Shown: positions 1-64,000 of the stretch, piece by piece
Numbering within the stretch: the first letter of the stretch is position 1
Layout of the letters: each line of letters starts with the position of its first letter
Assembly: GCA_018267385.1 (NCBI GenBank)
Contig: JAFDYN010000008.1
Coordinates: 188,622-252,621 of the forward strand
DNA length: 64,000 nt
Reading direction: 5' to 3'
Origin: Bacteroidota bacterium
GTDB taxonomy: Bacteria; Bacteroidota; Bacteroidia; Chitinophagales; LD1
Made by a program: the position numbers and the translations under genes
Notes under the pieces: generated by a model
What the model saw: only the letters and a program-made list of their open reading frames with translations
What the model was told of the DNA's origin: nothing
Database searches by the model: none

Positions 1-744
1 CGCGTAGTGATACAGGGCCTCGGCAACGTGGGTTTCCACACGGCCAATATCATCACTCAGTATGGTGCCAAGGTGGTCTGCATAGCAGAAGCCGAGGGCG
101 CTATATACAGCGAGAAGGGCCTCGATCCTAATGAGGTACTGGCCCACAGGCAGAAGACAAAGTCTATCCTGAACTTCCCTGGCTCTAAGAATCTCAAGAA
201 GAGCTCTGATGCTCTGGAGCTGGATTGCGATATCCTGATCCCTGCCGCGCTGGAGAAGCAGATCACAGACGTGAATGCCCATAAGATCAAGGCACGCATC
301 GTGGCCGAGGCTGCTAACGGCCCTGTGACGCCTGCGGCCTCTGACTACCTGACCAAAAAGGGTGTCATGGTAGTACCAGATATCTATATCAATGCGGGTG
401 GTGTGACAGTGTCATACTTTGAGTGGCTGAAGAACCTCTCGCATGTGCGTTTCGGTCGTATGCAGAAGCGATTTGAGGAGGAGAGCCAGAGCAATATGAT
501 CCGCCTGGTAGAGGACCTGACCGGCCAGAAAGCATCTAAGGAGCAGATCAAGCGCGTGATACACGGTGCGGATGAGATAGACCTGGTCAACTCCGGCCTG
601 GAGGACTCCATGATCAAGGCGTACCATGGCATACGCGAGCTGTACAAATCCAGCCGCTCTATACCTGATCTCCGTACGGCAGCCTTTGCCCTCTCGATCA
701 ATAAGATCAAGGATGCCTACTACGCTATGGGTATCTTCCCGTGA
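1..744 (+). CDS. gdhA: Glutamate dehydrogenase (Glu/Leu/Phe/Val dehydrogenase family), C-terminal part
   Basis: The reading frame is open at the left edge, so the gene starts outside the window. The visible part begins in the Rossmann dinucleotide-binding domain (VIQGLGNVG, a GxGxxG-type loop) and continues through the conserved ILIPAALEKQI and VAEAANGPVTPAA segments to the C-terminal helices. These are hallmarks of the family that interconverts glutamate and 2-oxoglutarate with ammonia in the cytoplasm. The catalytic lysine lies upstream and cannot be seen. Substrate (Glu rather than Leu/Val/Phe) and cofactor cannot be proved from this half; Glu is the usual enzyme in Bacteroidota. A perfect-stem terminator follows, so this is the end of its transcription unit. 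Confidence 0.9.
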   Translation, partial: RVVIQGLGNVGFHTANIITQYGAKVVCIAEAEGAIYSEKGLDPNEVLAHRQKTKSILNFPGSKNLKKSSDALELDCDILIPAALEKQITDVNAHKIKARIVAEAANGPVTPAASDYLTKKGVMVVPDIYINAGGVTVSYFEWLKNLSHVRFGRMQKRFEEESQSNMIRLVEDLTGQKASKEQIKRVIHGADEIDLVNSGLEDSMIKAYHGIRELYKSSRSIPDLRTAAFALSINKIKDAYYAMGIFP

Positions 745-790
745 TCAGCATTTAGTATCAGGACAATACCGGATACACAACTCATATCTC

Positions 791-825
791 AAATGCCGCT
801 CCTCCTACGGAGCGGCATTTTTTTT
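791..825 (+). terminator. Rho-independent terminator of gdhA
   Basis: A perfect 12-bp stem (791-802 with 809-820), 6-nt loop and a run of T to 825, 46 nt after the gdhA stop codon. This is the strongest intrinsic terminator in the window. Confidence 0.92.
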
Positions 826-945
826 GTGGCAAACCCAAACACCGGACACATCGTATGTACCAGTGATATGGCCCAGGCCATTAACTATCCTTAAGAACAA
901 AATACCGTCGGCCCTGTTTATCTTTACAACCAATACACAACTCTC

Positions 946-1617
946 ATGGATCTGTCTAAGCCACTCCGCCTCACCGTCATAGCGCTCATGGCGCTGGTCC
1001 TCACCAGCTCCTGCGCCTATCAGAAATTTGCCCGCAAATACTACGCAAAGGCCAAAACAGATGCACCCTATGACTGCATCATCGTGACAGGCATCCCTTA
1101 CAATGACAGCACCAACTCGGGGCTCATCTTCGCCGCCCGCGTACTTTGGGCCAAGTATCTCTATGACCATAAGATCACCAAGAATATCATCTTCTCCGGC
1201 GCAGCTGTCAGCACCCCTTTCTACGAGGGCCGTGCTATGAAGCTGATGGCAGACTCACTGGGCGTACCCAGTGCGCACACCTTTGCCGAGATCAAGGCTG
1301 AGCACAGCACCGAGAATGCCTACTACGGCATGAAGATGGCCCACAAGCTGGGCTTCAAAAAGCTGGCTATAGCGGCTGACCCGTTTCAGGTCAAGCTGCT
1401 GCGCAAATTCCTGGAGCGCCGCTGTGATAATATGGCCATGATACCGATAGTCTATGACTCAGTGATCAGCAACCGCCGCGCCTGGCAGAAAGAAGTACCC
1501 AAAATGGCCTTCAAAGAAGCCGCAGCAGACAGCGGCTGGGTACGCCTCTCAGACCGCGAGAGCTTTAGCGAGCGCTGGAGAGGTACACAGGGCAAGCATA
1601 TCAAGTTTGAGGAGTAA
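946..1617 (+). CDS. YdcF/SanA-like DUF218 family lipoprotein
   Basis: 223 residues. The N-terminus is a lipoprotein signal (hydrophobic stretch, then LTSSC at residues 20-24), so the protein is probably anchored in the periplasm or outer membrane. The body fits the DUF218 fold: a CIIVTGIPYND strand-loop, an IIFSGAAV strand and a helix followed by the E-x-x-STEN segment (about residues 119-126), which is typical of YdcF/SanA/ElyC proteins. These are associated with envelope or polysaccharide homeostasis, but the biochemical activity is not established. It stands alone after the gdhA terminator. Function beyond family membership is not inferred. Confidence 0.8.
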   Translation: MDLSKPLRLTVIALMALVLTSSCAYQKFARKYYAKAKTDAPYDCIIVTGIPYNDSTNSGLIFAARVLWAKYLYDHKITKNIIFSGAAVSTPFYEGRAMKLMADSLGVPSAHTFAEIKAEHSTENAYYGMKMAHKLGFKKLAIAADPFQVKLLRKFLERRCDNMAMIPIVYDSVISNRRAWQKEVPKMAFKEAAADSGWVRLSDRESFSERWRGTQGKHIKFEE

Positions 1618-1679
1618 GGCAACTAGTCTATAGTTTCCTCATAGGAAATTATTAGCTACACTTTACTACTTTTACGGAT

Positions 1680-3050
1680 ATGGACGCTATACAATCAGCC
1701 ATCGCTAAAAAAGAAATCCTCGACGGCCTCCGCCCCATAGATCCGGAGCGCGAGCAGATCATCATGCAAAAATTCCGTCTGGATTGGAATTACCACTCCA
1801 ATCATATTGAGGGAAATTCGCTGTCCTATGGCGAAACGAAAGCGCTTGTTCTGTTTGGGATAACGGGAAGCGCAAAACCACTCAAAGACTATCTGGAAGT
1901 AGAAGGTCACAATGCAGCTATTGACTGGGTGCTGGATGTGATAAAAGACAAGCACGAACTAACAGAAAACTTCATTAGGGAACTGCACACCTTACTGCTA
2001 AAGCCTACGCTCAAGGAAGCCATAACTCCAGATGGCAAAGCCACCACAAGACGAATAGAGGTAGGACAATATAAAAAGCAGCCCAATCACGTCATTACTA
2101 AAACTGGGGAAACATTCCGTTTTGCTACTCCAGAGGAAACACCTGCCAAAATGCATGACCTCATCGCTTGGTATCGTGAGGAGAGGAAAGCTGGCACACT
2201 TAATCCAATTTTATTAGCCGCAGAGTTTCATTATAAGTTTGTCCGCATCCATCCATTTGATGATGGTAACGGTCGCATGTCCCGGATACTGATGAACTTT
2301 ATATTGATGCAGTATGGGTATCCTCCTGTCATCATTAAGACTGAGAACAAAGAGGAGTATTATATGGCACTTCAGCAGGCGGACGCAGGCATCATTACTC
2401 CTTTTATCGAATACATCGCTGCGAATCTTAATAGCTCATTGGATATAATGATTGCAGGTTCTAATGGCGAAAGCATTGAAGAACCTGATGATATTGATAA
2501 AGAGTTGCAATTATTAGAGCACGAATTAAATGGAACCACAAAAAAGATTGAAGTCTATAGAGCGCCGAATGTTATCCGCGATGTTTTGAAAAACGAATTT
2601 TCTAAAATACTTCGCTTGAGTAACATCTACATGAAAAACCTTTTCGCTCATTACAGAAATATTCATATCAATCTTATTATAGACCAGAATGAGGGAAAAA
2701 TATACGGTTACAACAATTGGCTAAACGAAGCTCAACCTAACATCATTTCATCCTCAGGAGAAGCAGTTCTCAAACTTTTGCTTAACTCACAAAGTGTGAC
2801 TATCAGAATCTTATTTTTGGGATTCATAAGTCCTCCAAACAGAAGCATTAAAATTGATCGCTATACAAGCGAATTTACTATTTATTTTCACGCAACTGGC
2901 TTCCAGATTGTAAACTCCGACAGTGACAAAATATTCAAGTTTTATACTGAAACACCCAGCGATAGTGAACTGGAAATGATCGTTAAAAAAACAGCCTTAT
3001 CTCATTTACGTTTTATCAAAGACAAGATTCAAGAATCTCAGTCTCAATAA
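1680..3050 (+). CDS. Fic family protein (AMPylase-type) with N-terminal inhibitory motif
   Basis: 456 residues. The Fic core motif H191-PFDDGNGRMSR is intact, with the catalytic His and the anion-binding GNGR loop. Upstream, S40-NHIEG matches the [S/T]xxxE[G/N] inhibitory helix; its Glu (E44) is expected to block ATP binding, making this a class II, self-inhibited Fic protein. Such enzymes transfer AMP (or another nucleotide part) to target-protein hydroxyls. Residues about 265-456 form a C-terminal region I do not recognise. From about base 2450 the gene is visibly richer in A+T than its neighbours, which suggests acquisition or a variable target-binding tail. A TACTTTTA box just before the start fits a -7 element. 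No antitoxin gene is adjacent. Confidence 0.9.
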   Translation: MDAIQSAIAKKEILDGLRPIDPEREQIIMQKFRLDWNYHSNHIEGNSLSYGETKALVLFGITGSAKPLKDYLEVEGHNAAIDWVLDVIKDKHELTENFIRELHTLLLKPTLKEAITPDGKATTRRIEVGQYKKQPNHVITKTGETFRFATPEETPAKMHDLIAWYREERKAGTLNPILLAAEFHYKFVRIHPFDDGNGRMSRILMNFILMQYGYPPVIIKTENKEEYYMALQQADAGIITPFIEYIAANLNSSLDIMIAGSNGESIEEPDDIDKELQLLEHELNGTTKKIEVYRAPNVIRDVLKNEFSKILRLSNIYMKNLFAHYRNIHINLIIDQNEGKIYGYNNWLNEAQPNIISSSGEAVLKLLLNSQSVTIRILFLGFISPPNRSIKIDRYTSEFTIYFHATGFQIVNSDSDKIFKFYTETPSDSELEMIVKKTALSHLRFIKDKIQESQSQ

Positions 3051-3065
3051 TATTATTTTATGGAA

Positions 3066-3142
3066 GTGCCTGTTCAAGCGTAATTTCCGCAGGCACAAGC
3101 CTCCCCGCTTGAACCCCACCCATTCAGGTCGCCCGATCTGAA
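3066..3142. repeat. Intergenic multi-hairpin palindromic repeat (copy 1)
   Basis: Between the convergent Fic and acylase genes lie several nested inverted repeats: GTGCCTG/CAGGCAC (3066-3072 with 3090-3096), TTCAAGCG/CGCTTGAA (3073-3080 with 3106-3113) and a 9-bp arm pair around 3123-3142 with one G:T. Bases 3089-3115 match 15009-15035 at 22 of 27 positions, so this is a dispersed repeat, not only a terminator. Confidence 0.7.
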
Positions 3143-3154
3143 ACGAGCAAAGCC

Positions 3155-5245
3155 CTACTGCGGATGATAGATCTTCTCTGCCGTCTTATAGATCTTAGCC
3201 TTGTCAAAGGTCATGAGCTTCGTCTGCTTATTGGCATAGAGCTTCATCTGGTCGGTGTAGTGCGGGCTGCCCGGCTTGTTTGACGCGCCGTATGGAGCCA
3301 CCGTGTGTACCTCAGGGCCATCCTTGGTAAATTTGATCAGCATGATGTATGAGTCCCCCACAAAGGTGCGGAAGCGGCCATTCTTGTACGGCTGGGGATA
3401 GGCTGCGCGGATCATGTCAGGGCCACCACCCAGCGGCAGGTCCACATCACCACGCGTATGCCGCTGCAGGTCGCCCAGTTGTATATTTAGCGAACCAAAG
3501 TCTTTCAGCATCTCCGTACGTGTCTTGCGCAGGGTAGATACAAAGAACTCGCGCCGCTTCACTGAGTCCCTGGCATAGACCGATTCCATATCACCCTTGG
3601 TATCGCTGTAGAGGTTCCAGAAGGTCTTGTAGATCGGCGCAAAGTTAGTATCAGTGACAGGTGCCATACGGTACGAGTTCCACGCTTTAAATTTGCCGAG
3701 TATATCCGTCAGGTCCGGGTAGTCTTTGGCAGAGATATCAAAGATATCGTCTATCGGATAGTCTTTGAAGAAGTGGATATGATGGCCGTATCCTTCATCA
3801 TACTTCAATGTCAGGAAGTCATTCCAGTCCACCTTCTTGTACTTTTGTATCAGCTCATTGAATCGGAGGCTGCGGCTGGTAGGCGTGAGCGTATAGCCCA
3901 TAGTAGGGTCATAGTCTGCCGGCTTGGGGTCATCCTCCGGTGCCGTGCAGTCAAAGGCCGAGTTATTGAAGTTGAAAACATAGCCGCTCTTAGGATTGAC
4001 TACCTGAGGCAGGTCCTTCTCCGGGTGGAAGGTGGTCCAGAGCGTTTTTTCGGTATTGCCCGGCACGGTATGCAGCCAGTCATAGCCGGGTGTACGCACA
4101 GGCAGCAGGCCGTTGCTCAGGCACATGATAGTATCATAGCGGTCAGCATATATGGTAGTCATCATCGCAGCCCCCTGTATATCCAGCGCACGGCGAAACT
4201 CTGTATAGTTATGCGCCTTATTCATCTGAAAGTACTGCTCTATCGTCTTCACATTCATATTGGCACCGAGCCTGATGGCAAAGATGCCCTTCTTGGTCAC
4301 CAGCGTAGCGCCATACATGCTCCACCACACTTTCTTCTTCACCGGCAGTACAAACTTGCCTTTCTTAGACAGGTTCACGTGCAGCGTGGCGGTCTTGACC
4401 TCCAGCGGATATGACTTGCCATCTACCAGGTAGTGGTTCTTCTTCTTAGGATCGGGCTGCAGCTGAAATACATCTACCCCGTCAAAGTTATTGACCGTAT
4501 GTGCCCAGCCCAGGTATTCATTCACTCCGTGAAACACCGTGACACCGCCGTGAAAAGTACCGCCCATGATATTCCAGCCCTCCTCACTGCACAGGTGCAC
4601 CTCATACCACGAGAGAGGCCCCTCCAGCGGCTGGTGGGAGTTGATATCCAGATAGGTGGCGCCGTCCTTGGTCTTGGCAGAGTTGAAGGCGATACCGTTT
4701 GACCCTTTGCCATTTTCTGCAAAAGGTATGGTAGGCTGCGTACCGTTTACTATTCTTTTCAGCGGGCCATCTACACCGCTCAGTAGTGATTCGGCCAGTA
4801 CGTATCCTGCCACTATATCATGCGGCGAGGCCGGAAATGACTTCTTTACGATCACCTCCTCCGGGTGCAGCTCGGCATATTTATTTACAGCCATGGTCAT
4901 GGCCTCTATGATCTCACGCACATGGGGGGAGAGGTCCTGCTCATAGCGCGCATCTACCAGCTCGCGCACGCGCAGCAGGTTCACAGCATAGTCTATGATC
5001 GCGCCATCCTTGCCCATGTGGAGGCCGGCCATTTTCTTGCCCGCCAGAAACATCCACTGCAGCGTTTTGAAATCATCCTCGCAGGTAGCCCAGCCCAGGC
5101 CATAGCCTACGTCGGCATCTGTCTTGCCAAAAATATGCGGTACGCCAAAGCTATCGCGTACGATCTCTACATTAGCTTTGTAGTCCCTCTGTGCAAACAG
5201 GGATAAGGATACGAGCAGCACCAGGCCCGTCAGGAGCTTTTTCAT
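3155..5245 (-). CDS. Penicillin acylase family (S45) secreted acylase
   Basis: 696 residues with a signal peptide (residues 1-19, ending LSLFAQ). It belongs to the N-terminal-nucleophile acylases that cleave side-chain amides of penicillins, acyl-homoserine lactones and similar compounds. The expected autocleavage site is G181-S182-N183: Ser182 would become the new N-terminus and nucleophile of the beta chain. The following conserved NSHQPLEGP (about 202-210), where His sits near the active site, and the WAHTVN strand also match. The N-terminal part has DSFGVPHIFG and YGLGWATCEDD, typical of the alpha chain. Cargo is probably periplasmic or exported. The true substrate is unknown; quorum-signal degradation is possible. 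Transcribed alone, convergent with the Fic gene. Confidence 0.9.
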   Translation of the reverse strand: MKKLLTGLVLLVSLSLFAQRDYKANVEIVRDSFGVPHIFGKTDADVGYGLGWATCEDDFKTLQWMFLAGKKMAGLHMGKDGAIIDYAVNLLRVRELVDARYEQDLSPHVREIIEAMTMAVNKYAELHPEEVIVKKSFPASPHDIVAGYVLAESLLSGVDGPLKRIVNGTQPTIPFAENGKGSNGIAFNSAKTKDGATYLDINSHQPLEGPLSWYEVHLCSEEGWNIMGGTFHGGVTVFHGVNEYLGWAHTVNNFDGVDVFQLQPDPKKKNHYLVDGKSYPLEVKTATLHVNLSKKGKFVLPVKKKVWWSMYGATLVTKKGIFAIRLGANMNVKTIEQYFQMNKAHNYTEFRRALDIQGAAMMTTIYADRYDTIMCLSNGLLPVRTPGYDWLHTVPGNTEKTLWTTFHPEKDLPQVVNPKSGYVFNFNNSAFDCTAPEDDPKPADYDPTMGYTLTPTSRSLRFNELIQKYKKVDWNDFLTLKYDEGYGHHIHFFKDYPIDDIFDISAKDYPDLTDILGKFKAWNSYRMAPVTDTNFAPIYKTFWNLYSDTKGDMESVYARDSVKRREFFVSTLRKTRTEMLKDFGSLNIQLGDLQRHTRGDVDLPLGGGPDMIRAAYPQPYKNGRFRTFVGDSYIMLIKFTKDGPEVHTVAPYGASNKPGSPHYTDQMKLYANKQTKLMTFDKAKIYKTAEKIYHPQ

Positions 5246-5394
5246 TCAGTGATTTTAGTGGCGCAAAAGTACATTGCCCTGTATCACCAAAACATAAAAT
5301 ACAACGTTCGCCTGCTATATTTCTGCGAAGGAAAAATCAATACCGCGCAGCACGTATAACTGATATTTTTATTGCAGGTGTATCGTACCTTTCA

Positions 5395-6288
5395 TCATTG
5401 CTTTATGATACGTTGCTTGAAAACATGTCCATTCTCATCGCTGAGCAGCACAAAGTATACACCCGGAGCCAGGCTGCTCACAGGTATGCTGCCGGAGGCC
5501 CTGTTGGCCAATATACCATCTGCCACCTGCTGCCCTGTGATATCCACTATGCGGTAGCCCGCCAGTAGCGCTGTACTATTATTCTCGACGGTGAGCATGG
5601 CTGTAGCCGGGTTGGGGTATAGGCGTACCTTCTGTGCCTCGCTGAGATCATTCACACTCAGCAGCTCATAGCATGACACTGATGCAGCATAGACATAGCC
5701 TGTATCCGCGTGTATCCCGCAGAAGCTGTAGCCATTATAAATGTCACTTACAAAAATAGAGTGCAGGCCATAGTGCTGATCGCCTATGCCCTCTATCCAT
5801 GTGAGCGCAAAGGTCTGCCCTGTCTGCCCGCTGGGTATATCCGTACTCACGTGCACAGCATGGCGCAGCGTGCCACCTATCATCATGGAGTCTACACTAT
5901 CTATAGCGTAGAAAAACTCATGGGACTGGAGTGTGGTATCTCCTATGAAACCATGAAAGGCTATGGTATCTCCCAGCTGCGCATCAAAGGCATAAAGCAG
6001 TGTCTCTACGGTGTCATTCGGGTCCAGGGCGTAGATACGGTGCTGCGCATCTTCGCGAAAGTGCCTGCGCTGCAGCCCATTGTACGTGATAGCGTACTGC
6101 CTGCCATTGATCATCGTGTCGTGGCCGATAAAATTCTCTGAGGTCTCCGAGTGCGTAGTGCCGTTGAGCGAAGTGTTATCATGCGCGGCAAACCAGTGCA
6201 GCGAGGTATCACTCTGCAGGAGGCCTATGTACTGGGCCCTGGCCGTGAGGGCAGCTATAGAGATGAGCAGCAAGGTAAAATATTTCAT
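5395..6288 (-). CDS. Secreted protein with T9SS type A sorting domain
   Basis: 297 residues. Signal peptide (MKYFTLLLISIAALTARAQ) followed by about 190 residues of beta-rich sequence with no family I recognise. From about residue 220 a T9SS type A C-terminal domain is visible: VRLYPNPA, a GYRIVDITGQ strand, LAPGVYFVLL and the terminal KQRIIKQ. The T9SS moves such proteins through the outer membrane and anchors or releases them. The mature body is short, so it may be a small surface or secreted protein. It lies upstream of, and divergent from, radC, and follows no clear operon partner. Confidence 0.8.
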   Translation of the reverse strand: MKYFTLLLISIAALTARAQYIGLLQSDTSLHWFAAHDNTSLNGTTHSETSENFIGHDTMINGRQYAITYNGLQRRHFREDAQHRIYALDPNDTVETLLYAFDAQLGDTIAFHGFIGDTTLQSHEFFYAIDSVDSMMIGGTLRHAVHVSTDIPSGQTGQTFALTWIEGIGDQHYGLHSIFVSDIYNGYSFCGIHADTGYVYAASVSCYELLSVNDLSEAQKVRLYPNPATAMLTVENNSTALLAGYRIVDITGQQVADGILANRASGSIPVSSLAPGVYFVLLSDENGHVFKQRIIKQ

Positions 6289-6390
6289 GTGTGTGGTTTT
6301 AGTTTTTGATTTAAAGCCGCCGTAGCGTATACTTGCCTAGGCATCAAAACATCTGCCATTCCCCAGCGTGGGGTTATTAAAATTGAAACT

Positions 6391-7104
6391 ATGGCTGAAG
6401 AACGCATCATCCCTGATAAAACATCCCGCTCTATAGCCCAATGGGCCGAGGAGGACCGTCCCCGTGAGAAACTCCTGCTCAAAGGCCGCGCTGCCCTCAG
6501 CGATGCTGAGCTGATAGCCATCCTCATCAGCTCGGGCAATGATGAAGAAAGCGCCGTAGATCTGGCGCGGAGGATACTCGATGCCTCACACAATAATCTC
6601 GTGGAGCTAAGCAAGCTCAGTGTCAATGATCTCAAGAAGTTTCGCGGTATCGGTGAGGCCAAGGCCATCAGCATCATCGCAGCGCTGGAGCTGGGCAAGC
6701 GACGCCAGCGCAGCACAGCTATGGAGAAACCCATCATCCTGTCGTCACAGAAGGCCTATGACTACATACAGGCCTCGCTCTCCGACCTGCAGCATGAGGA
6801 GTTTGTTGTACTATATCTGAATAAATCACTCAAGGTGATAGCCCATGACACGCTGAGCCGCGGCGGCGTATCGGGCACGGTAGCAGATACCAAGATCATC
6901 CTGAAGGCTGCCATAGAGAAGCTGGCCAGCTACCTGATCGTAGCGCACAATCACCCCTCCGGCAATCTCAAACCCTCACATCAGGATAAAGAATTGACAC
7001 AAAAACTAAAGGAAGCCTGCCGCCTCGTAGACATTATCCTGAATGATCACCTTATTATCGGTGAGAATGATTATTATAGCTTTGCAGATAATGGGGTACT
7101 GTGA
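6391..7104 (+). CDS. radC: RadC family protein (JAB1/MPN domain)
   Basis: 237 residues, the normal RadC length. An N-terminal helix-hairpin-helix-like region (about 75-100, LKKFRGIGEAKA) precedes the JAB/MPN metalloprotease-like domain. The metal-binding motif H186-N-H188-P-S-G ... D199 is complete. RadC was once linked to DNA repair, but the cellular role of the family is unsettled; the JAB fold suggests a zinc-dependent hydrolase. The next gene follows directly and may be co-transcribed. Confidence 0.95.
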   Translation: MAEERIIPDKTSRSIAQWAEEDRPREKLLLKGRAALSDAELIAILISSGNDEESAVDLARRILDASHNNLVELSKLSVNDLKKFRGIGEAKAISIIAALELGKRRQRSTAMEKPIILSSQKAYDYIQASLSDLQHEEFVVLYLNKSLKVIAHDTLSRGGVSGTVADTKIILKAAIEKLASYLIVAHNHPSGNLKPSHQDKELTQKLKEACRLVDIILNDHLIIGENDYYSFADNGVL

Positions 7105-7118
7105 CGCTTCTTGGTAAT

Positions 7119-8564
7119 ATGAAGAGCTTTCTAAAAAATAGTTGGGCTACGCATAAGTATGCCATCATTCTAATGAGCCTGTTTACGCTAGGCATTTTAA
7201 TACTCGCGCTATGCACACATGGTACTGCAGACGAGGGAGATAGTGTAAACCATTACCTGTTTGCCAGATATGCAATCAAGTATCCGTTTCACTTCTTTCA
7301 TCATTGGGCAAAACCTTTTTTTGTGCTTCTGGCTTTCCCTTTTGCGCAGGCTGGATTTATGGGAGTAAAGCTTATGAATGTTGCGTGCACATGTATCACC
7401 GTATGGTTCAGCTACTTGATAGCCCATAAACTGGCATATAGATGGGCGCTCTCAGTTTTTGTTATAGCCACCTTTTTCAAGCTTCTACTTATTGTAGGTT
7501 TGTCCGGGCTAACTGAGCCATTGCATGCCGCTCTTCTGGCTATTGCGATTTATCTGGTCACCATCAGAAGGTTTGCATGGGCCACTGTTATCATTTCATT
7601 TTTACCCCTCGTCAGATCTGAAGGTATCTGCATTTGCGGTGTTTTTGCAGTATACCTGATATTAACGGCACAGTGGCGCTACATTCCTTTGCTAGCCGTT
7701 GGGCATCTGGCATACGGTATAGTGGGTTATCCTCGATTTCACGATCTGCTATGGGTAATACACAATATCCCCTATCACACGGGAGACCAGCATTATGGAC
7801 ACGGAGACTGGAGCTATTATCTTATCCAGATGCCAGGCATAACCGGATTTGTCAACTCTTTGCTTTTGGCCATTGGCCTTATTTATACTTTATATGGCAT
7901 CATCAGGTCACTCTTACGCGGTGCATTTTCGTCAGCATTAGCAAACAAATGGATGATTGCCACTTTGTTTTGTGCCTTTTTTGCAATGCATACTATTTTC
8001 TGGGCTTTGGGTCTTTACGGTTCCTTTGGATTGGTACGTGTATTTATAGCCGTAGCCTCACCTATGATTTTGCTGATGGTAGGCGGTATCGAGGCCCTGA
8101 CCGCATTCACTGTACGGATTCCATTTCGCAACTTTGCCATTGCCGGGGGCCTTCTTATCAGTTCCCTTGTCTTGGCAGCAGGCCATACTCAATATGCTTA
8201 TTATCCAGACATGGACTTTGGGCTGCATCCGGATCAGCTTTGCGACAAAGACGCAGCAGACTACATTAAAAAGAATATCCAGGACTATAGAGACTATGAT
8301 TTCTTTTTTGATACAGCCTATTTAGCTGAGTTGCTAGATGTCGATATTTTTGGTGATCCTCATTTCGCAAACAATGACCACTTGCCATCTGGAGGGTATC
8401 CACACCATAGTATTATTATTTGGGATGATTTTTATTCCGACTTTGAGCACGGGGTTCATCTGGTCACACTTCGTAAAACACCCGACCTCAAAGAACTGAA
8501 AACTTTTCAGCACGAAAATCCATGGGGAGGTACTAGGACAGTGGTAGTATTTGTAAAGGACTAA
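7119..8564 (+). CDS. GT-C type (GT39-like) multi-spanning glycosyltransferase
   Basis: 481 residues from the ATG at 7119; a GTG at 7101 would overlap the radC stop by 4 nt and add six residues. About ten hydrophobic segments cover most of the protein. The first periplasmic loop has TADEGDSVNH (about 29-38), an acidic motif placed like the catalytic Asp/Glu of GT-C transferases, which use polyprenyl-phosphate sugars at the membrane. A soluble C-terminal tail of about 110 residues follows the last membrane segment. The gene is more A+T-rich than radC. Sugar and acceptor are unknown, and other polytopic membrane proteins cannot be excluded. Confidence 0.6.
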   Translation: MKSFLKNSWATHKYAIILMSLFTLGILILALCTHGTADEGDSVNHYLFARYAIKYPFHFFHHWAKPFFVLLAFPFAQAGFMGVKLMNVACTCITVWFSYLIAHKLAYRWALSVFVIATFFKLLLIVGLSGLTEPLHAALLAIAIYLVTIRRFAWATVIISFLPLVRSEGICICGVFAVYLILTAQWRYIPLLAVGHLAYGIVGYPRFHDLLWVIHNIPYHTGDQHYGHGDWSYYLIQMPGITGFVNSLLLAIGLIYTLYGIIRSLLRGAFSSALANKWMIATLFCAFFAMHTIFWALGLYGSFGLVRVFIAVASPMILLMVGGIEALTAFTVRIPFRNFAIAGGLLISSLVLAAGHTQYAYYPDMDFGLHPDQLCDKDAADYIKKNIQDYRDYDFFFDTAYLAELLDVDIFGDPHFANNDHLPSGGYPHHSIIIWDDFYSDFEHGVHLVTLRKTPDLKELKTFQHENPWGGTRTVVVFVKD

Positions 8565-8575
8565 GCCCATCCGGT

Positions 8576-9000
8576 TCATCTGGCGGCAGAGCCACTGCAG
8601 CCAGAATGACCTCCGAAAGCTGTTTCGTAAAAATAAAAATTGAAGCTTTTGTAAGCGGAATCGAAAACGGCAAGATGACTACTCCCGGTATTGGAGTAAA
8701 ATGCAGAATTGCTACTAGTGCTTTGATCCTGTACAAAGTAAAAATGCCCGCCCCCATCTATCAAGATCGTGGTATCATCTGAAGTAGAAACAGTCATAGG
8801 AATACCGGTTATAGTATCTATATAAACATTACCCGAACTATAAGCTGTGCAATATTCTGTAGCACGATAAGTCCCTATTATTTTATGAACTATCTGGGAC
8901 AGAGTGAGTGCTGATGTAGAGACTGTCATATCCTTTTGCAGCTGCCAGCAGCTACCGCAATTAAAAGCAGTAAAGCCGCCATTTTCATAAAATTTTCCAT
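8576..9000 (-). pseudogene. Small lipoprotein gene broken by a one-base frameshift
   Basis: From the ATG at 9000 the frame encodes a clear lipoprotein signal (MKMAALLLLIAVAAGSC) and then stops at 8926 after C-K-R-I. One base out of phase a long frame runs from 8929 to 8576 and looks like the natural continuation. Adding one A to the AAAA run (complement of 8934-8937) would join both parts into one protein of about 141 residues starting C-K-K-D-M-T-V. The second part is Ser/Thr/Gly-rich and beta-like, of unknown function. Explanations are a sequencing error, a recent mutation or slippage-based phase variation. It is convergent with the GT-C gene, 11 nt from its stop. Confidence 0.75.
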
Positions 9001-9024
9001 CCTATAATTTTTATGCTCAGGCTA

Positions 9025-9057
9025 AAATAAAAAGGCGCAGACAATGTCCGCGCCTTC
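9025..9057 (-). terminator. Terminator of the aceB-aceA unit
   Basis: Read on the minus strand: AAGGCGC arm (9056-9050), an inner GAC/GTC pairing, the GCGCCTT arm (9038-9032) and then a T-rich tail. It sits 21 nt after the aceA stop codon. Confidence 0.85.
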
Positions 9058-9077
9058 CGTTTACATAGAGAGTGTAT

Positions 9078-10358
9078 TTAGTGGAACTGCTCCGCCTCAG
9101 TAGAACCTGCGAGGGCTGTGGTAGAGGAGTTGCCTTGTTGTACTACTTGCTGTACTGCGTCAAAGTAGCCAGTACCTACAAATGACTGGTGCTTGATAGC
9201 CTTGAAACCATCCTTCTCCAGTGCAAACTCGCGCTGCTGCAGCTCAGAGAAGCCGGCCATACCACGGTCTACATATGCCTTAGACAGTTCAAACATGGCT
9301 GTATTCAGCGCGTGGAAACCAGCCAGGGTGATGAACTGGAACTTGTAGCCCATAGCAGCGATATCCTCACGGAAGCTAGCCATTTGCTTTACGTCCATGT
9401 ACTTAGCCCAGTTGAATGATGGAGAGCAGTTGTATGCCAGCATCTTGCCAGGGTACTTGGCGTGGATCGCCTGTGCGAATTCACGTGCCAGGCCGAGGTC
9501 AGGGTTGCCAGTTTCCATCCAGATCAGGTCAGCATAGTTTGCGTAGCTCAGGCCACGGTCTATACCTTGCTCCAGGCCATTCTTCACGTAGAAGTAGCCC
9601 TCTGGTGAGCGCTCACCGGTCAGGAACTTGTGATCCCTCTCATCGATATCAGTAGTGATGAGGTTTGCAGCTTCAGCGTCAGTCCGAGCTATCACCAGTG
9701 TAGGCACACCACAGACGTCAGCAGCCAGACGGGCAGCAGTCAGCTTGTTGATCGCCTCTTGTGTAGGTACGAGTACCTTGCCACCCAGGTGGCCGCACTT
9801 CTTGGCAGATGCCAGCTGGTCCTCCCAGTGTACACCCGCAGCGCCTGCCTCGATCATCTGCTTCATCAGCTCAAATGCATTCAGGTTGCCACCAAAGCCC
9901 GCCTCAGCGTCAGCTACGATAGGCACCATCCAGTCACGCTGTGGCTCGCCATCCATATACTCGATCTGGTCGCGGCGCAGCAGCGCATTGTTTATCCTCT
10001 TGACTACAGATGGTACAGAGTTAGCCGGGTATAGGGATTGGTCAGGGTACATCTCACCGGAGAGGTTAGCGTCCCCTGCTACCTGCCAGCCGGAGAGGTA
10101 GATAGCCTTCATGCCAGCAGTCACCTCCTGGATAGCCTGGTTGCCGGTCAGCGCGCCAAGGCCCGCTACCCATGCATCAGACTGCAGCCTGTTCCAGAGC
10201 TTCTCAGCGCCATTGCGGGCCAGAGAGTACTCGATCTTTACAGAACCGCTGATGTTGATCACCTCCTCTGCAGAGTACGCACGCGTTACATCTTTCCAGC
10301 GTGGGTTAGTAGCCCAGTCTTTCTTGAGCGCCTCCGCTCTTTCTTGCTTTGTAGCCAT
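9078..10358 (-). CDS. aceA: Isocitrate lyase
   Basis: 426 residues, the usual length of the bacterial enzyme. It cleaves isocitrate to succinate and glyoxylate, the first step of the glyoxylate shunt, which allows growth on acetate or fatty acids. The catalytic motif KKCGH is at residues 186-190 (Cys188), and the metal-binding [10 protein letters not shown] segment is at about 148-157. It follows aceB by 35 nt on the same strand, so the two enzymes of the shunt form one unit, closed by a terminator. Confidence 0.98.
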
Positions 10359-10393
10359 TTGTTATTGTTGGTTTATTGTTGTTTTAAAAAGCT

Positions 10394-11989
10394 TTAGTTG
10401 ATTTCGTTGTATGCTGGCAGAGTGAGGAACTCTACATAATTTTCCTCCGTCACCATCTCAAAGAACATGGAAATAGCCTTATCAAACTCACCTTTCTCGT
10501 AAGCTTCTTCGCCCACATACTCGATGATCTTATTGACTTCTGAAGGTAGGATTTCCTCTACCAGATCTACCGTGATAGTGCGTCCGTCCTCCAGCTTGCT
10601 ACCATTCTTGATCCACTGCCATACTTGCGTACGAGAGATCTCTGCGGTAGCAGCATCTTCCATCAGGTTGTGGATAGCAGCCGCACCTACACCGCGCAGC
10701 CATGACTCTATATACAGGATACCTACATTGATATTCATGCGCAGGCCGGCCTCAGTGATCGTGCCCGCAGGCAGCTCCAGCAGGTCCTTCTGCGTATAGA
10801 CTTCACCTTCGCGCTTTACATGGTAGTTGTTTGGCGTAGGCATGTACTCATTAAAGATATCCATCGCCACCCTCACCAGGCCCGGGTGTGCTACCCAGGT
10901 ACCATCGTGGCCGTTCTGTACTTCGCGCAGCTTGTCCTGGCGCACGCGCTCTATAGCAGCGTTGTTAGCAGCCTCATCATTCTTGATAGGGATGAAGGCA
11001 GCCATACCGCCCATAGCGTGTACGCGGCGCTTGTGGCAGGTCTGTATCACGAGCTTCGAGTAGTTGCTCATAAATGGCACCGCCATCGTCACCTGTGCGC
11101 GGTCTGGCAGCACGAAGCGGCTATCCAGGTTGCGGAATTTCTTGATGTACGAGAAGATATAATCCCAACGGCCACAGTTCAAGCCGGCCATGTGCTCGCG
11201 CAGCTCATAGATGATCTCATGCAGCTCAAAGGTAGCAGTGATGGTCTCGATCAGCACCGTCGCCTTGATCGTACCTTGCGGTATGCCGAGTTCATTTTGT
11301 GCAAAGACAAACACATCATTCCAAAGGCGCGCCTCGAGGTGAGACTCCATCTTAGGCAGGTAGAAGTACGGACCGCTACCATTTGCCAATTGCTGCTTGG
11401 CATTAGTATAGAAGAATACACCAAAGTCAAACAGCGACCCGCTCACGATCTCGCCATTCACCGTCACATGCTTCTCAGGCAGGTGCCAACCGCGCGGGCG
11501 CACCAGCAGCGTAGCTACATTCTCATTCAGCTTGTATTCTTTACCCGCTTCATTCTTATAGGCGATGGTCTTATTGATCGCATCGCGCAGGTTGATCTGG
11601 CCTTCGATACAGTTAGACCATGTAGGAGAGTTAGAGTCTTCAAAGTCCGCCATGAACATCTTCGCACCGGAGTTCAGCGCGTTGATTACCATCTTGCGGT
11701 CTACCGGGCCGGTTATCTCCACACGGCGGTCCTGCAGGTCGGCAGGGATCGGCGCAGCCACCCAGTCACCCTCGCGGATCTCCTTGGTCTCCGGCAGGTA
11801 GTCCGGCAGGATACCCTTGTCTATCTGCTTCTGGCGCTCCTCGCGGGCAGCCAGCAGCTCCAGGCGGCGGGCGTTAAACTTATTATGCAGCTTCACGACT
11901 AGTTCCATCGCTTCGCTAAACTGGCCGGCAAAGGCCTGAGGCACCTCGCCTTTTATCTCATATGCTTTTGCAGCAGTAGTTTCTGACAT
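10394..11989 (-). CDS. aceB: Malate synthase A
   Basis: 531 residues when started at the ATG at 11989 (MSETTAAKAYEIKG); an upstream alternative start at 12010 adds seven unlikely residues. The family signature REHMAGLNCGRWDYIF is present in the TIM-barrel core. The enzyme condenses glyoxylate with acetyl-CoA to malate and completes the glyoxylate shunt. It is the first gene of the aceB-aceA unit. The region directly upstream contains a dense set of GCGAA/TTCGC repeats that overlaps the probable promoter (CATCTTTG box near 12012-12019 on the minus strand), so expression is likely under operator control. Confidence 0.97.
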   Translation of the reverse strand: MSETTAAKAYEIKGEVPQAFAGQFSEAMELVVKLHNKFNARRLELLAAREERQKQIDKGILPDYLPETKEIREGDWVAAPIPADLQDRRVEITGPVDRKMVINALNSGAKMFMADFEDSNSPTWSNCIEGQINLRDAINKTIAYKNEAGKEYKLNENVATLLVRPRGWHLPEKHVTVNGEIVSGSLFDFGVFFYTNAKQQLANGSGPYFYLPKMESHLEARLWNDVFVFAQNELGIPQGTIKATVLIETITATFELHEIIYELREHMAGLNCGRWDYIFSYIKKFRNLDSRFVLPDRAQVTMAVPFMSNYSKLVIQTCHKRRVHAMGGMAAFIPIKNDEAANNAAIERVRQDKLREVQNGHDGTWVAHPGLVRVAMDIFNEYMPTPNNYHVKREGEVYTQKDLLELPAGTITEAGLRMNINVGILYIESWLRGVGAAAIHNLMEDAATAEISRTQVWQWIKNGSKLEDGRTITVDLVEEILPSEVNKIIEYVGEEAYEKGEFDKAISMFFEMVTEENYVEFLTLPAYNEIN

Positions 11990-12022
11990 GACTTTGATTT
12001 GATGCGGCAAAGATGATAACCG

Positions 12023-12078
12023 TTTGCGAAAAAAACAAGCGAATTTTCGCTAAAAATGAATTTTCGCAAAAATTTCGC
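12023..12078. promoter_or_regulatory. Operator-like repeat array between aceB and the divergent VOC gene
   Basis: Several related elements are packed in 56 bp: TTTGCGAAAA at 12023-12032 is exactly inverted at 12061-12070; GCGAATTTTCGC at 12039-12050 is a perfect palindrome; GAATTTTCGC followed by an A-rich stretch is repeated in tandem with 17-bp spacing (12041 and 12058), and TTTCGC occurs once more at 12073-12078. A TACTTTTG -7 box (12079-12086) serves the VOC gene. The likely binder is the RamB/ScfR-like regulator encoded at 12630, by analogy with RamB sites upstream of aceA/aceB in Corynebacterium. Inference only. Confidence 0.65.
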
Positions 12079-12104
12079 TACTTTTGTTTCCACAATCAAA
12101 CCAG

Positions 12105-12446
12105 ATGTTCCAGAAGCTCCGTACCATCATCTACCACGCCCCTGACCTGGCGCAGGCCAGAGAATGGTACGCCGCTATCACCGGTATACAGCCCTATTTT
12201 GACGAGCCTTTCTATGTAGGTTTTGATATCCACGGCTGCGAACTGGGCCTCGACCCAAACAGCGCAAAACCCACCGACCCCGGCAATGTAGCCTACTGGA
12301 AGGTGGCCAACATCAAAGAAGCCGTAGCGAAGTGCACCGCCACCGGCGCCACCATATATAGCGACATCAATAATGTAGGCGGCACGATAGAAGTCGCTAT
12401 AGTAATAGATCCTTTTGGAAACCATGTAGGACTGATAAGCGAATAG
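12105..12446 (+). CDS. VOC (glyoxalase/bleomycin resistance) fold protein
   Basis: 113 residues from the ATG at 12105 (MFQKLRTIIYHAPDL); an upstream in-frame start at 12084 is inside the promoter region. The sequence shows one VOC module set: YHAPDLAQAREWYAAITG at the start, a central YWKVANIKEAVAKC strand-helix and the closing DPFGNHVGLI. Members bind metals and act on diverse small molecules. It is divergent from aceB and shares its regulatory region, so a link to glyoxylate or acetate metabolism is possible, but substrate is unknown. Confidence 0.85.
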   Translation: MFQKLRTIIYHAPDLAQAREWYAAITGIQPYFDEPFYVGFDIHGCELGLDPNSAKPTDPGNVAYWKVANIKEAVAKCTATGATIYSDINNVGGTIEVAIVIDPFGNHVGLISE

Positions 12447-12459
12447 ACCTCACCCATCT

Positions 12460-12627
12460 GCCTTCGGCATCTTCCCTCTCCGAGGGAGAGGGAAGAACCT
12501 AGTGAGTGAAGTATAGGATAAGAGTGATATAGTAGTACCCAGGCATTGGGCATCTACTTTTTTGTAAAACAAAAAAAAGGCAACCCTAGCCTTCCCCTCT
12601 CCTTTGGAGACGGGCCAGGGGAGAGGT
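12460..12627. repeat. CCCTCTCC/GGAGAGGG palindromic repeat region
   Basis: Contains a perfect 11-bp inverted repeat (12471-12481 with 12485-12495), a small TGCC/GGCA hairpin just before it, a T-run/A-run palindrome around 12558-12577 and a second CCCTCTCC...GGAGA-type hairpin at 12593-12613. A weaker relative occurs at 35324-35342 upstream of recF. The pattern resembles short dispersed intergenic palindromes in Bacteroidota genomes. It forms the leader of the regulator gene at 12630. Confidence 0.65.
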
Positions 12628-12629
12628 GT

Positions 12630-14096
12630 ATGGACAACCTGACCGACGAAAATATCCGCATCATCTTTGGCCTCAAGGTCAAAAAACTGCGCAATGACCT
12701 GCACCTGTCGCTCCAGACACTATCGCAGCGCAGCGGCATATCTATCTCCTATCTCAACGAGATAGAGAACGGCAAGAAGTACCCAAAGACTGACAAGATC
12801 AACGAACTCTCCAAGGCCCTCGGCACCAGCTATGACGCACTCGTCTCGCTGAAGCTCAATAAGAACCTCGCCCCCGTAGGCCAGATACTCAACCTCGACC
12901 TGATCAACGACTTCCTCTTTGAGACATTTGGCATAGACAAAGCGACTGTGATGAACATGGTAGCCAATGAACCCGTGAAAGTCTCCGCCTTTATCAACGC
13001 CCTCATAGAGATCTCGAGAAACTATAACCTGAAGCTCGAGCACTTCTTCTTCTCCTGCCTTCGCTCCTATCAGGAGCTGAATGACAACTACTTTGAAGAC
13101 ATAGAGGACGCCGTAGCAGACTTCATCCGCGCCAATAATTTCAACAACCATCCATCTGTCAAACTGCCTGCCTACGAGCAGGCGCTACAGCAGTTAGGGT
13201 ACACCTTACAGCAAACAGATTTCGCAGACTATCCAAAGCTAAAAAACCAACGCTCCGTGACACTGCGCAATGGCAAGACAACACTGCTCTACAATAAGAA
13301 ACTGACCGACCAGCAGAAGGCCTTCCTCTATGGCCGCGAGATCGGCTTCACCTGGATGAAGATGGACAAGCGCCCCTACACCACGCCTTGGCTGAAGGTT
13401 GACTCCTTTGACCATGTTCTGAATAACTTCCGCGCGGCCTACTTCGCGCAGGCGCTGCATATCAATAAGGATAACCTGATCAAGGACCTCGAGCTGTTCT
13501 TTGATGCGCCGCGCTTCAGCTCAGGCGCGCTCATCGGCCTGCTGGATAAATACAACGCCTCTCCCGAGATGCTCCTCACGCGCATCACCAATGTGCTGCC
13601 GCGCTACTTTGGTATCAATGAGCTTTTCTTCATCCGCTACAGCTCCAAGGAGCCGGAGAAGAACCTCAAGGAGATATCCAAAGAGCTGCACCTCTCGCGC
13701 CATACGGCCAACTTTGAGTACACGCAGACCGAGCAGAACTACCGCCGCTGGATCACCAAAAGCCTGCTGAAATACACACTGGAGCACAAGCAGGCCTACG
13801 ACACCAAGATAGAAGCCGTGATCTCTGAGAATGGCAACGGCAACCAATACCTGACCATCTCTATCCTCCGCCCCATGGAGGAGCTGAATAACAACAACAA
13901 CTCCGTGACCATCGGCTTCGTACTCACCGACGCCGTGCGCAAGAAGATCCGCTTCCTCACAGACAAGAGCCTAGACATCGCCAAACTAGGCGACATCAGC
14001 CGCAACGAATTCGAACCCGTAGCCGAGCTACGTAAGCAGAAGGAACTCCGTGAGAAGGAGGCGGAGCTGGAGAGATTGATGGCTAGTAGGGTGTGA
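12630..14096 (+). CDS. XRE-family regulator of the short-chain fatty acyl/RamB (ScfR) type
   Basis: 488 residues from the ATG at 12630 (MDNLTDENIR); the frame is open 84 nt further up, but that part is repeat sequence. Residues about 10-65 form an HTH_3/XRE domain (LRNDLHLSLQTLSQRSG ... SYLNEIENGKKYP). The middle resembles the degenerate IrrE/ImmA-like domain, without a HExxH motif (FLYGREIGFTWM), followed by the large C-terminal domain of the short-chain fatty-acid regulators. RamB, PrpC-region regulators and ScfR control acetate, propionate and glyoxylate-shunt genes. Its place next to aceBA and the GCGAA repeats makes it the best candidate for their regulator. Confidence 0.8.
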   Translation: MDNLTDENIRIIFGLKVKKLRNDLHLSLQTLSQRSGISISYLNEIENGKKYPKTDKINELSKALGTSYDALVSLKLNKNLAPVGQILNLDLINDFLFETFGIDKATVMNMVANEPVKVSAFINALIEISRNYNLKLEHFFFSCLRSYQELNDNYFEDIEDAVADFIRANNFNNHPSVKLPAYEQALQQLGYTLQQTDFADYPKLKNQRSVTLRNGKTTLLYNKKLTDQQKAFLYGREIGFTWMKMDKRPYTTPWLKVDSFDHVLNNFRAAYFAQALHINKDNLIKDLELFFDAPRFSSGALIGLLDKYNASPEMLLTRITNVLPRYFGINELFFIRYSSKEPEKNLKEISKELHLSRHTANFEYTQTEQNYRRWITKSLLKYTLEHKQAYDTKIEAVISENGNGNQYLTISILRPMEELNNNNNSVTIGFVLTDAVRKKIRFLTDKSLDIAKLGDISRNEFEPVAELRKQKELREKEAELERLMASRV

Positions 14097-14109
14097 TGAT
14101 AAACGATGC

Positions 14110-14787
14110 TTAATCCAAAGGCTTTCGCCTCTCTCTGATTACAGTTTCTTGACGAAGTATGGCTAGTTGTTCGACATAATTACCATATACAGCTATTGCG
14201 CGGCCATCTTTTATTTTGTAGTATGGTTTGGGATAAACGTAGCGTATCCATTTAGGATCATTGCTTTTGACTTTGAAAGAAACTTCATCTTGGAAACTGA
14301 TTCTTTCTGGTTTGACTGTTATACTATCATACTTACCTTGGTAATCTCTACTAGAGTAAGATCCTGCCCACCTGTTATTACTTGTTTTATATACGTCAAA
14401 GTACTGGTACAATTCATGATAAAGGGTGTCGTTCTTTTCATATACAAAAAGCAAAACTGTCTCATATGGAGAAAATGACGGGCTACCAATGTGATTTAAA
14501 ACGATAAAATTGATCGTGTCAGACTTAAGTGAGCCTTGTACAATTTGGAGCACCTTATATCGGGCGTAATATTTCTGATAGAAGTCGTAAGAGAAATAAT
14601 TAAGCTTGTAAGTAGTATCTGCGCCATTTACAATAGTGTCAAATCTCGTAGTGATGCCTTTTCCTGCGATTGGTGTGATCTCAATTTTCTGACCTACAAA
14701 AATTATCATATCACGCTTCTCTTCCTGACTAAAAGCTTTAGCGCAGAAAAGGGTCATCATAAAACAAAATACCAAACGAGCTTTCAT
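14110..14787 (-). CDS. Secreted protein of unknown function
   Basis: 225 residues. A signal peptide (MKARLVFCFMMTLFCAKAFSQ) is followed by a polar, tyrosine-rich body without a motif I recognise. No lipobox, no T9SS domain and no membrane segment beyond the signal, so it is probably periplasmic. It is convergent with the regulator gene, 13 nt from its stop, and more A+T-rich than the genes on both sides, which could mean recent acquisition. No function is proposed. Confidence 0.65.
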   Translation of the reverse strand: MKARLVFCFMMTLFCAKAFSQEEKRDMIIFVGQKIEITPIAGKGITTRFDTIVNGADTTYKLNYFSYDFYQKYYARYKVLQIVQGSLKSDTINFIVLNHIGSPSFSPYETVLLFVYEKNDTLYHELYQYFDVYKTSNNRWAGSYSSRDYQGKYDSITVKPERISFQDEVSFKVKSNDPKWIRYVYPKPYYKIKDGRAIAVYGNYVEQLAILRQETVIRERRKPLD

Positions 14788-14819
14788 ATCTCAATATAGA
14801 AAAGCAGTCTGGGATTTCG

Positions 14820-15040
14820 GCCATCACCGGTCATCGCTTCGTCATTTTTCCAAAGCCGTTGCCGGTCGCCTGACCTGCAACAAACACTGGGCGGAAACCG
14901 TCCCCTACTGATCTAAGCTTCCCCGCTATACGGAGACCAATAAAAAATGCTGTTCGTAGTCCGAAGGCAGGCCAGCGGCATGCGACTACGAACCTTCTCC
15001 ACCTCTTCGCAGGTTCAAGCGTCCTCGTTTGAACCGATCT
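14820..15040. repeat. Cluster of intergenic hairpin repeats (copy 2)
   Basis: This gap between two minus-strand genes is built from palindromes: a perfect 10-bp inverted repeat GTTCGTAGTC/GACTACGAAC (14952-14961 with 14984-14993), a 10-bp arm pair with one G:T at 15012-15021 and 15026-15035, and a GGTC/GACC element near 14864-14875. The 15009-15035 unit matches 3089-3115. An open frame across it (14831-15046) is a by-product of the repeat. Confidence 0.7.
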
Positions 15041-15042
15041 TT

Positions 15043-16149
15043 TCAAATACCTTTAGTCCGAGCACCTAACAGGTGCCTGAGATCCACTCGTTTGCCCAGT
15101 CGCATGAAGGGTAGCTCAATGAAGCGATAGGATAGGTAGCTGGCAGCTATAGTCACTGCAGATATGAATATCATGAGCCCGGCCAGCCCGGCCATGTTGT
15201 GCGGCACATATCTGATGCCATAATCCCTGTACCCCACGGCCTCCAAAAAAAGCCAATGGAGCAAGTAAAGGCTGAAAGATATTTTGCCAATGAAGGTGAG
15301 GAAGCCGTGGTTGAGCCAGCGCTGTACCCTGTCTGCACACAGGAGTAAGAATATGAATACTCCGGATGCTAATCCTGAGAAATAAAACGTCAGCGTATCT
15401 TCCGGCATGCTGATGAATTGCAGGATGACATTTACTTTGCGCATCAGGGCAGGCACCACCGGCGCTATCTCGCGCCATGAATACAATACCAGACAGACAG
15501 GTACCAGTACTAGCAGGGTGCCCGTGCGCAGCAGCCACGCGGGTCTGTAGCCTGATCTATAGGCGTCATATAGGGCGGCACCCAGCATAAAGTGAAAAGT
15601 AAAGGGATTCATATACCTATAGGATAGCAGCACTACACCCATCAATAAATAGAACATCCTCCGATCTCTCTGTACTATGACAACCACAGGCATCAGAAAC
15701 GATAGTATCACCTCCACTCCCATGGTCCAGCCCGGTGGCAGCATATTGTGATGTGGCAGGATGATGATACTCTCCTGCACAAGTGTGAAGATGCCAGCGG
15801 CGGGCGTCAGAAAAAAAGCGGTCCACACTGCAAAGAGATACAAGGGGTATATCCTTAGTACACGTTTGGCCAGATAGTTAGCATAGTCGAAATCACCACT
15901 AAGGTCCCGGAGCGATGCAGTCAGCACAAAGCCACTCAGTACAAAAAAGAAAGAAACTGCCTGAGTGCCATTGAAGACGATTTTTAAAGGTACGATGACA
16001 CGGGTCTCGAGTGTCATGATGTTCATATTGAAATACTGGATGCAGTGATACAACAGTACTATCCATGCCGCCAGCCCTCTGGCACTATCGAGAAATTCTA
16101 ATCTGCCACCCCTGACCGCTTCTTGCTTCAACTCCTTCTTTTTTTGCAA
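15043..16149 (-). CDS. Acyltransferase family 3 (OafA/YrhL-like) membrane protein
   Basis: 368 residues with about ten hydrophobic segments. The N-terminus has the family pattern EFLDSARGLAAWIVLLYH (about 18-35), where R and H are the conserved residues, followed by FFVLSGFVLT (about 63-72) and LAKRVLRIYPLYLF. These integral-membrane enzymes transfer acetyl or other acyl groups to sugars of lipopolysaccharide, capsule, peptidoglycan or secreted compounds. No adjacent polysaccharide genes show the acceptor. The small membrane-protein gene at 16194-16511 lies directly upstream on the same strand. Confidence 0.88.
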   Translation of the reverse strand: MQKKKELKQEAVRGGRLEFLDSARGLAAWIVLLYHCIQYFNMNIMTLETRVIVPLKIVFNGTQAVSFFFVLSGFVLTASLRDLSGDFDYANYLAKRVLRIYPLYLFAVWTAFFLTPAAGIFTLVQESIIILPHHNMLPPGWTMGVEVILSFLMPVVVIVQRDRRMFYLLMGVVLLSYRYMNPFTFHFMLGAALYDAYRSGYRPAWLLRTGTLLVLVPVCLVLYSWREIAPVVPALMRKVNVILQFISMPEDTLTFYFSGLASGVFIFLLLCADRVQRWLNHGFLTFIGKISFSLYLLHWLFLEAVGYRDYGIRYVPHNMAGLAGLMIFISAVTIAASYLSYRFIELPFMRLGKRVDLRHLLGARTKGI

Positions 16150-16193
16150 TATAGAAATTTATTGCATCTGGCTTACCTGAATACGGCTGTAGT

Positions 16194-16511
16194 TCATGAA
16201 TATGTCAGCCACACCGCCACCAGGTTCAGCACGACCAGTATGCCTATGATCGCAGTATAGAGGTACAGCCTTCTTTTGATCTCCGCATCATCCATGGCCC
16301 GGGTCGCCGCATCCCATCCATGGCGATAGAGGTATATGATCCGAACGCTAAAAGCAGCTACCATCAGCACCCACAGCCCGAGTACAAAGTACTGCTGCTG
16401 GTCATGACGCACATAGCGCTGATACAGCATATAGGATAGCCAGACGATAAAGATGACAGGGATGAGATTTGACAGTGCGGTATAGAGGCGCCTCGCGGTC
16501 AGGTTATTCAT
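16194..16511 (-). CDS. Small membrane protein, unknown function
   Basis: 105 residues with three hydrophobic segments (about 14-28, 42-60 and 86-104), the last ending at the C-terminus. No motif recognised. It is 44 nt upstream of the acyltransferase on the same strand and may be co-transcribed with it. Confidence 0.65.
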   Translation of the reverse strand: MNNLTARRLYTALSNLIPVIFIVWLSYMLYQRYVRHDQQQYFVLGLWVLMVAAFSVRIIYLYRHGWDAATRAMDDAEIKRRLYLYTAIIGILVVLNLVAVWLTYS

Positions 16512-16648
16512 AGTATCGTTTTGAGATGGACAAAGATAACTGTGCCGCCGCGTTATGCAAATGTCCGTTCGTTCGTCTTTTCACTACATACTCTGAATAG
16601 CACAGGCAGCTCACAGCAAGGTATTATCTTCGGATAAACAACCCACCC

Positions 16649-18082
16649 ATGACCCGCAAGGAATACCTGCGCCTATCTGCCCTCCTGGGCCTATATAGCG
16701 CTATGCCGCGTGAGCTGCGCGCTGCGATCCCCACAGCAGCGCCGCTGCGGCGCAGTGACTTCGGCCCCGGCTTTGTGTGGGGTACGGCTACCGCCAGCTA
16801 CCAGATAGAGGGCGCGTGGAATGAAGACGGCAAGGGCGAGGGCATCTGGGATCACTTCACACATCATCACCGCGGCAAGATCAAACATCACGATACCGGA
16901 GATGTGGCAGATGATTTTTACCATCGCTATAGCAGTGATATAGAGCTGATGCACCGGATGCATATACCGGCATCGCGCTTCTCTATCTCATGGCCGCGTG
17001 TACTGCCCGATGGCACTGGCCGTATCAATGAGAAAGGCCTCGACTTTTACCATCGCGTCATAGACAAGTGTCTGGAGCAGGGCGTAGAGCCGTGGGTCAC
17101 CTGCTACCACTGGGACCTGCCGCAACGGCTGCAAGAGAAAGGCGGCTGGCTAAACCGCGATATCATCCGCTGGTTTGAAGAGTACACTGATCTCATCTCA
17201 CGCCGCTTTGGTGACAGGGTCAAAAACTGGATGGTCTTCAATGAGCCGCTGTCATTTACCCTCGCGGGCTACATGGCCGGGGTGCACCCTCCGGGGCATA
17301 TCAGCTTTCATGAGTTCTACAGGTCCATCCACCACACGGTGCTCTGTCACGGTGCCGGTGGCCGCGTACTGCGCCGCAATGTAAAAGATGGCAACATAGG
17401 CACCACCTTCTCCTGCGGCATGGTAGACCCGCGGCGTGATACGCGCGGCGACCATGAGGCTGCTACCCGCCTGGATGTGATCATCAACAGGCTCTTTATA
17501 GAACCCGTACTCGGTATTGGCTACCCCGTGCGCGACCTGCCCGCCCTGCGCCATGTCATGGATCAGATGCTACCGGGAGATGAGGTGCTTATGCCGTTTG
17601 ACTTTGACTTTACCGGCATACAAAACTATACCCGCTATGTAGCAAAATACTGCGGTCTCATACCTGTGATCCATGCCCTGCAGGTGCCGCCGCACCAGCT
17701 GACCAGTGACCTGACGCAGATGGGCTGGGAGGTCAATGCAGAAGGCATGTACCGCATACTGAAAAAATTTGGCGCCTATCCCGGCGTCCGCAATATGATC
17801 ATCACTGAGAATGGCGAAGCTGTAGCAGACACCCTGGTGAATGGCGAGATCAATGACCCCCAGCGGCTAAAGTATATACAGGACTACCTGCGCCAGGTAC
17901 TCCGCGCCAAGCGAGAAGGCCTGCCAGTAAATGGCTACTTCATCTGGAGCTTTCTCGACAACTTTGAATGGGCCTATGGCTATGAGCCGCGCCTGGGCAT
18001 AGTAGGCGTAGACTACCGTACCCAGCAGCGCATAGTCAAGGCCAGCGGCAAATGGTACAGCGACTTTCTGAGCCAGAAGTGA
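16649..18082 (+). CDS. Glycoside hydrolase family 1 beta-glucosidase
   Basis: 477 residues. The GH1 (beta/alpha)8 barrel starts at about residue 42 (FVWGTATASYQIEGAW). The acid/base Glu is E199 in the FNEP motif and the nucleophile Glu is E387 in ITENGE; CYHWDLPQ, WSFLDNFEWAYGY and other sugar-binding segments are intact. It should hydrolyse beta-glucosides or related beta-glycosides by the retaining mechanism. The roughly 40 extra N-terminal residues (RKEYLRLSALLGLYSA...) could be an export signal, though no twin Arg is present. Transcribed alone; no transporter or SusCD pair is next to it. Confidence 0.95.
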   Translation: MTRKEYLRLSALLGLYSAMPRELRAAIPTAAPLRRSDFGPGFVWGTATASYQIEGAWNEDGKGEGIWDHFTHHHRGKIKHHDTGDVADDFYHRYSSDIELMHRMHIPASRFSISWPRVLPDGTGRINEKGLDFYHRVIDKCLEQGVEPWVTCYHWDLPQRLQEKGGWLNRDIIRWFEEYTDLISRRFGDRVKNWMVFNEPLSFTLAGYMAGVHPPGHISFHEFYRSIHHTVLCHGAGGRVLRRNVKDGNIGTTFSCGMVDPRRDTRGDHEAATRLDVIINRLFIEPVLGIGYPVRDLPALRHVMDQMLPGDEVLMPFDFDFTGIQNYTRYVAKYCGLIPVIHALQVPPHQLTSDLTQMGWEVNAEGMYRILKKFGAYPGVRNMIITENGEAVADTLVNGEINDPQRLKYIQDYLRQVLRAKREGLPVNGYFIWSFLDNFEWAYGYEPRLGIVGVDYRTQQRIVKASGKWYSDFLSQK

Positions 18083-18114
18083 CCATCCGATACCGCTCTC
18101 CTATTTGGATATCA

Positions 18115-18246
18115 ATGGCATGTATAAGGCTGGTTATAGCACCCTTATCTATCCTGCTGGTATACATGATGGTCAGCGGGTGTAGTTGGTTTACGGCCCT
18201 GTACATTACACCTGCGGCTATCACTCAAACTTACTGGTACCAATAG
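18115..18246 (+). CDS. Possible 43-residue small lipoprotein
   Basis: An ATG frame starting 33 nt after the glucosidase stop encodes MACIRLVIAPLSILLVYMM, then VSGC, which is a good lipobox, and a short tail rich in Thr/Tyr. It is below the usual length cut-off and could be chance. The 263-bp gap between the glucosidase and the radical SAM gene holds nothing else I can identify. Confidence 0.3.
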   Translation: MACIRLVIAPLSILLVYMMVSGCSWFTALYITPAAITQTYWYQ

Positions 18247-18345
18247 CTCCATAGTCGGAAAACTTGCGCGCCCTGCCATGCATCTTAGGCCCATTACCCA
18301 CGCTTTCCGTTGATTTCATTATATTTACCTGTATAGCATAGCAGC

Positions 18346-20223
18346 ATGAAAGTAACGCTGGCACTCGCCCCTGTCTGGCAATCTGTGACACCGCATCTCG
18401 CGCTGGCCTTTCTCAAGGGCAGCCTGCAGCATGCGGGCTATGAGTGCACCACTATAGACTTCTCCATCCAGTTTCGCCCTTTTATGGTATCTGTCATGGG
18501 TGATAAGGGTGCCGAGGAGTATATCGCTTCGCACCCCAAACTTTATCAAGGCTGGGCTAAACAAATAGCCGATACCAAACCCGACATCGTAGGCCTCAGC
18601 ATACTCGGCTCAAACCTGGCCAACTCCGGCCTCATAGCCAGCGAGGTGCGCCGCCAGCTGCCGGGCGTGATGATAGTAGCCGGTGGCCCGAGTATGACGC
18701 GCGAGAATCTCGGCGCAGTGCAGGAGGTCCTCACCTTTGCCGACTACGTGATAGAGGGCGAGGGCGAGCAGGCGCTCGTAGAGTTCGTGCAGTGCTATGA
18801 GCAGCGGGGAGACTTTGCCAGGCTGAAGCAACTCTGGATGAAGGATGCCGCCGGTACCGCCATCTACACAGGCCATACCTCCCTGCAGAATATAGACTCG
18901 ATACCCTATCCGGACTTCACAGACTTTGACCGCAGTTCCTTTCCCAATCCGCGCAAACTACCTATACTATTCTCACGCGGCTGTATACTAAACTGCAACT
19001 ACTGCGAGAATAAATGGAACCACCTGACCCAGCGCTCCCGTACGGGGCGCAATGTGTTTGAGGAGCTGAAGCATATCGTAAAGAAGTATGACATCAATGA
19101 GTACATGTTTAACGATGACTCACTGATCTCCTCCAAGACCATGCGCCACATGGATGAGTATGCCGACCTGGTGCTGGCAGAGGGTCTGGCTATGCCATGG
19201 AATGTATACGGCACCCGCGTAGAAAGACTGCTCACGCAGCCCTTTGTAAATAAGCTGGCCCGCTCCGGGCTCAACCGGCTCTCGCTGGGCATAGAGAGTT
19301 TCTCCTCACGCGTGCAGAAGGAAATGGGCAAATCATCGCGCTATGATGATGCTGATAAAATGGTCCGCCTGCTCACCGGTGAGGGTGTCGCTACCGAGAC
19401 CTGGATCATCTACGGCTATCCTACAGAGAGCGATGCAGACTTTGACGAGACACTCCAGTGGTTTGTAAAGAATCCCGGCCTGCTAAAACACGTGACCGCC
19501 AATTCTTTTGGCCCCAATGCCAAGTACATGACCGACCGGCCGGGCATGGTCACATACTATGGCAGCAGACCCGGTCTCTGGCATAGTGAGGAGAGCACGC
19601 TGGATAAAAGGAAAGAGCGGTTTCTGGCACTGATGGATGTGCTAGAGCAGGCACGCCGCTCGCGCAGGGATTTCACCTTTCACTGTGGTGACCCGCTGTA
19701 TGTCAAATACTTTAACTCATGGACGCCAAAGGATAAGAAATTTCTGCTGGACAGCTGGGAGCGCATAGAGGATCCGGCCGGCTACAGGGCACGTCACTCC
19801 ACTATCTTCACAAAGATGCTCGGTGCCATAGGGATCAAAACCGCGGCAGGCATAGCACCTGAGGCCGCACCGGCTCTAGAAAAGAAAGAGCCACGGGAAA
19901 AGATAGTACTCGAGATAGGAGACCTGGCCGCTATGAAGAGCGGCCTATACGCAAGGATAGAGGCTCACCTCAGGCAGCAGCCGGACCTCACACCGGATCA
20001 GCGCCAGCAGAAACTAAGCGACTACATCACCATCATAGAGAATGTCAAAGTACACCTGATGGACAATCTCACTGAGGAGATATTTTTTGCCATCTCAGGC
20101 CATGGAGACCTGCCCATGATGCTGCAGGACCTGGATACCCATGCACCGGAGTATCTGGCACAGCGTACTCTGGAGTATGCAGGCGAGTTTGTGATACCAC
20201 AGTGGTCTCCCGCCACCACCTGA
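18346..20223 (+). CDS. B12-binding-domain radical SAM protein
   Basis: 625 residues. Residues 1-150 form the cobalamin-binding Rossmann-like domain (PHLALAFLKGSL, DIVGLSILGSN, IVAGGPSMT, VIEGEGEQAL). The radical SAM cluster motif is C213-x3-C217-x2-C220, followed by a TIM-barrel region with LSLGIESFSSRVQKEMGK. About 150 C-terminal residues are family-specific and carry no motif I know. Such proteins are cytoplasmic Fe-S enzymes that methylate or rearrange unactivated carbon in lipids, antibiotics or peptides. No biosynthetic partner genes are close, so the substrate is unknown. A TATATTTA box lies upstream. Confidence 0.9.
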   Translation: MKVTLALAPVWQSVTPHLALAFLKGSLQHAGYECTTIDFSIQFRPFMVSVMGDKGAEEYIASHPKLYQGWAKQIADTKPDIVGLSILGSNLANSGLIASEVRRQLPGVMIVAGGPSMTRENLGAVQEVLTFADYVIEGEGEQALVEFVQCYEQRGDFARLKQLWMKDAAGTAIYTGHTSLQNIDSIPYPDFTDFDRSSFPNPRKLPILFSRGCILNCNYCENKWNHLTQRSRTGRNVFEELKHIVKKYDINEYMFNDDSLISSKTMRHMDEYADLVLAEGLAMPWNVYGTRVERLLTQPFVNKLARSGLNRLSLGIESFSSRVQKEMGKSSRYDDADKMVRLLTGEGVATETWIIYGYPTESDADFDETLQWFVKNPGLLKHVTANSFGPNAKYMTDRPGMVTYYGSRPGLWHSEESTLDKRKERFLALMDVLEQARRSRRDFTFHCGDPLYVKYFNSWTPKDKKFLLDSWERIEDPAGYRARHSTIFTKMLGAIGIKTAAGIAPEAAPALEKKEPREKIVLEIGDLAAMKSGLYARIEAHLRQQPDLTPDQRQQKLSDYITIIENVKVHLMDNLTEEIFFAISGHGDLPMMLQDLDTHAPEYLAQRTLEYAGEFVIPQWSPATT

Positions 20224-20229
20224 CCAGAC

Positions 20230-20260
20230 TTAAAAGAAAAAGGCCACCCATCGGTGGCCT
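20230..20260 (-). terminator. Terminator of the T9SS adhesin gene
   Basis: On the minus strand a GGCCACC/GGTGGCC stem (20259-20253 with 20248-20242) with a 4-nt loop, followed by a T-rich tail (complement of 20230-20241), 25 nt after the stop codon. It also lies just behind the radical SAM gene, but the T tract is on the minus-strand side. Confidence 0.85.
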
Positions 20261-20284
20261 CTTCAGCAGATGTTATGTCTTTTG

Positions 20285-22522
20285 CTATTGTTTTACGAAT
20301 CTCTGCGTATGCTTGCTATCCAGAGATACGAAGTATACGCCCGGGGTCAGCCCGCTGATGTCTATCCTGCTGGATGTCTGAGAGACTGCATAGGTGCCCA
20401 CTTCATTGCCTATCATATCATGCAAGTGCAGGGTACCGCTGGCATCCGGTGTAGTCACGTTGATCACGTTGCGGGCAGGATTAGGATAGGCGTTAAAGGC
20501 TACCGCATCCGCCACATCATTGATACCGTTTGGTCCGGTAGAGGTACCAGAACTCAGCACCGCAAAGGGGCTGAATGACGTGATGCCTGTACGGCTGGTA
20601 GACCACATATTGCCGGACTGAGATACAGCGGCGGTAGCATTATAGGTATCCCACGCACCATTGGTATAGTGGCTCAGGTAGACCTTAGCACTATTGAACT
20701 GTGTTGACTCCATGGCCTGGCTCCAGTATGCCTCTACAGCAGCATTGGCACCGGTGGTCATATCAGACTCCAGATCCCAGCTTACTATTACCCCTTGCCT
20801 GCTGGCAGATACATCAGATCCGCTCGTACCGTTTGCATAGATACCGGTATGAGCCACCGCGTTGAAATTGGCAGCCGATCCGGCATTATTGCTCACGCGC
20901 AGTGGAGCATAGTAGCCCGCAGTACCTACAGGCAGCATCCCTGCGCCACCTGCACCTACATTGATCCTGAGGCTGCCGGTGCCTGATGTCAGGATATAGC
21001 TGGTGGCAGACCCACCACTGATACTACCTGTGCTCTGCACGGTCAGGTCATTGCCGGCCAGGTCCAGATTGCCACTGGTCAGCATCAGGCTGCCTGATAC
21101 AGTGAGTGGCGATGCCAGTGTAGCCCAGCTATTATTAGTAGTATTGATCTCCAGGTTTTGCACCTTGTCTCCACCTGTTGCAAATTTAAGAGCGCCCATC
21201 CCTCCTGCAGCGCTTCCTGCCAAAGTGATGTATGCCACGCTATCACTGTATATAGCTCCTGCAGTGGCAGTAGTAGTACCGCCCAGTGTCAGGTGCTTGC
21301 CGTTCAGCTTGAGATAGCCACTGGTCAGCGTGAGGATACCCGCTACCGTCATATCATTCGTCATCGTGACACCACTGTTTGCTCCCGTCACATTTACGGT
21401 CAGGCGGCCTATAGTAGATCCCCCGTTGGCCCATCGCAGGGAGTATGTAGTACCATTCAGCACCAGGCCAGAGCTGCCCGTAGCACTGAGGTAGCCTGCG
21501 CCTGACACCGGCCCTTGTAGAGTGAGCTGGCCACCACCGAGATACAATGTTCCAGCCTGCACATTCAGCGTGCCGTGGCAGGTCATATCAGACCCGAGTG
21601 TGAGAGAGCCGGCGCTGGTCGTATTCACATTGAGCGCCGCTACAGAGCTGCTACCGCTGGCAAAGGCAATGCTATTAGCAGCAGTACCACTCACAGTCAC
21701 GACGCTGGTGGTGCCTGCCATGAGGCATCCCGATCCGCTCGCAGATATGGACCCGCTGACAGAGAGGTTATACGCACCCATATTGAGCCTGCCCCCCATC
21801 AAAGAGAGGATACCCGAGATGGTCATATTGCCTCCCATATCGAGCCTGTCTGTAGCTGTGGGCAGGTTTACAGTTATATTCTGCAGGTTGGCAAAGGTGG
21901 TCTCTATCCCCATGGCTGAGATGCCCGGACTGGTATAGTAGAGATTGATCCTGCCGCCCTGGTGCCAGCTCTGGTAGTTATTGAAGCCGCCGCCGCCCAT
22001 ATTCAGCACCGCATTATCTATCAGTGTGAATGAAGCTCCCTGGCTAATGTTGAGGTTGCCTGCGAGCAGGCCCAGTGTATCTGCCACTATCACGTTGCCT
22101 TGCAGCGAGAGATTAGACTCGGAGTTGTAGAGATTATCCAGCGTCAAACTGCCACTGAAGAGCGAAGTACTAGATGCTCCCATGCGGAGGCTATGCAGTA
22201 CTATAGTACCATTACCATTGAGCTTGCCGCTGGTGATATCCAGACTATGCCAGCTGGTCAGCGTGCCGTATACAGTCAGGATGGCCTGAGAGTTATTGAG
22301 TGTCTCGTCCTGATCCATCGTCACCGTGATACCACTATTAATGATTATGAAATCACCGCCCGACAGGATAGCTGGTGGCGCTATGCCTGTGCTCCAGGTA
22401 GTACCGTCACTCCAGTTTCCGTTTTGGCTGGCTGTATAAGTAGAAGCATGTGAAGCAAAACCCAGACTCACCAGGCCGGTCATCACAGCTATCCTGCTAA
22501 AAAATGTAGAGGCTTTCATCAT
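20285..22522 (-). CDS. Beta-repeat surface protein with T9SS type A sorting domain
   Basis: 745 residues. Signal peptide (1-27), then NGNWSDGTTWSTG, a frequent start of Bacteroidota beta-strand-repeat proteins. Residues about 60-520 consist of degenerate repeats of 55-70 residues following the pattern L-x-x-G-x-L-x-L-x(4)-L-x(2)-G (for example LTSGYLKLNGKHLTLGG and LTSGNLDLAGNDLTVQS), which suggests a right-handed beta-helix or stacked fibre. A globular stretch follows, and the C-terminus is a type A sorting domain (AYPNPARNVINV ... LTPGVYFVSL ... QRFVKQ). Likely exported by the T9SS and attached to the surface as an adhesin-like fibre. No enzymatic motif was seen. Confidence 0.85.
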   Translation of the reverse strand: MMKASTFFSRIAVMTGLVSLGFASHASTYTASQNGNWSDGTTWSTGIAPPAILSGGDFIIINSGITVTMDQDETLNNSQAILTVYGTLTSWHSLDITSGKLNGNGTIVLHSLRMGASSTSLFSGSLTLDNLYNSESNLSLQGNVIVADTLGLLAGNLNISQGASFTLIDNAVLNMGGGGFNNYQSWHQGGRINLYYTSPGISAMGIETTFANLQNITVNLPTATDRLDMGGNMTISGILSLMGGRLNMGAYNLSVSGSISASGSGCLMAGTTSVVTVSGTAANSIAFASGSSSVAALNVNTTSAGSLTLGSDMTCHGTLNVQAGTLYLGGGQLTLQGPVSGAGYLSATGSSGLVLNGTTYSLRWANGGSTIGRLTVNVTGANSGVTMTNDMTVAGILTLTSGYLKLNGKHLTLGGTTTATAGAIYSDSVAYITLAGSAAGGMGALKFATGGDKVQNLEINTTNNSWATLASPLTVSGSLMLTSGNLDLAGNDLTVQSTGSISGGSATSYILTSGTGSLRINVGAGGAGMLPVGTAGYYAPLRVSNNAGSAANFNAVAHTGIYANGTSGSDVSASRQGVIVSWDLESDMTTGANAAVEAYWSQAMESTQFNSAKVYLSHYTNGAWDTYNATAAVSQSGNMWSTSRTGITSFSPFAVLSSGTSTGPNGINDVADAVAFNAYPNPARNVINVTTPDASGTLHLHDMIGNEVGTYAVSQTSSRIDISGLTPGVYFVSLDSKHTQRFVKQ

Positions 22523-22824
22523 CGTATGTTTTATAATTCAATACATTATATCATTCTGTACTAATACGATAACTATGCCATAAAAGATTCACACCATATA
22601 CTTAGTATTGATTTTCAATAACAAGGCACGACTTGTGGAGAAATATCCGTCCATATCCCACCACAAACTGTGGGTGGGATTTACTCAAACTGTATAAAAT
22701 AAGCGCTGTCCCCTTGGATATAAACTATTAATAATCAATCCAAAGCAGCGACGCGATGGGGAAAAGCAAAAGGCGCGTGCTGGCTCCTATCAGTGTCAAA
22801 ATACAACACTAAAGGAGCCCAGGA
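22523..22824. other. Gene-free gap with one hairpin
   Basis: This 302-bp A+T-rich gap holds the promoter side of the adhesin gene and one strong hairpin: ATCCCACC at 22655-22662 pairs with GGTGGGAT at 22673-22680, extended by ACA/TGT with a one-base bulge. No T tract follows, so a classic terminator is not supported. I see nothing else. Confidence 0.5.
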
Positions 22825-23031
22825 TTACCGCATCACCGGCAGGTCTACATAAGATGGATCGGCCATACTCGATGAGATATGAAACTCTGACGGCTGCGGC
22901 GATGGCAGGTTGAAGTGGCCTGTATCAGCCCCGGCCACAGACATACGGATGCTATGCCCCTTTTTGAACTGGCAGGATATCGGCAGCATATCAAAGGTCA
23001 GGCGCACCACCTCACCGGCATGGTAGGGCAG
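22825..23031 (-). pseudogene. Duplicated 3' remnant of the CocE-like hydrolase gene
   Basis: This frame encodes about 68 residues almost identical to the C-terminus of the hydrolase at 23347-25221 (LPYHAGEVVRLTFDMLPIS onward, differing mainly in the last 20 residues). Just upstream, at 23032-23034, an in-frame TAG follows, and nothing upstream resembles the rest of the hydrolase. It is therefore the tail of a lost second copy. The DNA identity is high but not perfect, so the duplication is not recent. Confidence 0.85.
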
Positions 23032-23064
23032 CTAGCCAGGACGCGCAGTCAGCCACACCGCATA

Positions 23065-23343
23065 TCAGCCAGCAGACTCGATTTGAAACTCCCGCCCCCT
23101 TATATCCCAGTGGCGCAGTTCCTCCATCTCCGCTTCGTCTATAGTGGCTATACCCAGTCCAAAGATTTCACCGCCTGGCGCACGCCCCCAGCCTATACCG
23201 AGTATTTTACGTTCCCTGACCTCACCATCCTTATCTATCAAAATGACGTCACCAGTATTAACATCGCCACCATGTATACTACCCGTCCAAACCAGCCCAA
23301 GGCCGGTTAGGATAAAAGCATCGGTTGTTTTAAATATTGCCAC
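23065..23343 (-). CDS. Stand-alone EF-Tu domain-2-like beta-barrel protein
   Basis: 92 residues from a GTG at 23343, three bases after the hydrolase stop codon, so it is probably translationally coupled. The sequence F-x-L-T-G-x-G-x-V-x-x-G-x-I-x-x-G-x-V-x-x-G-D at residues about 10-33 matches domain 2 of elongation factor Tu/SelB-like GTPases (FxITGRGTVxTGxIxxGxxxxGD). No G domain is present. Function is unknown; similar small proteins could bind RNA, tRNA or protein partners. It sits between the intact hydrolase gene and the duplicated 3' remnant of that gene, an odd arrangement. Confidence 0.65.
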   Translation of the reverse strand: MAIFKTTDAFILTGLGLVWTGSIHGGDVNTGDVILIDKDGEVRERKILGIGWGRAPGGEIFGLGIATIDEAEMEELRHWDIRGREFQIESAG

Positions 23344-23346
23344 AGT

Positions 23347-25221
23347 CTATTTGATCACAGGAAGCTCTATATAAGACGGGGCCTCCGCACCGCTGCTGAT
23401 CCGAAACTCAGAGGGCTGCGGAGATGGCAGATTGAAGTGGCCTGTGTCAGCCCCAGCCACAGACATACGGATGCTGTGCCCCTTTTTGAATTGATAGGAT
23501 ATCGGCAGCATATCAAAGGTAAGGCGCACCACCTCGCCGGCATGGTAGGGCAGCGCGTCTTCTTTGCGGTAGGTGTGGTCGGGGTAGGCGGTCTTGTAGG
23601 GACCCTCCTTGATCTCGCGGTCTACAGGGCGTATCATACCCTCTGTCACATAGGTCACCGAGCCATCAGGTGCTACATCCTCCAGATAGCAGAATACGGT
23701 CGCATCATCTGCATCAGCAGCAAAGTTCAAACCTACTACAGGATGGCCGGTGATCACTACTGTCTCCGCCAGCGGCTCACCCGTATAGCAGAGCAGCTTC
23801 TGGTCTGCTGCCCGGCGGTCGGGGTAGTGTGTGTCACCATGGCGATAGAGATCGGTCACGCTATTCCAGCGCGAGGTGCTGTCTGAGGTGGCAGTGTAGT
23901 CTACCTTATACCTGACCTCGCCTGAGGTCATAGGAGCGCTACCGGTAGAGAGGCGCTTATTTCCGGACAGGAAAACACGCGTAGCAGCCGCCGCACGCGG
24001 AGGCCATACGTCTGATGACTGCCACGTCTCCTCTCCTACTGTATAGTAGCTGTAGCGAGGCTCCCTGTCTATGCCATTGTCTATGCCCTTCAGGTAGTGA
24101 TCAAAAAAGCGGAGTATCTCCAGCTTTACATCAAACTTGACCTCACTAGAGGTAGCATACGGGCTCACATCGTCATGAGGGCCGTGATCCCAGGGGCCTA
24201 TGAGTACTTTCTTCGTATTATCTGTATTGAGGCTTGCATCCAGGCTGCCACGTGCCAGGCCGCCATCGTACCAGCCACCTATGCGGTAGATAGCCGTGCC
24301 TGAGTGTGCTATCTGGTCCAGCCGCTGGTGCACGCTACAGTCATCTGCACAGAGACCGGCGGTGCCTGCTTTGTCATTGCGAAACTTGACCTGCTGGAGG
24401 CCCACAGTGATATCAAAGTTGGTCTTGTGTTGTGCTATGGCCCTATCCAGTATCGCTTTGCCGTTGTCCCCCTTCACGGCGTGTATACCGGTTATGAGAT
24501 TGGCTTGCGGTGAGAATGGATGGAAGTCATTATTATCGAGCGAGCGTGTGGTATAGCCCCATATATCTACAAAAGGTCCCTGGCACACGCCACCCGGGAA
24601 GATGATATTCTTGTATAGATCAAAGATAGCAGAGCGCGGCACGCAGGCCTTCACCGCAGGGTGCTGATTGGCCAGGAGCATCTCTGCCGTGGTGCCCAGG
24701 TAGGAAATGCCTGTGGTACCGACCTTGCCATCACACCAGGACTGAGAGATGATCCAGTCTACCACCTGGCGGCCATCTGCTATCTCCTCCGGGCTAAACT
24801 CCATCTTGCGCTCACCGGGAGAGGCTCCAGTGCCGCGTACATCTACCACTACTACGGCATAGCCGTACGAGGTAAAAAACTTCACCTCGCTCTCCGGTAT
24901 CATACCAAAGACGGGGTCGCGCAGCATACTCAGCGGCCATTTGGCATGTATGGCGCGCACATAGCGTGTCAGGTAGACGATGGCCGGTATCTTCTTGCCC
25001 TCCTCCAGATGCTTAGGCAGGTAGACATCGGTAGCCAGCGGGGTACTATCCCGCATATAGACGTAGTGCGTGCTATACTTGAATCCGTCATAATCAGGCG
25101 TAGTATAGCCGGAGTAGATACCCGGCCTGCTGACCGGATGATGTGGAGTGTCATTTTTAGGTTTGGCAGCGTAGGTGGTCAGCGCCAGCATAGAGAGCAC
25201 GAGGAGTGTCAGATTCTTCAC
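23347..25221 (-). CDS. CocE/NonD family hydrolase (X-Pro dipeptidyl-peptidase S15 type)
   Basis: 624 residues with a signal peptide (MKNLTLLVLSMLALTTYA). The alpha/beta-hydrolase core carries VVDVRGTGASPGE and the nucleophile elbow GTTGISYLG (G-x-S-Y-x-G) at about residues 168-176. The C-terminal jelly-roll domain (from about 400; TFDMLPISYQFKKGHSIRM) is typical of the S15/CocE family. Members are serine acyl hydrolases such as Xaa-Pro dipeptidyl peptidase, cocaine esterase and glutaryl-7-ACA acylase; the substrate here cannot be assigned. Exported to the periplasm or beyond. Its 3' end is duplicated downstream. Confidence 0.9.
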   Translation of the reverse strand: MKNLTLLVLSMLALTTYAAKPKNDTPHHPVSRPGIYSGYTTPDYDGFKYSTHYVYMRDSTPLATDVYLPKHLEEGKKIPAIVYLTRYVRAIHAKWPLSMLRDPVFGMIPESEVKFFTSYGYAVVVVDVRGTGASPGERKMEFSPEEIADGRQVVDWIISQSWCDGKVGTTGISYLGTTAEMLLANQHPAVKACVPRSAIFDLYKNIIFPGGVCQGPFVDIWGYTTRSLDNNDFHPFSPQANLITGIHAVKGDNGKAILDRAIAQHKTNFDITVGLQQVKFRNDKAGTAGLCADDCSVHQRLDQIAHSGTAIYRIGGWYDGGLARGSLDASLNTDNTKKVLIGPWDHGPHDDVSPYATSSEVKFDVKLEILRFFDHYLKGIDNGIDREPRYSYYTVGEETWQSSDVWPPRAAAATRVFLSGNKRLSTGSAPMTSGEVRYKVDYTATSDSTSRWNSVTDLYRHGDTHYPDRRAADQKLLCYTGEPLAETVVITGHPVVGLNFAADADDATVFCYLEDVAPDGSVTYVTEGMIRPVDREIKEGPYKTAYPDHTYRKEDALPYHAGEVVRLTFDMLPISYQFKKGHSIRMSVAGADTGHFNLPSPQPSEFRISSGAEAPSYIELPVIK

Positions 25222-25387
25222 GGTGTATATGGTTTACCGCCGCAAAACTACAGTATGCATGCAAATCAAACAGCACCTCTCTGCGGCACATACTGAGACA
25301 ATGAAGAAGTTGACTTAATACGGAAACTATGGTCTATCTCTCTCAGGGATGGTATCAGTGAACGATAAAACGAAAGAAGGCTGGCTA

Positions 25388-26230
25388 TTATCCAAATACT
25401 TCAGATAACCGTAGCTGCTCCTTGAGCTGTACGCCACGCTCTGTCTCAGCCAGGCTGATCATCTCTACACTAGGGTCATGCTCCAGGAAGAGGAGATAAT
25501 CATTCTTTGCTGCCTCGGGTAGCAGTGACTCTTTCTCAGAGAGCGTCAATAGTGGTCTCGTGTCATACGCCATCACATATGGCAGCGGCACATGCCAGCG
25601 CGATGGGATCAGGTCAGCAGCATAGACTATCGTCTTGCCATTATAGCTGATATGCGGCGTGATCATGCTCTCCGTATGTCCGCTCACGGTTTTGATCAGT
25701 ACATCAGGATGTATCTCTCGTGAGCCGTCATTGATGAATTTCAGCTGGCCGCTCTCCTGTATGGGCAGTATGTTTTCTTTCAGAAAAGATGCCTTCTCTC
25801 TTGCATTAGGTTTGGTGGCCCACTCCCAGTGCTGCGCATTGCTCCAGTAGGTAGCATTCTTAAAGGCCGGTACCAGCTTCTCCCCTTCCCTCTTGATCGC
25901 CCCACCGCAGTGATCAAAGTGGAGGTGCGTAAGGAGTACATCTGTGATATCATCGGCTGAGAAGCCTAGCTTCGCCAGAGACTTGTCCAGCGTATCCTCG
26001 CCATGCGGCTCATAGCGGCTAAAGAATTTTTCATCCTGCTTATCACCTAGTCCTGTATCTACCAGTATCAGCTTCTTGCCATCCTCTATCAGCAGGCAGC
26101 GCATGGCCCAGGTACACATGCCATTAGGATCAGAGGGGTGGAGCTTCATCCACATACTCCTCGGCACCACGCCAAACATGGCGCCGCCATCCAGTTTGAA
26201 AAGTCCAGTGTCTATTGTATGTAGCTTCAT
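25388..26230 (-). CDS. MBL-fold metallo-hydrolase
   Basis: 280 residues, no signal peptide. The metallo-beta-lactamase motif HLHFDHCGG (H102, H104, D106, H107) is complete; later metal ligands are suggested by SGHTES (about 200-205) and YAADLIPSRWH. The overall pattern resembles the quorum-quenching lactonase/AttM and related esterase branch of the superfamily, but substrate is not determined. It starts 12 nt after the ribH stop on the same strand, so the two genes may be co-transcribed. Confidence 0.88.
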   Translation of the reverse strand: MKLHTIDTGLFKLDGGAMFGVVPRSMWMKLHPSDPNGMCTWAMRCLLIEDGKKLILVDTGLGDKQDEKFFSRYEPHGEDTLDKSLAKLGFSADDITDVLLTHLHFDHCGGAIKREGEKLVPAFKNATYWSNAQHWEWATKPNAREKASFLKENILPIQESGQLKFINDGSREIHPDVLIKTVSGHTESMITPHISYNGKTIVYAADLIPSRWHVPLPYVMAYDTRPLLTLSEKESLLPEAAKNDYLLFLEHDPSVEMISLAETERGVQLKEQLRLSEVFG

Positions 26231-26242
26231 GTTTGAAAGTCT

Positions 26243-26791
26243 TTAATTCAGCTCCTCATCAAAGTCTTCATCTTCAAACAGGTCGTCGATATCCTCGTCC
26301 TGTATGTGGCGCTCGCGGAGGGCCACCATCTTCAGGGCAGCGATGGCGCACTCGGTGCCCTTATTGCCATGCTTGCCGCCCGCACGGTCTACGGCCTGCT
26401 GGTGGTCATTGGTAGTGAGCAGGCCAAAGATGAATGGCGCATTAGCATCCAGAGAAAGGTTCATCAGTGCCTGTGAGACAGCGTTATTGATGTAGATGTC
26501 ATGATCAGTATCACCCTTGATCACACAGCCGAGCACGATCACGGCATCGCACTCCTCACCCAGGTAGAGCGTCTGCGCAGCTAGTGGCAGCTCGTAGGCA
26601 CCGGGCGCATAGTCCACTATGATGCTGTCCTCGCTCACATTGTGTGCCAGCAGGGTATTGATAGCTGCATCTCGCAGTGCAAAGGTGATGTCGCTGTTAT
26701 ACTCTGACACGATGATGCCTATGGTATAGGTCCTGCCATCAGGTATCTCCTTGGGGTCGTAGCTCGATAGGTTTTTGAGATTAGTAGCCAT
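26243..26791 (-). CDS. ribH: 6,7-dimethyl-8-ribityllumazine synthase
   Basis: 182 residues; it makes the lumazine precursor of riboflavin from 5-amino-6-ribitylaminouracil and dihydroxybutanone phosphate, in a 60-mer or decameric cytoplasmic shell. Recognisable parts are IIVSEYNSDIT (substrate strand), APGAYELPLAAQ, VIKGDTDHDIY with the catalytic His, and FGLLTTNDHQQAVDRAGG. It is longer than the usual 150-160 residues: there is an N-terminal extension and a very acidic C-terminal tail (DDLFEDEDFDEELN). No FMN riboswitch precedes it. Confidence 0.96.
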   Translation of the reverse strand: MATNLKNLSSYDPKEIPDGRTYTIGIIVSEYNSDITFALRDAAINTLLAHNVSEDSIIVDYAPGAYELPLAAQTLYLGEECDAVIVLGCVIKGDTDHDIYINNAVSQALMNLSLDANAPFIFGLLTTNDHQQAVDRAGGKHGNKGTECAIAALKMVALRERHIQDEDIDDLFEDEDFDEELN

Positions 26792-26852
26792 GTATGCTTT
26801 ATGATTGTTCGTTGAAATATATGCAGGTCAAATTTAAAAGAGATTTATCATT

Positions 26853-26921
26853 AACCGCAAAGAGCGCCAAGAACGCGAAGATATTTTCAAAACCTTTGCG
26901 TTCTCCGCGTCCTTTGCGGTT
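26853..26921. repeat. Long imperfect inverted repeat (AACCGCAAAG family)
   Basis: Arms at 26853-26880 and 26893-26921 match in about 24 of 28 positions when one is reversed and complemented, each beginning AACCGCAAAG and containing AGAACGC. The 12-bp loop is A+T-rich. It lies between ribH and the terminator of the next gene. Confidence 0.8.
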
Positions 26922-26957
26922 CCTTTTGTATCTGGCGATCAGATTGTCTTATCTCTA

Positions 26958-26993
26958 AAATAAAAAGAGGGAATGTGTCGCCACTTCCCTCTT
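26958..26993 (-). terminator. Terminator of the TPR membrane-protein gene
   Basis: Minus-strand stem AGAGGGAA/TTCCCTCT (26992-26985 with 26973-26966) extended by GTG/CAC with one bulge, followed by a T-rich tail; 23 nt after the stop codon. Confidence 0.85.
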
Positions 26994-27015
26994 CAGTTTC
27001 TTTCAGATAAGATAT

Positions 27016-27729
27016 TTAGCTCTCTACGCTGAGGCGGGCGAGGTATTTCTCCACGTCGCGGCCTTCAGCAGTATTAGGATACTTTTCTTTTACCTTGTTG
27101 TATGTTTCCTTTGCCTCGTTGTACTTCTTATTACGCTCATAGTATTTGCCGAGCTTCAGCAGGTACATCGGTGCGAACTGCTCATTGTCTGAGAAGTCAG
27201 CTGCCTTCTTGTAGTAGTTAGCAGCGTCGTCAGCCTTGTTCTGGTCTGCATAGGCATCACCTATCAGGTTCAGCTTGGCAGCTCCGAGTATCGGATCGCT
27301 GGTGCTGTAGCTATTCAGTGCGTCTATGGCATTCTTGTAGTCCTTCTTGGCCAGGTAGCAGGCGCCTATGTAGTAGTTAGCCAGGTTTGCTGCCTTGGTC
27401 ATGCTGTAGCTCTTCTTGATCTCCAGGAAACCCTTGAACGGAGCTGCTCCGCCTATAGCGCCCTTGCTGCCATTCAGCGCGAGGTCTACAGAGTCACGGG
27501 CAAACATGGCCTCAGCCATAAACATCTCACGGCTGGCCTTCAGATTGCGGTCCGGCAGCCACTTGGCAAAGATGAATATCACGGCCACGAGCACCACGAG
27601 TGCCGCGCCGCCACCTATCATGAGTTTCTGCCTGTTGCGCTCAAACCAGTCTTCTGATTCATAATAAAAGCTACCCTCTTCCGGTTCACCTACTACTGCT
27701 TCTGGTTCTATTTCTTCGATGTCTGCCAT
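27016..27729 (-). CDS. Single-span membrane protein with TPR repeats (YfgM-like)
   Basis: 237 residues. Acidic N-terminus, one membrane segment (about 36-56), then TPR-like helices in the periplasm (NLANYYIGACYLAKKDYKNA, KLNLIGDAYADQNKADDA, MYLLKLGKYYERNKKYNEA). This layout, cytoplasmic tail plus one span plus TPR, resembles YfgM, which works with the periplasmic chaperone network, but homology cannot be proved here. It is downstream of pdhA on the same strand (46 nt) and ends in its own terminator. Confidence 0.75.
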   Translation of the reverse strand: MADIEEIEPEAVVGEPEEGSFYYESEDWFERNRQKLMIGGGAALVVLVAVIFIFAKWLPDRNLKASREMFMAEAMFARDSVDLALNGSKGAIGGAAPFKGFLEIKKSYSMTKAANLANYYIGACYLAKKDYKNAIDALNSYSTSDPILGAAKLNLIGDAYADQNKADDAANYYKKAADFSDNEQFAPMYLLKLGKYYERNKKYNEAKETYNKVKEKYPNTAEGRDVEKYLARLSVES

Positions 27730-27775
27730 TGCTGTTTTTGTCTATTTGGTTTTTAAGTTTTTGTCTGTCCGTTTT

Positions 27776-28768
27776 TTACTCTACGAGAAATGGATAATTC
27801 TCCTCTGCATAGATATCCTTGAAGAGCTCACTATCATCCGGGAATGGTGACTCCTCTGCAAATTTCACACACTCATCTATCTCGGCATCGATCCGTGCGC
27901 TGATAGCATCCAGATCTGCCTGCGTAGCATATTTCTTTTTGAGTATAGTAGCCGCAGTGGTCTCTATCGGGTCCTGCTTGCGGTACTGCTCTACCTCCTC
28001 TTTGGTGCGATACTTCTGAGGATCACTCATAGAGTGGCCTTTGTAGCGGTAGGTCATGATCTCGAGGAATGTAGGCCCCTCGCCCTTGCGCGCGCGCTCG
28101 GCGGCACGGGCTACAGCCTCATGCACCGTCTCGGCCTTCATACCGTCTACGGTCTCAGATGGCATCTCGTATGCTTTGCCCAGTTCTGCTATGTTGGTCA
28201 CATTGCTGGAGCGGCCTACTGAGGTACCCATGGCGTAGCCGTTGTTTTCACAAACGAATATCACCGGGAGCTTCCACGTCATGGCCATATTGTATGTCTC
28301 ATGCAGTATACCTTGGCGTGCAGCCCCATCGCCAAAGAAGCAGATCGTCACGTTGTCCTTGCCCAGGTACTGATCTGCAAAGGCGATACCCGCACCCAGT
28401 CCTATCTGCGCTCCCACGATACCGTGGCCACCGTAGAAGTTATGCTCCTTGGAGAAGAAGTGCATAGAACCGCCTTTACCCTTGGTACATCCTGTAGCCT
28501 TGCCAAATAGCTCAGCCATTGCCTCATTGCAGGAGATGCCCTTGGCTATAGCCAGGCCGTGATCGCGGTAGGCCGTGATCACGCGATCGTCGGCACGCAG
28601 GCCCGACATGGTGCCGGCAGCGACTGCCTCCTGTCCTATATATAGATGGCAAAAGCCACGTATCTTCTGCTGGCCATAGAGCATGCCCGCGCGCTCCTCA
28701 AAGCGGCGGAGCCTGAGCATCAGCTCATACCAGTACAGGTATGTTTCTTTGTCGAGTTTAGCTGCCAT
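27776..28768 (-). CDS. pdhA: Pyruvate dehydrogenase E1 component, alpha subunit
   Basis: 330 residues from the ATG at 28768 (MAAKLDKETY); an ATG six codons earlier is less likely. The thiamine diphosphate motif GDGAARQG ... CENNGYAMGT is intact and the phosphorylation-loop-like YRYKGHSMSDP segment is present. With E1 beta it decarboxylates pyruvate and transfers the acetyl group to the E2 lipoyl domain. No beta-subunit gene is adjacent, so E1 beta and E2 must lie elsewhere in the genome. Confidence 0.95.
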   Translation of the reverse strand: MAAKLDKETYLYWYELMLRLRRFEERAGMLYGQQKIRGFCHLYIGQEAVAAGTMSGLRADDRVITAYRDHGLAIAKGISCNEAMAELFGKATGCTKGKGGSMHFFSKEHNFYGGHGIVGAQIGLGAGIAFADQYLGKDNVTICFFGDGAARQGILHETYNMAMTWKLPVIFVCENNGYAMGTSVGRSSNVTNIAELGKAYEMPSETVDGMKAETVHEAVARAAERARKGEGPTFLEIMTYRYKGHSMSDPQKYRTKEEVEQYRKQDPIETTAATILKKKYATQADLDAISARIDAEIDECVKFAEESPFPDDSELFKDIYAEENYPFLVE

Positions 28769-28942
28769 AACATCTGATCTACTCAAAGGTGGGCAAAACT
28801 ACTCTAATTCGGCAAAAAGTCAAAAACCGCGACCGCAGGCCCTACCTCAGGGAGATAGCATGTGGAAAAAGGCTTGCCTCCTTCACTCATCACCCCTCCT
28901 TCGCCACTCGTCCCTTTGCGTCGCCTCTCCGCTGTGGGGCCA

Positions 28943-29677
28943 CTAGTAGTAGGTATAGGCAGTAGAGTCTCCCAGCTTACCATTATAGTAAGACACTTTG
29001 ATACTCACCCGGCCCTGCGTATCAAAATGATAGCGGTACTCGCTGCGGCTTGTATCCTTGCCTACAAATATCTGACTAGCTTTCCACACCAGCTTTTTTG
29101 AGCTTTGGCCGTCAAAGTCCATTCCCATATTCGCGTTTCCTATCGTATTCTCCTGATCTGTATAGGTCGAGATGGCCTGGCTCACCCACGGATCATTTTT
29201 GTAGCGCTGCTTGATTGCTGTCTGATTACCATCCTTGTAGGTATAGCTCATCACGCTTTCTGCCGGCAGGCCTACGCCGGAGTGGATATTTTTGACATAA
29301 CCGGCCTCATCATACTCATAGAGGTAGCGGCCCTTTACTATAGACTGGCCGCTCAGCCTGCGCTCCGAGACCAGCCCGGATTTATTCAGCAGGAAAGTAT
29401 CTGTAAACTCCTTCTTCGTGCGCGGATCATTGGTCTTCCTATAGATCACAGTAGGCTGATAGAGGTATACTGAGGTTACACCGTTAGAATTCTCGAGCTT
29501 GGATATGGTTCCATTCGCATTATAAAAGAACTTCGTAGTCCCTCTGCCGGTCAGGCTATCAGCACCCCGCCTGAGTTGCTTGATCTCTTTGATCAGTGGC
29601 CGCTGTGGAGAAACAGCAAAGGCCAGCAGGCTGAGGACCGTGACAGCTATGGCAGGTAGGATGATAGTTTGTCTCAT
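28943..29677 (-). CDS. Secreted protein of unknown function, YD-repeat-like body
   Basis: 244 residues. Signal segment (about 1-22), then a body of short beta units such as FFYNANGTISKLEN, YLYEYDEAGYVKN and YRYHFDTQGRVSIK that recall RHS/YD or DUF4595-type repeats, where a Y-x-Y-D-x-x-G core recurs. No T9SS domain or lipobox. The last residues are AYTYY. It lies between pdhA and the divergent sensor kinase. Function unknown. Confidence 0.7.
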   Translation of the reverse strand: MRQTIILPAIAVTVLSLLAFAVSPQRPLIKEIKQLRRGADSLTGRGTTKFFYNANGTISKLENSNGVTSVYLYQPTVIYRKTNDPRTKKEFTDTFLLNKSGLVSERRLSGQSIVKGRYLYEYDEAGYVKNIHSGVGLPAESVMSYTYKDGNQTAIKQRYKNDPWVSQAISTYTDQENTIGNANMGMDFDGQSSKKLVWKASQIFVGKDTSRSEYRYHFDTQGRVSIKVSYYNGKLGDSTAYTYY

Positions 29678-29849
29678 ACTTATAGTTTATAAGGGCTGCT
29701 CCTCCCGCTACGCGGAAAGTAATTTGTGATATAATGCATGGCCTTTATCAAAGTAACATAGATAGAAAATACCCAATTTGAAAGATTAGGCCCAATTTTT
29801 GCTAATATAGAATCCGATTTCAATTTATCGGATCGGCTAATACCAGCAT

Positions 29850-32800
29850 TTGGAAATTTTATCCAGATACCGCGTCTTTATTTTGCCTGCCATACTGGTA
29901 GTGCTGCTCGGTATTGCCTTCTCCCGGCCACCGCAGGATAGTCTCTCCACATCCGCCCACCGGCTCGAGAATCTCATCACAGATGCTCAGAATTCCTTTG
30001 ATAAATTCTGCACAGAAGATACCACTACCCAGCGGCTCGATATCAGGAGTGAGGCGAGGCTGAAGCTTTTCATCTTTACCCGTACGGGTGACTTGGTCAT
30101 GTACAATGACAACAGCGTCTACCCGCCATTTGACCCTACACAGTACCAGCCTGACGTATCTGTGGTCAAGCTCAAAAACGGATGGTACCTGCAGCTACGA
30201 AGGGCCACTATAGACGGGCAGATAGCCATAGGCTACCTGCTGCTGAAGCATGAGTACCGCTTTGAGAACCGGTTCCTGAAAAATGAATATGACGTAGGCT
30301 TCAAGATACCGGCCAACTATAATATCAGTGATGCAGCTATCACCGGCTCTATACAGGTGCATAGCCGCGAGGGTCGTGAGCTGTTTTGTCTCTACGCAGA
30401 TGACACCCGCACGGATAATAATGCCAATATAGCCTTGGCGCTGGTCTACCTGCTCATCATCGTCATACTGGGCTACTACCTGAATGAGATAGCCACCTTC
30501 CTCGCGCATCACCGTGGCAAACTGGTCGGCCTCTTCTTTATCCTGACTATCGGCACGACCATCCGGTACTGGATGGCCTATCTGCGCTTCCCTGCGGAGT
30601 TTTATAAGCTCGACCTTTTTAATCCTTCTCTGTACGGATCAAATCTGCTGGCCGGTTCACTGGGCGACCTGCTGATGACCTGCGGCCTCCTATTCTGGTT
30701 TACCTCCTTCTACTATACGCATGACGACCGCTTCAGCTTGTCGCTCTGGCCCGCCAGCTGGCGCAGGGCAGAGCAGATAGTCCTCATATTGATCCAGTAC
30801 CTGGCTGTAGGTGTGATCTACTGGCTCTTCCGCTCGCTGGTAGTAGACTCTGTTATCTCCTTTGAGGTGTACAATATCCTCAGCCTGGATCAGTATAGCA
30901 TCTTTGGCCTGGTATGCATCACGCTGATACTGATCTCCCACTTCCTGCTTAGCATCAATGCCTTCCGGCGGCTCATAGATCTGGGCGTGTCCATGCCTGT
31001 GCTGATAGGTGTGACCATAGCAGGCGGTGCGGCATTTGTGGCTATAGCCTATGACGGGCAGTTTGTGGAGTCCATAGCATTCACGGCTATCTGGAGCTTT
31101 GTTTTTACACTGGTGGGCTACCGACTTTTTGTGACCAATACTGAACTGACCTCTGCCCGCTGTGTGGTCATCTTTATCCTGCTCTACAGTATCCTCTCCA
31201 TGTTTCTGATAGAGAACTGCTACGAGGTCAAAGAGCGCAGCAAGCGCGCCTTTGTAGCAGAGAAACTACTGGCCGGCCATGATTATGTGGCTGAGTTCAC
31301 CTTTGATGATATAGCGCAGCGCATCACAGCAGACAAGGTGGTAAAGAACAGCTGGCAACACCTGCAGACGCTGCACCCGGAGCTGCGTGACCGTATCGCA
31401 TCATTGTACCTCAGCGGCTATTTCAGCAAGTATGACCTTAAAGTCTTTGCCTATGATTCATTTGGAGTACCTGTCTCTATGAGAGATACAGTGCCCTATG
31501 CCGGTATGCGGGCCCTGCTGGATACCAGCCGCGTACTGAGGCTCAAGCCAGACTTCCTCTACATCAATGACTCCAGTACCAACTCTGCCTATCTGGCCCT
31601 CATACCGCTGTCATCAGATTTTAAGCTGAAGGGCATACTGGCTCTCTACATGACACCCAAATCCTACAATGGCCAGAGTGTCTACCCTGAGCTGCTGCTG
31701 GGCCAGAATATCTCCTCCTCTCTGGATAAAAGTGAATACGACTTTGCGATCTATCAGAATGGCCGCATGATCGTGCAGCATGGCGATTTCCCATACTCCT
31801 ACTACTGGGACAAAAAGTTTGATGTGCCGCTCAATAAGCCCACCTATGTAGAGGACAATGAGTGGGAGAGCCTCGTACTGCGCACAGCGGGCGGGCAGAG
31901 CCTGATCATCTCTATCAGGCAGGAGGGCTTCTTTGAGCCGGTGGCTACCATCTCTTACTTCTTTATCATCTATGCCATCATAGTAGGGGTGCTCATGCTG
32001 GGCGTGCGTATCTTCCGCCTGATCGTATCCGGTGCCTCCCTCTCAGAGCAGATCGTGCTATCCTTCCGCTCGCGGATCAACTACTCCATGCTGCTCATCA
32101 TCATTGCATCCTTTGTCGTGATCGGCTCTATCACTATCAGCTTCTTCAAGTCTCAGTACGATGCCTACTACAATGACCGGCTGGTGCGCAAAGAGAAAGC
32201 TATCCTGACCAATGTGGAATACTACCTCCGTGAATATGAGGAGCGCGCTGCGATGGATAGTACTATAGCAGAGGAAGACCTGGGAGATCTGCTCAGCATA
32301 GAGCTGGTGAAAATATCTGATATACAGAATATAGATATCAATGTCTTTGACACACTGGGAGACCTGGCCACCTCCTCACAGATGTCTATCTTTGACAATG
32401 GCCTGACCTCTATCCGCATGAATCCTGCCGCCTACCATGAGATGGCAGATCAGCACGAGACGCAATACACCCAGCAGGAAAACATCGGCGCACTGAAGTA
32501 TACTGCAGCCTACGCCCCTATCCGCAATAAGGCAGGCAACACGATCGCATACCTGAATGTACCTTACTTTGAGAAGTCTAAGACCATAGAGGATGAGGTG
32601 TCGTCCTTCCTCATCACCCTCATGAATGCGTATGTCTTCCTACTGCTGTGCGCCGCGGTCATGGCATACTTTATATCTAACTCTATCACGCGTCCGCTGC
32701 GATTTATCAGTGAGAAACTACGCATACTGAATCTCAACAAGCGCAATGAGCCTATAGAGTGGCGCAGCCGCGATGAGGTAGGAGCGCTCATCACGGAGTA

Positions 32801-33551
32801 CAATAAGATGATAGCCGAGCTGGAAAACAGCGCCGCCAAGCTGGCTCGCAGTGAGCGGGAATCGGCCTGGCGCGAGATGGCCCGCCAGATAGCCCACGAG
32901 ATCAAGAATCCGCTCACACCTATGAAGCTGAGCATACAGTACCTCCAGCGCGCCATAGACGAGGGCAAGGACGTGACCGAGCTGGCCAAGCGCGTCAATA
33001 AAACACTCGTAGAGCAGATAGACAATCTCTCTACCATTGCTACAGCCTTCTCCAGTTTTGCACAGATGCCTAAGGGGCAGAATGAGGTCTTTGACCTCAA
33101 TGACCTGCTGCGTGGTATCGTCGGCCTCTTTGAGAAAGAGGACAACGTGCGCATACATCTCACCACGCACAAGGAGCAGGCCATAGTCTATGCTGATAAA
33201 AACCAGATGGTATCCGTCTTCAATAACCTGATCAAAAATGCCATACAGAGTATACCTGATGGCACGCGTGGCGATATTAATGTGATCACTATGGAGGAAA
33301 TGGGGCATATCAAGACCATCGTGATGGACAATGGCAGCGGCATTTCCAAGGAGGCGTATGACAAAGTATTTGTGCCAAACTTCACCACGAAATCGAGCGG
33401 CACCGGCCTTGGCCTCGCCATCTGCAAACAGATAGTAGAAAGCGCCGGAGGCAAGATATGGTTTGAGTCTACTGTGGGTGAGGGCACGTCATTCTTTGTC
33501 ACGCTGCCGTACTATCAGGAGCAGCCTGATAGCCAGTCAGAAAAGCTCTGA
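29850..33551 (+). CDS. Very large NtrY-like sensor histidine kinase
   Basis: 1233 residues. No ATG is near the start; the TTG at 29850 gives MEILSRYRVFILPAILVVLL, a plausible first membrane segment. The N-terminal half has about eight to ten membrane spans with an extracytoplasmic loop near residues 30-190 and another near 470-700; a further pair of spans (about 755 and 930) brackets a second sensor loop. HAMP lies at about 940-995, the phosphoacceptor is H1016 (AHEIKNPLTPMKLS), the N box at about 1125 (NNLIKNAIQS), G1 DNGSGI at about 1160 and G2 GTGLGLAI at about 1186. NtrY-type kinases sense envelope or nitrogen-related cues. No response regulator is adjacent. Confidence 0.92.
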   Translation: MEILSRYRVFILPAILVVLLGIAFSRPPQDSLSTSAHRLENLITDAQNSFDKFCTEDTTTQRLDIRSEARLKLFIFTRTGDLVMYNDNSVYPPFDPTQYQPDVSVVKLKNGWYLQLRRATIDGQIAIGYLLLKHEYRFENRFLKNEYDVGFKIPANYNISDAAITGSIQVHSREGRELFCLYADDTRTDNNANIALALVYLLIIVILGYYLNEIATFLAHHRGKLVGLFFILTIGTTIRYWMAYLRFPAEFYKLDLFNPSLYGSNLLAGSLGDLLMTCGLLFWFTSFYYTHDDRFSLSLWPASWRRAEQIVLILIQYLAVGVIYWLFRSLVVDSVISFEVYNILSLDQYSIFGLVCITLILISHFLLSINAFRRLIDLGVSMPVLIGVTIAGGAAFVAIAYDGQFVESIAFTAIWSFVFTLVGYRLFVTNTELTSARCVVIFILLYSILSMFLIENCYEVKERSKRAFVAEKLLAGHDYVAEFTFDDIAQRITADKVVKNSWQHLQTLHPELRDRIASLYLSGYFSKYDLKVFAYDSFGVPVSMRDTVPYAGMRALLDTSRVLRLKPDFLYINDSSTNSAYLALIPLSSDFKLKGILALYMTPKSYNGQSVYPELLLGQNISSSLDKSEYDFAIYQNGRMIVQHGDFPYSYYWDKKFDVPLNKPTYVEDNEWESLVLRTAGGQSLIISIRQEGFFEPVATISYFFIIYAIIVGVLMLGVRIFRLIVSGASLSEQIVLSFRSRINYSMLLIIIASFVVIGSITISFFKSQYDAYYNDRLVRKEKAILTNVEYYLREYEERAAMDSTIAEEDLGDLLSIELVKISDIQNIDINVFDTLGDLATSSQMSIFDNGLTSIRMNPAAYHEMADQHETQYTQQENIGALKYTAAYAPIRNKAGNTIAYLNVPYFEKSKTIEDEVSSFLITLMNAYVFLLLCAAVMAYFISNSITRPLRFISEKLRILNLNKRNEPIEWRSRDEVGALITEYNKMIAELENSAAKLARSERESAWREMARQIAHEIKNPLTPMKLSIQYLQRAIDEGKDVTELAKRVNKTLVEQIDNLSTIATAFSSFAQMPKGQNEVFDLNDLLRGIVGLFEKEDNVRIHLTTHKEQAIVYADKNQMVSVFNNLIKNAIQSIPDGTRGDINVITMEEMGHIKTIVMDNGSGISKEAYDKVFVPNFTTKSSGTGLGLAICKQIVESAGGKIWFESTVGEGTSFFVTLPYYQEQPDSQSEKL

Positions 33552-33632
33552 CCACTCCCTTTTGGCACGGTTTTGCGGCTGGGTCAGTATCCAGGCTTAT
33601 GAAAATTCGTATAACTTCTTAAATCATTCATT

Positions 33633-34160
33633 ATGAAGATCAAGGCCGTCGTCGCCAGCCTGCTAGTGGTAGCTGCTCTCATGGGGTGCAATAAGCTGAA
33701 GCATATTCCATTTGACTATAGCTATCACAAATACATCAATGTGCCGGCAGCACCTGTGCCGGGCACCACAGTCACGATACCCGTCACAGTGGCTACCAAT
33801 ATAGACTCCATACTAGAGGCCAATCATACCAATGGCAACCTTCTGGAGAGCGCTAAACTGAAATCACTCAACCTCAGTATTTCTGATCCGGCGGGCACCT
33901 CCTTTGGCGTGATACGGGATATAGACGTGTATGTAGTGACAGGCTCCGGAGATCTAGCTATCGCTCAAAAGCACAACATAGACCCTACGCTGAATGCACT
34001 GGATATGGATGTCAATGATGTAGAGCTGAAGCCATACCTCACTGCCCAGAATATGACGCTGAAAGTGACAGGCACTACCGCCAGCGGCTATACGCAGGAT
34101 ATGACCCTGTACTTCAATATGACGGTACACTTCGAGGCCAATCTGCTGGCGGCGCTGTAA
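33633..34160 (+). CDS. Lipoprotein of unknown function
   Basis: 175 residues with a lipoprotein signal (MKIKAVVASLLVVAALMGC, Cys19). The mature part is beta-rich (TTVTIPVTVATN, LKSLNLSISDP) and ends in a hydrophobic strand. It starts 81 nt after the sensor kinase and may be co-transcribed. No family recognised. Confidence 0.75.
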   Translation: MKIKAVVASLLVVAALMGCNKLKHIPFDYSYHKYINVPAAPVPGTTVTIPVTVATNIDSILEANHTNGNLLESAKLKSLNLSISDPAGTSFGVIRDIDVYVVTGSGDLAIAQKHNIDPTLNALDMDVNDVELKPYLTAQNMTLKVTGTTASGYTQDMTLYFNMTVHFEANLLAAL

Positions 34161-34163
34161 GGC

Positions 34164-35195
34164 TCACTGCTTTACGATCTTGGCTAAAAGCATGTCAGGA
34201 CCAACTTTCAGTTGCACTACATAGATTCCCGAATCTAGCTGTGAAGTATCAACTTCGGTGCCATCACACTTCAGGTCATAGCTATGTCCCGCCATATCCG
34301 TAGCATGTACAATGCCCGGCAGCACATTTTGTCCTATGATAAATTTTGTATGGGTAGGATTTGGATAAAAAGTCGTACGCTTATCTGGTACTGGTTCCAT
34401 CGATGTATATACTACAAACCTATCACCCCAGCTACTGTCTTCTTCTACCCTACAGTCAGTGTAGACTTTGAAAAGCCAATAATGATGCGACGAACAGTCA
34501 GGATGGCAGTCGCCAAAGGAGTATTTAAAAAGGTAGGAAACAAAAGCTCCCGAGTCTGCCCTTGTCACACAGCTCCAGTCATTGCCAGGGACATTTTCAG
34601 GCAATGAAGCATAGTAACAGCTTATCCCCGTCATAGCATTAAACGCCGCTCCCAGTGCGAAAGGATTGAATGCACTTGCGGATGATACACTCACCTGAAT
34701 GACGGCAGCAGGATTAAAACAACAATTGCTACCAGGTATGACGGAAAGAGAGTAATGGGAAATAAGATAGTCCGCACCATTATCTCCTGTAGGATAGACT
34801 CCACGAGCAAAATTTTTGACCCACTGCACTGAGGTGTCAGCAGACAAGGTCAGAGTATGGAGGCCATTTTGCGAAGAGGGGACAATGCCACCTTTCACCA
34901 GTTGATACGAATCGCTCAGGTGATCGAAGATCGTATCCACATCCGGCAAAGTATCGTGCAGGCGATAAATAGCAGATAGCTCTTTCGCTATTTGCTCATA
35001 GGATACGTAAGGTAGCTCTATAGAATCCTGGACCGGAGCGCCATTATTTCTTGCGGCTATGATGGCTAATGCAATAGCTTCATCCCTCACACGCGTCAGA
35101 TAGGTAGTATCGCAGACGGACTGGACAGGGCCGGTGACCTGAGCTGACATACTCATGGCCAGACAGAACAATAAACAGGTACAAATAGCTTTCAT
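34164..35195 (-). CDS. Secreted protein with T9SS type A sorting domain
   Basis: 343 residues. Signal peptide (MKAICTCLLFCLAMSMSAQ). The middle has many Cys residues (for example SNCCFNPA, FGDCHPDCSSHH, VYTDCRVEED) that could form disulphides after export. The last 80 residues form a type A sorting domain (TTFYPNPTHTKFII ... LDSGIYVVQL ... AKIVKQ). No enzymatic motif recognised. Convergent with the lipoprotein gene, only 3 nt between stops. Confidence 0.8.
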   Translation of the reverse strand: MKAICTCLLFCLAMSMSAQVTGPVQSVCDTTYLTRVRDEAIALAIIAARNNGAPVQDSIELPYVSYEQIAKELSAIYRLHDTLPDVDTIFDHLSDSYQLVKGGIVPSSQNGLHTLTLSADTSVQWVKNFARGVYPTGDNGADYLISHYSLSVIPGSNCCFNPAAVIQVSVSSASAFNPFALGAAFNAMTGISCYYASLPENVPGNDWSCVTRADSGAFVSYLFKYSFGDCHPDCSSHHYWLFKVYTDCRVEEDSSWGDRFVVYTSMEPVPDKRTTFYPNPTHTKFIIGQNVLPGIVHATDMAGHSYDLKCDGTEVDTSQLDSGIYVVQLKVGPDMLLAKIVKQ

Positions 35196-35374
35196 ATCAG
35201 ATGCTTGACATAAAGATATTACATTGAGTTATAGTACCGTCTATTTCATGTCACATCTCTGTCATTTCCTTTACCTCAGGTTCTGTGCCAACATTTCCAT
35301 GAATGCAGTTTGTATTAAGCCCTATCCTTCGGAGAGGGTTGGTAGAGGTCTTTTTTCTTACCTTTACCCCCGCT

Positions 35375-36457
35375 TTGTTTCTCCGCTCGATACACCTCAC
35401 CAACTATAAAAACCACGCCGACCGGTCGCTGGACTTCTCGCGCAAGATCAACTGCTTCATAGGCCCCAATGGCATGGGCAAGACCAATATCCTCGATGCC
35501 ATACACTACCTCTCCCTGACCAAGAGCTACTTTAGCAGCACAGACCAGCAGAATATCCGCATAGGGGCAGACTTTATGCGGCTCACAGGGGCGGTGACCG
35601 TGCAGGAGCAGGACTATCGCATCGTATGCCGCCTGCCTCAGGGCCGCAAAAAGGACTTCACCGTCAATGACCTACCCTACAAGCGTATGAGTGACCACGT
35701 AGGCATGATGCCCGTGGTGATGATCGCCCCTGATGACAGCGTACTGATATCCGGCAGCAGTGAGGAGCGCCGCAAGTTTCTGGACAATACCCTCTCCCAG
35801 ACCGACCATGAGTACCTGGAGCACCTCGTGCGGTACAATAAATACCTGGACCAGCGCAATGCCCTGCTCAAGAGTATGAACGCCGGTGGCCGTCATGATG
35901 CAGTGCTGCTGGAGGGTTACGACGAGCAGCTGGTGCGCTACGGAGAGTCTGTGTACCGCCGCCGCCGTCAGGCGCTCTCAGAGCTGGAGCCCATCTTCAG
36001 CCACTATCACCGGCTGGTATCGCTGGAGCGAGAGCAGACGTCTTTTAGCTATGAGAGTACTATGAATGAGCGACCTCTGGCAGACCAGCTGCGAGACAAC
36101 CTGCCCCGTCAGATCCTGCTGGAGCGGACCTCCGCCGGTCCTCACAGGGACGACATTGCCTTTATGCTGGGGGACACGCGGCTCAAACGCTTCGGCTCCC
36201 AGGGGCAGCAGAAGTCATTTCTCATAGCGCTCAAACTGGCTCAGTACCACTATATCCGTGCGCATAAATCTTTCCATCCCTTTTTGCTTATTGACGATAT
36301 TTTTGATAAAATTGATGGGGAAAGGAGCCGCCAGCTGGTACAGCTGCTCTCGGGCGAGGATTTCGGCCAGATATTCATCACTGATACTGACGAGCAGCAC
36401 ATCACTGACGAGCTGGGCGCCGATACTGCCCTATTTGATATATACCAGATACCATAG
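35375..36457 (+). CDS. recF: DNA replication and repair protein RecF
   Basis: 360 residues, the normal RecF length, when started at the TTG at 35375, which gives MFLRSIHLTNYKNH, the canonical RecF N-terminus. A longer frame from an ATG at 35303 would read through the CCCTATCC-type palindrome and is unlikely. The Walker A site is GPNGMGKTN, and the signature TSAGPHRDD, the SQGQQKSF motif and the Walker B LLIDDIFDKID are all visible. RecF loads RecA at gaps with RecO and RecR. It heads a compact cluster with the DUF721 gene and two LysM genes. Confidence 0.95.
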   Translation: MFLRSIHLTNYKNHADRSLDFSRKINCFIGPNGMGKTNILDAIHYLSLTKSYFSSTDQQNIRIGADFMRLTGAVTVQEQDYRIVCRLPQGRKKDFTVNDLPYKRMSDHVGMMPVVMIAPDDSVLISGSSEERRKFLDNTLSQTDHEYLEHLVRYNKYLDQRNALLKSMNAGGRHDAVLLEGYDEQLVRYGESVYRRRRQALSELEPIFSHYHRLVSLEREQTSFSYESTMNERPLADQLRDNLPRQILLERTSAGPHRDDIAFMLGDTRLKRFGSQGQQKSFLIALKLAQYHYIRAHKSFHPFLLIDDIFDKIDGERSRQLVQLLSGEDFGQIFITDTDEQHITDELGADTALFDIYQIP

Positions 36458-36463
36458 TATACC

Positions 36464-36754
36464 ATGCGCAAGACAAATACAGTGACACTAGGAGCAGCCA
36501 TACAGTCTGTGCTGGCCGAGCTGAACCTGCGCCATGGCGTATATGAGGCTCGCGTAGAGGCCATGTGGGAGCGTGTGATGGGCAGGTCTGTGGCGCGCCA
36601 TACTACCGCCATACGGCTCAAGGCAGACCGTCTCTACATCACGGTAGACTCTGCACCGCTGCGCAGCGAGCTCTTCTACTCACGTATGCAGATACGAGAT
36701 GTGGTCAATCAGGAGCTGGGCGTAGAGGTGATCAATGACGTTTTTATATACTGA
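36464..36754 (+). CDS. DUF721 (DciA-like) protein
   Basis: 96 residues. The DUF721 core is visible (WERVMGRSVARHTTAIRLKADRLYITVDSAPLRSEL). DciA proteins bind DNA and help load the replicative helicase DnaB; the family is often beside recF. It starts 6 nt after the recF stop, so they are likely co-translated. Confidence 0.85.
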   Translation: MRKTNTVTLGAAIQSVLAELNLRHGVYEARVEAMWERVMGRSVARHTTAIRLKADRLYITVDSAPLRSELFYSRMQIRDVVNQELGVEVINDVFIY

Positions 36755-36778
36755 TAAATCAAAGATACCCGGGCTGAC

Positions 36779-37546
36779 ATGAAACCTATCAAACTTCTGA
36801 CCATAGCGCTCACCTCCTGGCTGATGCTGGCTGCTACCATGCCTGCCATGGCGGAGCGGGAGCGCATGCGGCGCAATATCACCTTCATAGTCCGCAAGGC
36901 TGACAGGGTGAAAAATATTGCAGACAGGTTTCACGTGAGTTTCAAAGAAATGAAGCCGCTGAATCCGCACCTGCGCAAAAGGCAGATGGCCTATGCCGGC
37001 AAGGCGCTCGTGATACCGGTCTGGCTGAAGCGTAAAAGCCACCAGCAGCGCGAGTCGTCAGATTTCAGCATAGCTGACTTTGCACTGGACCAGGACTCGC
37101 TGGATGCCTATGTGAGCGAGGACTTCGTAAACATGATGGATGTAGAAACGGATACCGTACGCCGCGCCATGATAGACAAAGAGATAAGGGTACTGGACCG
37201 CAAACTGAACGGGCTGTATATCAAATACGACTCTGTGCTGCGTGAGGAGAATGCAGCCTACTCAGACCTCTCCCTGCGCGATCAGAAGAAACTGATGATC
37301 TCCCGCATGAGAAACAACCCGCATGCTGCACTGGATGCTGTGATAGACTCTCTCAATAAGCAGAAGGCTGCGCTCAATACGGAGAAAAGTGGCATCAATG
37401 CCCGTGTGGCAGACTATGAGAACCTGGTAGACAATGCAGCCTATGCAGCAGCACACCCGGAGGAGGCAGAGGTCAGTACCATCCACCTCAATGAGTGGGC
37501 AGATGATCCGGACAAGGCTCCGGTCCAGGTTAAAAGTAAGAAGTAA
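36779..37546 (+). CDS. LysM-domain secreted protein
   Basis: 255 residues. Signal peptide (1-25), then one LysM domain (about 36-82, FIVRKADRVKNIADRFHVS ... GKALVIPVW), which binds peptidoglycan or other GlcNAc polymers. The rest is helical with coiled-coil character (LDRKLNGLYIKYDSV, IDSLNKQKAALNTEKSG). It shares this architecture with the next gene (VDRRINVVSFRMDSL, NAAYAAAHPEE versus NVAYAKANYERE), so the two are ancient duplicates. Probably periplasmic. Role unknown. Confidence 0.8.
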   Translation: MKPIKLLTIALTSWLMLAATMPAMAERERMRRNITFIVRKADRVKNIADRFHVSFKEMKPLNPHLRKRQMAYAGKALVIPVWLKRKSHQQRESSDFSIADFALDQDSLDAYVSEDFVNMMDVETDTVRRAMIDKEIRVLDRKLNGLYIKYDSVLREENAAYSDLSLRDQKKLMISRMRNNPHAALDAVIDSLNKQKAALNTEKSGINARVADYENLVDNAAYAAAHPEEAEVSTIHLNEWADDPDKAPVQVKSKK

Positions 37547-37552
37547 GGAAAG

Positions 37553-40480
37553 TTGAAGGATAGATTTCTGATAGTGATAGTAGCGATGGTGCTGTGCTGT
37601 ATGCCCTCCCTCACATCCGGCACTCCCGGCGGGCCGGACGATGTATCCGTGCGCAACGTGCCCTACATCGTAGTGAAAGGCGATAAGCTGAAGAATATAG
37701 CTGTCCGCTTTCTGGTGCCGGTCAAAACACTCAAAAAGCTCAATAAACTCTCATCGAAAAACTTCACCTGCTATCCCGGCATGACCCTGCTGGTACCTGT
37801 CCGGGTGCGCCCCCGCGGGTGGGATCCCGGCATGGAGGCCAGCTCTGATGCAGGTATGCTCAGCCAGGATCGCCAGCCCTCTGTAGACTATGAGGTTATA
37901 GGCGATGGTTTTGATCTAGACATCAAGGACGACTTCATCCCCGCCTCTGAGGCGCAGGACGACTCTGTACAGTTCATACGCGTGGGCGATCACATCCAGC
38001 GTGTGGACAGGCGTATCAACGTCGTCTCCTTTCGCATGGACTCGCTGAAGCAGGCAGAGTTTGGATTTGGCCATGATGATGACCTCAACTCCGTGCTGGG
38101 ACGTATGCGCCTGGCCCGGGACCGATACTATAGCAATGGTCCGCTGGGCAAAGAGATAGATAGCCTGCACCGCGTCAAGGCTACACTGAATAATCTCCGC
38201 ATACGCCTGCGAAACAGGATCACGGAAAACGAATACCTCCGTGATAACGTAGCCTACGCCAAGGCCAACTACGAGCGTGAGGAAATGGCTAAAGACACCC
38301 ACTGGGGTGATCAGATCACCTATGAGAGCAACTATGCACGTATCAAAGCTAAGCACGATGAACTGCTCGTAGAGGATACTGCCGTGCACTATCACATAGA
38401 CACTCCTGCGGCTAAACCGCCGGTCGTGGTACAGGCACCACCTGCTGTACCTGCCTCGCCGGCTCCTGCTCCTGTGGCAGTAGATACACCGGTCCGTATG
38501 GCAGTGCCTCCGGTCAAAGTAGCTCCGGCCCCTGTCACCACCGAGAGCAAACCAGCCACAACACCTCCTGTCTCTAAACCTGCGCCTGTAGCAGAGGCAA
38601 CTGTCAAACCCACTTCGCCCCCGGCCCCGGCTACTAAGCCAGCCCCCATCATCACGCCTTCTGCTACTCCAGCACCTGCCACGGCAGCCAAGGGTCCCTT
38701 CGGACTGCTGCAGCGCGTAGATATAGCGCCGATGGTGATCAGGCATGCTAAGGTGAGCATCACGGAGCGCCCTCATCAGAAAGGCACCCTGGTCCTCCTG
38801 CCACGAGAGGCTATGCAGACTATCATCCCGACTGCTGCCAGACCTGCCACTCCCGTAGCTGACAATACAACTATACCTCCGGCTACATCTAAAAACAATA
38901 ACACGCCGGTCGTAGCCATCAAGGTAGATACTGCGAAAACAACCGCTATAAAACCTACAGCTGACACCATCCATCACGCAGCTTCACCTACGTTAAAAAA
39001 GGATACAGTAGTTCATACGATCCAGGCTAAAGCAGACACGGTAAAAAAGCCAACCATCGTAGCTAAGACCGACTCCGCGCACAAAGCAACCGTGGTCACT
39101 GCGACGCTCAAGGATACCATCAAACGTAATAACACTGCGGTAATACATGCTGACACGCTACACAGCATCCCACCTGTAGTGAAAGCCGATACCGCACACA
39201 AGAATAGCACCGCCGCGATCACACCGAAAGACACAGCTAAGCGCGTAGATGCAACAGCAGCGTCAAATAATGCTCCGGCTGCCAGCCCTCCTGCTGCGCC
39301 TAAAAAGACCAACGCTCCTGCAGACAATAACTTCTCCATGGCAGAGGATAATAGCTTTGACGGGAGTACGAGAGAAAGTCATAGCAATACTGCTAAAAAA
39401 CAAGAGCAGCCAAAGGCGGAAAAACCTGATGCCATCACCGCAGATAATGACGCTGATGCTGCTACGGGCGGTGCAGGCAGGCCCGGCAGAAAGCCAAAAG
39501 AACAAAACAAAAAAGAGAAGAAAGGCGCTGACACACAGGATCAGGTGGCAGTAGTAGATTCCTCCAAGATTCTGCACGAGCAGGAATATGTACCTGCCAT
39601 CAGTACCGAAAAACCAGGATTATATGTGAAGCCCGGTCCATATTTGACCCTGGATATGAAGTATGACTCTACGATGCTGTACAAGGAGAAAAAGATCAAT
39701 GTGGATCCGCTGGCCAGCTACAAGACGGACTCAAATTTTATGGCCACAGATGTGCAGCTCAAAGAGATAGCCATCACTGAGGTAAAAAATAAACCTCGCT
39801 ACCTGATACCGGTAGACTCCGTGAGCAAGATCAAGGGTGAGTTTTATCTCATCCGTGCGCGGCAGGTGCTGGAGCGTGGAGACTTCAAGGAAGGAGACAA
39901 ATACCTCCGCAAGAGCCTGGAGCTGGACCCTAACAATGCCTCTACCTGGATGCTCCATGCAGACCTCTGTCTGACCACCGGCGCTGCCGACAAAGCGCTG
40001 AAGGAATACGCTATATCCAGCGAGATAGATTCTACTAATCCGAAAGTATTTTACAATATTGCCCTGCTCTACTCAAAGGCAAACGACAACCAGAAAGCCT
40101 ACAAATACTTCTCCCGAGCTACGGATGTGAATGATAAATACCTGCTGGCCTATATGGGCCGCGCTACGGTGCTAATGGATGAGCGCGACTACGAGGGTGC
40201 GATACAGGACTACGATAAGACGCTGAGCATAAACCGCTACTACTCTCCTGCCTACAAGGGCCGCGCCCTGGCGAAAATGGAAGCGCACAAATTTGAAGAT
40301 GCGATCGTAGACTTCAATCAGTACCTAGAGATAGAAGACCCGGACGGCTACATTCTCTACCAGCGCGGTATTGCCAAGATACTCTCCAATAACCTATTAC
40401 AAGGCTGCCTCGACCTCTCCTCTTCCCTCGAGCTAGGCTTCAAAGAAGCTGATAGAGCTATTAAGAAGTTCTGCCAGTAA
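37553..40480 (+). CDS. LysM and TPR protein with long low-complexity linker
   Basis: 975 residues from a TTG at 37553, 6 nt after the previous stop, giving a signal-like MKDRFLIVIVAMVLCCM; an ATG at 37586 would cut the signal short. Order: LysM (about 40-85), helical region (about 140-280) paralogous to the previous gene, Pro/Ala-rich linker (about 285-385), a degenerate Lys/Thr/Asp repeat linker (about 440-580), Glu/Lys-rich stretch, then five TPR-like repeats at about 770-960. The linker could span the periplasm while LysM binds peptidoglycan and the TPRs bind a partner. Function unknown. Confidence 0.8.
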   Translation: MKDRFLIVIVAMVLCCMPSLTSGTPGGPDDVSVRNVPYIVVKGDKLKNIAVRFLVPVKTLKKLNKLSSKNFTCYPGMTLLVPVRVRPRGWDPGMEASSDAGMLSQDRQPSVDYEVIGDGFDLDIKDDFIPASEAQDDSVQFIRVGDHIQRVDRRINVVSFRMDSLKQAEFGFGHDDDLNSVLGRMRLARDRYYSNGPLGKEIDSLHRVKATLNNLRIRLRNRITENEYLRDNVAYAKANYEREEMAKDTHWGDQITYESNYARIKAKHDELLVEDTAVHYHIDTPAAKPPVVVQAPPAVPASPAPAPVAVDTPVRMAVPPVKVAPAPVTTESKPATTPPVSKPAPVAEATVKPTSPPAPATKPAPIITPSATPAPATAAKGPFGLLQRVDIAPMVIRHAKVSITERPHQKGTLVLLPREAMQTIIPTAARPATPVADNTTIPPATSKNNNTPVVAIKVDTAKTTAIKPTADTIHHAASPTLKKDTVVHTIQAKADTVKKPTIVAKTDSAHKATVVTATLKDTIKRNNTAVIHADTLHSIPPVVKADTAHKNSTAAITPKDTAKRVDATAASNNAPAASPPAAPKKTNAPADNNFSMAEDNSFDGSTRESHSNTAKKQEQPKAEKPDAITADNDADAATGGAGRPGRKPKEQNKKEKKGADTQDQVAVVDSSKILHEQEYVPAISTEKPGLYVKPGPYLTLDMKYDSTMLYKEKKINVDPLASYKTDSNFMATDVQLKEIAITEVKNKPRYLIPVDSVSKIKGEFYLIRARQVLERGDFKEGDKYLRKSLELDPNNASTWMLHADLCLTTGAADKALKEYAISSEIDSTNPKVFYNIALLYSKANDNQKAYKYFSRATDVNDKYLLAYMGRATVLMDERDYEGAIQDYDKTLSINRYYSPAYKGRALAKMEAHKFEDAIVDFNQYLEIEDPDGYILYQRGIAKILSNNLLQGCLDLSSSLELGFKEADRAIKKFCQ

Positions 40481-40497
40481 AGGTTTGATGCAGGATA

Positions 40498-40582
40498 CAT
40501 GTTACTAGATACTAGTAACTACTTCAAAAACCAGAACAAGTATCAGGTAACCGGTATCCAATATCTAGAAACCAGCCTCGAG
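40498..40582. repeat. Short degenerate GTATC/CTAG repeat block
   Basis: The gap contains an 8-bp perfect inverted repeat GTTACTAG/CTAGTAAC (40501-40508 with 40512-40519) and four or five loosely repeated 10-12-bp units with GATAC, GTATC, TAGAAACC and AAAACCAG. It looks like decayed short tandem repeat DNA between convergent genes. Confidence 0.5.
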
Positions 40583-40596
40583 CATCACTAATATGC

Positions 40597-41451
40597 CTAG
40601 CTCTGTCGCGCCTCCTGCACTTTCTTTTGCACCCAACCCTTTTTAGCAAAGCTGTTAGCCTTAAATGTGAGGAAGAGGTTTGGAATAAAGCGCTTCACCC
40701 ACCAGACCATCCGCGCCTGGAATGGATGAAAGATATGGAAGGTGCCGTTGCCGGCCTCAGTGAGTATTTTCAGTGCTACCTCTGATGGTAGTATCGGAGC
40801 CTTCTTGATCATGGCGCTGCCTATGCTCATGGCACTCTCCGGCCCGCGTCCCTGCGCCATCACATTGCTGCGAAAGAAGGTAGGCATCACCACACTCACA
40901 CCTATGCCGAATGGCTTCACCTCTGCATTGATAGACTCAGACATCGCTATCACGGCAGCCTTGGTGATGTTATACATGCTCATATTCGGCATATTGGCAT
41001 AGCCGGCAGCAGAGGCGATGCTGATGATATGACCTGCGCCTTGCTTCTTCATCACCGGTATGGCAAAGTACGTCCCGTAGATCACGGCCATCTGGTTGAT
41101 ACCTACTATCCAGTCCCAGTTTTTGAGGGAGTACTCATCCAGCAGGCCGCCATCTCCCACACCGGCATTGTTGATCATGAGATCCACGCCACCTGCCCGT
41201 GATATGAAATCATCAAATGCCCCCTGATACGCCGTCTTGTCAGACACATCAAAGGCATACTCCAGCACCTTGGCGCCTTTAGACTCCAGCAGTGCTTTAC
41301 TCTCCTGCGCGCTTTGTGCTTTTATATCGGTAATGCCAATGGTCCAGCCATCTGCAGCCAGTAGCAGCGCCAACTCACGGCCCAGGCCGGAACCCGCACC
41401 GGTGATGAAAGCTCTCTTGGAGGGGAACCGGGATGTAAGTTTCAGGGACAT
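40597..41451 (-). CDS. Short-chain dehydrogenase/reductase (SDR)
   Basis: 284 residues. The Rossmann motif TGAGSGLG (about 17-24), NNAG (about 93-96), catalytic Ser in SIASAAGY and the Y-x-x-x-K pair (YNITK, about 159-163) are in place, so this is a classical SDR using NAD(P)H to reduce or oxidise carbonyl/alcohol groups in the cytoplasm. The C-terminal tail is basic. Substrate unknown. Transcribed alone. Confidence 0.9.
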   Translation of the reverse strand: MSLKLTSRFPSKRAFITGAGSGLGRELALLLAADGWTIGITDIKAQSAQESKALLESKGAKVLEYAFDVSDKTAYQGAFDDFISRAGGVDLMINNAGVGDGGLLDEYSLKNWDWIVGINQMAVIYGTYFAIPVMKKQGAGHIISIASAAGYANMPNMSMYNITKAAVIAMSESINAEVKPFGIGVSVVMPTFFRSNVMAQGRGPESAMSIGSAMIKKAPILPSEVALKILTEAGNGTFHIFHPFQARMVWWVKRFIPNLFLTFKANSFAKKGWVQKKVQEARQS

Positions 41452-41556
41452 ATCGGGGATTTAGTTGTATTGAATATATGGAAAACTATATGCGTCTGCA
41501 ATGGCGACCTTGATTCTTAACATGGATATATCAGCATGGCACCGTTATTTCCGCAT

Positions 41557-41592
41557 GAAATAAAAAAGCGGCAGGACTGCTCCTACCGCTTT
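41557..41592 (-). terminator. Terminator of the type B-PorP-OmpA cluster
   Basis: Minus-strand AAAGCGG arm (41592-41586) with CCGCTTT (41571-41565), one mismatch and an inner AGGA/TCCT pairing, then a T-rich tail. It lies 24 nt after the last gene of the cluster, which supports co-transcription of the three genes. Confidence 0.85.
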
Positions 41593-41616
41593 AATATAGC
41601 TAAGCAATGAAAACGA

Positions 41617-44022
41617 TCAATACTTGAGGACTTTGATCTCCGTCCTCCGGTTTACACTGTGCTGCTCCTCTGTACAGTCAGATACATTGGTCGGCTCACA
41701 TGCACAGCCATTCAGCAGTTTGTGCTCTCCATAGCCGGCAGCCAGTATACGGCTCATCTTCACCTTGCGCGATACGATATACAGGACGGCAGCTTTTGCG
41801 CGGCGCACAGAGAGTGCATCGTTATAAGCCATGGTCTGGCGGCAGTCCGTATGAGACCCGAGCTCTATCTCCAGTGTTGGGTTTTCCTTCATGATGCGGG
41901 CTACGTTATCCAGCTCCTTCGCAGCATCCTTGCGGATGTAAGATTTGTCCAGATCATAATAGATATCGTTCACCACCCATATCTGACCGATATAAAATTT
42001 GCACGGGCCTTCTATCACCTGGCCAGGCATGAGCCCCTTGGTAGAGATCGTGTCTACGCGGCCATTATGCTCGATGGTATACTTGCGGTCGAGGTTCAGG
42101 TCGAGGCGTACATACATTTCTTTGTTAGGTTGTACTTCTTTGCGCTCGCCTGTCTTGAGGTCTGTGTATGCTACCGTAGAGGTGAAGCAGTTAGCCGTGA
42201 GCGGCACCATCACCTTCAGCTCATTGTGATCTACCAGGTACTCCTTGGTCACGATACCCGTAGTAGGGTCAGCATCAGCAGGACTGACCGTGCCTGTGAT
42301 AGATTTGTACTCCGGCGAGGATACGGTATATGTACCCACCGGCAGATTGGTGATCAACCAGCCGGAGGAGTCTGTACCATAAGTATATGAAGGCTGGCCT
42401 GCAGCAGTGAGATAGATACCGGCATTATAGATCGGCTTCATTGTCTCCTTATCCTTCACAGATACTACTAGACGCAGGGCTTTCTTGGCCATGGCTATAG
42501 TGATCACCTGGTCCTTATCTTTTGGAGTAATGTCTACAGACACCGGAGCGTAGTCATCCTTGGTAGCCGTCACAGAGCATTTCTTTCCTTGCTCCAGCGT
42601 GAGCTGACGGGTACCTTCATCTGTAGTAAAGGAGCCCTGGTCTTTGGTCTTGGTGCAGGTCAGCATCAGTGCCACCTCCTTGAGCGGCTGGTGGGTCATA
42701 GAGTCTATCACCATCATGGTCACGTTATACAGCTTTGGCCTGTTCATCGTGAAAGTATAGATATCATCTTCGCCCAAGCCACCGCTCCTGTTGCTGGCAA
42801 AAAAACCTTTCTTATTGGCGCTATCTACTATGAAAGTGAAATCATCACGGTTAGAGTTGACCGGGGCACCAAGGTTTTCAGGCTTCGTCCACGCACCATT
42901 CTCCTGGTGCGTCATATATACATCCAGCCCACCGAGGCCACCCAGTGCGTTCGTAGCAAAATACAAGGTACCATCAGCAGCGATAAAAGGGAACTTCTCG
43001 TCGTACTTGCCATTGATAGCAGGGCCGAGATTGACCGGAGCGCTCCAGCCGGCAGTAGTACCGCTGCGGGTACACATATAGAGGTCAGCGCCGCCGTATC
43101 CGCCCGGCCTGTCACTGCTGAAGTAAAGTGTATTGCCATCGGCAGAGAGTGCAGGGTGTGCCGTAGAGAAATCCTTTCCATTCACGATCAGCGGCGTGAT
43201 CTTGCTGCGCTTCTTTTCGGTAAAGGTCATAGAGTACAGCTGCAGATGCACCGTGTGCTTGTCTGCGCTGCGTTTGGCAGTAGAGTGCCGATAGTTGCTA
43301 CGGGTAAAGATCAGCTCATTGGTAGCAGCATTGTAAGCCACCGGCCCGTCATGAAACTTGCCATTAGGCTTGCACTTTACTACCTTCTTGATATCATATG
43401 TCGTAGCGCCTTCAGATTGCGGTTTAGCCAGGAATATCTGATAGTAGTGGCGGCCGGTCCAGTTGTCGGTCAGGTTATTGTCGCGGCGCGCATTCTTATT
43501 GGAGGTAAAGAAAACCTTGCCATCCTTGTAGAATGCCGGGCCAAAGTCTGATGCCCCGGAGCTAAAGTTGGCCAGCTCGACTTTGAAAACGCCCTTGTCC
43601 TTGCTCAGGTCACCCACATTATTGAGGCCTGCTATGATGTCGTCTATATTCTTGTCTCCCGGAGAGGTGGCTTTGTATTTTTCATACCATGTGCGCGCCT
43701 CATCATACTTCTGATTGGAGCGGAGCGCATCTGCCAGGTAAAACTTATTGACAGGCATATCAGCCTGATTGGCCACCTTGCGGTACCATGCCTCTGAGTT
43801 TTGCGGCTGATTCATCAGGCGGTAGGCATCTGCTATGCGCTGCTGCAGGTATACGCTGTCTCCCTTATGCCGCTTCAGGCGGATAGAGTAGTGGTCTATA
43901 GCACTCTGAAAGTTGAACACCTTGTAGGCTTTATTGCCGCGGCGTGTATGGTATCCCTTGGTCTGGGCCATAGCCGAGAGGCCTACCAGCAGTGCGACCG
44001 ATATTATGATTGTCTTTTTCAT
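41617..44022 (-). CDS. OmpA-family protein with TPR and PD40 repeats (T9SS-associated, PorE-like)
   Basis: 801 residues from the ATG at 44022 (MKKTIIISVALL). Signal peptide, TPR-like helices (about 25-120), a WD40-like PD40 beta-propeller (about 150-430; AHPALSADGNTLYFSSDRPGGYGGADLYM and similar blades), a CarboxypepD-like beta sandwich (about 440-620) and a C-terminal OmpA domain that binds peptidoglycan (ELGSHTDCRQTMAYNDALSVRRA, NRRTEIKVLKY). In Bacteroidota such proteins link T9SS outer-membrane parts, especially PorP/SprF partners, to the cell wall. It follows porP-like and type B substrate genes, a standard trio. Confidence 0.9.
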   Translation of the reverse strand: MKKTIIISVALLVGLSAMAQTKGYHTRRGNKAYKVFNFQSAIDHYSIRLKRHKGDSVYLQQRIADAYRLMNQPQNSEAWYRKVANQADMPVNKFYLADALRSNQKYDEARTWYEKYKATSPGDKNIDDIIAGLNNVGDLSKDKGVFKVELANFSSGASDFGPAFYKDGKVFFTSNKNARRDNNLTDNWTGRHYYQIFLAKPQSEGATTYDIKKVVKCKPNGKFHDGPVAYNAATNELIFTRSNYRHSTAKRSADKHTVHLQLYSMTFTEKKRSKITPLIVNGKDFSTAHPALSADGNTLYFSSDRPGGYGGADLYMCTRSGTTAGWSAPVNLGPAINGKYDEKFPFIAADGTLYFATNALGGLGGLDVYMTHQENGAWTKPENLGAPVNSNRDDFTFIVDSANKKGFFASNRSGGLGEDDIYTFTMNRPKLYNVTMMVIDSMTHQPLKEVALMLTCTKTKDQGSFTTDEGTRQLTLEQGKKCSVTATKDDYAPVSVDITPKDKDQVITIAMAKKALRLVVSVKDKETMKPIYNAGIYLTAAGQPSYTYGTDSSGWLITNLPVGTYTVSSPEYKSITGTVSPADADPTTGIVTKEYLVDHNELKVMVPLTANCFTSTVAYTDLKTGERKEVQPNKEMYVRLDLNLDRKYTIEHNGRVDTISTKGLMPGQVIEGPCKFYIGQIWVVNDIYYDLDKSYIRKDAAKELDNVARIMKENPTLEIELGSHTDCRQTMAYNDALSVRRAKAAVLYIVSRKVKMSRILAAGYGEHKLLNGCACEPTNVSDCTEEQHSVNRRTEIKVLKY

Positions 44023-44055
44023 ACTCACGATGGATTGTCTTTAGCGTATCGGGGT

Positions 44056-45045
44056 TTAGAAATAAGTGAGATAGCGTGGAGAAGTGTAGCGGTTGTTGCG
44101 GCGGATAAACTCATAGCCTATCATTACGTCATGCGAGCCGTATTTCGCTACCGTATTCAGCCCTGTCAGCGCCCAGTCAAAGGCGTATCCCAGCTTGAGG
44201 CTCTGTGTCAGCTTCATCTCTGTCCAGATCACAAAGGCTGTACCCTTCTTATTGTCATAGCCTGATGCCAGCCTGTAGGTACCACCCAGCCAGAACCTGT
44301 CTGCAAAGAGTAAACCCAGGCTCGCGTCAAAGTCCGGTATATTCCTGTCCAGGCCCTTCACGTATTTGACGAGGAGGGATGGGCGCACTTTGATGACAGA
44401 TGTCTCACGGCCTATCACTACACCAGCAGTGAGCAGGTAGTGATTGTACTGGCGGAATAGTCCGTTGCTCATGCTCAGGCCTATAGGGCTGCTGATCTTC
44501 ATAGGTAGGATATGCGGTACTGAGAGGCCCACATAATACTTGCGGCTGTATATATAGATACCCGCGCCTACATTCGGCACGAAGACTGACTTATTTACTG
44601 CAAAAGTATTGTCCACGTATCCTTGTGCTGTCAGCTCAGATGGTATGGCGTCTGTATTGCGCTGCATATAGTAGGTACCGCCGGCAGAGATGCCGAGCGC
44701 TATCTTGCTCTTGCGCACCGGTATACGGTAGGCAAAGGAGGCCATCGCATTGAGGGAGCGCGTGAGGCCCAGCTGATCGCCGCTCACTACCAGGCCCAGC
44801 GCACAGCTATTGCGGCGCAGGGCACCATCCACACTGATATTGGCAGACTGTGGTGATCCGTCTACGCCGGCCCACTGGTTGCGATAGATAGCCATCAGGT
44901 TGATCACCTCGTGGCTACCGGTATAGGCGGGATTCAGATAGAGTCCATTGAACATATACAGGCCATAGTGTGCGTCCTGCTGTGCATAGAGGCCGGAGGC
45001 CGATGCAGAGAGAACTAGGCAGGCCAGGATCCATTTCTTCATCAT
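44056..45045 (-). CDS. PorP/SprF family T9SS outer membrane protein
   Basis: 329 residues from the ATG at 45045 (MMKKWILACLVLS). After the signal peptide (cleavage after LYAQ) the family start QDAHYGLYMFNGLYLNPAYTG is unmistakable, followed by alternating beta strands of an outer-membrane barrel. PorP/SprF proteins pair with type B sorting-domain substrates, helping to keep or move them at the surface. Neighbours on both sides (type B substrate upstream, OmpA protein downstream) match this role exactly. Confidence 0.92.
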   Translation of the reverse strand: MMKKWILACLVLSASASGLYAQQDAHYGLYMFNGLYLNPAYTGSHEVINLMAIYRNQWAGVDGSPQSANISVDGALRRNSCALGLVVSGDQLGLTRSLNAMASFAYRIPVRKSKIALGISAGGTYYMQRNTDAIPSELTAQGYVDNTFAVNKSVFVPNVGAGIYIYSRKYYVGLSVPHILPMKISSPIGLSMSNGLFRQYNHYLLTAGVVIGRETSVIKVRPSLLVKYVKGLDRNIPDFDASLGLLFADRFWLGGTYRLASGYDNKKGTAFVIWTEMKLTQSLKLGYAFDWALTGLNTVAKYGSHDVMIGYEFIRRNNRYTSPRYLTYF

Positions 45046-45104
45046 GGAGATTTTTATGCTGAAATATTTTTTCATGATCATGCTTTTGAGTTGAGTGGGG
45101 CAGA

Positions 45105-47159
45105 TTATCTGGTGATCTGTATGAAACCTACATGCTGGCCCTTGTTGCCGTCATTGTACTGGTAGATATAGTAGTAGGTACCATCGGACAGCACCTCTCC
45201 CCTGCCATTCTTTCCTTCAAAGTTATTGGCATAGTGGCTGCCGCTATCCCATACCTGGTCGCCCCAGCGGTTAAACACTTTAAGCGTAGCCTGCGGATAC
45301 TGGTCATTGCAGTTTACCATAAAGTTGTCATTCTGCCCGTCTCCGTTTGGCGAGATACCCTTCAGCCAATAGCAGTTGGTATTGCGCTCAGTCACAGACA
45401 CCTGTACTGTCTGCGTATGGCACTGCTGCGCCACCGTGTCGCACACCGTCACACAGAATGAATCAGCCCCTGTATAGCTCGTATCTGCTGTGTACCGTAT
45501 GCAAGCCTGGCCGGTTAGTTGATTTTGAGAAACCACAGTCACAGCGCCATGAGTCGCAGTACATGAAATGGAGGTCACAATCGCAGTAGTATCCGCATAA
45601 AGTCCATAGGTAAAACACACATTTGCTGATGAATCTTGCAGGACTGTGACAGGATCTATGCTAAAGCCCGGGCCACCTGTGACTATCACATAGATGCTGG
45701 CAGTGTCGCAGATAGATGTAGCAGTATCGCATATAGTATAGGTGAATGAATCCACGCCGTAGTAGTCGCTGGCAGAAGCATACGTGACTGTATTATCACC
45801 ATTGGCTACAGCAGAGCCATGGCCCGGAGCTGTAGTCAGCGATACTGTGGTAGCTGCAGAGACAGTATCATTGGCCGTGACAGGTATCACGACAGGCTGT
45901 CCCTGCACAGCGCTAGCACTGTCAGCATTGGCTACTACGGGCAGTGATACACATATCACGAGCATAGAGGTATCGCAGAGGTTTGGCGTGCCACCGTCAC
46001 AGCGAGATATATACATACTATCGCAGCCGGTATATCCGGTCGCAGGCGTATAGGTATATGTACCGGAACTATTCAGCATCAGCAATCCATGTGCGCCTGA
46101 CGCCACCGTGTAGTTGGCACCCGGTCCATCCACGTCGCTGTCATTAGTACTCACATCACCGCTCACCGCTACATCTTCCGTTGTTGTATTATAGTCGTCT
46201 ACTGCCACAGGAGCGTCGTTCACCGGAGCCAGATTGAAATAGACTGTGGCTGTATCGCACAGGTTAGGTGTGCCGCCATCGCAGTGTACATAGCTGAAGC
46301 TATCTGTGCCATTGTAGTTGGCATCAGGCGTGTAGGTCATGGTACCATTTACCTGCATATTCACTGAGCCATGCGCAGGCTGTGAATAGATGCCATAGGT
46401 GGCAGACGGACCATCAGGATCGGTATCATTAGCACCTACATTCGCGGTCAGTACGCTGTCTTCATTGATATTAAAGGTATCATTGACCGCTACAGGTGGT
46501 TGATTGAGCGTATTCACCGTCACCACTACCCAGGCTGTATCGCATAGGTTGGGCGTACCGCCATCACAGAGTGAATAGCTGAAAGAATCCAGCCCTGTGT
46601 ATAGTACTCCCGAGGTATAGGTATAGGTGCCGGCAGAGTCTATACTAGCCGTACCATGAGCAGGTGACGAGGCGAGCGTATATATGGCAGATGGGCCATC
46701 TATATCACTGTCATTGGTAGCAGCAGACGCTGTGAGCGGTATAGTGCTGCGTGTCGTGCCTGTATCGCGGTTTGCTACGGGCGCTACATTGGCATGGGTT
46801 ACCGTGATGTAGAGCGTATCGGCGCCGCACTGTACCGGCGTACCGGTATCACACACGGTGATGATAGCCATATCAGGTCCGCTATAGTTGGCAAAAGGAA
46901 TATAAGAATACAAGCCGCTGGCCTGGATAAATAATGTACCATGCGCCGGCGCCTGCACCAGGGAAGGATTGGCTGTCAGCACTGCTCCATCAGGATCGCT
47001 GTCGTTGGTCAGTATATTGCCGTTCACAAAGCTATTCTCCGCCACCGTAGCCGTATCATTGACTATCACGGGCGGCTGATTCTGCGCCCATAGCGGCACT
47101 GTGCCCATGGCGAGAAAAAGGAAAGCAATACATCTCAGGACCGTAAAACGTTTGGTCAT
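45105..47159 (-). CDS. Tandem-repeat surface protein with T9SS type B (gliding-type) sorting domain
   Basis: 684 residues from the ATG at 47159 (MTKRFTVLRC), with a signal peptide ending PLWAQ. Residues about 27-390 hold four Ig/cadherin-like repeats of about 90 residues (VAENSFVNGNILTNDSDPDG and relatives), each ending in a CDGGTPNLCD-type motif; two further divergent repeats follow. The C-terminus is a type B/CHU_C domain (GISPNGDGQND ... FNRWGDQVW ... DGTYYYIYQY). Long rods of this type act as adhesins or motility-associated surface proteins. It is the first gene of the T9SS trio. Confidence 0.9.
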   Translation of the reverse strand: MTKRFTVLRCIAFLFLAMGTVPLWAQNQPPVIVNDTATVAENSFVNGNILTNDSDPDGAVLTANPSLVQAPAHGTLFIQASGLYSYIPFANYSGPDMAIITVCDTGTPVQCGADTLYITVTHANVAPVANRDTGTTRSTIPLTASAATNDSDIDGPSAIYTLASSPAHGTASIDSAGTYTYTSGVLYTGLDSFSYSLCDGGTPNLCDTAWVVVTVNTLNQPPVAVNDTFNINEDSVLTANVGANDTDPDGPSATYGIYSQPAHGSVNMQVNGTMTYTPDANYNGTDSFSYVHCDGGTPNLCDTATVYFNLAPVNDAPVAVDDYNTTTEDVAVSGDVSTNDSDVDGPGANYTVASGAHGLLMLNSSGTYTYTPATGYTGCDSMYISRCDGGTPNLCDTSMLVICVSLPVVANADSASAVQGQPVVIPVTANDTVSAATTVSLTTAPGHGSAVANGDNTVTYASASDYYGVDSFTYTICDTATSICDTASIYVIVTGGPGFSIDPVTVLQDSSANVCFTYGLYADTTAIVTSISCTATHGAVTVVSQNQLTGQACIRYTADTSYTGADSFCVTVCDTVAQQCHTQTVQVSVTERNTNCYWLKGISPNGDGQNDNFMVNCNDQYPQATLKVFNRWGDQVWDSGSHYANNFEGKNGRGEVLSDGTYYYIYQYNDGNKGQHVGFIQITR

Positions 47160-47515
47160 ACTCGATATTTTAAATTTAAAGTCAGTGCCAACTCCGCCAG
47201 TGATCACCTCACAGACACAGCTAACCATCTGTAAATTTAGCCGATGAAGCACCGTTGCAAAATTTTGGACCCTTTTAATATCAACAATGCCGGTCAGGGG
47301 TGTATCACATAGACTAAAAATAATATACAAGCCAGCAGCTATCCGCGGGCCTTTTGCCTGACATGACCGTGATCATGCTTTTTAGCATTTGGATCACTTC
47401 ATTTCCAGTAAATTGCCGCACCCCAAATACATTGCTCCATGCCCGATCCGTTTCTACTGCGTTCATGCCGCTTGTCTGCACTACATATTTATTCCTCACC
47501 GCTCGCAGATCAGCC
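47160..47515. other. Divergent promoter gap without an assigned gene
   Basis: The 356-bp gap separates the T9SS trio from the CHASE3 gene. It contains a compound hairpin (GTGATC 47369-47374 with GATCAC 47392-47397, enclosing ATGC/GCAT) and a small minus-strand open frame (47314-47517) that I do not accept as a gene. Nothing else is recognised. Confidence 0.4.
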
Positions 47516-48385
47516 ATGATAAATAAGTCAAACCGGAGGACACTACTGCTCTTATCCGTCACACCCGTCCTGCTCCTCATAGAGTTGCTCCTGGGCCTCT
47601 ATGCCTATCGCAATATCCGTGAAACCAATATCATAGAGCACCGCAATACGCAGCTGGACACCTACCTCCGCAATACGAGCCGCTTCGTCTCCTATGCAGA
47701 GTCTGCACAGCGCGGCTACCTGCTCACGGGCCAGGAGCGCTACAGAGATAGTTTCTACTCCGCCAGCGCTGCACTGCTGCGCAATGAGACATATTATGAC
47801 ACGCTATCCATAGACATAGCCAGAGATAGCATCGCGGCACTGCAGGGCCTGGCGGAGCGCCGTATGAAGCGGCTGCAGATAGCTATAGATCTTTATGACC
47901 ATCAGCAGAAAGACTCTGCCCTGGCCATAGTCTCGGCTGCTACCGGCGGTATGATGATGGACTCTCTGCGTGCAGCATCGGCCAAACTGCGCGCTGACCT
48001 CAGTAGCGAGATACAGCAATACAAATACAGGGGCAACTACCTGTTCACACTTGTTTTTGTACTCATAGTGATGCTGATATTTTTCAACGCTATCCTGGCC
48101 TGGTATACCCAGCGCAAACTGACGAGCTATACGCAAAATCTCGAGCAGGCTGTCCACTCCCTCAGCAAAGCCAATGAACGAATGGCACAGTACACCAAAA
48201 TGTCTTATCATGAATTAAAGACTCCTCTACGCAATATCGCCGGCTTTGCGCAGCTGCTCCAAAAGAAATACCAGGAGAAGCCCGGGCATGCAGAAGACAT
48301 AGACTTTCTCAGCTATATCATAGAAGGTGTGAAACAAATGGAGGCTACCATCAAAGACCTCCGTGCAAAATATCTTGATGATTGA
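47516..48385 (+). CDS. CHASE3-HisKA protein lacking a kinase ATPase domain
   Basis: 289 residues from the ATG at 47516. Two membrane spans (about 8-28 and 183-204) enclose a CHASE3-type sensor (IRETNIIEHRNTQLD, SAQRGYLLTGQERYRDSF). A short linker leads to a HisKA dimerisation/phosphoacceptor helix pair with H232 in SYHELKTPLRNIAGF. The protein then stops after KDLRAKYLDD: no N, G1 or G2 boxes, so it cannot bind ATP itself. It could be a phosphotransfer or decoy partner of another kinase. The next gene is convergent, so no ATPase domain has been split off downstream. Confidence 0.8.
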   Translation: MINKSNRRTLLLLSVTPVLLLIELLLGLYAYRNIRETNIIEHRNTQLDTYLRNTSRFVSYAESAQRGYLLTGQERYRDSFYSASAALLRNETYYDTLSIDIARDSIAALQGLAERRMKRLQIAIDLYDHQQKDSALAIVSAATGGMMMDSLRAASAKLRADLSSEIQQYKYRGNYLFTLVFVLIVMLIFFNAILAWYTQRKLTSYTQNLEQAVHSLSKANERMAQYTKMSYHELKTPLRNIAGFAQLLQKKYQEKPGHAEDIDFLSYIIEGVKQMEATIKDLRAKYLDD

Positions 48386-48414
48386 ACATTCCCTCCGCCC
48401 TCAAAGCTCCGGTA

Positions 48415-48807
48415 CTAGGCAGTCAGCACCAGGTATATCAGAAGCGCTATGCCTATGATGAATATAGAACCTGTGATCAGCTGTATGAGCAGTGACGAGT
48501 GATGATAGTCTCCTTCATTGAGCTGGCGCTCAGTGCGCCTGTAGCGGAGGTATGAGAGAAGTATTGTCAGGGTCCCTATGCCCACGAGCGCTGTACCTAT
48601 CTCTGAGGAGTAGCCTCGCGGGCGTACCATATTCCCTCCCAGAGCCATTGATAGCTGCCTGATAAAAAGTGAAAACTTGACTACCGCAAAACCAAAGGCT
48701 ATGATACCTATGCCCGTGCGTACCCAGGCCAGCATCGTTCGCTCATTGGCCAGGTGGTCGCTGGCTGTTTGTTTCTTGAGAAGTTCGCGTGTGGTATCCT
48801 GCTCCAT
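48415..48807 (-). CDS. YidH/DUF202 family membrane protein
   Basis: 130 residues with three membrane spans. The family motif LANERTMLAWVRTGIGIIAFG (about 19-39) is complete. Role of the family is unknown. It is 47 nt downstream of the DsrE-like gene on the same strand and probably belongs to the sulfur gene cluster. Confidence 0.88.
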   Translation of the reverse strand: MEQDTTRELLKKQTASDHLANERTMLAWVRTGIGIIAFGFAVVKFSLFIRQLSMALGGNMVRPRGYSSEIGTALVGIGTLTILLSYLRYRRTERQLNEGDYHHSSLLIQLITGSIFIIGIALLIYLVLTA

Positions 48808-48854
48808 GCTGTGAGATTTGCATTATCGCAGCAAATCTCCCGCCACTTTTGCCC

Positions 48855-49337
48855 TCAGACGAAAAGCATATGAGTGCCCTCACCGCTCCCCTGATGGTAA
48901 AAGTCGCCCACTGTCAGCACACCATCCAGGTCATCTATCAGGTCTTCACGCTGGTAGTGAAACATATCCATGGCCAGTTTGCATGCCCATAGTTTTACAC
49001 CTGAAGCCTTGAGTATCTCCAGAAACTCATGCACATCGGGCATATCTATCTTTTCCATTTCCTTTTTCATCATAGAGGTAGCCAGCGCCTCCATACCCGG
49101 CAGGCCACCCAGCATGGTGGGCATATGCATAGCCGGGTTGCCGACCGTGGCCACGTGCAGGTGCTCCAGCTTCTTTTTGTGTATAGCTTCCAGTCCGAAA
49201 AAGGTAAAGAACATCTCCGCCTCTATGCCCTCCATACGGGCACCATTGGCCAGTACAAATGCAGCATAGACATTTTCCAGTGTGGCCTTGGAGAGGATGA
49301 TCATCATCTTCCTGATACGGCCTTTTGTTTCTTCCAT
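48855..49337 (-). CDS. DsrE/DsrF/DrsH-like (DrsE_2) protein
   Basis: 160 residues. The DsrE-like fold is recognised from IILSKATLENVYAAFVLANGA and the C-terminal GVKLWACKLAMDMF, which carries the one conserved Cys used for persulfide transfer in this branch; the Met-rich middle is typical. It lies between the TusE-like and DUF202 genes and downstream of SQR, which suggests handling of sulfane sulfur produced by sulfide oxidation. Cytoplasmic or membrane-associated; exact partner unknown. Confidence 0.87.
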   Translation of the reverse strand: MEETKGRIRKMMIILSKATLENVYAAFVLANGARMEGIEAEMFFTFFGLEAIHKKKLEHLHVATVGNPAMHMPTMLGGLPGMEALATSMMKKEMEKIDMPDVHEFLEILKASGVKLWACKLAMDMFHYQREDLIDDLDGVLTVGDFYHQGSGEGTHMLFV

Positions 49338-49359
49338 ATTATGATTGGTTTATAGTCTG

Positions 49360-49668
49360 TCAGATGCAGCTCGCAGGCTTTGGTATCCCTGCTATTTTTG
49401 CTGCTGTTTTGAGCGGTGCAGTGGGAAACAGTGCATAGAACTCCTTGATGTCTACCACGCCGCTTTTGCCTACCTTGCGTATGCTTAGCGCTACATTGTT
49501 TTTGTACTCTGACTGCAGGTAGCCCAGCACCTCCCAGTGGCGCGGCGTCAGTGTGATATTAGCCTCCGCAGCCAGTGATTCCCCTACAGCTTTGTCCCAC
49601 TGAGAGAAGTCTGTCATGAAGCCTTCTTCATTTACCTGTATTGTCTTTCCGGCTATTGCCTTATCCAT
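49360..49668 (-). CDS. TusE/DsrC family sulfur carrier with a single cysteine
   Basis: 102 residues. DsrC/TusE core (DFSQWDKAVGESLA, LTPRHWEVLGYLQSEY, KIAGIPKPASCI). The only cysteine is the penultimate residue C101; the second Cys that DsrC uses, about ten residues earlier, is Ala (LKTAAKIAG). This is the TusE-like state, able to carry a persulfide but not to form the DsrC disulphide/trisulphide. No tusBCD or dsrAB genes are near; instead it is between SQR (18 nt) and a DsrE-like gene. Confidence 0.9.
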   Translation of the reverse strand: MDKAIAGKTIQVNEEGFMTDFSQWDKAVGESLAAEANITLTPRHWEVLGYLQSEYKNNVALSIRKVGKSGVVDIKEFYALFPTAPLKTAAKIAGIPKPASCI

Positions 49669-49686
49669 TTTTCAAGTTTTAGTATG

Positions 49687-50943
49687 TCAGAAATCTTTGC
49701 CCGCCTCCTGCATGGTAGCGCTCACAAAAGGTATGTGCGTACCTTTTAGCAGCATGTGCCAGTATATCCAGCGGAAAGCCAGTTTGCCCATATGATTCAT
49801 TCTGCTCTCCTTCAGCAGTCTCAGTGGCCCTACACCCAGTATGGGGAAGGTGCCCTCTACAGGCTCGTGGGTATAATTGAAATCTATGAGTAGTGCCTTG
49901 CCGTGGCCGGTCTCTACGAAGCAGTTAGCATGACCGTCAAACTCCTCCAGGAGCGGCTCGCCCTTCACGTAGCGGAGGATATTATCCGTGAGTATCTCTG
50001 CCTCAAAGTGCGCTACCGATCCCGCCTTTGAGGCTGGTATATTGGTCGCATCTCCTATCACAAATATGTTGGGATGATCTTTAGACTGCAGAGAGCCTTT
50101 ATTGGTCGGTACAAAGTTGAGCTCATCTCCCATACCGCAGGCCTCTAGTGCGTCAGCGCCCTTATTGGTAGGTATCGTGACCAGCAGGTCAAAGGGCACC
50201 GTTCGGCCACCATAGTCTACGATAGTTTTTGCTTCGTTGTCTACATGCTCTATGGCAAAGTCCGCTTCTACCTTGATATTCTTATCTGTGAGCAGATGCT
50301 GCAGGGTGTCTGTAGCGCGTGGCTTGGTAAAGGCGCCACTCAGTGGTGTCACGAAAGTGATATCGACCTTATCGCGCATGCCGCGCTCATGAAAGTAGGA
50401 GTCTGCCAGAAAAGAAAACTCAAGCGGTGCCACGGGGCATTTGATAGGCATCTCTGTGATATGCACCACCAGGCGGCCTCCCTCCCATCTGCGCAGCTTA
50501 TCTCTCAGGGCCAGCGCCCCCTCATAGGTGTAGAAATCAAAGATAGAGCGCCGCCACTCCGGCCCCAGCATACCCTGCACCTCCTCCGGTGCTGAGTGGG
50601 CTCCTGTAGCTACTATCAGTATATCGTAGCGCACGGGAGTACCATCTGCCAGCTGCACATGACTCTGGTCGGGCTGTATAGATTCTATCCTCCCGGTGAC
50701 CAGATGGACCCCATCGGGTATGAACTCGCGTATTGGCTTGATGATATCCTCGGGCTGGTAGATGTCAAAAGGCAAAAACAGGAAGCCGGGCTGATAGTAG
50801 TGTACCTCCCGCTCATCTATGATCACTATTTCCCAGTCGCGCAGTGCGTGCTGGTGCCTGAGATGATTGGCCATCATCGTACCGGCAGTACCGGCCCCGA
50901 GTATCACTATCCTCTTGGTGTCCATGTATCCCTCTTTTGTCAT
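49687..50943 (-). CDS. Sulfide:quinone oxidoreductase-like flavoprotein
   Basis: 418 residues from the ATG at 50943; MDTKRIVI at 50925 is an alternative. FAD-binding GAGTAGT (16-22), second dinucleotide motif VATGAHS and FVIGDATNIPASK mark a pyridine-nucleotide-type disulphide reductase fold. IKCPVAPLEFSFL with C169 is typical of the SQR family; C269 and C341 are the other cysteines. It would oxidise sulfide to sulfane sulfur and pass electrons to quinone at the membrane. Downstream TusE- and DsrE-like genes could accept the sulfur. Type of SQR is not assigned with certainty. Confidence 0.85.
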   Translation of the reverse strand: MTKEGYMDTKRIVILGAGTAGTMMANHLRHQHALRDWEIVIIDEREVHYYQPGFLFLPFDIYQPEDIIKPIREFIPDGVHLVTGRIESIQPDQSHVQLADGTPVRYDILIVATGAHSAPEEVQGMLGPEWRRSIFDFYTYEGALALRDKLRRWEGGRLVVHITEMPIKCPVAPLEFSFLADSYFHERGMRDKVDITFVTPLSGAFTKPRATDTLQHLLTDKNIKVEADFAIEHVDNEAKTIVDYGGRTVPFDLLVTIPTNKGADALEACGMGDELNFVPTNKGSLQSKDHPNIFVIGDATNIPASKAGSVAHFEAEILTDNILRYVKGEPLLEEFDGHANCFVETGHGKALLIDFNYTHEPVEGTFPILGVGPLRLLKESRMNHMGKLAFRWIYWHMLLKGTHIPFVSATMQEAGKDF

Positions 50944-51021
50944 GCAAAGGTGGTCGCTGTTTGCATGAATGATCATGACGCGCGTCATAAAAGAATGGTG
51001 ATTTGCATCAATAGAAGATGC
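50941..51021. promoter_or_regulatory. Palindrome-rich control region of the SQR cluster
   Basis: From SQR outward: CATGCAAA/TTTGCATG inverted repeat (50941-50948 with 50960-50967), a perfect 14-bp palindrome ATGACGCGCGTCAT (50975-50988), a Crp/Fnr-like site GTGAT-TTGC-ATCAA (50998-51011; 9 of 10 to TTGAT-N4-ATCAA) and a small GCATC/GATGC pair (51005-51021). The divergent regulator gene starts at 51163. Binding proteins are inferred only. Confidence 0.55.
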
Positions 51022-51162
51022 TTGATATGATGCGTTTCAGATAACACAGTGCATACTCTATTATTACTCAATACCATCGCAATACATTGATAACCTTGCC
51101 CATGCGCAAACATCCAAAACCATCTGCACGATTTATCCTTTGTGATATAAACCTAACTTTGC

Positions 51163-52794
51163 ATGGCCATGAAGAAGCAAAAGATCACAGATGCTGAATT
51201 TGATACGTTGGTATTTGAAGCCGGTAAGGTCTCGCGCGACAATATCAACTTTGACCGCCAGATGCTGGCTGTAGAGGGCGTGCTGCGTGCCAACCCGCAC
51301 CTGCTGCCCTCCCCGCGCCTGATCATACTCAGGGGAGCACAGCAGCGCAACAAAGGGAAACTCAAAGAAGCCATCACACTCTACCGCCAGGGTGAGCAGC
51401 TGGCCATAGCGCAAAAAAATATAGCTATGGAGGCGCTGGCACTACGTATGCTGGGAGCAGAACTACTCATCACCGGCGAGGTGGATGAGGCAGAGCGCTG
51501 CCTGCGCAAAACCATAGAGCTATCTGCCGCCATAGGCCAGCCATACCAGCAGGCAGCCGCACTGGATACACTGAGCAATATCTATCTCAAGTACGCAGAC
51601 TTTGAAAAATACCTCGAGACATCTGAGGAGGCGCTCAGCATCCTGAAAAGTGCAGGAGTAGAGCCCTTCGTATACGCGCGGGCCTACAGCAGCACGATGA
51701 ATGCACGCTGTGTAGAACTGCTCAACCTGAAACTGTACGATCGCGCCTATGAAGCACTGCAGGTCATCATCCACTCGCCGGAGCTGGCGCTGGCTGGAGA
51801 GTACACCCGGCTCAGCACTATGCTCACCTATGGTCAGTACCTCTGCGAGACAGAGCAATATGCTCAAAGCATAGAAGTGCTGCAGGAGCTGCTGGATCAG
51901 TTCAAAGATGAACCGGTGAATGAAGAGATCGCAGCCATACATAGCTATATGGCAGAAAATATGCTCGCACTCAGGGAGTATGACAAAGCGCTCAGCCATC
52001 TGCGCATGGCGGAGGCCTATCACAGGGAGTCCAATATGATCTTCTTCCTCTGCGAGAATCTCCTCTGCCGCGCCTCAGTGCTCATCAGCATGGGCAGATC
52101 AAAACCTGCTGCAAAGTGTGTGAAAGAAGCGGAAGGGATCATGGCAGAAACCGGTTCAGACTTTCACCAGTGGCAGTTTAAGGAACGCTACGCTGCCTTT
52201 GCGGCCAGGCACGGTGACTACCGCCGGGCATATGAGCTGCTCATAGAGGCCAAAGCCTACCAGGCATCCAGCCTCCGCCGCGACTATGACAAACGGATAG
52301 CCAGCATCAATACCAGGTATGAATTGATAGAAAAAGAAAGGCAAAATGACCTGCTCAAAAAAGACATTGACATGAAAAAACAGGAACTGCTGATGGCTTC
52401 AGACTTTCTCAATCAGAAAATGGAGTTGCTCAAAGAGATGAAAACATTTATGAAAAACATGAGGCGCGAGAACATACAGAAAAATGAGATCATGAAAGCG
52501 CTGGATAGCAAGATCAATGCTGCTATCAATATAGAATACGAGCAGCAGCTCCTGATAGAGAAAATGGAAACAGTAAATAACGACTATATCACACGCGTCA
52601 GAAAAACCTTCCCGCAGCTCTCTGCTACCGAGGCCAAGATATGCTCACTACTCAAAAATAATTTCAGCAATAAAGAAATAGCCAATCTACTCGTCACCAG
52701 CCTGCGCACCGTAGAGAACCACCGCTACCGCATACGCAAAAAACTCAATGTGACAGCAGATGATAATTTGTATCGCGTCCTGAGCGAAGTGTAA
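51163..52794 (+). CDS. TPR and coiled-coil regulator with LuxR-type HTH
   Basis: 543 residues; MAMKKQ has a second ATG at 51169. Residues about 50-380 are TPR repeats (LKEAITLYRQGEQLAIAQKN, YDKALSHLRMAEAYHRES), followed by a coiled coil (about 385-470, KERQNDLLKKDIDMKKQELL) and a C-terminal LuxR/GerE helix-turn-helix (about 484-543; LSATEAKICSLLKNNFSNKEIANLL...TVENHRYRIRKKL). No receiver domain. This architecture is common in Bacteroidota, where TPRs bind peptides or partners. A TAACTTTG box abuts the start. Divergent from the SQR cluster, so possibly its regulator. Confidence 0.85.
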   Translation: MAMKKQKITDAEFDTLVFEAGKVSRDNINFDRQMLAVEGVLRANPHLLPSPRLIILRGAQQRNKGKLKEAITLYRQGEQLAIAQKNIAMEALALRMLGAELLITGEVDEAERCLRKTIELSAAIGQPYQQAAALDTLSNIYLKYADFEKYLETSEEALSILKSAGVEPFVYARAYSSTMNARCVELLNLKLYDRAYEALQVIIHSPELALAGEYTRLSTMLTYGQYLCETEQYAQSIEVLQELLDQFKDEPVNEEIAAIHSYMAENMLALREYDKALSHLRMAEAYHRESNMIFFLCENLLCRASVLISMGRSKPAAKCVKEAEGIMAETGSDFHQWQFKERYAAFAARHGDYRRAYELLIEAKAYQASSLRRDYDKRIASINTRYELIEKERQNDLLKKDIDMKKQELLMASDFLNQKMELLKEMKTFMKNMRRENIQKNEIMKALDSKINAAINIEYEQQLLIEKMETVNNDYITRVRKTFPQLSATEAKICSLLKNNFSNKEIANLLVTSLRTVENHRYRIRKKLNVTADDNLYRVLSEV

Positions 52795-52932
52795 CTCAAA
52801 TGCCTGAAGGGGCAAATACAAAAAAATGTGACCATATGTTTTGCGCTGATTATTAGCCCTCTTTTTTTAAAGAGATTTTAGTATAGACAGGCCGCAAGTC
52901 GGCAAACTTATATCCATGAAAATGAATACATT

Positions 52933-53112
52933 CTATTTTTTGTTTTCGGTTAAAAATCCGATTACCTCGGCATAAAGGCTATAATAAGCCTGTTCACCGA
53001 TTTTCATGACAATACGCTGTAACGTAGTGGTATCAATGGTTTCAGACGCCTTCACATGGCTCAGCCAGATATAGCCATCACATGGTGCCTTATCGTTAAC
53101 TCTAAAGAACAC
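52933..53112 (-). CDS. Possible 59-residue gene or remnant on the minus strand
   Basis: Inside the 349-bp gap (52795-53143) a frame from a GTG at 53112 to TAG at 52933 encodes a protein-like, balanced sequence (CDGYIWLSHVKASETID ... YYSLYAEVIGFLTENKK). No ATG start and no upstream frame exist, and base composition differs from neighbours, so it may be the 3' end of a lost gene. The rest of the gap has a CTCTTT/AAAGAG hairpin near 52858-52875 and a CTTAG/CTAAG pair at 53112-53128. Confidence 0.35.
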   Translation of the reverse strand: MFFRVNDKAPCDGYIWLSHVKASETIDTTTLQRIVMKIGEQAYYSLYAEVIGFLTENKK

Positions 53113-53143
53113 TTAGCTTTATACTAAGAAAATAAACAAAATT

Positions 53144-56100
53144 ATGAGCGTCTCTACCCTATTTACGTCCGGCTCTCAGACCAGGTACACGAATCGTGTT
53201 TCTGTGGGAGCGTTTGTTTTGCTACTGTGCATGATTGCCTTCCGGCCGCTGCATGCGCAGGTAGCATACAATTACACTTTTTCGCAAACGAGCGGCACCT
53301 ACACGCCTCTTACAGGTGGCACTTCTTTGTACACAGGTACATTTGACGACAACACATCTGTCGCTCAGACCATACCGTCCTTTACGTTTGACGGTATGAC
53401 CTACACCTCCATGTATGTCAATACCAACGGATGGTTGAACCTCGGTGTTGATCCCGGCACTACTACTAACTATACGCCCCTCTCAAATACTACTTCCGGC
53501 AGGTGTCTCTCGCCATTTGGGCGCGACCTCAATCAGGCTACTACGGGTACCCCCTCTGTGAGCTGGGCCGTAGTCGGCTCTGAGATAGTAGTGCAGTGGC
53601 AGGATGTCAGGCGCTATAGCAGCAGCACCAGCGTCACTGAGAAATTCAGCTTTCAGGCACGCATGGATACTGCTACAGGTATCGTGCGCTTCGTGTATGA
53701 TGCCGTGCATGGTGTGAGCACTGTGACATCATACCCTCAGGTAGGCCTGCGCGGGCTGGACAATACGTTGGCAACGAATGTCAATATCCGCAAGCTGGCA
53801 CTCAGCAACCCATGGACAGCTACAGCTCCGGGCACCTCCAATAGCGACGCAGTAGCATTTGACTCGGCCACGGCTACGCTGCCTGCTGCAGGTCTTACAT
53901 TTGTATATACTCCGCTACCCTGTCTCAACCTGTCTGCACTCACAGCATCCAATGTAACTACCGGCGGAGCTACGATCAACTGGACCGTACCTTCTACTTT
54001 GCCGCTGAGCTATATATATGAAGTGGTAGCAGCCAATGGTACAGCAGACAGCACTCCGATACTGACAGGCACTGCCGCTGGTACGGATAGCAATTTTACG
54101 CTCTCTACCTTGTCCTCTTCTACTACTTATAATGTTTATGTAAAAAAAGTATGTAGCTCTACAGATACCAGCCACTGGTCACCTGTAGCCACATTCACGA
54201 CTCTCTGCATCCCTACTACTACCTATCCGTACCTTCAGTCATTTAGTTCCTCGCTGCCTCCATGCTGGACGGTCTCTCACGGCCCGAGCACGGATCCTAA
54301 CTGGGCGGTGACCACTGCAGATGGTACGCACGGCGTATCAGGCCCTGAGGCGGGGACCAACTTCCTCTATCTCGATGTATACAATGCGCATACCGCAGGC
54401 AACCCTTATAAAGTGACGACTGCTTCATTTATACTGACGGGCGCTGCCAAGCAGGTTTCATACTATTATTTTCTCGGCACATCAGGATCTTCTACACCGC
54501 TTACCGTAAATATTTCTACAGACGGTGGCAATACATGGACAGCGCTCTATAGCCACACCAGTAGTAACTCGACTTTCGGCACCAGCAGCTCCACCTCTTT
54601 CTGGAGGTCCAATACGATAGACCTGACTACCTATATGGGTGATACGGTACAGTTCCAGTTTTCAGCTACATCAAACTGGGGAAGCGGTGTGTGCAATATG
54701 GCTATAGATGAATTTCTGATCAATAACGCTCCTACCTGCTATCCTGTGAGTGGACTCACCACATCTGTAGTAGGCGGCAATAATGCGACTTTCTCATGGA
54801 CAGTGCCTGCACACGGCGCACCAAACGATTATAACTGGCAGATACGCACCAGCGGCATACCAGACTCTACCGCCACAGGCATCGTAGCTACGGGCAATGC
54901 GGCCGGCACTACTGACAGCACTACGGCACTCGCTCCGCTGACTACCTATCAGCTCTGGGTGCAGTCTGACTGCGGTGGCGTACTGGGCAATAGTACATGG
55001 GTAGGTCCTTATACCTTCACTACTACTACGCTGCCATGCAGTGGTACGCCTGCGGCGGGTAGTGCGAGCCTCGTATCTGCGGGTGTCTGCTCTGCTATCG
55101 TGACGCTCACAGGTAGCTCATACGGATATACAGGCCTGACCTATCAGTGGCAGCAGCGCTATCCTGCCGGGTCGGGAGCTTTCACAAATGTGGCCGGTGC
55201 TAATATATCTGACACGATCGCACTGCCTGGCGCAGTCACAGACTTCAGGTGTGTAGTGACCTGTACCGCCAGCGGTGTAGCAGATACTTCAGCATTCGTC
55301 ACTGTCACAGCTTCTCCGGGAGAGGCCGCCGGTTTCTCGCCACTCGCTGTGACGGGATTCAACCAGGACGTAATAGCCAATGGCAATAACAATCACACTG
55401 CCAATCCGCCATCACTCACTACTACTACATGGGTAGATGCGCCAAACGGCTATGACTTCTACGATGCTTCTTATTCATATAATGGTACTACCTACCCTGC
55501 CACATCACTTCCTGTGAATGGCCAGGTAGTGAGTAACTCTATCACCGGCCTGCTCTATCAGCTGCAGAGTGCCACTACGAGCAATGTACTCCAGCTCCGC
55601 GGCGGCACACAGCTCACAGGTACGCTCACTGCTGTGACACCTCAGAGCGGTACAGAGGTATACCTTCTCGGCGTATCAGGCAATGGTGCCTCTACGATCA
55701 CCGCTGTCGTTCACTTCTCTGATGGCACATCACAGACCTTTACTAACCTCACTGTGAAAGACTGGTTTAATGGTACTCCATATTCCCAGGGCGGCTTTGG
55801 CCGTGTAGGCAGCGGTGGCTTTGATGCCGGTGCACCAGGCGGCAATAACCCTAGAATGTATGACATACCATTGCCACTGGCTCCGGCTAATTATGCGAAG
55901 CTGGTACAAAGCATTACTATCACCAATACAGGCAGCTCTGTAGCGGCAAACAACCAGATCGTCAATATCTTTGCAGTGACCATCGCCACGCCCACGCCAG
56001 CATCATTCTGCGGTGGCCTGGCTACATCGGTATCACTCTTTAATGCCGCTAGCAGTGGTGTGACCTATCAGTGGCAGTCATCTACTACATCCGGTGGCCC

Positions 56101-59100
56101 GTATGCTAATGTCACTACCGGCACAGGTGGTACATCTACTACCTATACCAATACATCTACTGGATCCATCTACTATGTGGTAGAGGCCACCTGTACAGGA
56201 TCCGGCCTGACGGCCACCTCAAATGAGGTCAATGTCAATATCAATCCGGCTGTGAATGTGACCGTGACACCTGCTACGGTCAATTTTTGCTCTAACGACA
56301 CCGGCGTAGTGCTCACTGCACATACCAGCGGTGCCAACATCACCTATGCATGGTCGCCTACTGCGGGCCTCGGCTCGACTACCGACTCTGCTGTGCTGGC
56401 GCATCCTACCTCGACTACTACCTACACAGTGACCGCAGTGAATACAGGCGGCTGTACCAGTACTGCCAGCGCTGTAGTGAACTATATACTGGCACCTCCG
56501 GTGACCAGCATCACCTCTACTCCTACCGAACTGTGTGCGGGCTCTACCGCCGTGCTCAATGTAGTAGCAGACACTACCGGCCAGCCGGCGCTGACTTATA
56601 CATGGTCCCCAGCCGGCACCCTGAGCAGGACAGACACATCTACTACTGTGGCGTCTCCACCTGCGGGCAATACAACATACACCGTGACCGTATCTAATGG
56701 CATCTGCTCTACCTCTGCATCTGTCACCGATACGGTGGGTGCCGTACTCGCTATAGCGCCTACCGCCACTACCACGGCTACCGGCACGCATTGCGCACGC
56801 CAGACCACCTTCCATCTCGCAGCTAATAGGACCGGCGGTGGTGGGCCATTCACCTATAGCTGGACATCTTCTTTGGGTGGATTCGCATCGTCATCTGCAG
56901 ATACTACTGTAGTGCCTGATACTACTACCACATACTATATAGATGTGACTGACAACTGTGGCTCTACGCTCCACGACTCAGTGACTGTCACAGTAGTACC
57001 TACACCATATGTCTCTGTGAGCCCTACGGCCATCATCTACTGTGCAGGTAGCACTCCTATCGCGCTCACTGCCAGCGGTGCATCCAGCTTCAGCTGGTCT
57101 CCGTCTGCAGGCCTCAGTGCTACTACCGGTGCATCAGTCAATGCATCTCCTACTGTCACTACTAACTATGTAGTGACCGGTACTACCGGCGGCTGCAGCG
57201 CTACAGCTACAGCTGCAGTGACACTGGCTCAGCCTCCGGCCATCAGCATGGTCACAGCTATGCCATCGGCACCAAGCATCTGCCAGGGCTACCGCTCTCA
57301 GCTGGATGTAGTAGCCTCTACTCCTGTAGGGCCGTATTGCATACCTACTATCAGCAGCACCTTCCTGCACTATCTGGGCAGCTTCTATCTCACCGATACT
57401 ACCAATACGACCACATATGTATCTACTACACGCAATAGCTCTGCGGGTACAGCCAATAACTATGTAGACCACGGTGTAGCCGCTACTACCGGTACGCTGG
57501 CTGCAGATTCGGCTTATAATTTCAATGGTGTCTACAGCGGTATCTACGAAGGTCTGGCGATATGGATCGACTTTAACCAGAACGGCATTTTCGACAACAG
57601 TGAATTGCTCTATGCGCACTATGCAGGCAACTCCACCTCCGGTGTGCCATACAACGGCAGGTTCACGATACCATCTACCGCGCTGAGTGGTGTCACCAAG
57701 ATGCGCGTGCGCCTGGGCTGGGGTAGCGATACTATACCTGATGCCAACGGCCTGTACTCATGTACACCAGGCAATAGCGATGGTTTCTCTACATACGGTA
57801 GTACTGACGACTATACTATCACCATCACCGGCGGTGTGACGCCGAGCGGACTGAGCTATGCATGGTCTCCATCAGGCACGCTGGATAGCGCTACGATACA
57901 CAATCCGGTAGCCACTCCTACTGCCACTACAGGATACACCGTGACTGTGACCGATCCTAACACCGGATGCTCAGCCACCATGACAGATACTGTATATGTC
58001 AATGCACCTACGCCGCTCACGGCTGCTATATCCGGCCCTGCCGGCACAGTATGCGGCGCTATGCCATATACGCTGACCACTATAGCTGCAGGAGGTTGTA
58101 CGCCATATGTATATGCCTGGTCAGATGGTACCGGTACGCTGACAGCCAGCCTGGATAGCATACTGCCTACCGCCACTACTACCTACACAGTGACTGTGAC
58201 TGACAGCTCAGGCAATCAGGCCACTGCCACATTCACACTGAACGTGAGCAACCCGCTCGTCACTGCTACTACCGGCGCGAGCCTCTGCGGCCCTGGCACT
58301 GCGACACTCGTAGCTACGCCATCTGCAGGCGCTACCATCGTATGGTATGACTCCCTGACCAACGGTACACTGGTATACACCGGTGATACATTTACTACTC
58401 AGTCTATTTCGTCAGATGTGACCTATTATGCCTTTGCCACTACCAGCTCCCCTACCTGCTCGTCTGCGGGTACGGCGGTACTAGCAGCAGTGCATAGTAA
58501 TCCTGCACTGACACTCAACTACAGCATCGTGCACGTTTGCGCTACCGGTGAGCAACTAGCTATCACCTCTACGCTCCCTGCTCATGCCAGCTATACCTGG
58601 TCACCTGTAAGCGGTCTATACACTGATACGACTGCAGCCACACCTTATGCAGGCGGTAATGCAGCCTCTGTATATGGTAGGCCGGGAGCTACCACCGCAT
58701 ACACGGTGACACTCTATGATTCTACTACCGGCTGCAGCAGCCAGCAGACAGATTCATTTATCGTCTATCAGCGTCCTACAGCTACTTTGTCAGGCGTTGA
58801 TACCACTGTATGCCCGGGAGCTATACTCAGCGGTACGATCAGCTTCACCGGCACCGGTCCATGGACATTTATCCGCACCACAGATCATGGTGCTCCGGTA
58901 TCAGCTACTGCCACTACCAGCCCGTATGCCTTCTCAGATACTCCTACTGTATCCGGTCCTATCAAGATCACCGTACTGACCGATCAGCACTGTATAGCTA
59001 AGTACAGCGACCTCGATAGCTTCAATGTGACTGTCATGCCTGTCAGCGCTTCATTCACACCGAGCCTGCCTACAGCTCATACAGGAGACGTAGTGACTTT

Positions 59101-59551
59101 CACAGATCACAGCACCGGAGCTACCAGCTATGCCTGGACATTTGGAGATGGAGGTACCTCTACTGCCCAGAGTCCGACGCATACTTATGACTCTATAGGT
59201 ATTTATACGGTATCGCTCACCGTGACCAACTCACTGGGCTGTACCTCTACCACTACCCATCAGGATACGGTCATCTGGCCACTCGCCATATCAGATATCC
59301 CTTCAGACAATAGTCTGCTGAAGATATTCTCATATGAAAACAAGGTAATGGTGGACTTCAGCCAGTACAAGACCGTACAGGCCACTATCAGGATATACAA
59401 CCTGATAGGCCAGGAACTGTCAAACGAAACTCACAACGCGCCTACTACCTACGTGAAGGCTGTACCTGGTGCAGAAATAGCGTATGTAATAGTATCTGTG
59501 AAAATGAGTGACGGATCCATCAGTACCAGGAAGGTCCTCATCACCAATTAA
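53144..59551 (+). CDS. 2135-residue modular surface protein, T9SS cargo
   Basis: Signal peptide (about 1-39, ending PLHAQ). Modules in order: N-terminal beta domain (40-250), fibronectin III (258-350), MAM-like/cleaved-adhesin lectin-like domain (355-527), fibronectin III (531-630), beta region (635-950), then Ig-like repeats with a recurring Y-x-W-S-P motif at about 1067, 1150, 1316, 1570 and 1816, a GEVED domain (about 1397-1562, IWIDFNQNGIFD), PKD (about 1968-2045, YAWTFGDGG) and an unusual C-terminal sorting domain (from about 2055, IRIYNLIGQELS ... RKVLI) without the common YPNP start. Rich in Thr/Ser with few Lys. Likely an exported adhesin. No catalytic motif seen. Confidence 0.9.
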   Translation: MSVSTLFTSGSQTRYTNRVSVGAFVLLLCMIAFRPLHAQVAYNYTFSQTSGTYTPLTGGTSLYTGTFDDNTSVAQTIPSFTFDGMTYTSMYVNTNGWLNLGVDPGTTTNYTPLSNTTSGRCLSPFGRDLNQATTGTPSVSWAVVGSEIVVQWQDVRRYSSSTSVTEKFSFQARMDTATGIVRFVYDAVHGVSTVTSYPQVGLRGLDNTLATNVNIRKLALSNPWTATAPGTSNSDAVAFDSATATLPAAGLTFVYTPLPCLNLSALTASNVTTGGATINWTVPSTLPLSYIYEVVAANGTADSTPILTGTAAGTDSNFTLSTLSSSTTYNVYVKKVCSSTDTSHWSPVATFTTLCIPTTTYPYLQSFSSSLPPCWTVSHGPSTDPNWAVTTADGTHGVSGPEAGTNFLYLDVYNAHTAGNPYKVTTASFILTGAAKQVSYYYFLGTSGSSTPLTVNISTDGGNTWTALYSHTSSNSTFGTSSSTSFWRSNTIDLTTYMGDTVQFQFSATSNWGSGVCNMAIDEFLINNAPTCYPVSGLTTSVVGGNNATFSWTVPAHGAPNDYNWQIRTSGIPDSTATGIVATGNAAGTTDSTTALAPLTTYQLWVQSDCGGVLGNSTWVGPYTFTTTTLPCSGTPAAGSASLVSAGVCSAIVTLTGSSYGYTGLTYQWQQRYPAGSGAFTNVAGANISDTIALPGAVTDFRCVVTCTASGVADTSAFVTVTASPGEAAGFSPLAVTGFNQDVIANGNNNHTANPPSLTTTTWVDAPNGYDFYDASYSYNGTTYPATSLPVNGQVVSNSITGLLYQLQSATTSNVLQLRGGTQLTGTLTAVTPQSGTEVYLLGVSGNGASTITAVVHFSDGTSQTFTNLTVKDWFNGTPYSQGGFGRVGSGGFDAGAPGGNNPRMYDIPLPLAPANYAKLVQSITITNTGSSVAANNQIVNIFAVTIATPTPASFCGGLATSVSLFNAASSGVTYQWQSSTTSGGPYANVTTGTGGTSTTYTNTSTGSIYYVVEATCTGSGLTATSNEVNVNINPAVNVTVTPATVNFCSNDTGVVLTAHTSGANITYAWSPTAGLGSTTDSAVLAHPTSTTTYTVTAVNTGGCTSTASAVVNYILAPPVTSITSTPTELCAGSTAVLNVVADTTGQPALTYTWSPAGTLSRTDTSTTVASPPAGNTTYTVTVSNGICSTSASVTDTVGAVLAIAPTATTTATGTHCARQTTFHLAANRTGGGGPFTYSWTSSLGGFASSSADTTVVPDTTTTYYIDVTDNCGSTLHDSVTVTVVPTPYVSVSPTAIIYCAGSTPIALTASGASSFSWSPSAGLSATTGASVNASPTVTTNYVVTGTTGGCSATATAAVTLAQPPAISMVTAMPSAPSICQGYRSQLDVVASTPVGPYCIPTISSTFLHYLGSFYLTDTTNTTTYVSTTRNSSAGTANNYVDHGVAATTGTLAADSAYNFNGVYSGIYEGLAIWIDFNQNGIFDNSELLYAHYAGNSTSGVPYNGRFTIPSTALSGVTKMRVRLGWGSDTIPDANGLYSCTPGNSDGFSTYGSTDDYTITITGGVTPSGLSYAWSPSGTLDSATIHNPVATPTATTGYTVTVTDPNTGCSATMTDTVYVNAPTPLTAAISGPAGTVCGAMPYTLTTIAAGGCTPYVYAWSDGTGTLTASLDSILPTATTTYTVTVTDSSGNQATATFTLNVSNPLVTATTGASLCGPGTATLVATPSAGATIVWYDSLTNGTLVYTGDTFTTQSISSDVTYYAFATTSSPTCSSAGTAVLAAVHSNPALTLNYSIVHVCATGEQLAITSTLPAHASYTWSPVSGLYTDTTAATPYAGGNAASVYGRPGATTAYTVTLYDSTTGCSSQQTDSFIVYQRPTATLSGVDTTVCPGAILSGTISFTGTGPWTFIRTTDHGAPVSATATTSPYAFSDTPTVSGPIKITVLTDQHCIAKYSDLDSFNVTVMPVSASFTPSLPTAHTGDVVTFTDHSTGATSYAWTFGDGGTSTAQSPTHTYDSIGIYTVSLTVTNSLGCTSTTTHQDTVIWPLAISDIPSDNSLLKIFSYENKVMVDFSQYKTVQATIRIYNLIGQELSNETHNAPTTYVKAVPGAEIAYVIVSVKMSDGSISTRKVLITN

Positions 59552-59573
59552 ATGATCACAAGCTTTATCATCC

Positions 59574-59608
59574 AAGGGCTCGTCAGCAGACGGGCCCTTT
59601 TTTATTTT
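59574..59608 (+). terminator. Terminator of the giant surface-protein gene
   Basis: AAGGGCTCGTC (59574-59584) pairs with GACGGGCCCTT (59589-59599), one mismatch, 4-nt loop, then a T-rich tail. It isolates the his operon from the surface-protein gene. Confidence 0.9.
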
Positions 59609-59775
59609 TGTAGACAAGCATGTCTTTCGCTACCTGATGATACTACAGCTCTTTCCCGGTCAATACAACTAAGAGCAAAACCTTCACAAGAGATACAATT
59701 AACTTAAAATCAATACATAACGTTAAATAGATAAAAATATTTATTTGTATTTCAGGGAATATCTCTATTTATACT

Positions 59776-59783
59776 TAGCTTTA
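59776..59783 (+). promoter_or_regulatory. Candidate -7 box of the his operon
   Basis: TAGCTTTA matches the Bacteroidota TAnnTTTG element at seven of eight positions when n are free. It would place the transcript start at about 59790, a dozen bases before the leader-peptide AUG. No well-spaced -33 TTG was found, so this is tentative. Confidence 0.4.
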
Positions 59784-59801
59784 AAAACTAATCAAACAGC
59801 A

Positions 59802-59852
59802 ATGGCTATCTCTATATTTTTCGCTCATCATCATCATACCTACCGACCCTGA
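59802..59852 (+). CDS. hisL: Histidine operon leader peptide
   Basis: A 16-codon frame, MAISIFFAHHHHTYRP, with four consecutive His codons (59826-59837, all CAT) just before its stop. It lies between a candidate promoter and a terminator hairpin in front of hisG. Its purpose is regulatory: ribosomes stall at the His codons when charged tRNA-His is scarce. The name is used by function; the peptide is not expected to resemble the enteric HisL in detail. Confidence 0.9.
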   Translation: MAISIFFAHHHHTYRP

Positions 59853-59923
59853 CAGGCGTGGGAGAGCGAAGGTATATCGATACCTTAATCTATAACCAGA
59901 CCCGCCTGACCGGCGGGTTTTTT
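59853..59923 (+). promoter_or_regulatory. Histidine attenuator: antiterminator and terminator
   Basis: Terminator: CCCGCC (59901-59906) with GGCGGG (59912-59917), then six T (59918-59923), 11 nt before hisG. Antiterminator: CAGGCG-T-GG (59853-59861) pairs with CCCGCCTG (59901-59908) with one bulged base, taking over the terminator's 5' arm. A 7-bp hairpin AAGGTAT/ATACCTT (59869-59875 with 59880-59886) sits between. TTCGCTC inside the leader (59820-59826) can pair with 59864-59870. A ribosome at the leader stop would cover 59853-59861 and let the terminator form; one stalled on His codons would leave it free. Confidence 0.85.
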
Positions 59924-59934
59924 AATTTATATAA

Positions 59935-60795
59935 ATGGACAAAAGGATAAGAATAGCCGTACAGAAATCCGGCAGGCTGAATGAGGACTCGCTGAAGCTC
60001 CTCAAAGAATGTGGTATAGCCATAGATACAGGTGCCGACAGGCTGAAAGTCTCATCGCCCAATTTTCCGATGGATGTTTTCTTCCTGCGCAATAGCGATA
60101 TACCGCAATATATAGAGGATGGCGTAGCAGATATCGCCATCATAGGAGAGAATATCCTGATAGAAAAACCCCATCAGGTTGACACACTCATGCAGTTGGG
60201 TTTTAGCCGGTGCAGGGTCAGCCTGGCCATACCCAAGAGTGATGTATATCCCGGCCCATCGTTCTTTAGCGGGCGCAAGCTGGCTACTTCATATCCCAAT
60301 ACCTTGCGACGGTTTCTCACCGAGCGGGGCATCACCGCTGAGATACACGAGATATCAGGCTCAGTAGAGATAGCGCCCAATATAGGCCTGGCAGATGGTA
60401 TCTGTGACATAGTCAGTTCCGGTTCTACCCTTTTCAAGAATGGATTGAAAGAAGTAGAAGTATTGCACCGCTCAGAGGCCATACTCATCTCCGGTCAAAA
60501 CCTGGATACCGCCGCACAGGCGCTGGTGCACAAGCTCACCTTTCGCATCAATGCCGTACTCGCAGCGCGCAATAATAAATACATACTACTGAATGCACCT
60601 AATGAGAAGCTAGATGAGATCATCAGTCTGCTGCCGGGCATGAAGAGCCCGACCATCCTCCCACTTGCCAAGCCCGATTGGAGCTCCCTCCACTCCGTGA
60701 TCAGTGAGAGCGAGTTTTGGGAGAAGATAGACGCACTGACCGCAGCCGGCGCACAGGGTATCCTGATCGTACCGATAGAGAAAATGGTATTATAA
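59935..60795 (+). CDS. hisG: ATP phosphoribosyltransferase (long form)
   Basis: 286 residues, the long HisG form with a C-terminal ACT-like regulatory domain (from about 210), so feedback inhibition by histidine without HisZ is expected. It joins ATP and PRPP, the first step of histidine synthesis. Recognised by IAVQKSGRLNEDSLKLLKECG, the VADIAIIGEN loop and the PRPP-binding DGICDIVSSGSTLFKNGLKEVE segment. First structural gene after the attenuator; the ATG is 11 nt after the terminator U-tract. Confidence 0.97.
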   Translation: MDKRIRIAVQKSGRLNEDSLKLLKECGIAIDTGADRLKVSSPNFPMDVFFLRNSDIPQYIEDGVADIAIIGENILIEKPHQVDTLMQLGFSRCRVSLAIPKSDVYPGPSFFSGRKLATSYPNTLRRFLTERGITAEIHEISGSVEIAPNIGLADGICDIVSSGSTLFKNGLKEVEVLHRSEAILISGQNLDTAAQALVHKLTFRINAVLAARNNKYILLNAPNEKLDEIISLLPGMKSPTILPLAKPDWSSLHSVISESEFWEKIDALTAAGAQGILIVPIEKMVL

Positions 60796-60809
60796 AAAAC
60801 ACATCCATC

Positions 60810-62102
60810 ATGCAGATAATAAAATATCCCGACAGCCAGTCGCTCCCTGCCCTGCTCCGCCGGCCTGCGCCCCCTGATATGAGCGCCGTGACAGCCTCCG
60901 TGCTAGACATCCTGAGCGACATCCGTGAGCATGGAGATAAGGCAGTGGAAAAGTATACGGAGCGGTTTGATAAAATAAAGATCAGCGACCCGAAAGTATC
61001 TGCGAGGGAACTGAGTGCAGCCGGTAAAAAACTTGATAACAAACTAAAGCAAGCCATAGAGGTAGCGTATCAGAATATCTATAAGTTTCACAAGGAGCAG
61101 GTCCTGACTCCTCGGAAAATATCTACCATGCCCGGTGTGGCCTGCTGGCGGGAAAACCGGCCTATACAGCGGGTAGGTATATACATACCGGGGGGCAGTG
61201 CGCCACTTTTCTCTACCGTACTGATGCTGGGCATACCGGCGCAGATAGCAGGCTGCGCCGAGGTGGTCATGTGCACACCACCCGCGGCAGATGGGAGCAT
61301 ACATCCCGTTATAGGCTATGCTGCCAGAATGTGCGGTATCCAGACGATCTACAAAACAGGAGGCGTACAGGCCATAGGTGCCATGGCATACGGCACGGCG
61401 CAGATACCTGCTGTAGACAAGATCTTCGGCCCGGGCAATAGCTACGTGACCCTGGCTAAACAACTCGTGAGCCAGCAAGGCATCGCGATAGATATGCCGG
61501 CTGGCCCGTCTGAGGTGCTGGTCGTAGCAGATGAGAGCTGCACACCGGCCTTCGTAGCTGCCGACCTTCTCTCTCAGGCAGAGCATGGACCAGACTCGCA
61601 GGTAGTACTCGTCTCTACGCGGTCATACGTAGTAGAAGCGGTGATCAAAGAGCTACACCTGCAGCTAGAGCAGCTACCGCGAAAAGAGATAGCGGCACAA
61701 GCACTCCGGCACTCCAAAGCAATACTGGTAAGGCAACCGAAACAAGCCGTACAGATCATCAATGACTATGCGCCTGAGCACTTGATACTCGCGGTGACGG
61801 ACACCCAATACTATACAGACCGGGTGTACAATGCAGGCTCCGTCTTCATAGGCCACTATACCCCGGAGAGCGCCGGAGACTACGCCAGTGGGACTAATCA
61901 CACCTTGCCTACTGCAGGTTTTGCGCGCACTTATTCCGGAGTATCGGTAGATTCTTTTGTCAAGAAGATCACCTATCAGGAGATATCACGTGCAGGGCTG
62001 CAGCGCCTCGGGCCGACTATAGAGACGATGGCTGAGGCAGAGGGCCTGCACGCACATCGCCGGGCAGTTTCCATTCGCTTACAAAATTCAAAATCGAAAT
62101 AA
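60810..62102 (+). CDS. hisD: Histidinol dehydrogenase
   Basis: 430 residues from the ATG at 60810 (MQIIKYPDSQSL), 14 nt after hisG; the frame is open further up, overlapping hisG, but that part is not HisD-like. It performs the last two oxidations, L-histidinol to L-histidine, with NAD and zinc. Diagnostic parts are GIYIPGGSAPLFSTVLMLGIPAQIAG (about residues 113-138), KIFGPGNSYVTLAKQ, the zinc-binding QAEHGPDSQ and the Gly/His-rich NHTLPT segment. Its stop overlaps the hisC start (TAATG). Confidence 0.97.
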   Translation: MQIIKYPDSQSLPALLRRPAPPDMSAVTASVLDILSDIREHGDKAVEKYTERFDKIKISDPKVSARELSAAGKKLDNKLKQAIEVAYQNIYKFHKEQVLTPRKISTMPGVACWRENRPIQRVGIYIPGGSAPLFSTVLMLGIPAQIAGCAEVVMCTPPAADGSIHPVIGYAARMCGIQTIYKTGGVQAIGAMAYGTAQIPAVDKIFGPGNSYVTLAKQLVSQQGIAIDMPAGPSEVLVVADESCTPAFVAADLLSQAEHGPDSQVVLVSTRSYVVEAVIKELHLQLEQLPRKEIAAQALRHSKAILVRQPKQAVQIINDYAPEHLILAVTDTQYYTDRVYNAGSVFIGHYTPESAGDYASGTNHTLPTAGFARTYSGVSVDSFVKKITYQEISRAGLQRLGPTIETMAEAEGLHAHRRAVSIRLQNSKSK

Positions 62103-63151
62103 TGTTTGATCTCTATCAGATAGTACGTCCCAATATCCTGGCATTAAAACCCTACTCATCCGCACGCGATGAATTTAGTGGCCATGCGTCAGTCTACCTC
62201 GATGCTAATGAAAATGCCTACGGCTCTCCGCTGTCGCAAAATTACAATCGCTATCCGGATCCTCACCAGCACACGCTGAAACAAAAGATCAGCTCGATCA
62301 AGGGCATTCCGGTAGAAAATATCTTTCTCGGCAATGGAAGTGATGAGGCTATTGATATTCTCTACCGCATCTTTTGCCGGCCGGGAGCAGACAATGTGAT
62401 CATCTGCCCGCCGACCTACGGCATGTATGAAGTGAGCGCCGGTATCAATGATGCTGCAGTACGCAGGGTGCCCCTCTTGCCATCCTTTGAGCTGGATATA
62501 CATGAGATACTGCGCGCTACTGATGCTCAGAGTCGCATACTCTTCATCTGCTCGCCCAATAACCCAAGCGGCAACTCCCTGCACAAAGAAGACATAGAAT
62601 ACCTCGTCAGCCGGTTTCCGGGTGTGGTAGTGATAGATGAAGCATACATCAACTACTCGCGGCAGTCAAGTTGTATCAGTTTGCTGACCGAGTATCCTAA
62701 TGTAGTGGTCCTGCAGACCTTCTCCAAGGCATGGGGCCTCGCTGGCCTGCGCCTCGGCATGGCCTTTGCCTCCACCGCTATCATAGACCTGATGGACAAA
62801 GTAAAGCCCCCTTACAATGTCAGTGAAAATACCCAGCAACTCGTATCTCAGGCCCTCACCCACATAGACCAGGTCAATGAGCAGATCCGCAGCACTGTGC
62901 GGGAGCGCAACGCATTAATTCATACGCTGTCATCATTGCCGATTATACAAAAAGTATATCCGTCAGACGCCAACTTCCTACTGGTCAAAGTAACTGATGC
63001 CCATGCTGTATATACATATCTCGCCGGTCATGGCACTATAGTGCGCGACCGTAGTAAAGCAGAACACTGTGAAAACTGCCTCCGTATCACGATAGGCACA
63101 CCGGAAGAAAACCAAACACTCATAGCTCAACTCAAAGCATACTCCACATGA
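62102..63151 (+). CDS. hisC: Histidinol-phosphate aminotransferase
   Basis: 349 residues, class I/II PLP enzyme. It moves an amino group to imidazole-acetol phosphate. Recognised by [12 protein letters not shown] at the start, [34 protein letters not shown] and the PLP-binding Lys in [14 protein letters not shown]. Start overlaps the hisD stop and its own stop overlaps the hisB start (ATGA), so translation is coupled throughout. Confidence 0.97.
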
Positions 63152-64000
63152 AAAAAAATATCCTGATAGATCTAGATACGATCATCCGGGCTGACGGGTC
63201 TTTTCACGATCATGCCATCTCCGGCATCCTGCGCATAGCCCGGGATCTCGGCTATTCGCTCAGGCTTAGCTCTTCTGATAAAGATGAAACCGGCTTCTCT
63301 TTACTCAAAAATATACTCGCATCAGAAGGCGTAGAGCTAAGATCGGCTGACCTTAAAACAGATATCCTTATATCAGCGCAGCCGGCAGACAATGTCGAGA
63401 TCATAATTTTTGATCCGGCACAAAAGGATTGGCGTCAGATAGTAGAAACGCTGAGCAGCCGATCTCGCAGCATCACGCATCAGCGCAATACGAAGGAGAC
63501 AAGGGTCGCCATCACCCTCCATCCGGATGGCACAGGTCAGAGCAGCATCTCTACCGGCTTGCACTTCTTCGATCATATGCTGGATCAGATAGCGCGCCAC
63601 GGCGGCATAGACCTGACCATACAGGTACAGGGAGACCTCCACGTAGATGAGCACCACACCATAGAGGATACAGGTATCGCACTGGGTGAGGCCTTCGCCT
63701 TGGCATTAGGGGACAAACGTGGTATAGAGCGATATGGGTTCTGCCTGCCTATGGACGATGCACTGGCGCAGGTAGCCGTGGACTTTGGCGGCCGCAGCTG
63801 GATCGTTTGGGAGGCTGTATTCAAAAGGGAGAAAGTAGGTGATATGCCTACTGAGATGTTCTTTCATTTCTTCAAATCCTTTAGCGATGGTGCCCGCTGC
63901 AATCTGAATATCTCTGCCACAGGAGACAATGAACACCACAAGATCGAAGCTATTTTCAAGGCTTTTGCGAAAGCGATAAAGATGGCCGTACGCCGCGACC
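63148..64000 (+). CDS. hisB: Imidazoleglycerol-phosphate dehydratase with degenerate N-terminal HAD-like domain (partial)
   Basis: The window ends inside the gene after 284 codons. From about residue 117 the dehydratase domain is normal: [41 protein letters not shown] and [15 protein letters not shown] supply the manganese His ligands. It is preceded by about 115 residues that align to the HAD histidinol-phosphatase half of bifunctional HisB: IDLDTIIR replaces the usual IDRDGTLI, and [10 protein letters not shown] sits where the VTNQDGLGT motif should be. The half is some 50 residues shorter than in E. coli (about 165) and lacks the zinc-binding Cys cluster, so phosphatase activity is doubtful. 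The phosphatase may be encoded elsewhere. Confidence 0.9.

Follow-up and report, generated by a model that had tools for sequence, protein, structure and literature searches.

A very probable ribosome-mediated attenuator upstream of hisG in a Bacteroidota bacterium, with counterparts across the phylum

The window, a 64,000-nucleotide stretch of contig JAFDYN010000008.1 (assembly GCA_018267385.1, an uncultured Bacteroidota bacterium), ends within a his operon (Table 1). Family matches identify hisG, hisD, hisC, and hisB. The genes hisH, hisA, hisF, and hisIE, named from sequence and not by family search, follow past the window on the same contig, so the element described here precedes a complete his operon. 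In the hisB product, about 100 residues (window 63148-63500) precede the IGPD domain and match no Pfam domain; from its sequence, this part resembles the histidinol-phosphatase half of a bifunctional HisB, shortened and degenerate (PRK05446, below cut-off). Directly 5' of the operon (53144-59551) is the gene for a giant 2135-residue protein with Ig-like, GEVED, PKD, and fn3 domains, which is probably secreted.

An earlier note on this DNA, made from the letters alone, described three elements in front of hisGDCB: a 16-codon leader with four tandem His codons; an intrinsic terminator; and an antiterminator that excludes it. All are present as described, as are the four genes behind them. The terminator ends 12 nt 5' of hisG. 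Its fold, at -15.6 kcal/mol, is stabler than that of all 200 dinucleotide shuffles (z -4.1). The antiterminator helix contains one bulged T and is mutually exclusive with the terminator; the 62-nt stretch that it spans folds at -19.2 kcal/mol (z -2.7). A small hairpin folds within it, bringing the two antiterminator arms closer. The same note proposed a further leader pairing. This does appear in the ribosome-free minimum-energy fold, but it is weak (z -1.4 for the stretch, not stabler than shuffles) and inconsistently conserved.

Table 1. Features at the his locus (window coordinates)
Feature	Position	Strand	Details
Terminator-like hairpin of upstream gene	59574..59599	+	marks off the leader as a separate transcription unit
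Possible Bacteroidota-type promoter	59744..59778	+	TTTG 59744-59747; imperfect TAnnTTTG (TATACTTAG) 59770-59778
Leader peptide ORF MAISIFFAHHHHTYRP	59802..59852	+	16 codons; ATG 59802, TGA 59850-59852 (stop included)
Possible protector pairing, weak	59820..59870	+	59820-59826 with 59864-59870; formed only on a ribosome-free leader
Control codons, four tandem His (CAT)	59826..59837	+	sequence
Antiterminator 5' arm (CAGGCGTGG)	59853..59861	+	directly 3' of the leader stop codon
Small hairpin AAGGTAT-ATCG-ATACCTT	59869..59886	+	inside the antiterminator loop; -6.4 kcal/mol, z -2.8
Intrinsic terminator	59898..59923	+	9-bp stem AGACCCGCC/GGCGGGTTT 59898-59920; six T 59918-59923
Shared arm (CCCGCCTG)	59901..59908	+	antiterminator 3' arm; 59901-59906 also terminator 5' arm
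hisG, ATP phosphoribosyltransferase	59935..60795	+	TIGR00070, TIGR03455
hisD	60810..62102	+	TIGR00069
hisC	62102..63151	+	TIGR01141
hisB	63148..63999	+	NF002111, PF00475; runs out of the window

Regions upstream of hisG were collected through a GTDB protein search, from the window's own family, and from a phylum-wide draw of 395 genomes, which contributed 120 further loci. The resulting set holds 170 distinct Bacteroidota loci whose HisG is at least 38% identical to that of the window. A His-rich leader, defined as a reading frame that starts with ATG, is 8-40 codons long, and has its His codons clustered, lies 5' of hisG in 147 of them. The same count averages about 1.9 in shuffled upstream sequence and reaches 3 in antisense, which rules out a chance reading frame. 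Just 1 of 29 loci with divergent HisG has such a leader. The earlier note had named loss of the His codons among relatives as a finding that would speak against an attenuator; the run is instead widely kept.

A narrower set comprises the 123 loci that have both a leader and a clear terminator. Their His clusters, mostly of 3-6 codons, take 70 distinct nucleotide forms, and CAT (452) and CAC (94) are both used. This synonymous variation indicates selection on the amino acid, not on the nucleotides. One relative (L005), whose HisG is 76% identical to that of the window, has no trace of an attenuator in the 240 nt upstream of hisG, and would offer a natural comparison for regulation where the attenuator is absent. 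Elsewhere in the window's genome, the search for a second His-run leader gave one pattern match, no better than a control pattern.

Control of the terminator might lie with another sensor of histidine or tRNA-His (a T-box, repressor, or riboswitch), the reading frame being incidental; in Firmicutes, his genes are found under T-boxes and the repressor HisR (PMC9413887). In the window, however, no Rfam 15 family reaches its gathering threshold, there is no T-box among the weak matches, and no part of the leader is as well conserved as its His run. This is the least probable of the readings considered. At relaxed thresholds, Trp_leader (23 bits) and Leu_leader (19 bits) were rejected as candidates: both fall below threshold and rest on the terminator. 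The RF00514 His_leader model gives no match even with the E cut-off relaxed to 10, and the window element is not filed there. Bacteroid-trp (RF01692) has no match anywhere in the genome. A quick look upstream of two chorismate-binding genes and the homoserine dehydrogenase genes of the same genome, some with unsettled gene starts, made no leader peptide evident; ilvD is absent from this genome.

An attenuator requires not only control codons but also competing helices, and these were compared in the 123-locus set. The search let the competitor (arm 2) fall at any position from the His codons as far as the terminator. Leaders pair with their own terminator arm at a mean of -13.7 kcal/mol, against -9.3 kcal/mol with the arms of other loci and -7.3 after leader shuffling. 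Own-arm pairing is better than the shuffled mean at 122 of 123 loci (mean z -3.1; 95 loci below -2). Percentages of paired positions are partly set by construction, arm 2 having been located by complementarity; the shuffle and swap controls are a fair test because they have the same freedom of placement as the real search. Arm sequences are clade-specific (GTTTGA, CTTACC, ATCTGA, and CCGGC are examples), each with its own matching competitor, for a total of 48 distinct arm triples. Arm 2 starts a median of 26 nt past the first clustered His codon, mostly 19-36. Conservation of the two alternative helices, which the earlier note had left to be checked, is thereby borne out across clades. In two Ancylomarina loci (L062 and L068), each hisG is preceded by two complete His attenuators in tandem, each with leader, antiterminator arm, and terminator, about 380-110 nt 5' of the gene.

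The antiterminator is weak in several of the closest relatives (z -1.5 in L002, -1.3 in L003, -0.6 in L004, and +0.2 in L011). This would suit a constitutive terminator that merely lowers his expression, with a His reading frame left by chance or as a decaying relic and no regulation at all. Conservation of both the reading frame and the competing arm far above chance, clade-matched arms, and fixed spacing argue against that reading, as do the window's own parts, which are intact and switch in silico. It is very unlikely.

Folding was also examined on RNA transcribed as far as the shared arm, with part of the leader masked by a ribosome that covers it from 18 nt before the A-site codon to 13 nt past it, an extent based on E. 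coli footprints. Across the 123 loci, the antiterminator has a mean probability of 0.81 when the A site holds the first His codon, and of 0.006 when the ribosome is at the stop codon; the difference is seen at 122 loci of the 123. In the window it is 0.78-0.81 over the four His codons and the following Thr, 0.44 at the Tyr codon that comes next, and then 0. The spacing that separates a stalled from a terminating ribosome in his attenuators is thus found in silico, with an E. coli footprint assumed. With no ribosome, arm 2 of the window is sequestered by the leader (antiterminator probability 0.002), whereas relatives vary (mean 0.36); the third pairing is therefore not a general feature. For full-length RNA at equilibrium, the terminator wins at every ribosome position. 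Equilibrium folding is thereby ruled out as the basis of the switch, which, like that of known attenuators, has to work kinetically.

Initiation on the leader follows the pattern that the earlier note had proposed, dispensing with Shine-Dalgarno pairing: a 4-nt Shine-Dalgarno core precedes merely 4 of the 123 leader starts. The region before the starts is rich in A, the preferred base at -3, -4, and -6. Exact matches to TAnnTTTG, a promoter element of Bacteroidota, lie 5' of the leader ATG in 73 of the 123 relatives (10.75 expected), mostly at -15 to -36; the match in the window is imperfect.

The element in the window very probably controls the his operon by ribosome-mediated transcription attenuation. 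A ribosome would start the leader without a Shine-Dalgarno site and trail RNA polymerase, so that coupling of the two is presumed for this phylum. When charged tRNA-His is scarce, the ribosome would stall on codons 9-12 and leave the antiterminator 5' arm free to pair with the shared arm once this is transcribed. The antiterminator would then preclude the terminator, and transcription would run on through hisG and the remaining genes of the operon. When histidine is plentiful, a ribosome at the stop codon would cover the 5' arm, the terminator would form, and transcription in vivo would end short of hisG.

Not every relative fits this scheme. Sphingobacteriaceae-like loci (the family is a guess; L145, L147, L149, L151, L152, L154, L159, and L219-L248) keep a His-rich leader before hisG, with no intrinsic terminator recognised. 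Their last His codons lie within a hairpin (for example CACCAC/GTGGTG), whose variants ATCGCC/GGCGAT, ATCACCAC/GTGGTGAT, and CATCACC/GGTGATG appear compensatory by eye; a motif close to TATGTTTCTACG-GAA recurs downstream in many of these loci. Balneolaceae-like loci (again a guessed taxon; L100, L108, L111, L115, L118, L119, L124, L184, and L249-L270) have long His-rich leaders, likewise with no terminator recognised, and often a hairpin built from His codons (GATGTCC...GGACATC). Four further loci (L097, L099, L128, and L129) have His leaders ending in ...HHFHHSS, no clear terminator, and at the stop codon a TCCTC/GAGGA palindrome that includes an AGGAGG-like sequence.

The Sphingobacteriaceae-like and Balneolaceae-like leaders suggest that a mode without a terminator may exist in the phylum. 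In such a reading, the leader peptide would act on translation, by reinitiation or by unmasking the start of hisG, and not on termination. For the window, this is even less likely than a constitutive terminator: its terminator is strong and followed by a T run, and the terminator 5' arm is the exact partner of the antiterminator. Attenuation by termination remains the preferred reading there. For the phylum as a whole, a tentative and rather doubtful conjecture is that the his leader is an ancestral, phylum-wide ribosome-sensing element, with initiation independent of Shine-Dalgarno pairing, that has since split into two or more modes: one with terminator and antiterminator, of which the window is an example; and one without a terminator, as in the Sphingobacteriaceae-like and Balneolaceae-like loci, where the last His codons lie in a conserved hairpin and the leader might act via Rho, RNA polymerase pausing, or hisG translation.

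Amino-acid attenuation needs a ribosome closely behind RNA polymerase. The comparative evidence points to this classical mechanism as the usual way of controlling his operons in a large phylum where Shine-Dalgarno initiation is hardly used, and the leader offers a ready reporter for transcription-translation coupling in Bacteroidota. Rfam holds no covariance model for the Bacteroidota his leader; one could be built from the present loci.

Attenuators of his operons are established in enteric bacteria, and the E. coli his leader contains seven His codons. A comparative genomic survey of his attenuators by Vitreschak et al. in 2004 reportedly mentions, in its abstract, candidate attenuators in Bacteroidetes/Chlorobi. 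The enteric element (RF00514 His_leader) likewise combines a tandem-His leader peptide with alternative antiterminator and terminator hairpins at the his operon. The window differs in its simpler three-arm layout, its possible Bacteroidota promoter signal, its start without a Shine-Dalgarno sequence, and its four His codons. Comparative genomics has also predicted his attenuators in another phylum, the Firmicutes (PMC9413887); their leader peptides carry 3-5 His codons, and they too have alternative hairpins. The Bacteroid-trp RNA (RF01692; PMC2864571) is also a cis-regulatory RNA of Bacteroidetes but belongs, by its name, to trp genes: a different operon and a different sequence.

The nearest report within the phylum is a 2021 transcriptome of Flavobacterium psychrophilum (PMC9723704). 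There, hisG is preceded by a structured 5' element that is conserved among Flavobacteriaceae and has no hit in Rfam; the paper also gives strong clues that leader peptides mediate attenuation in front of amino-acid operons. Its main text describes no mechanism for the hisG element. The position of that element 5' of hisG, its phylum, and its lack of an Rfam hit are as in the window, where a check of Rfam, suggested by the earlier note, likewise found no model at threshold. That note's remark that it knew of no experimentally described case in this group of Bacteroidota was consequently too strong. Flavobacteriaceae loci analysed here have the same layout of leader, antiterminator, and terminator as the window, with arms of the GTTTGA or GTCTGA type in place of CGCCTG. 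The kind of attenuator is already known; what the present comparison adds is its breadth across the phylum and the matched change of its arms.
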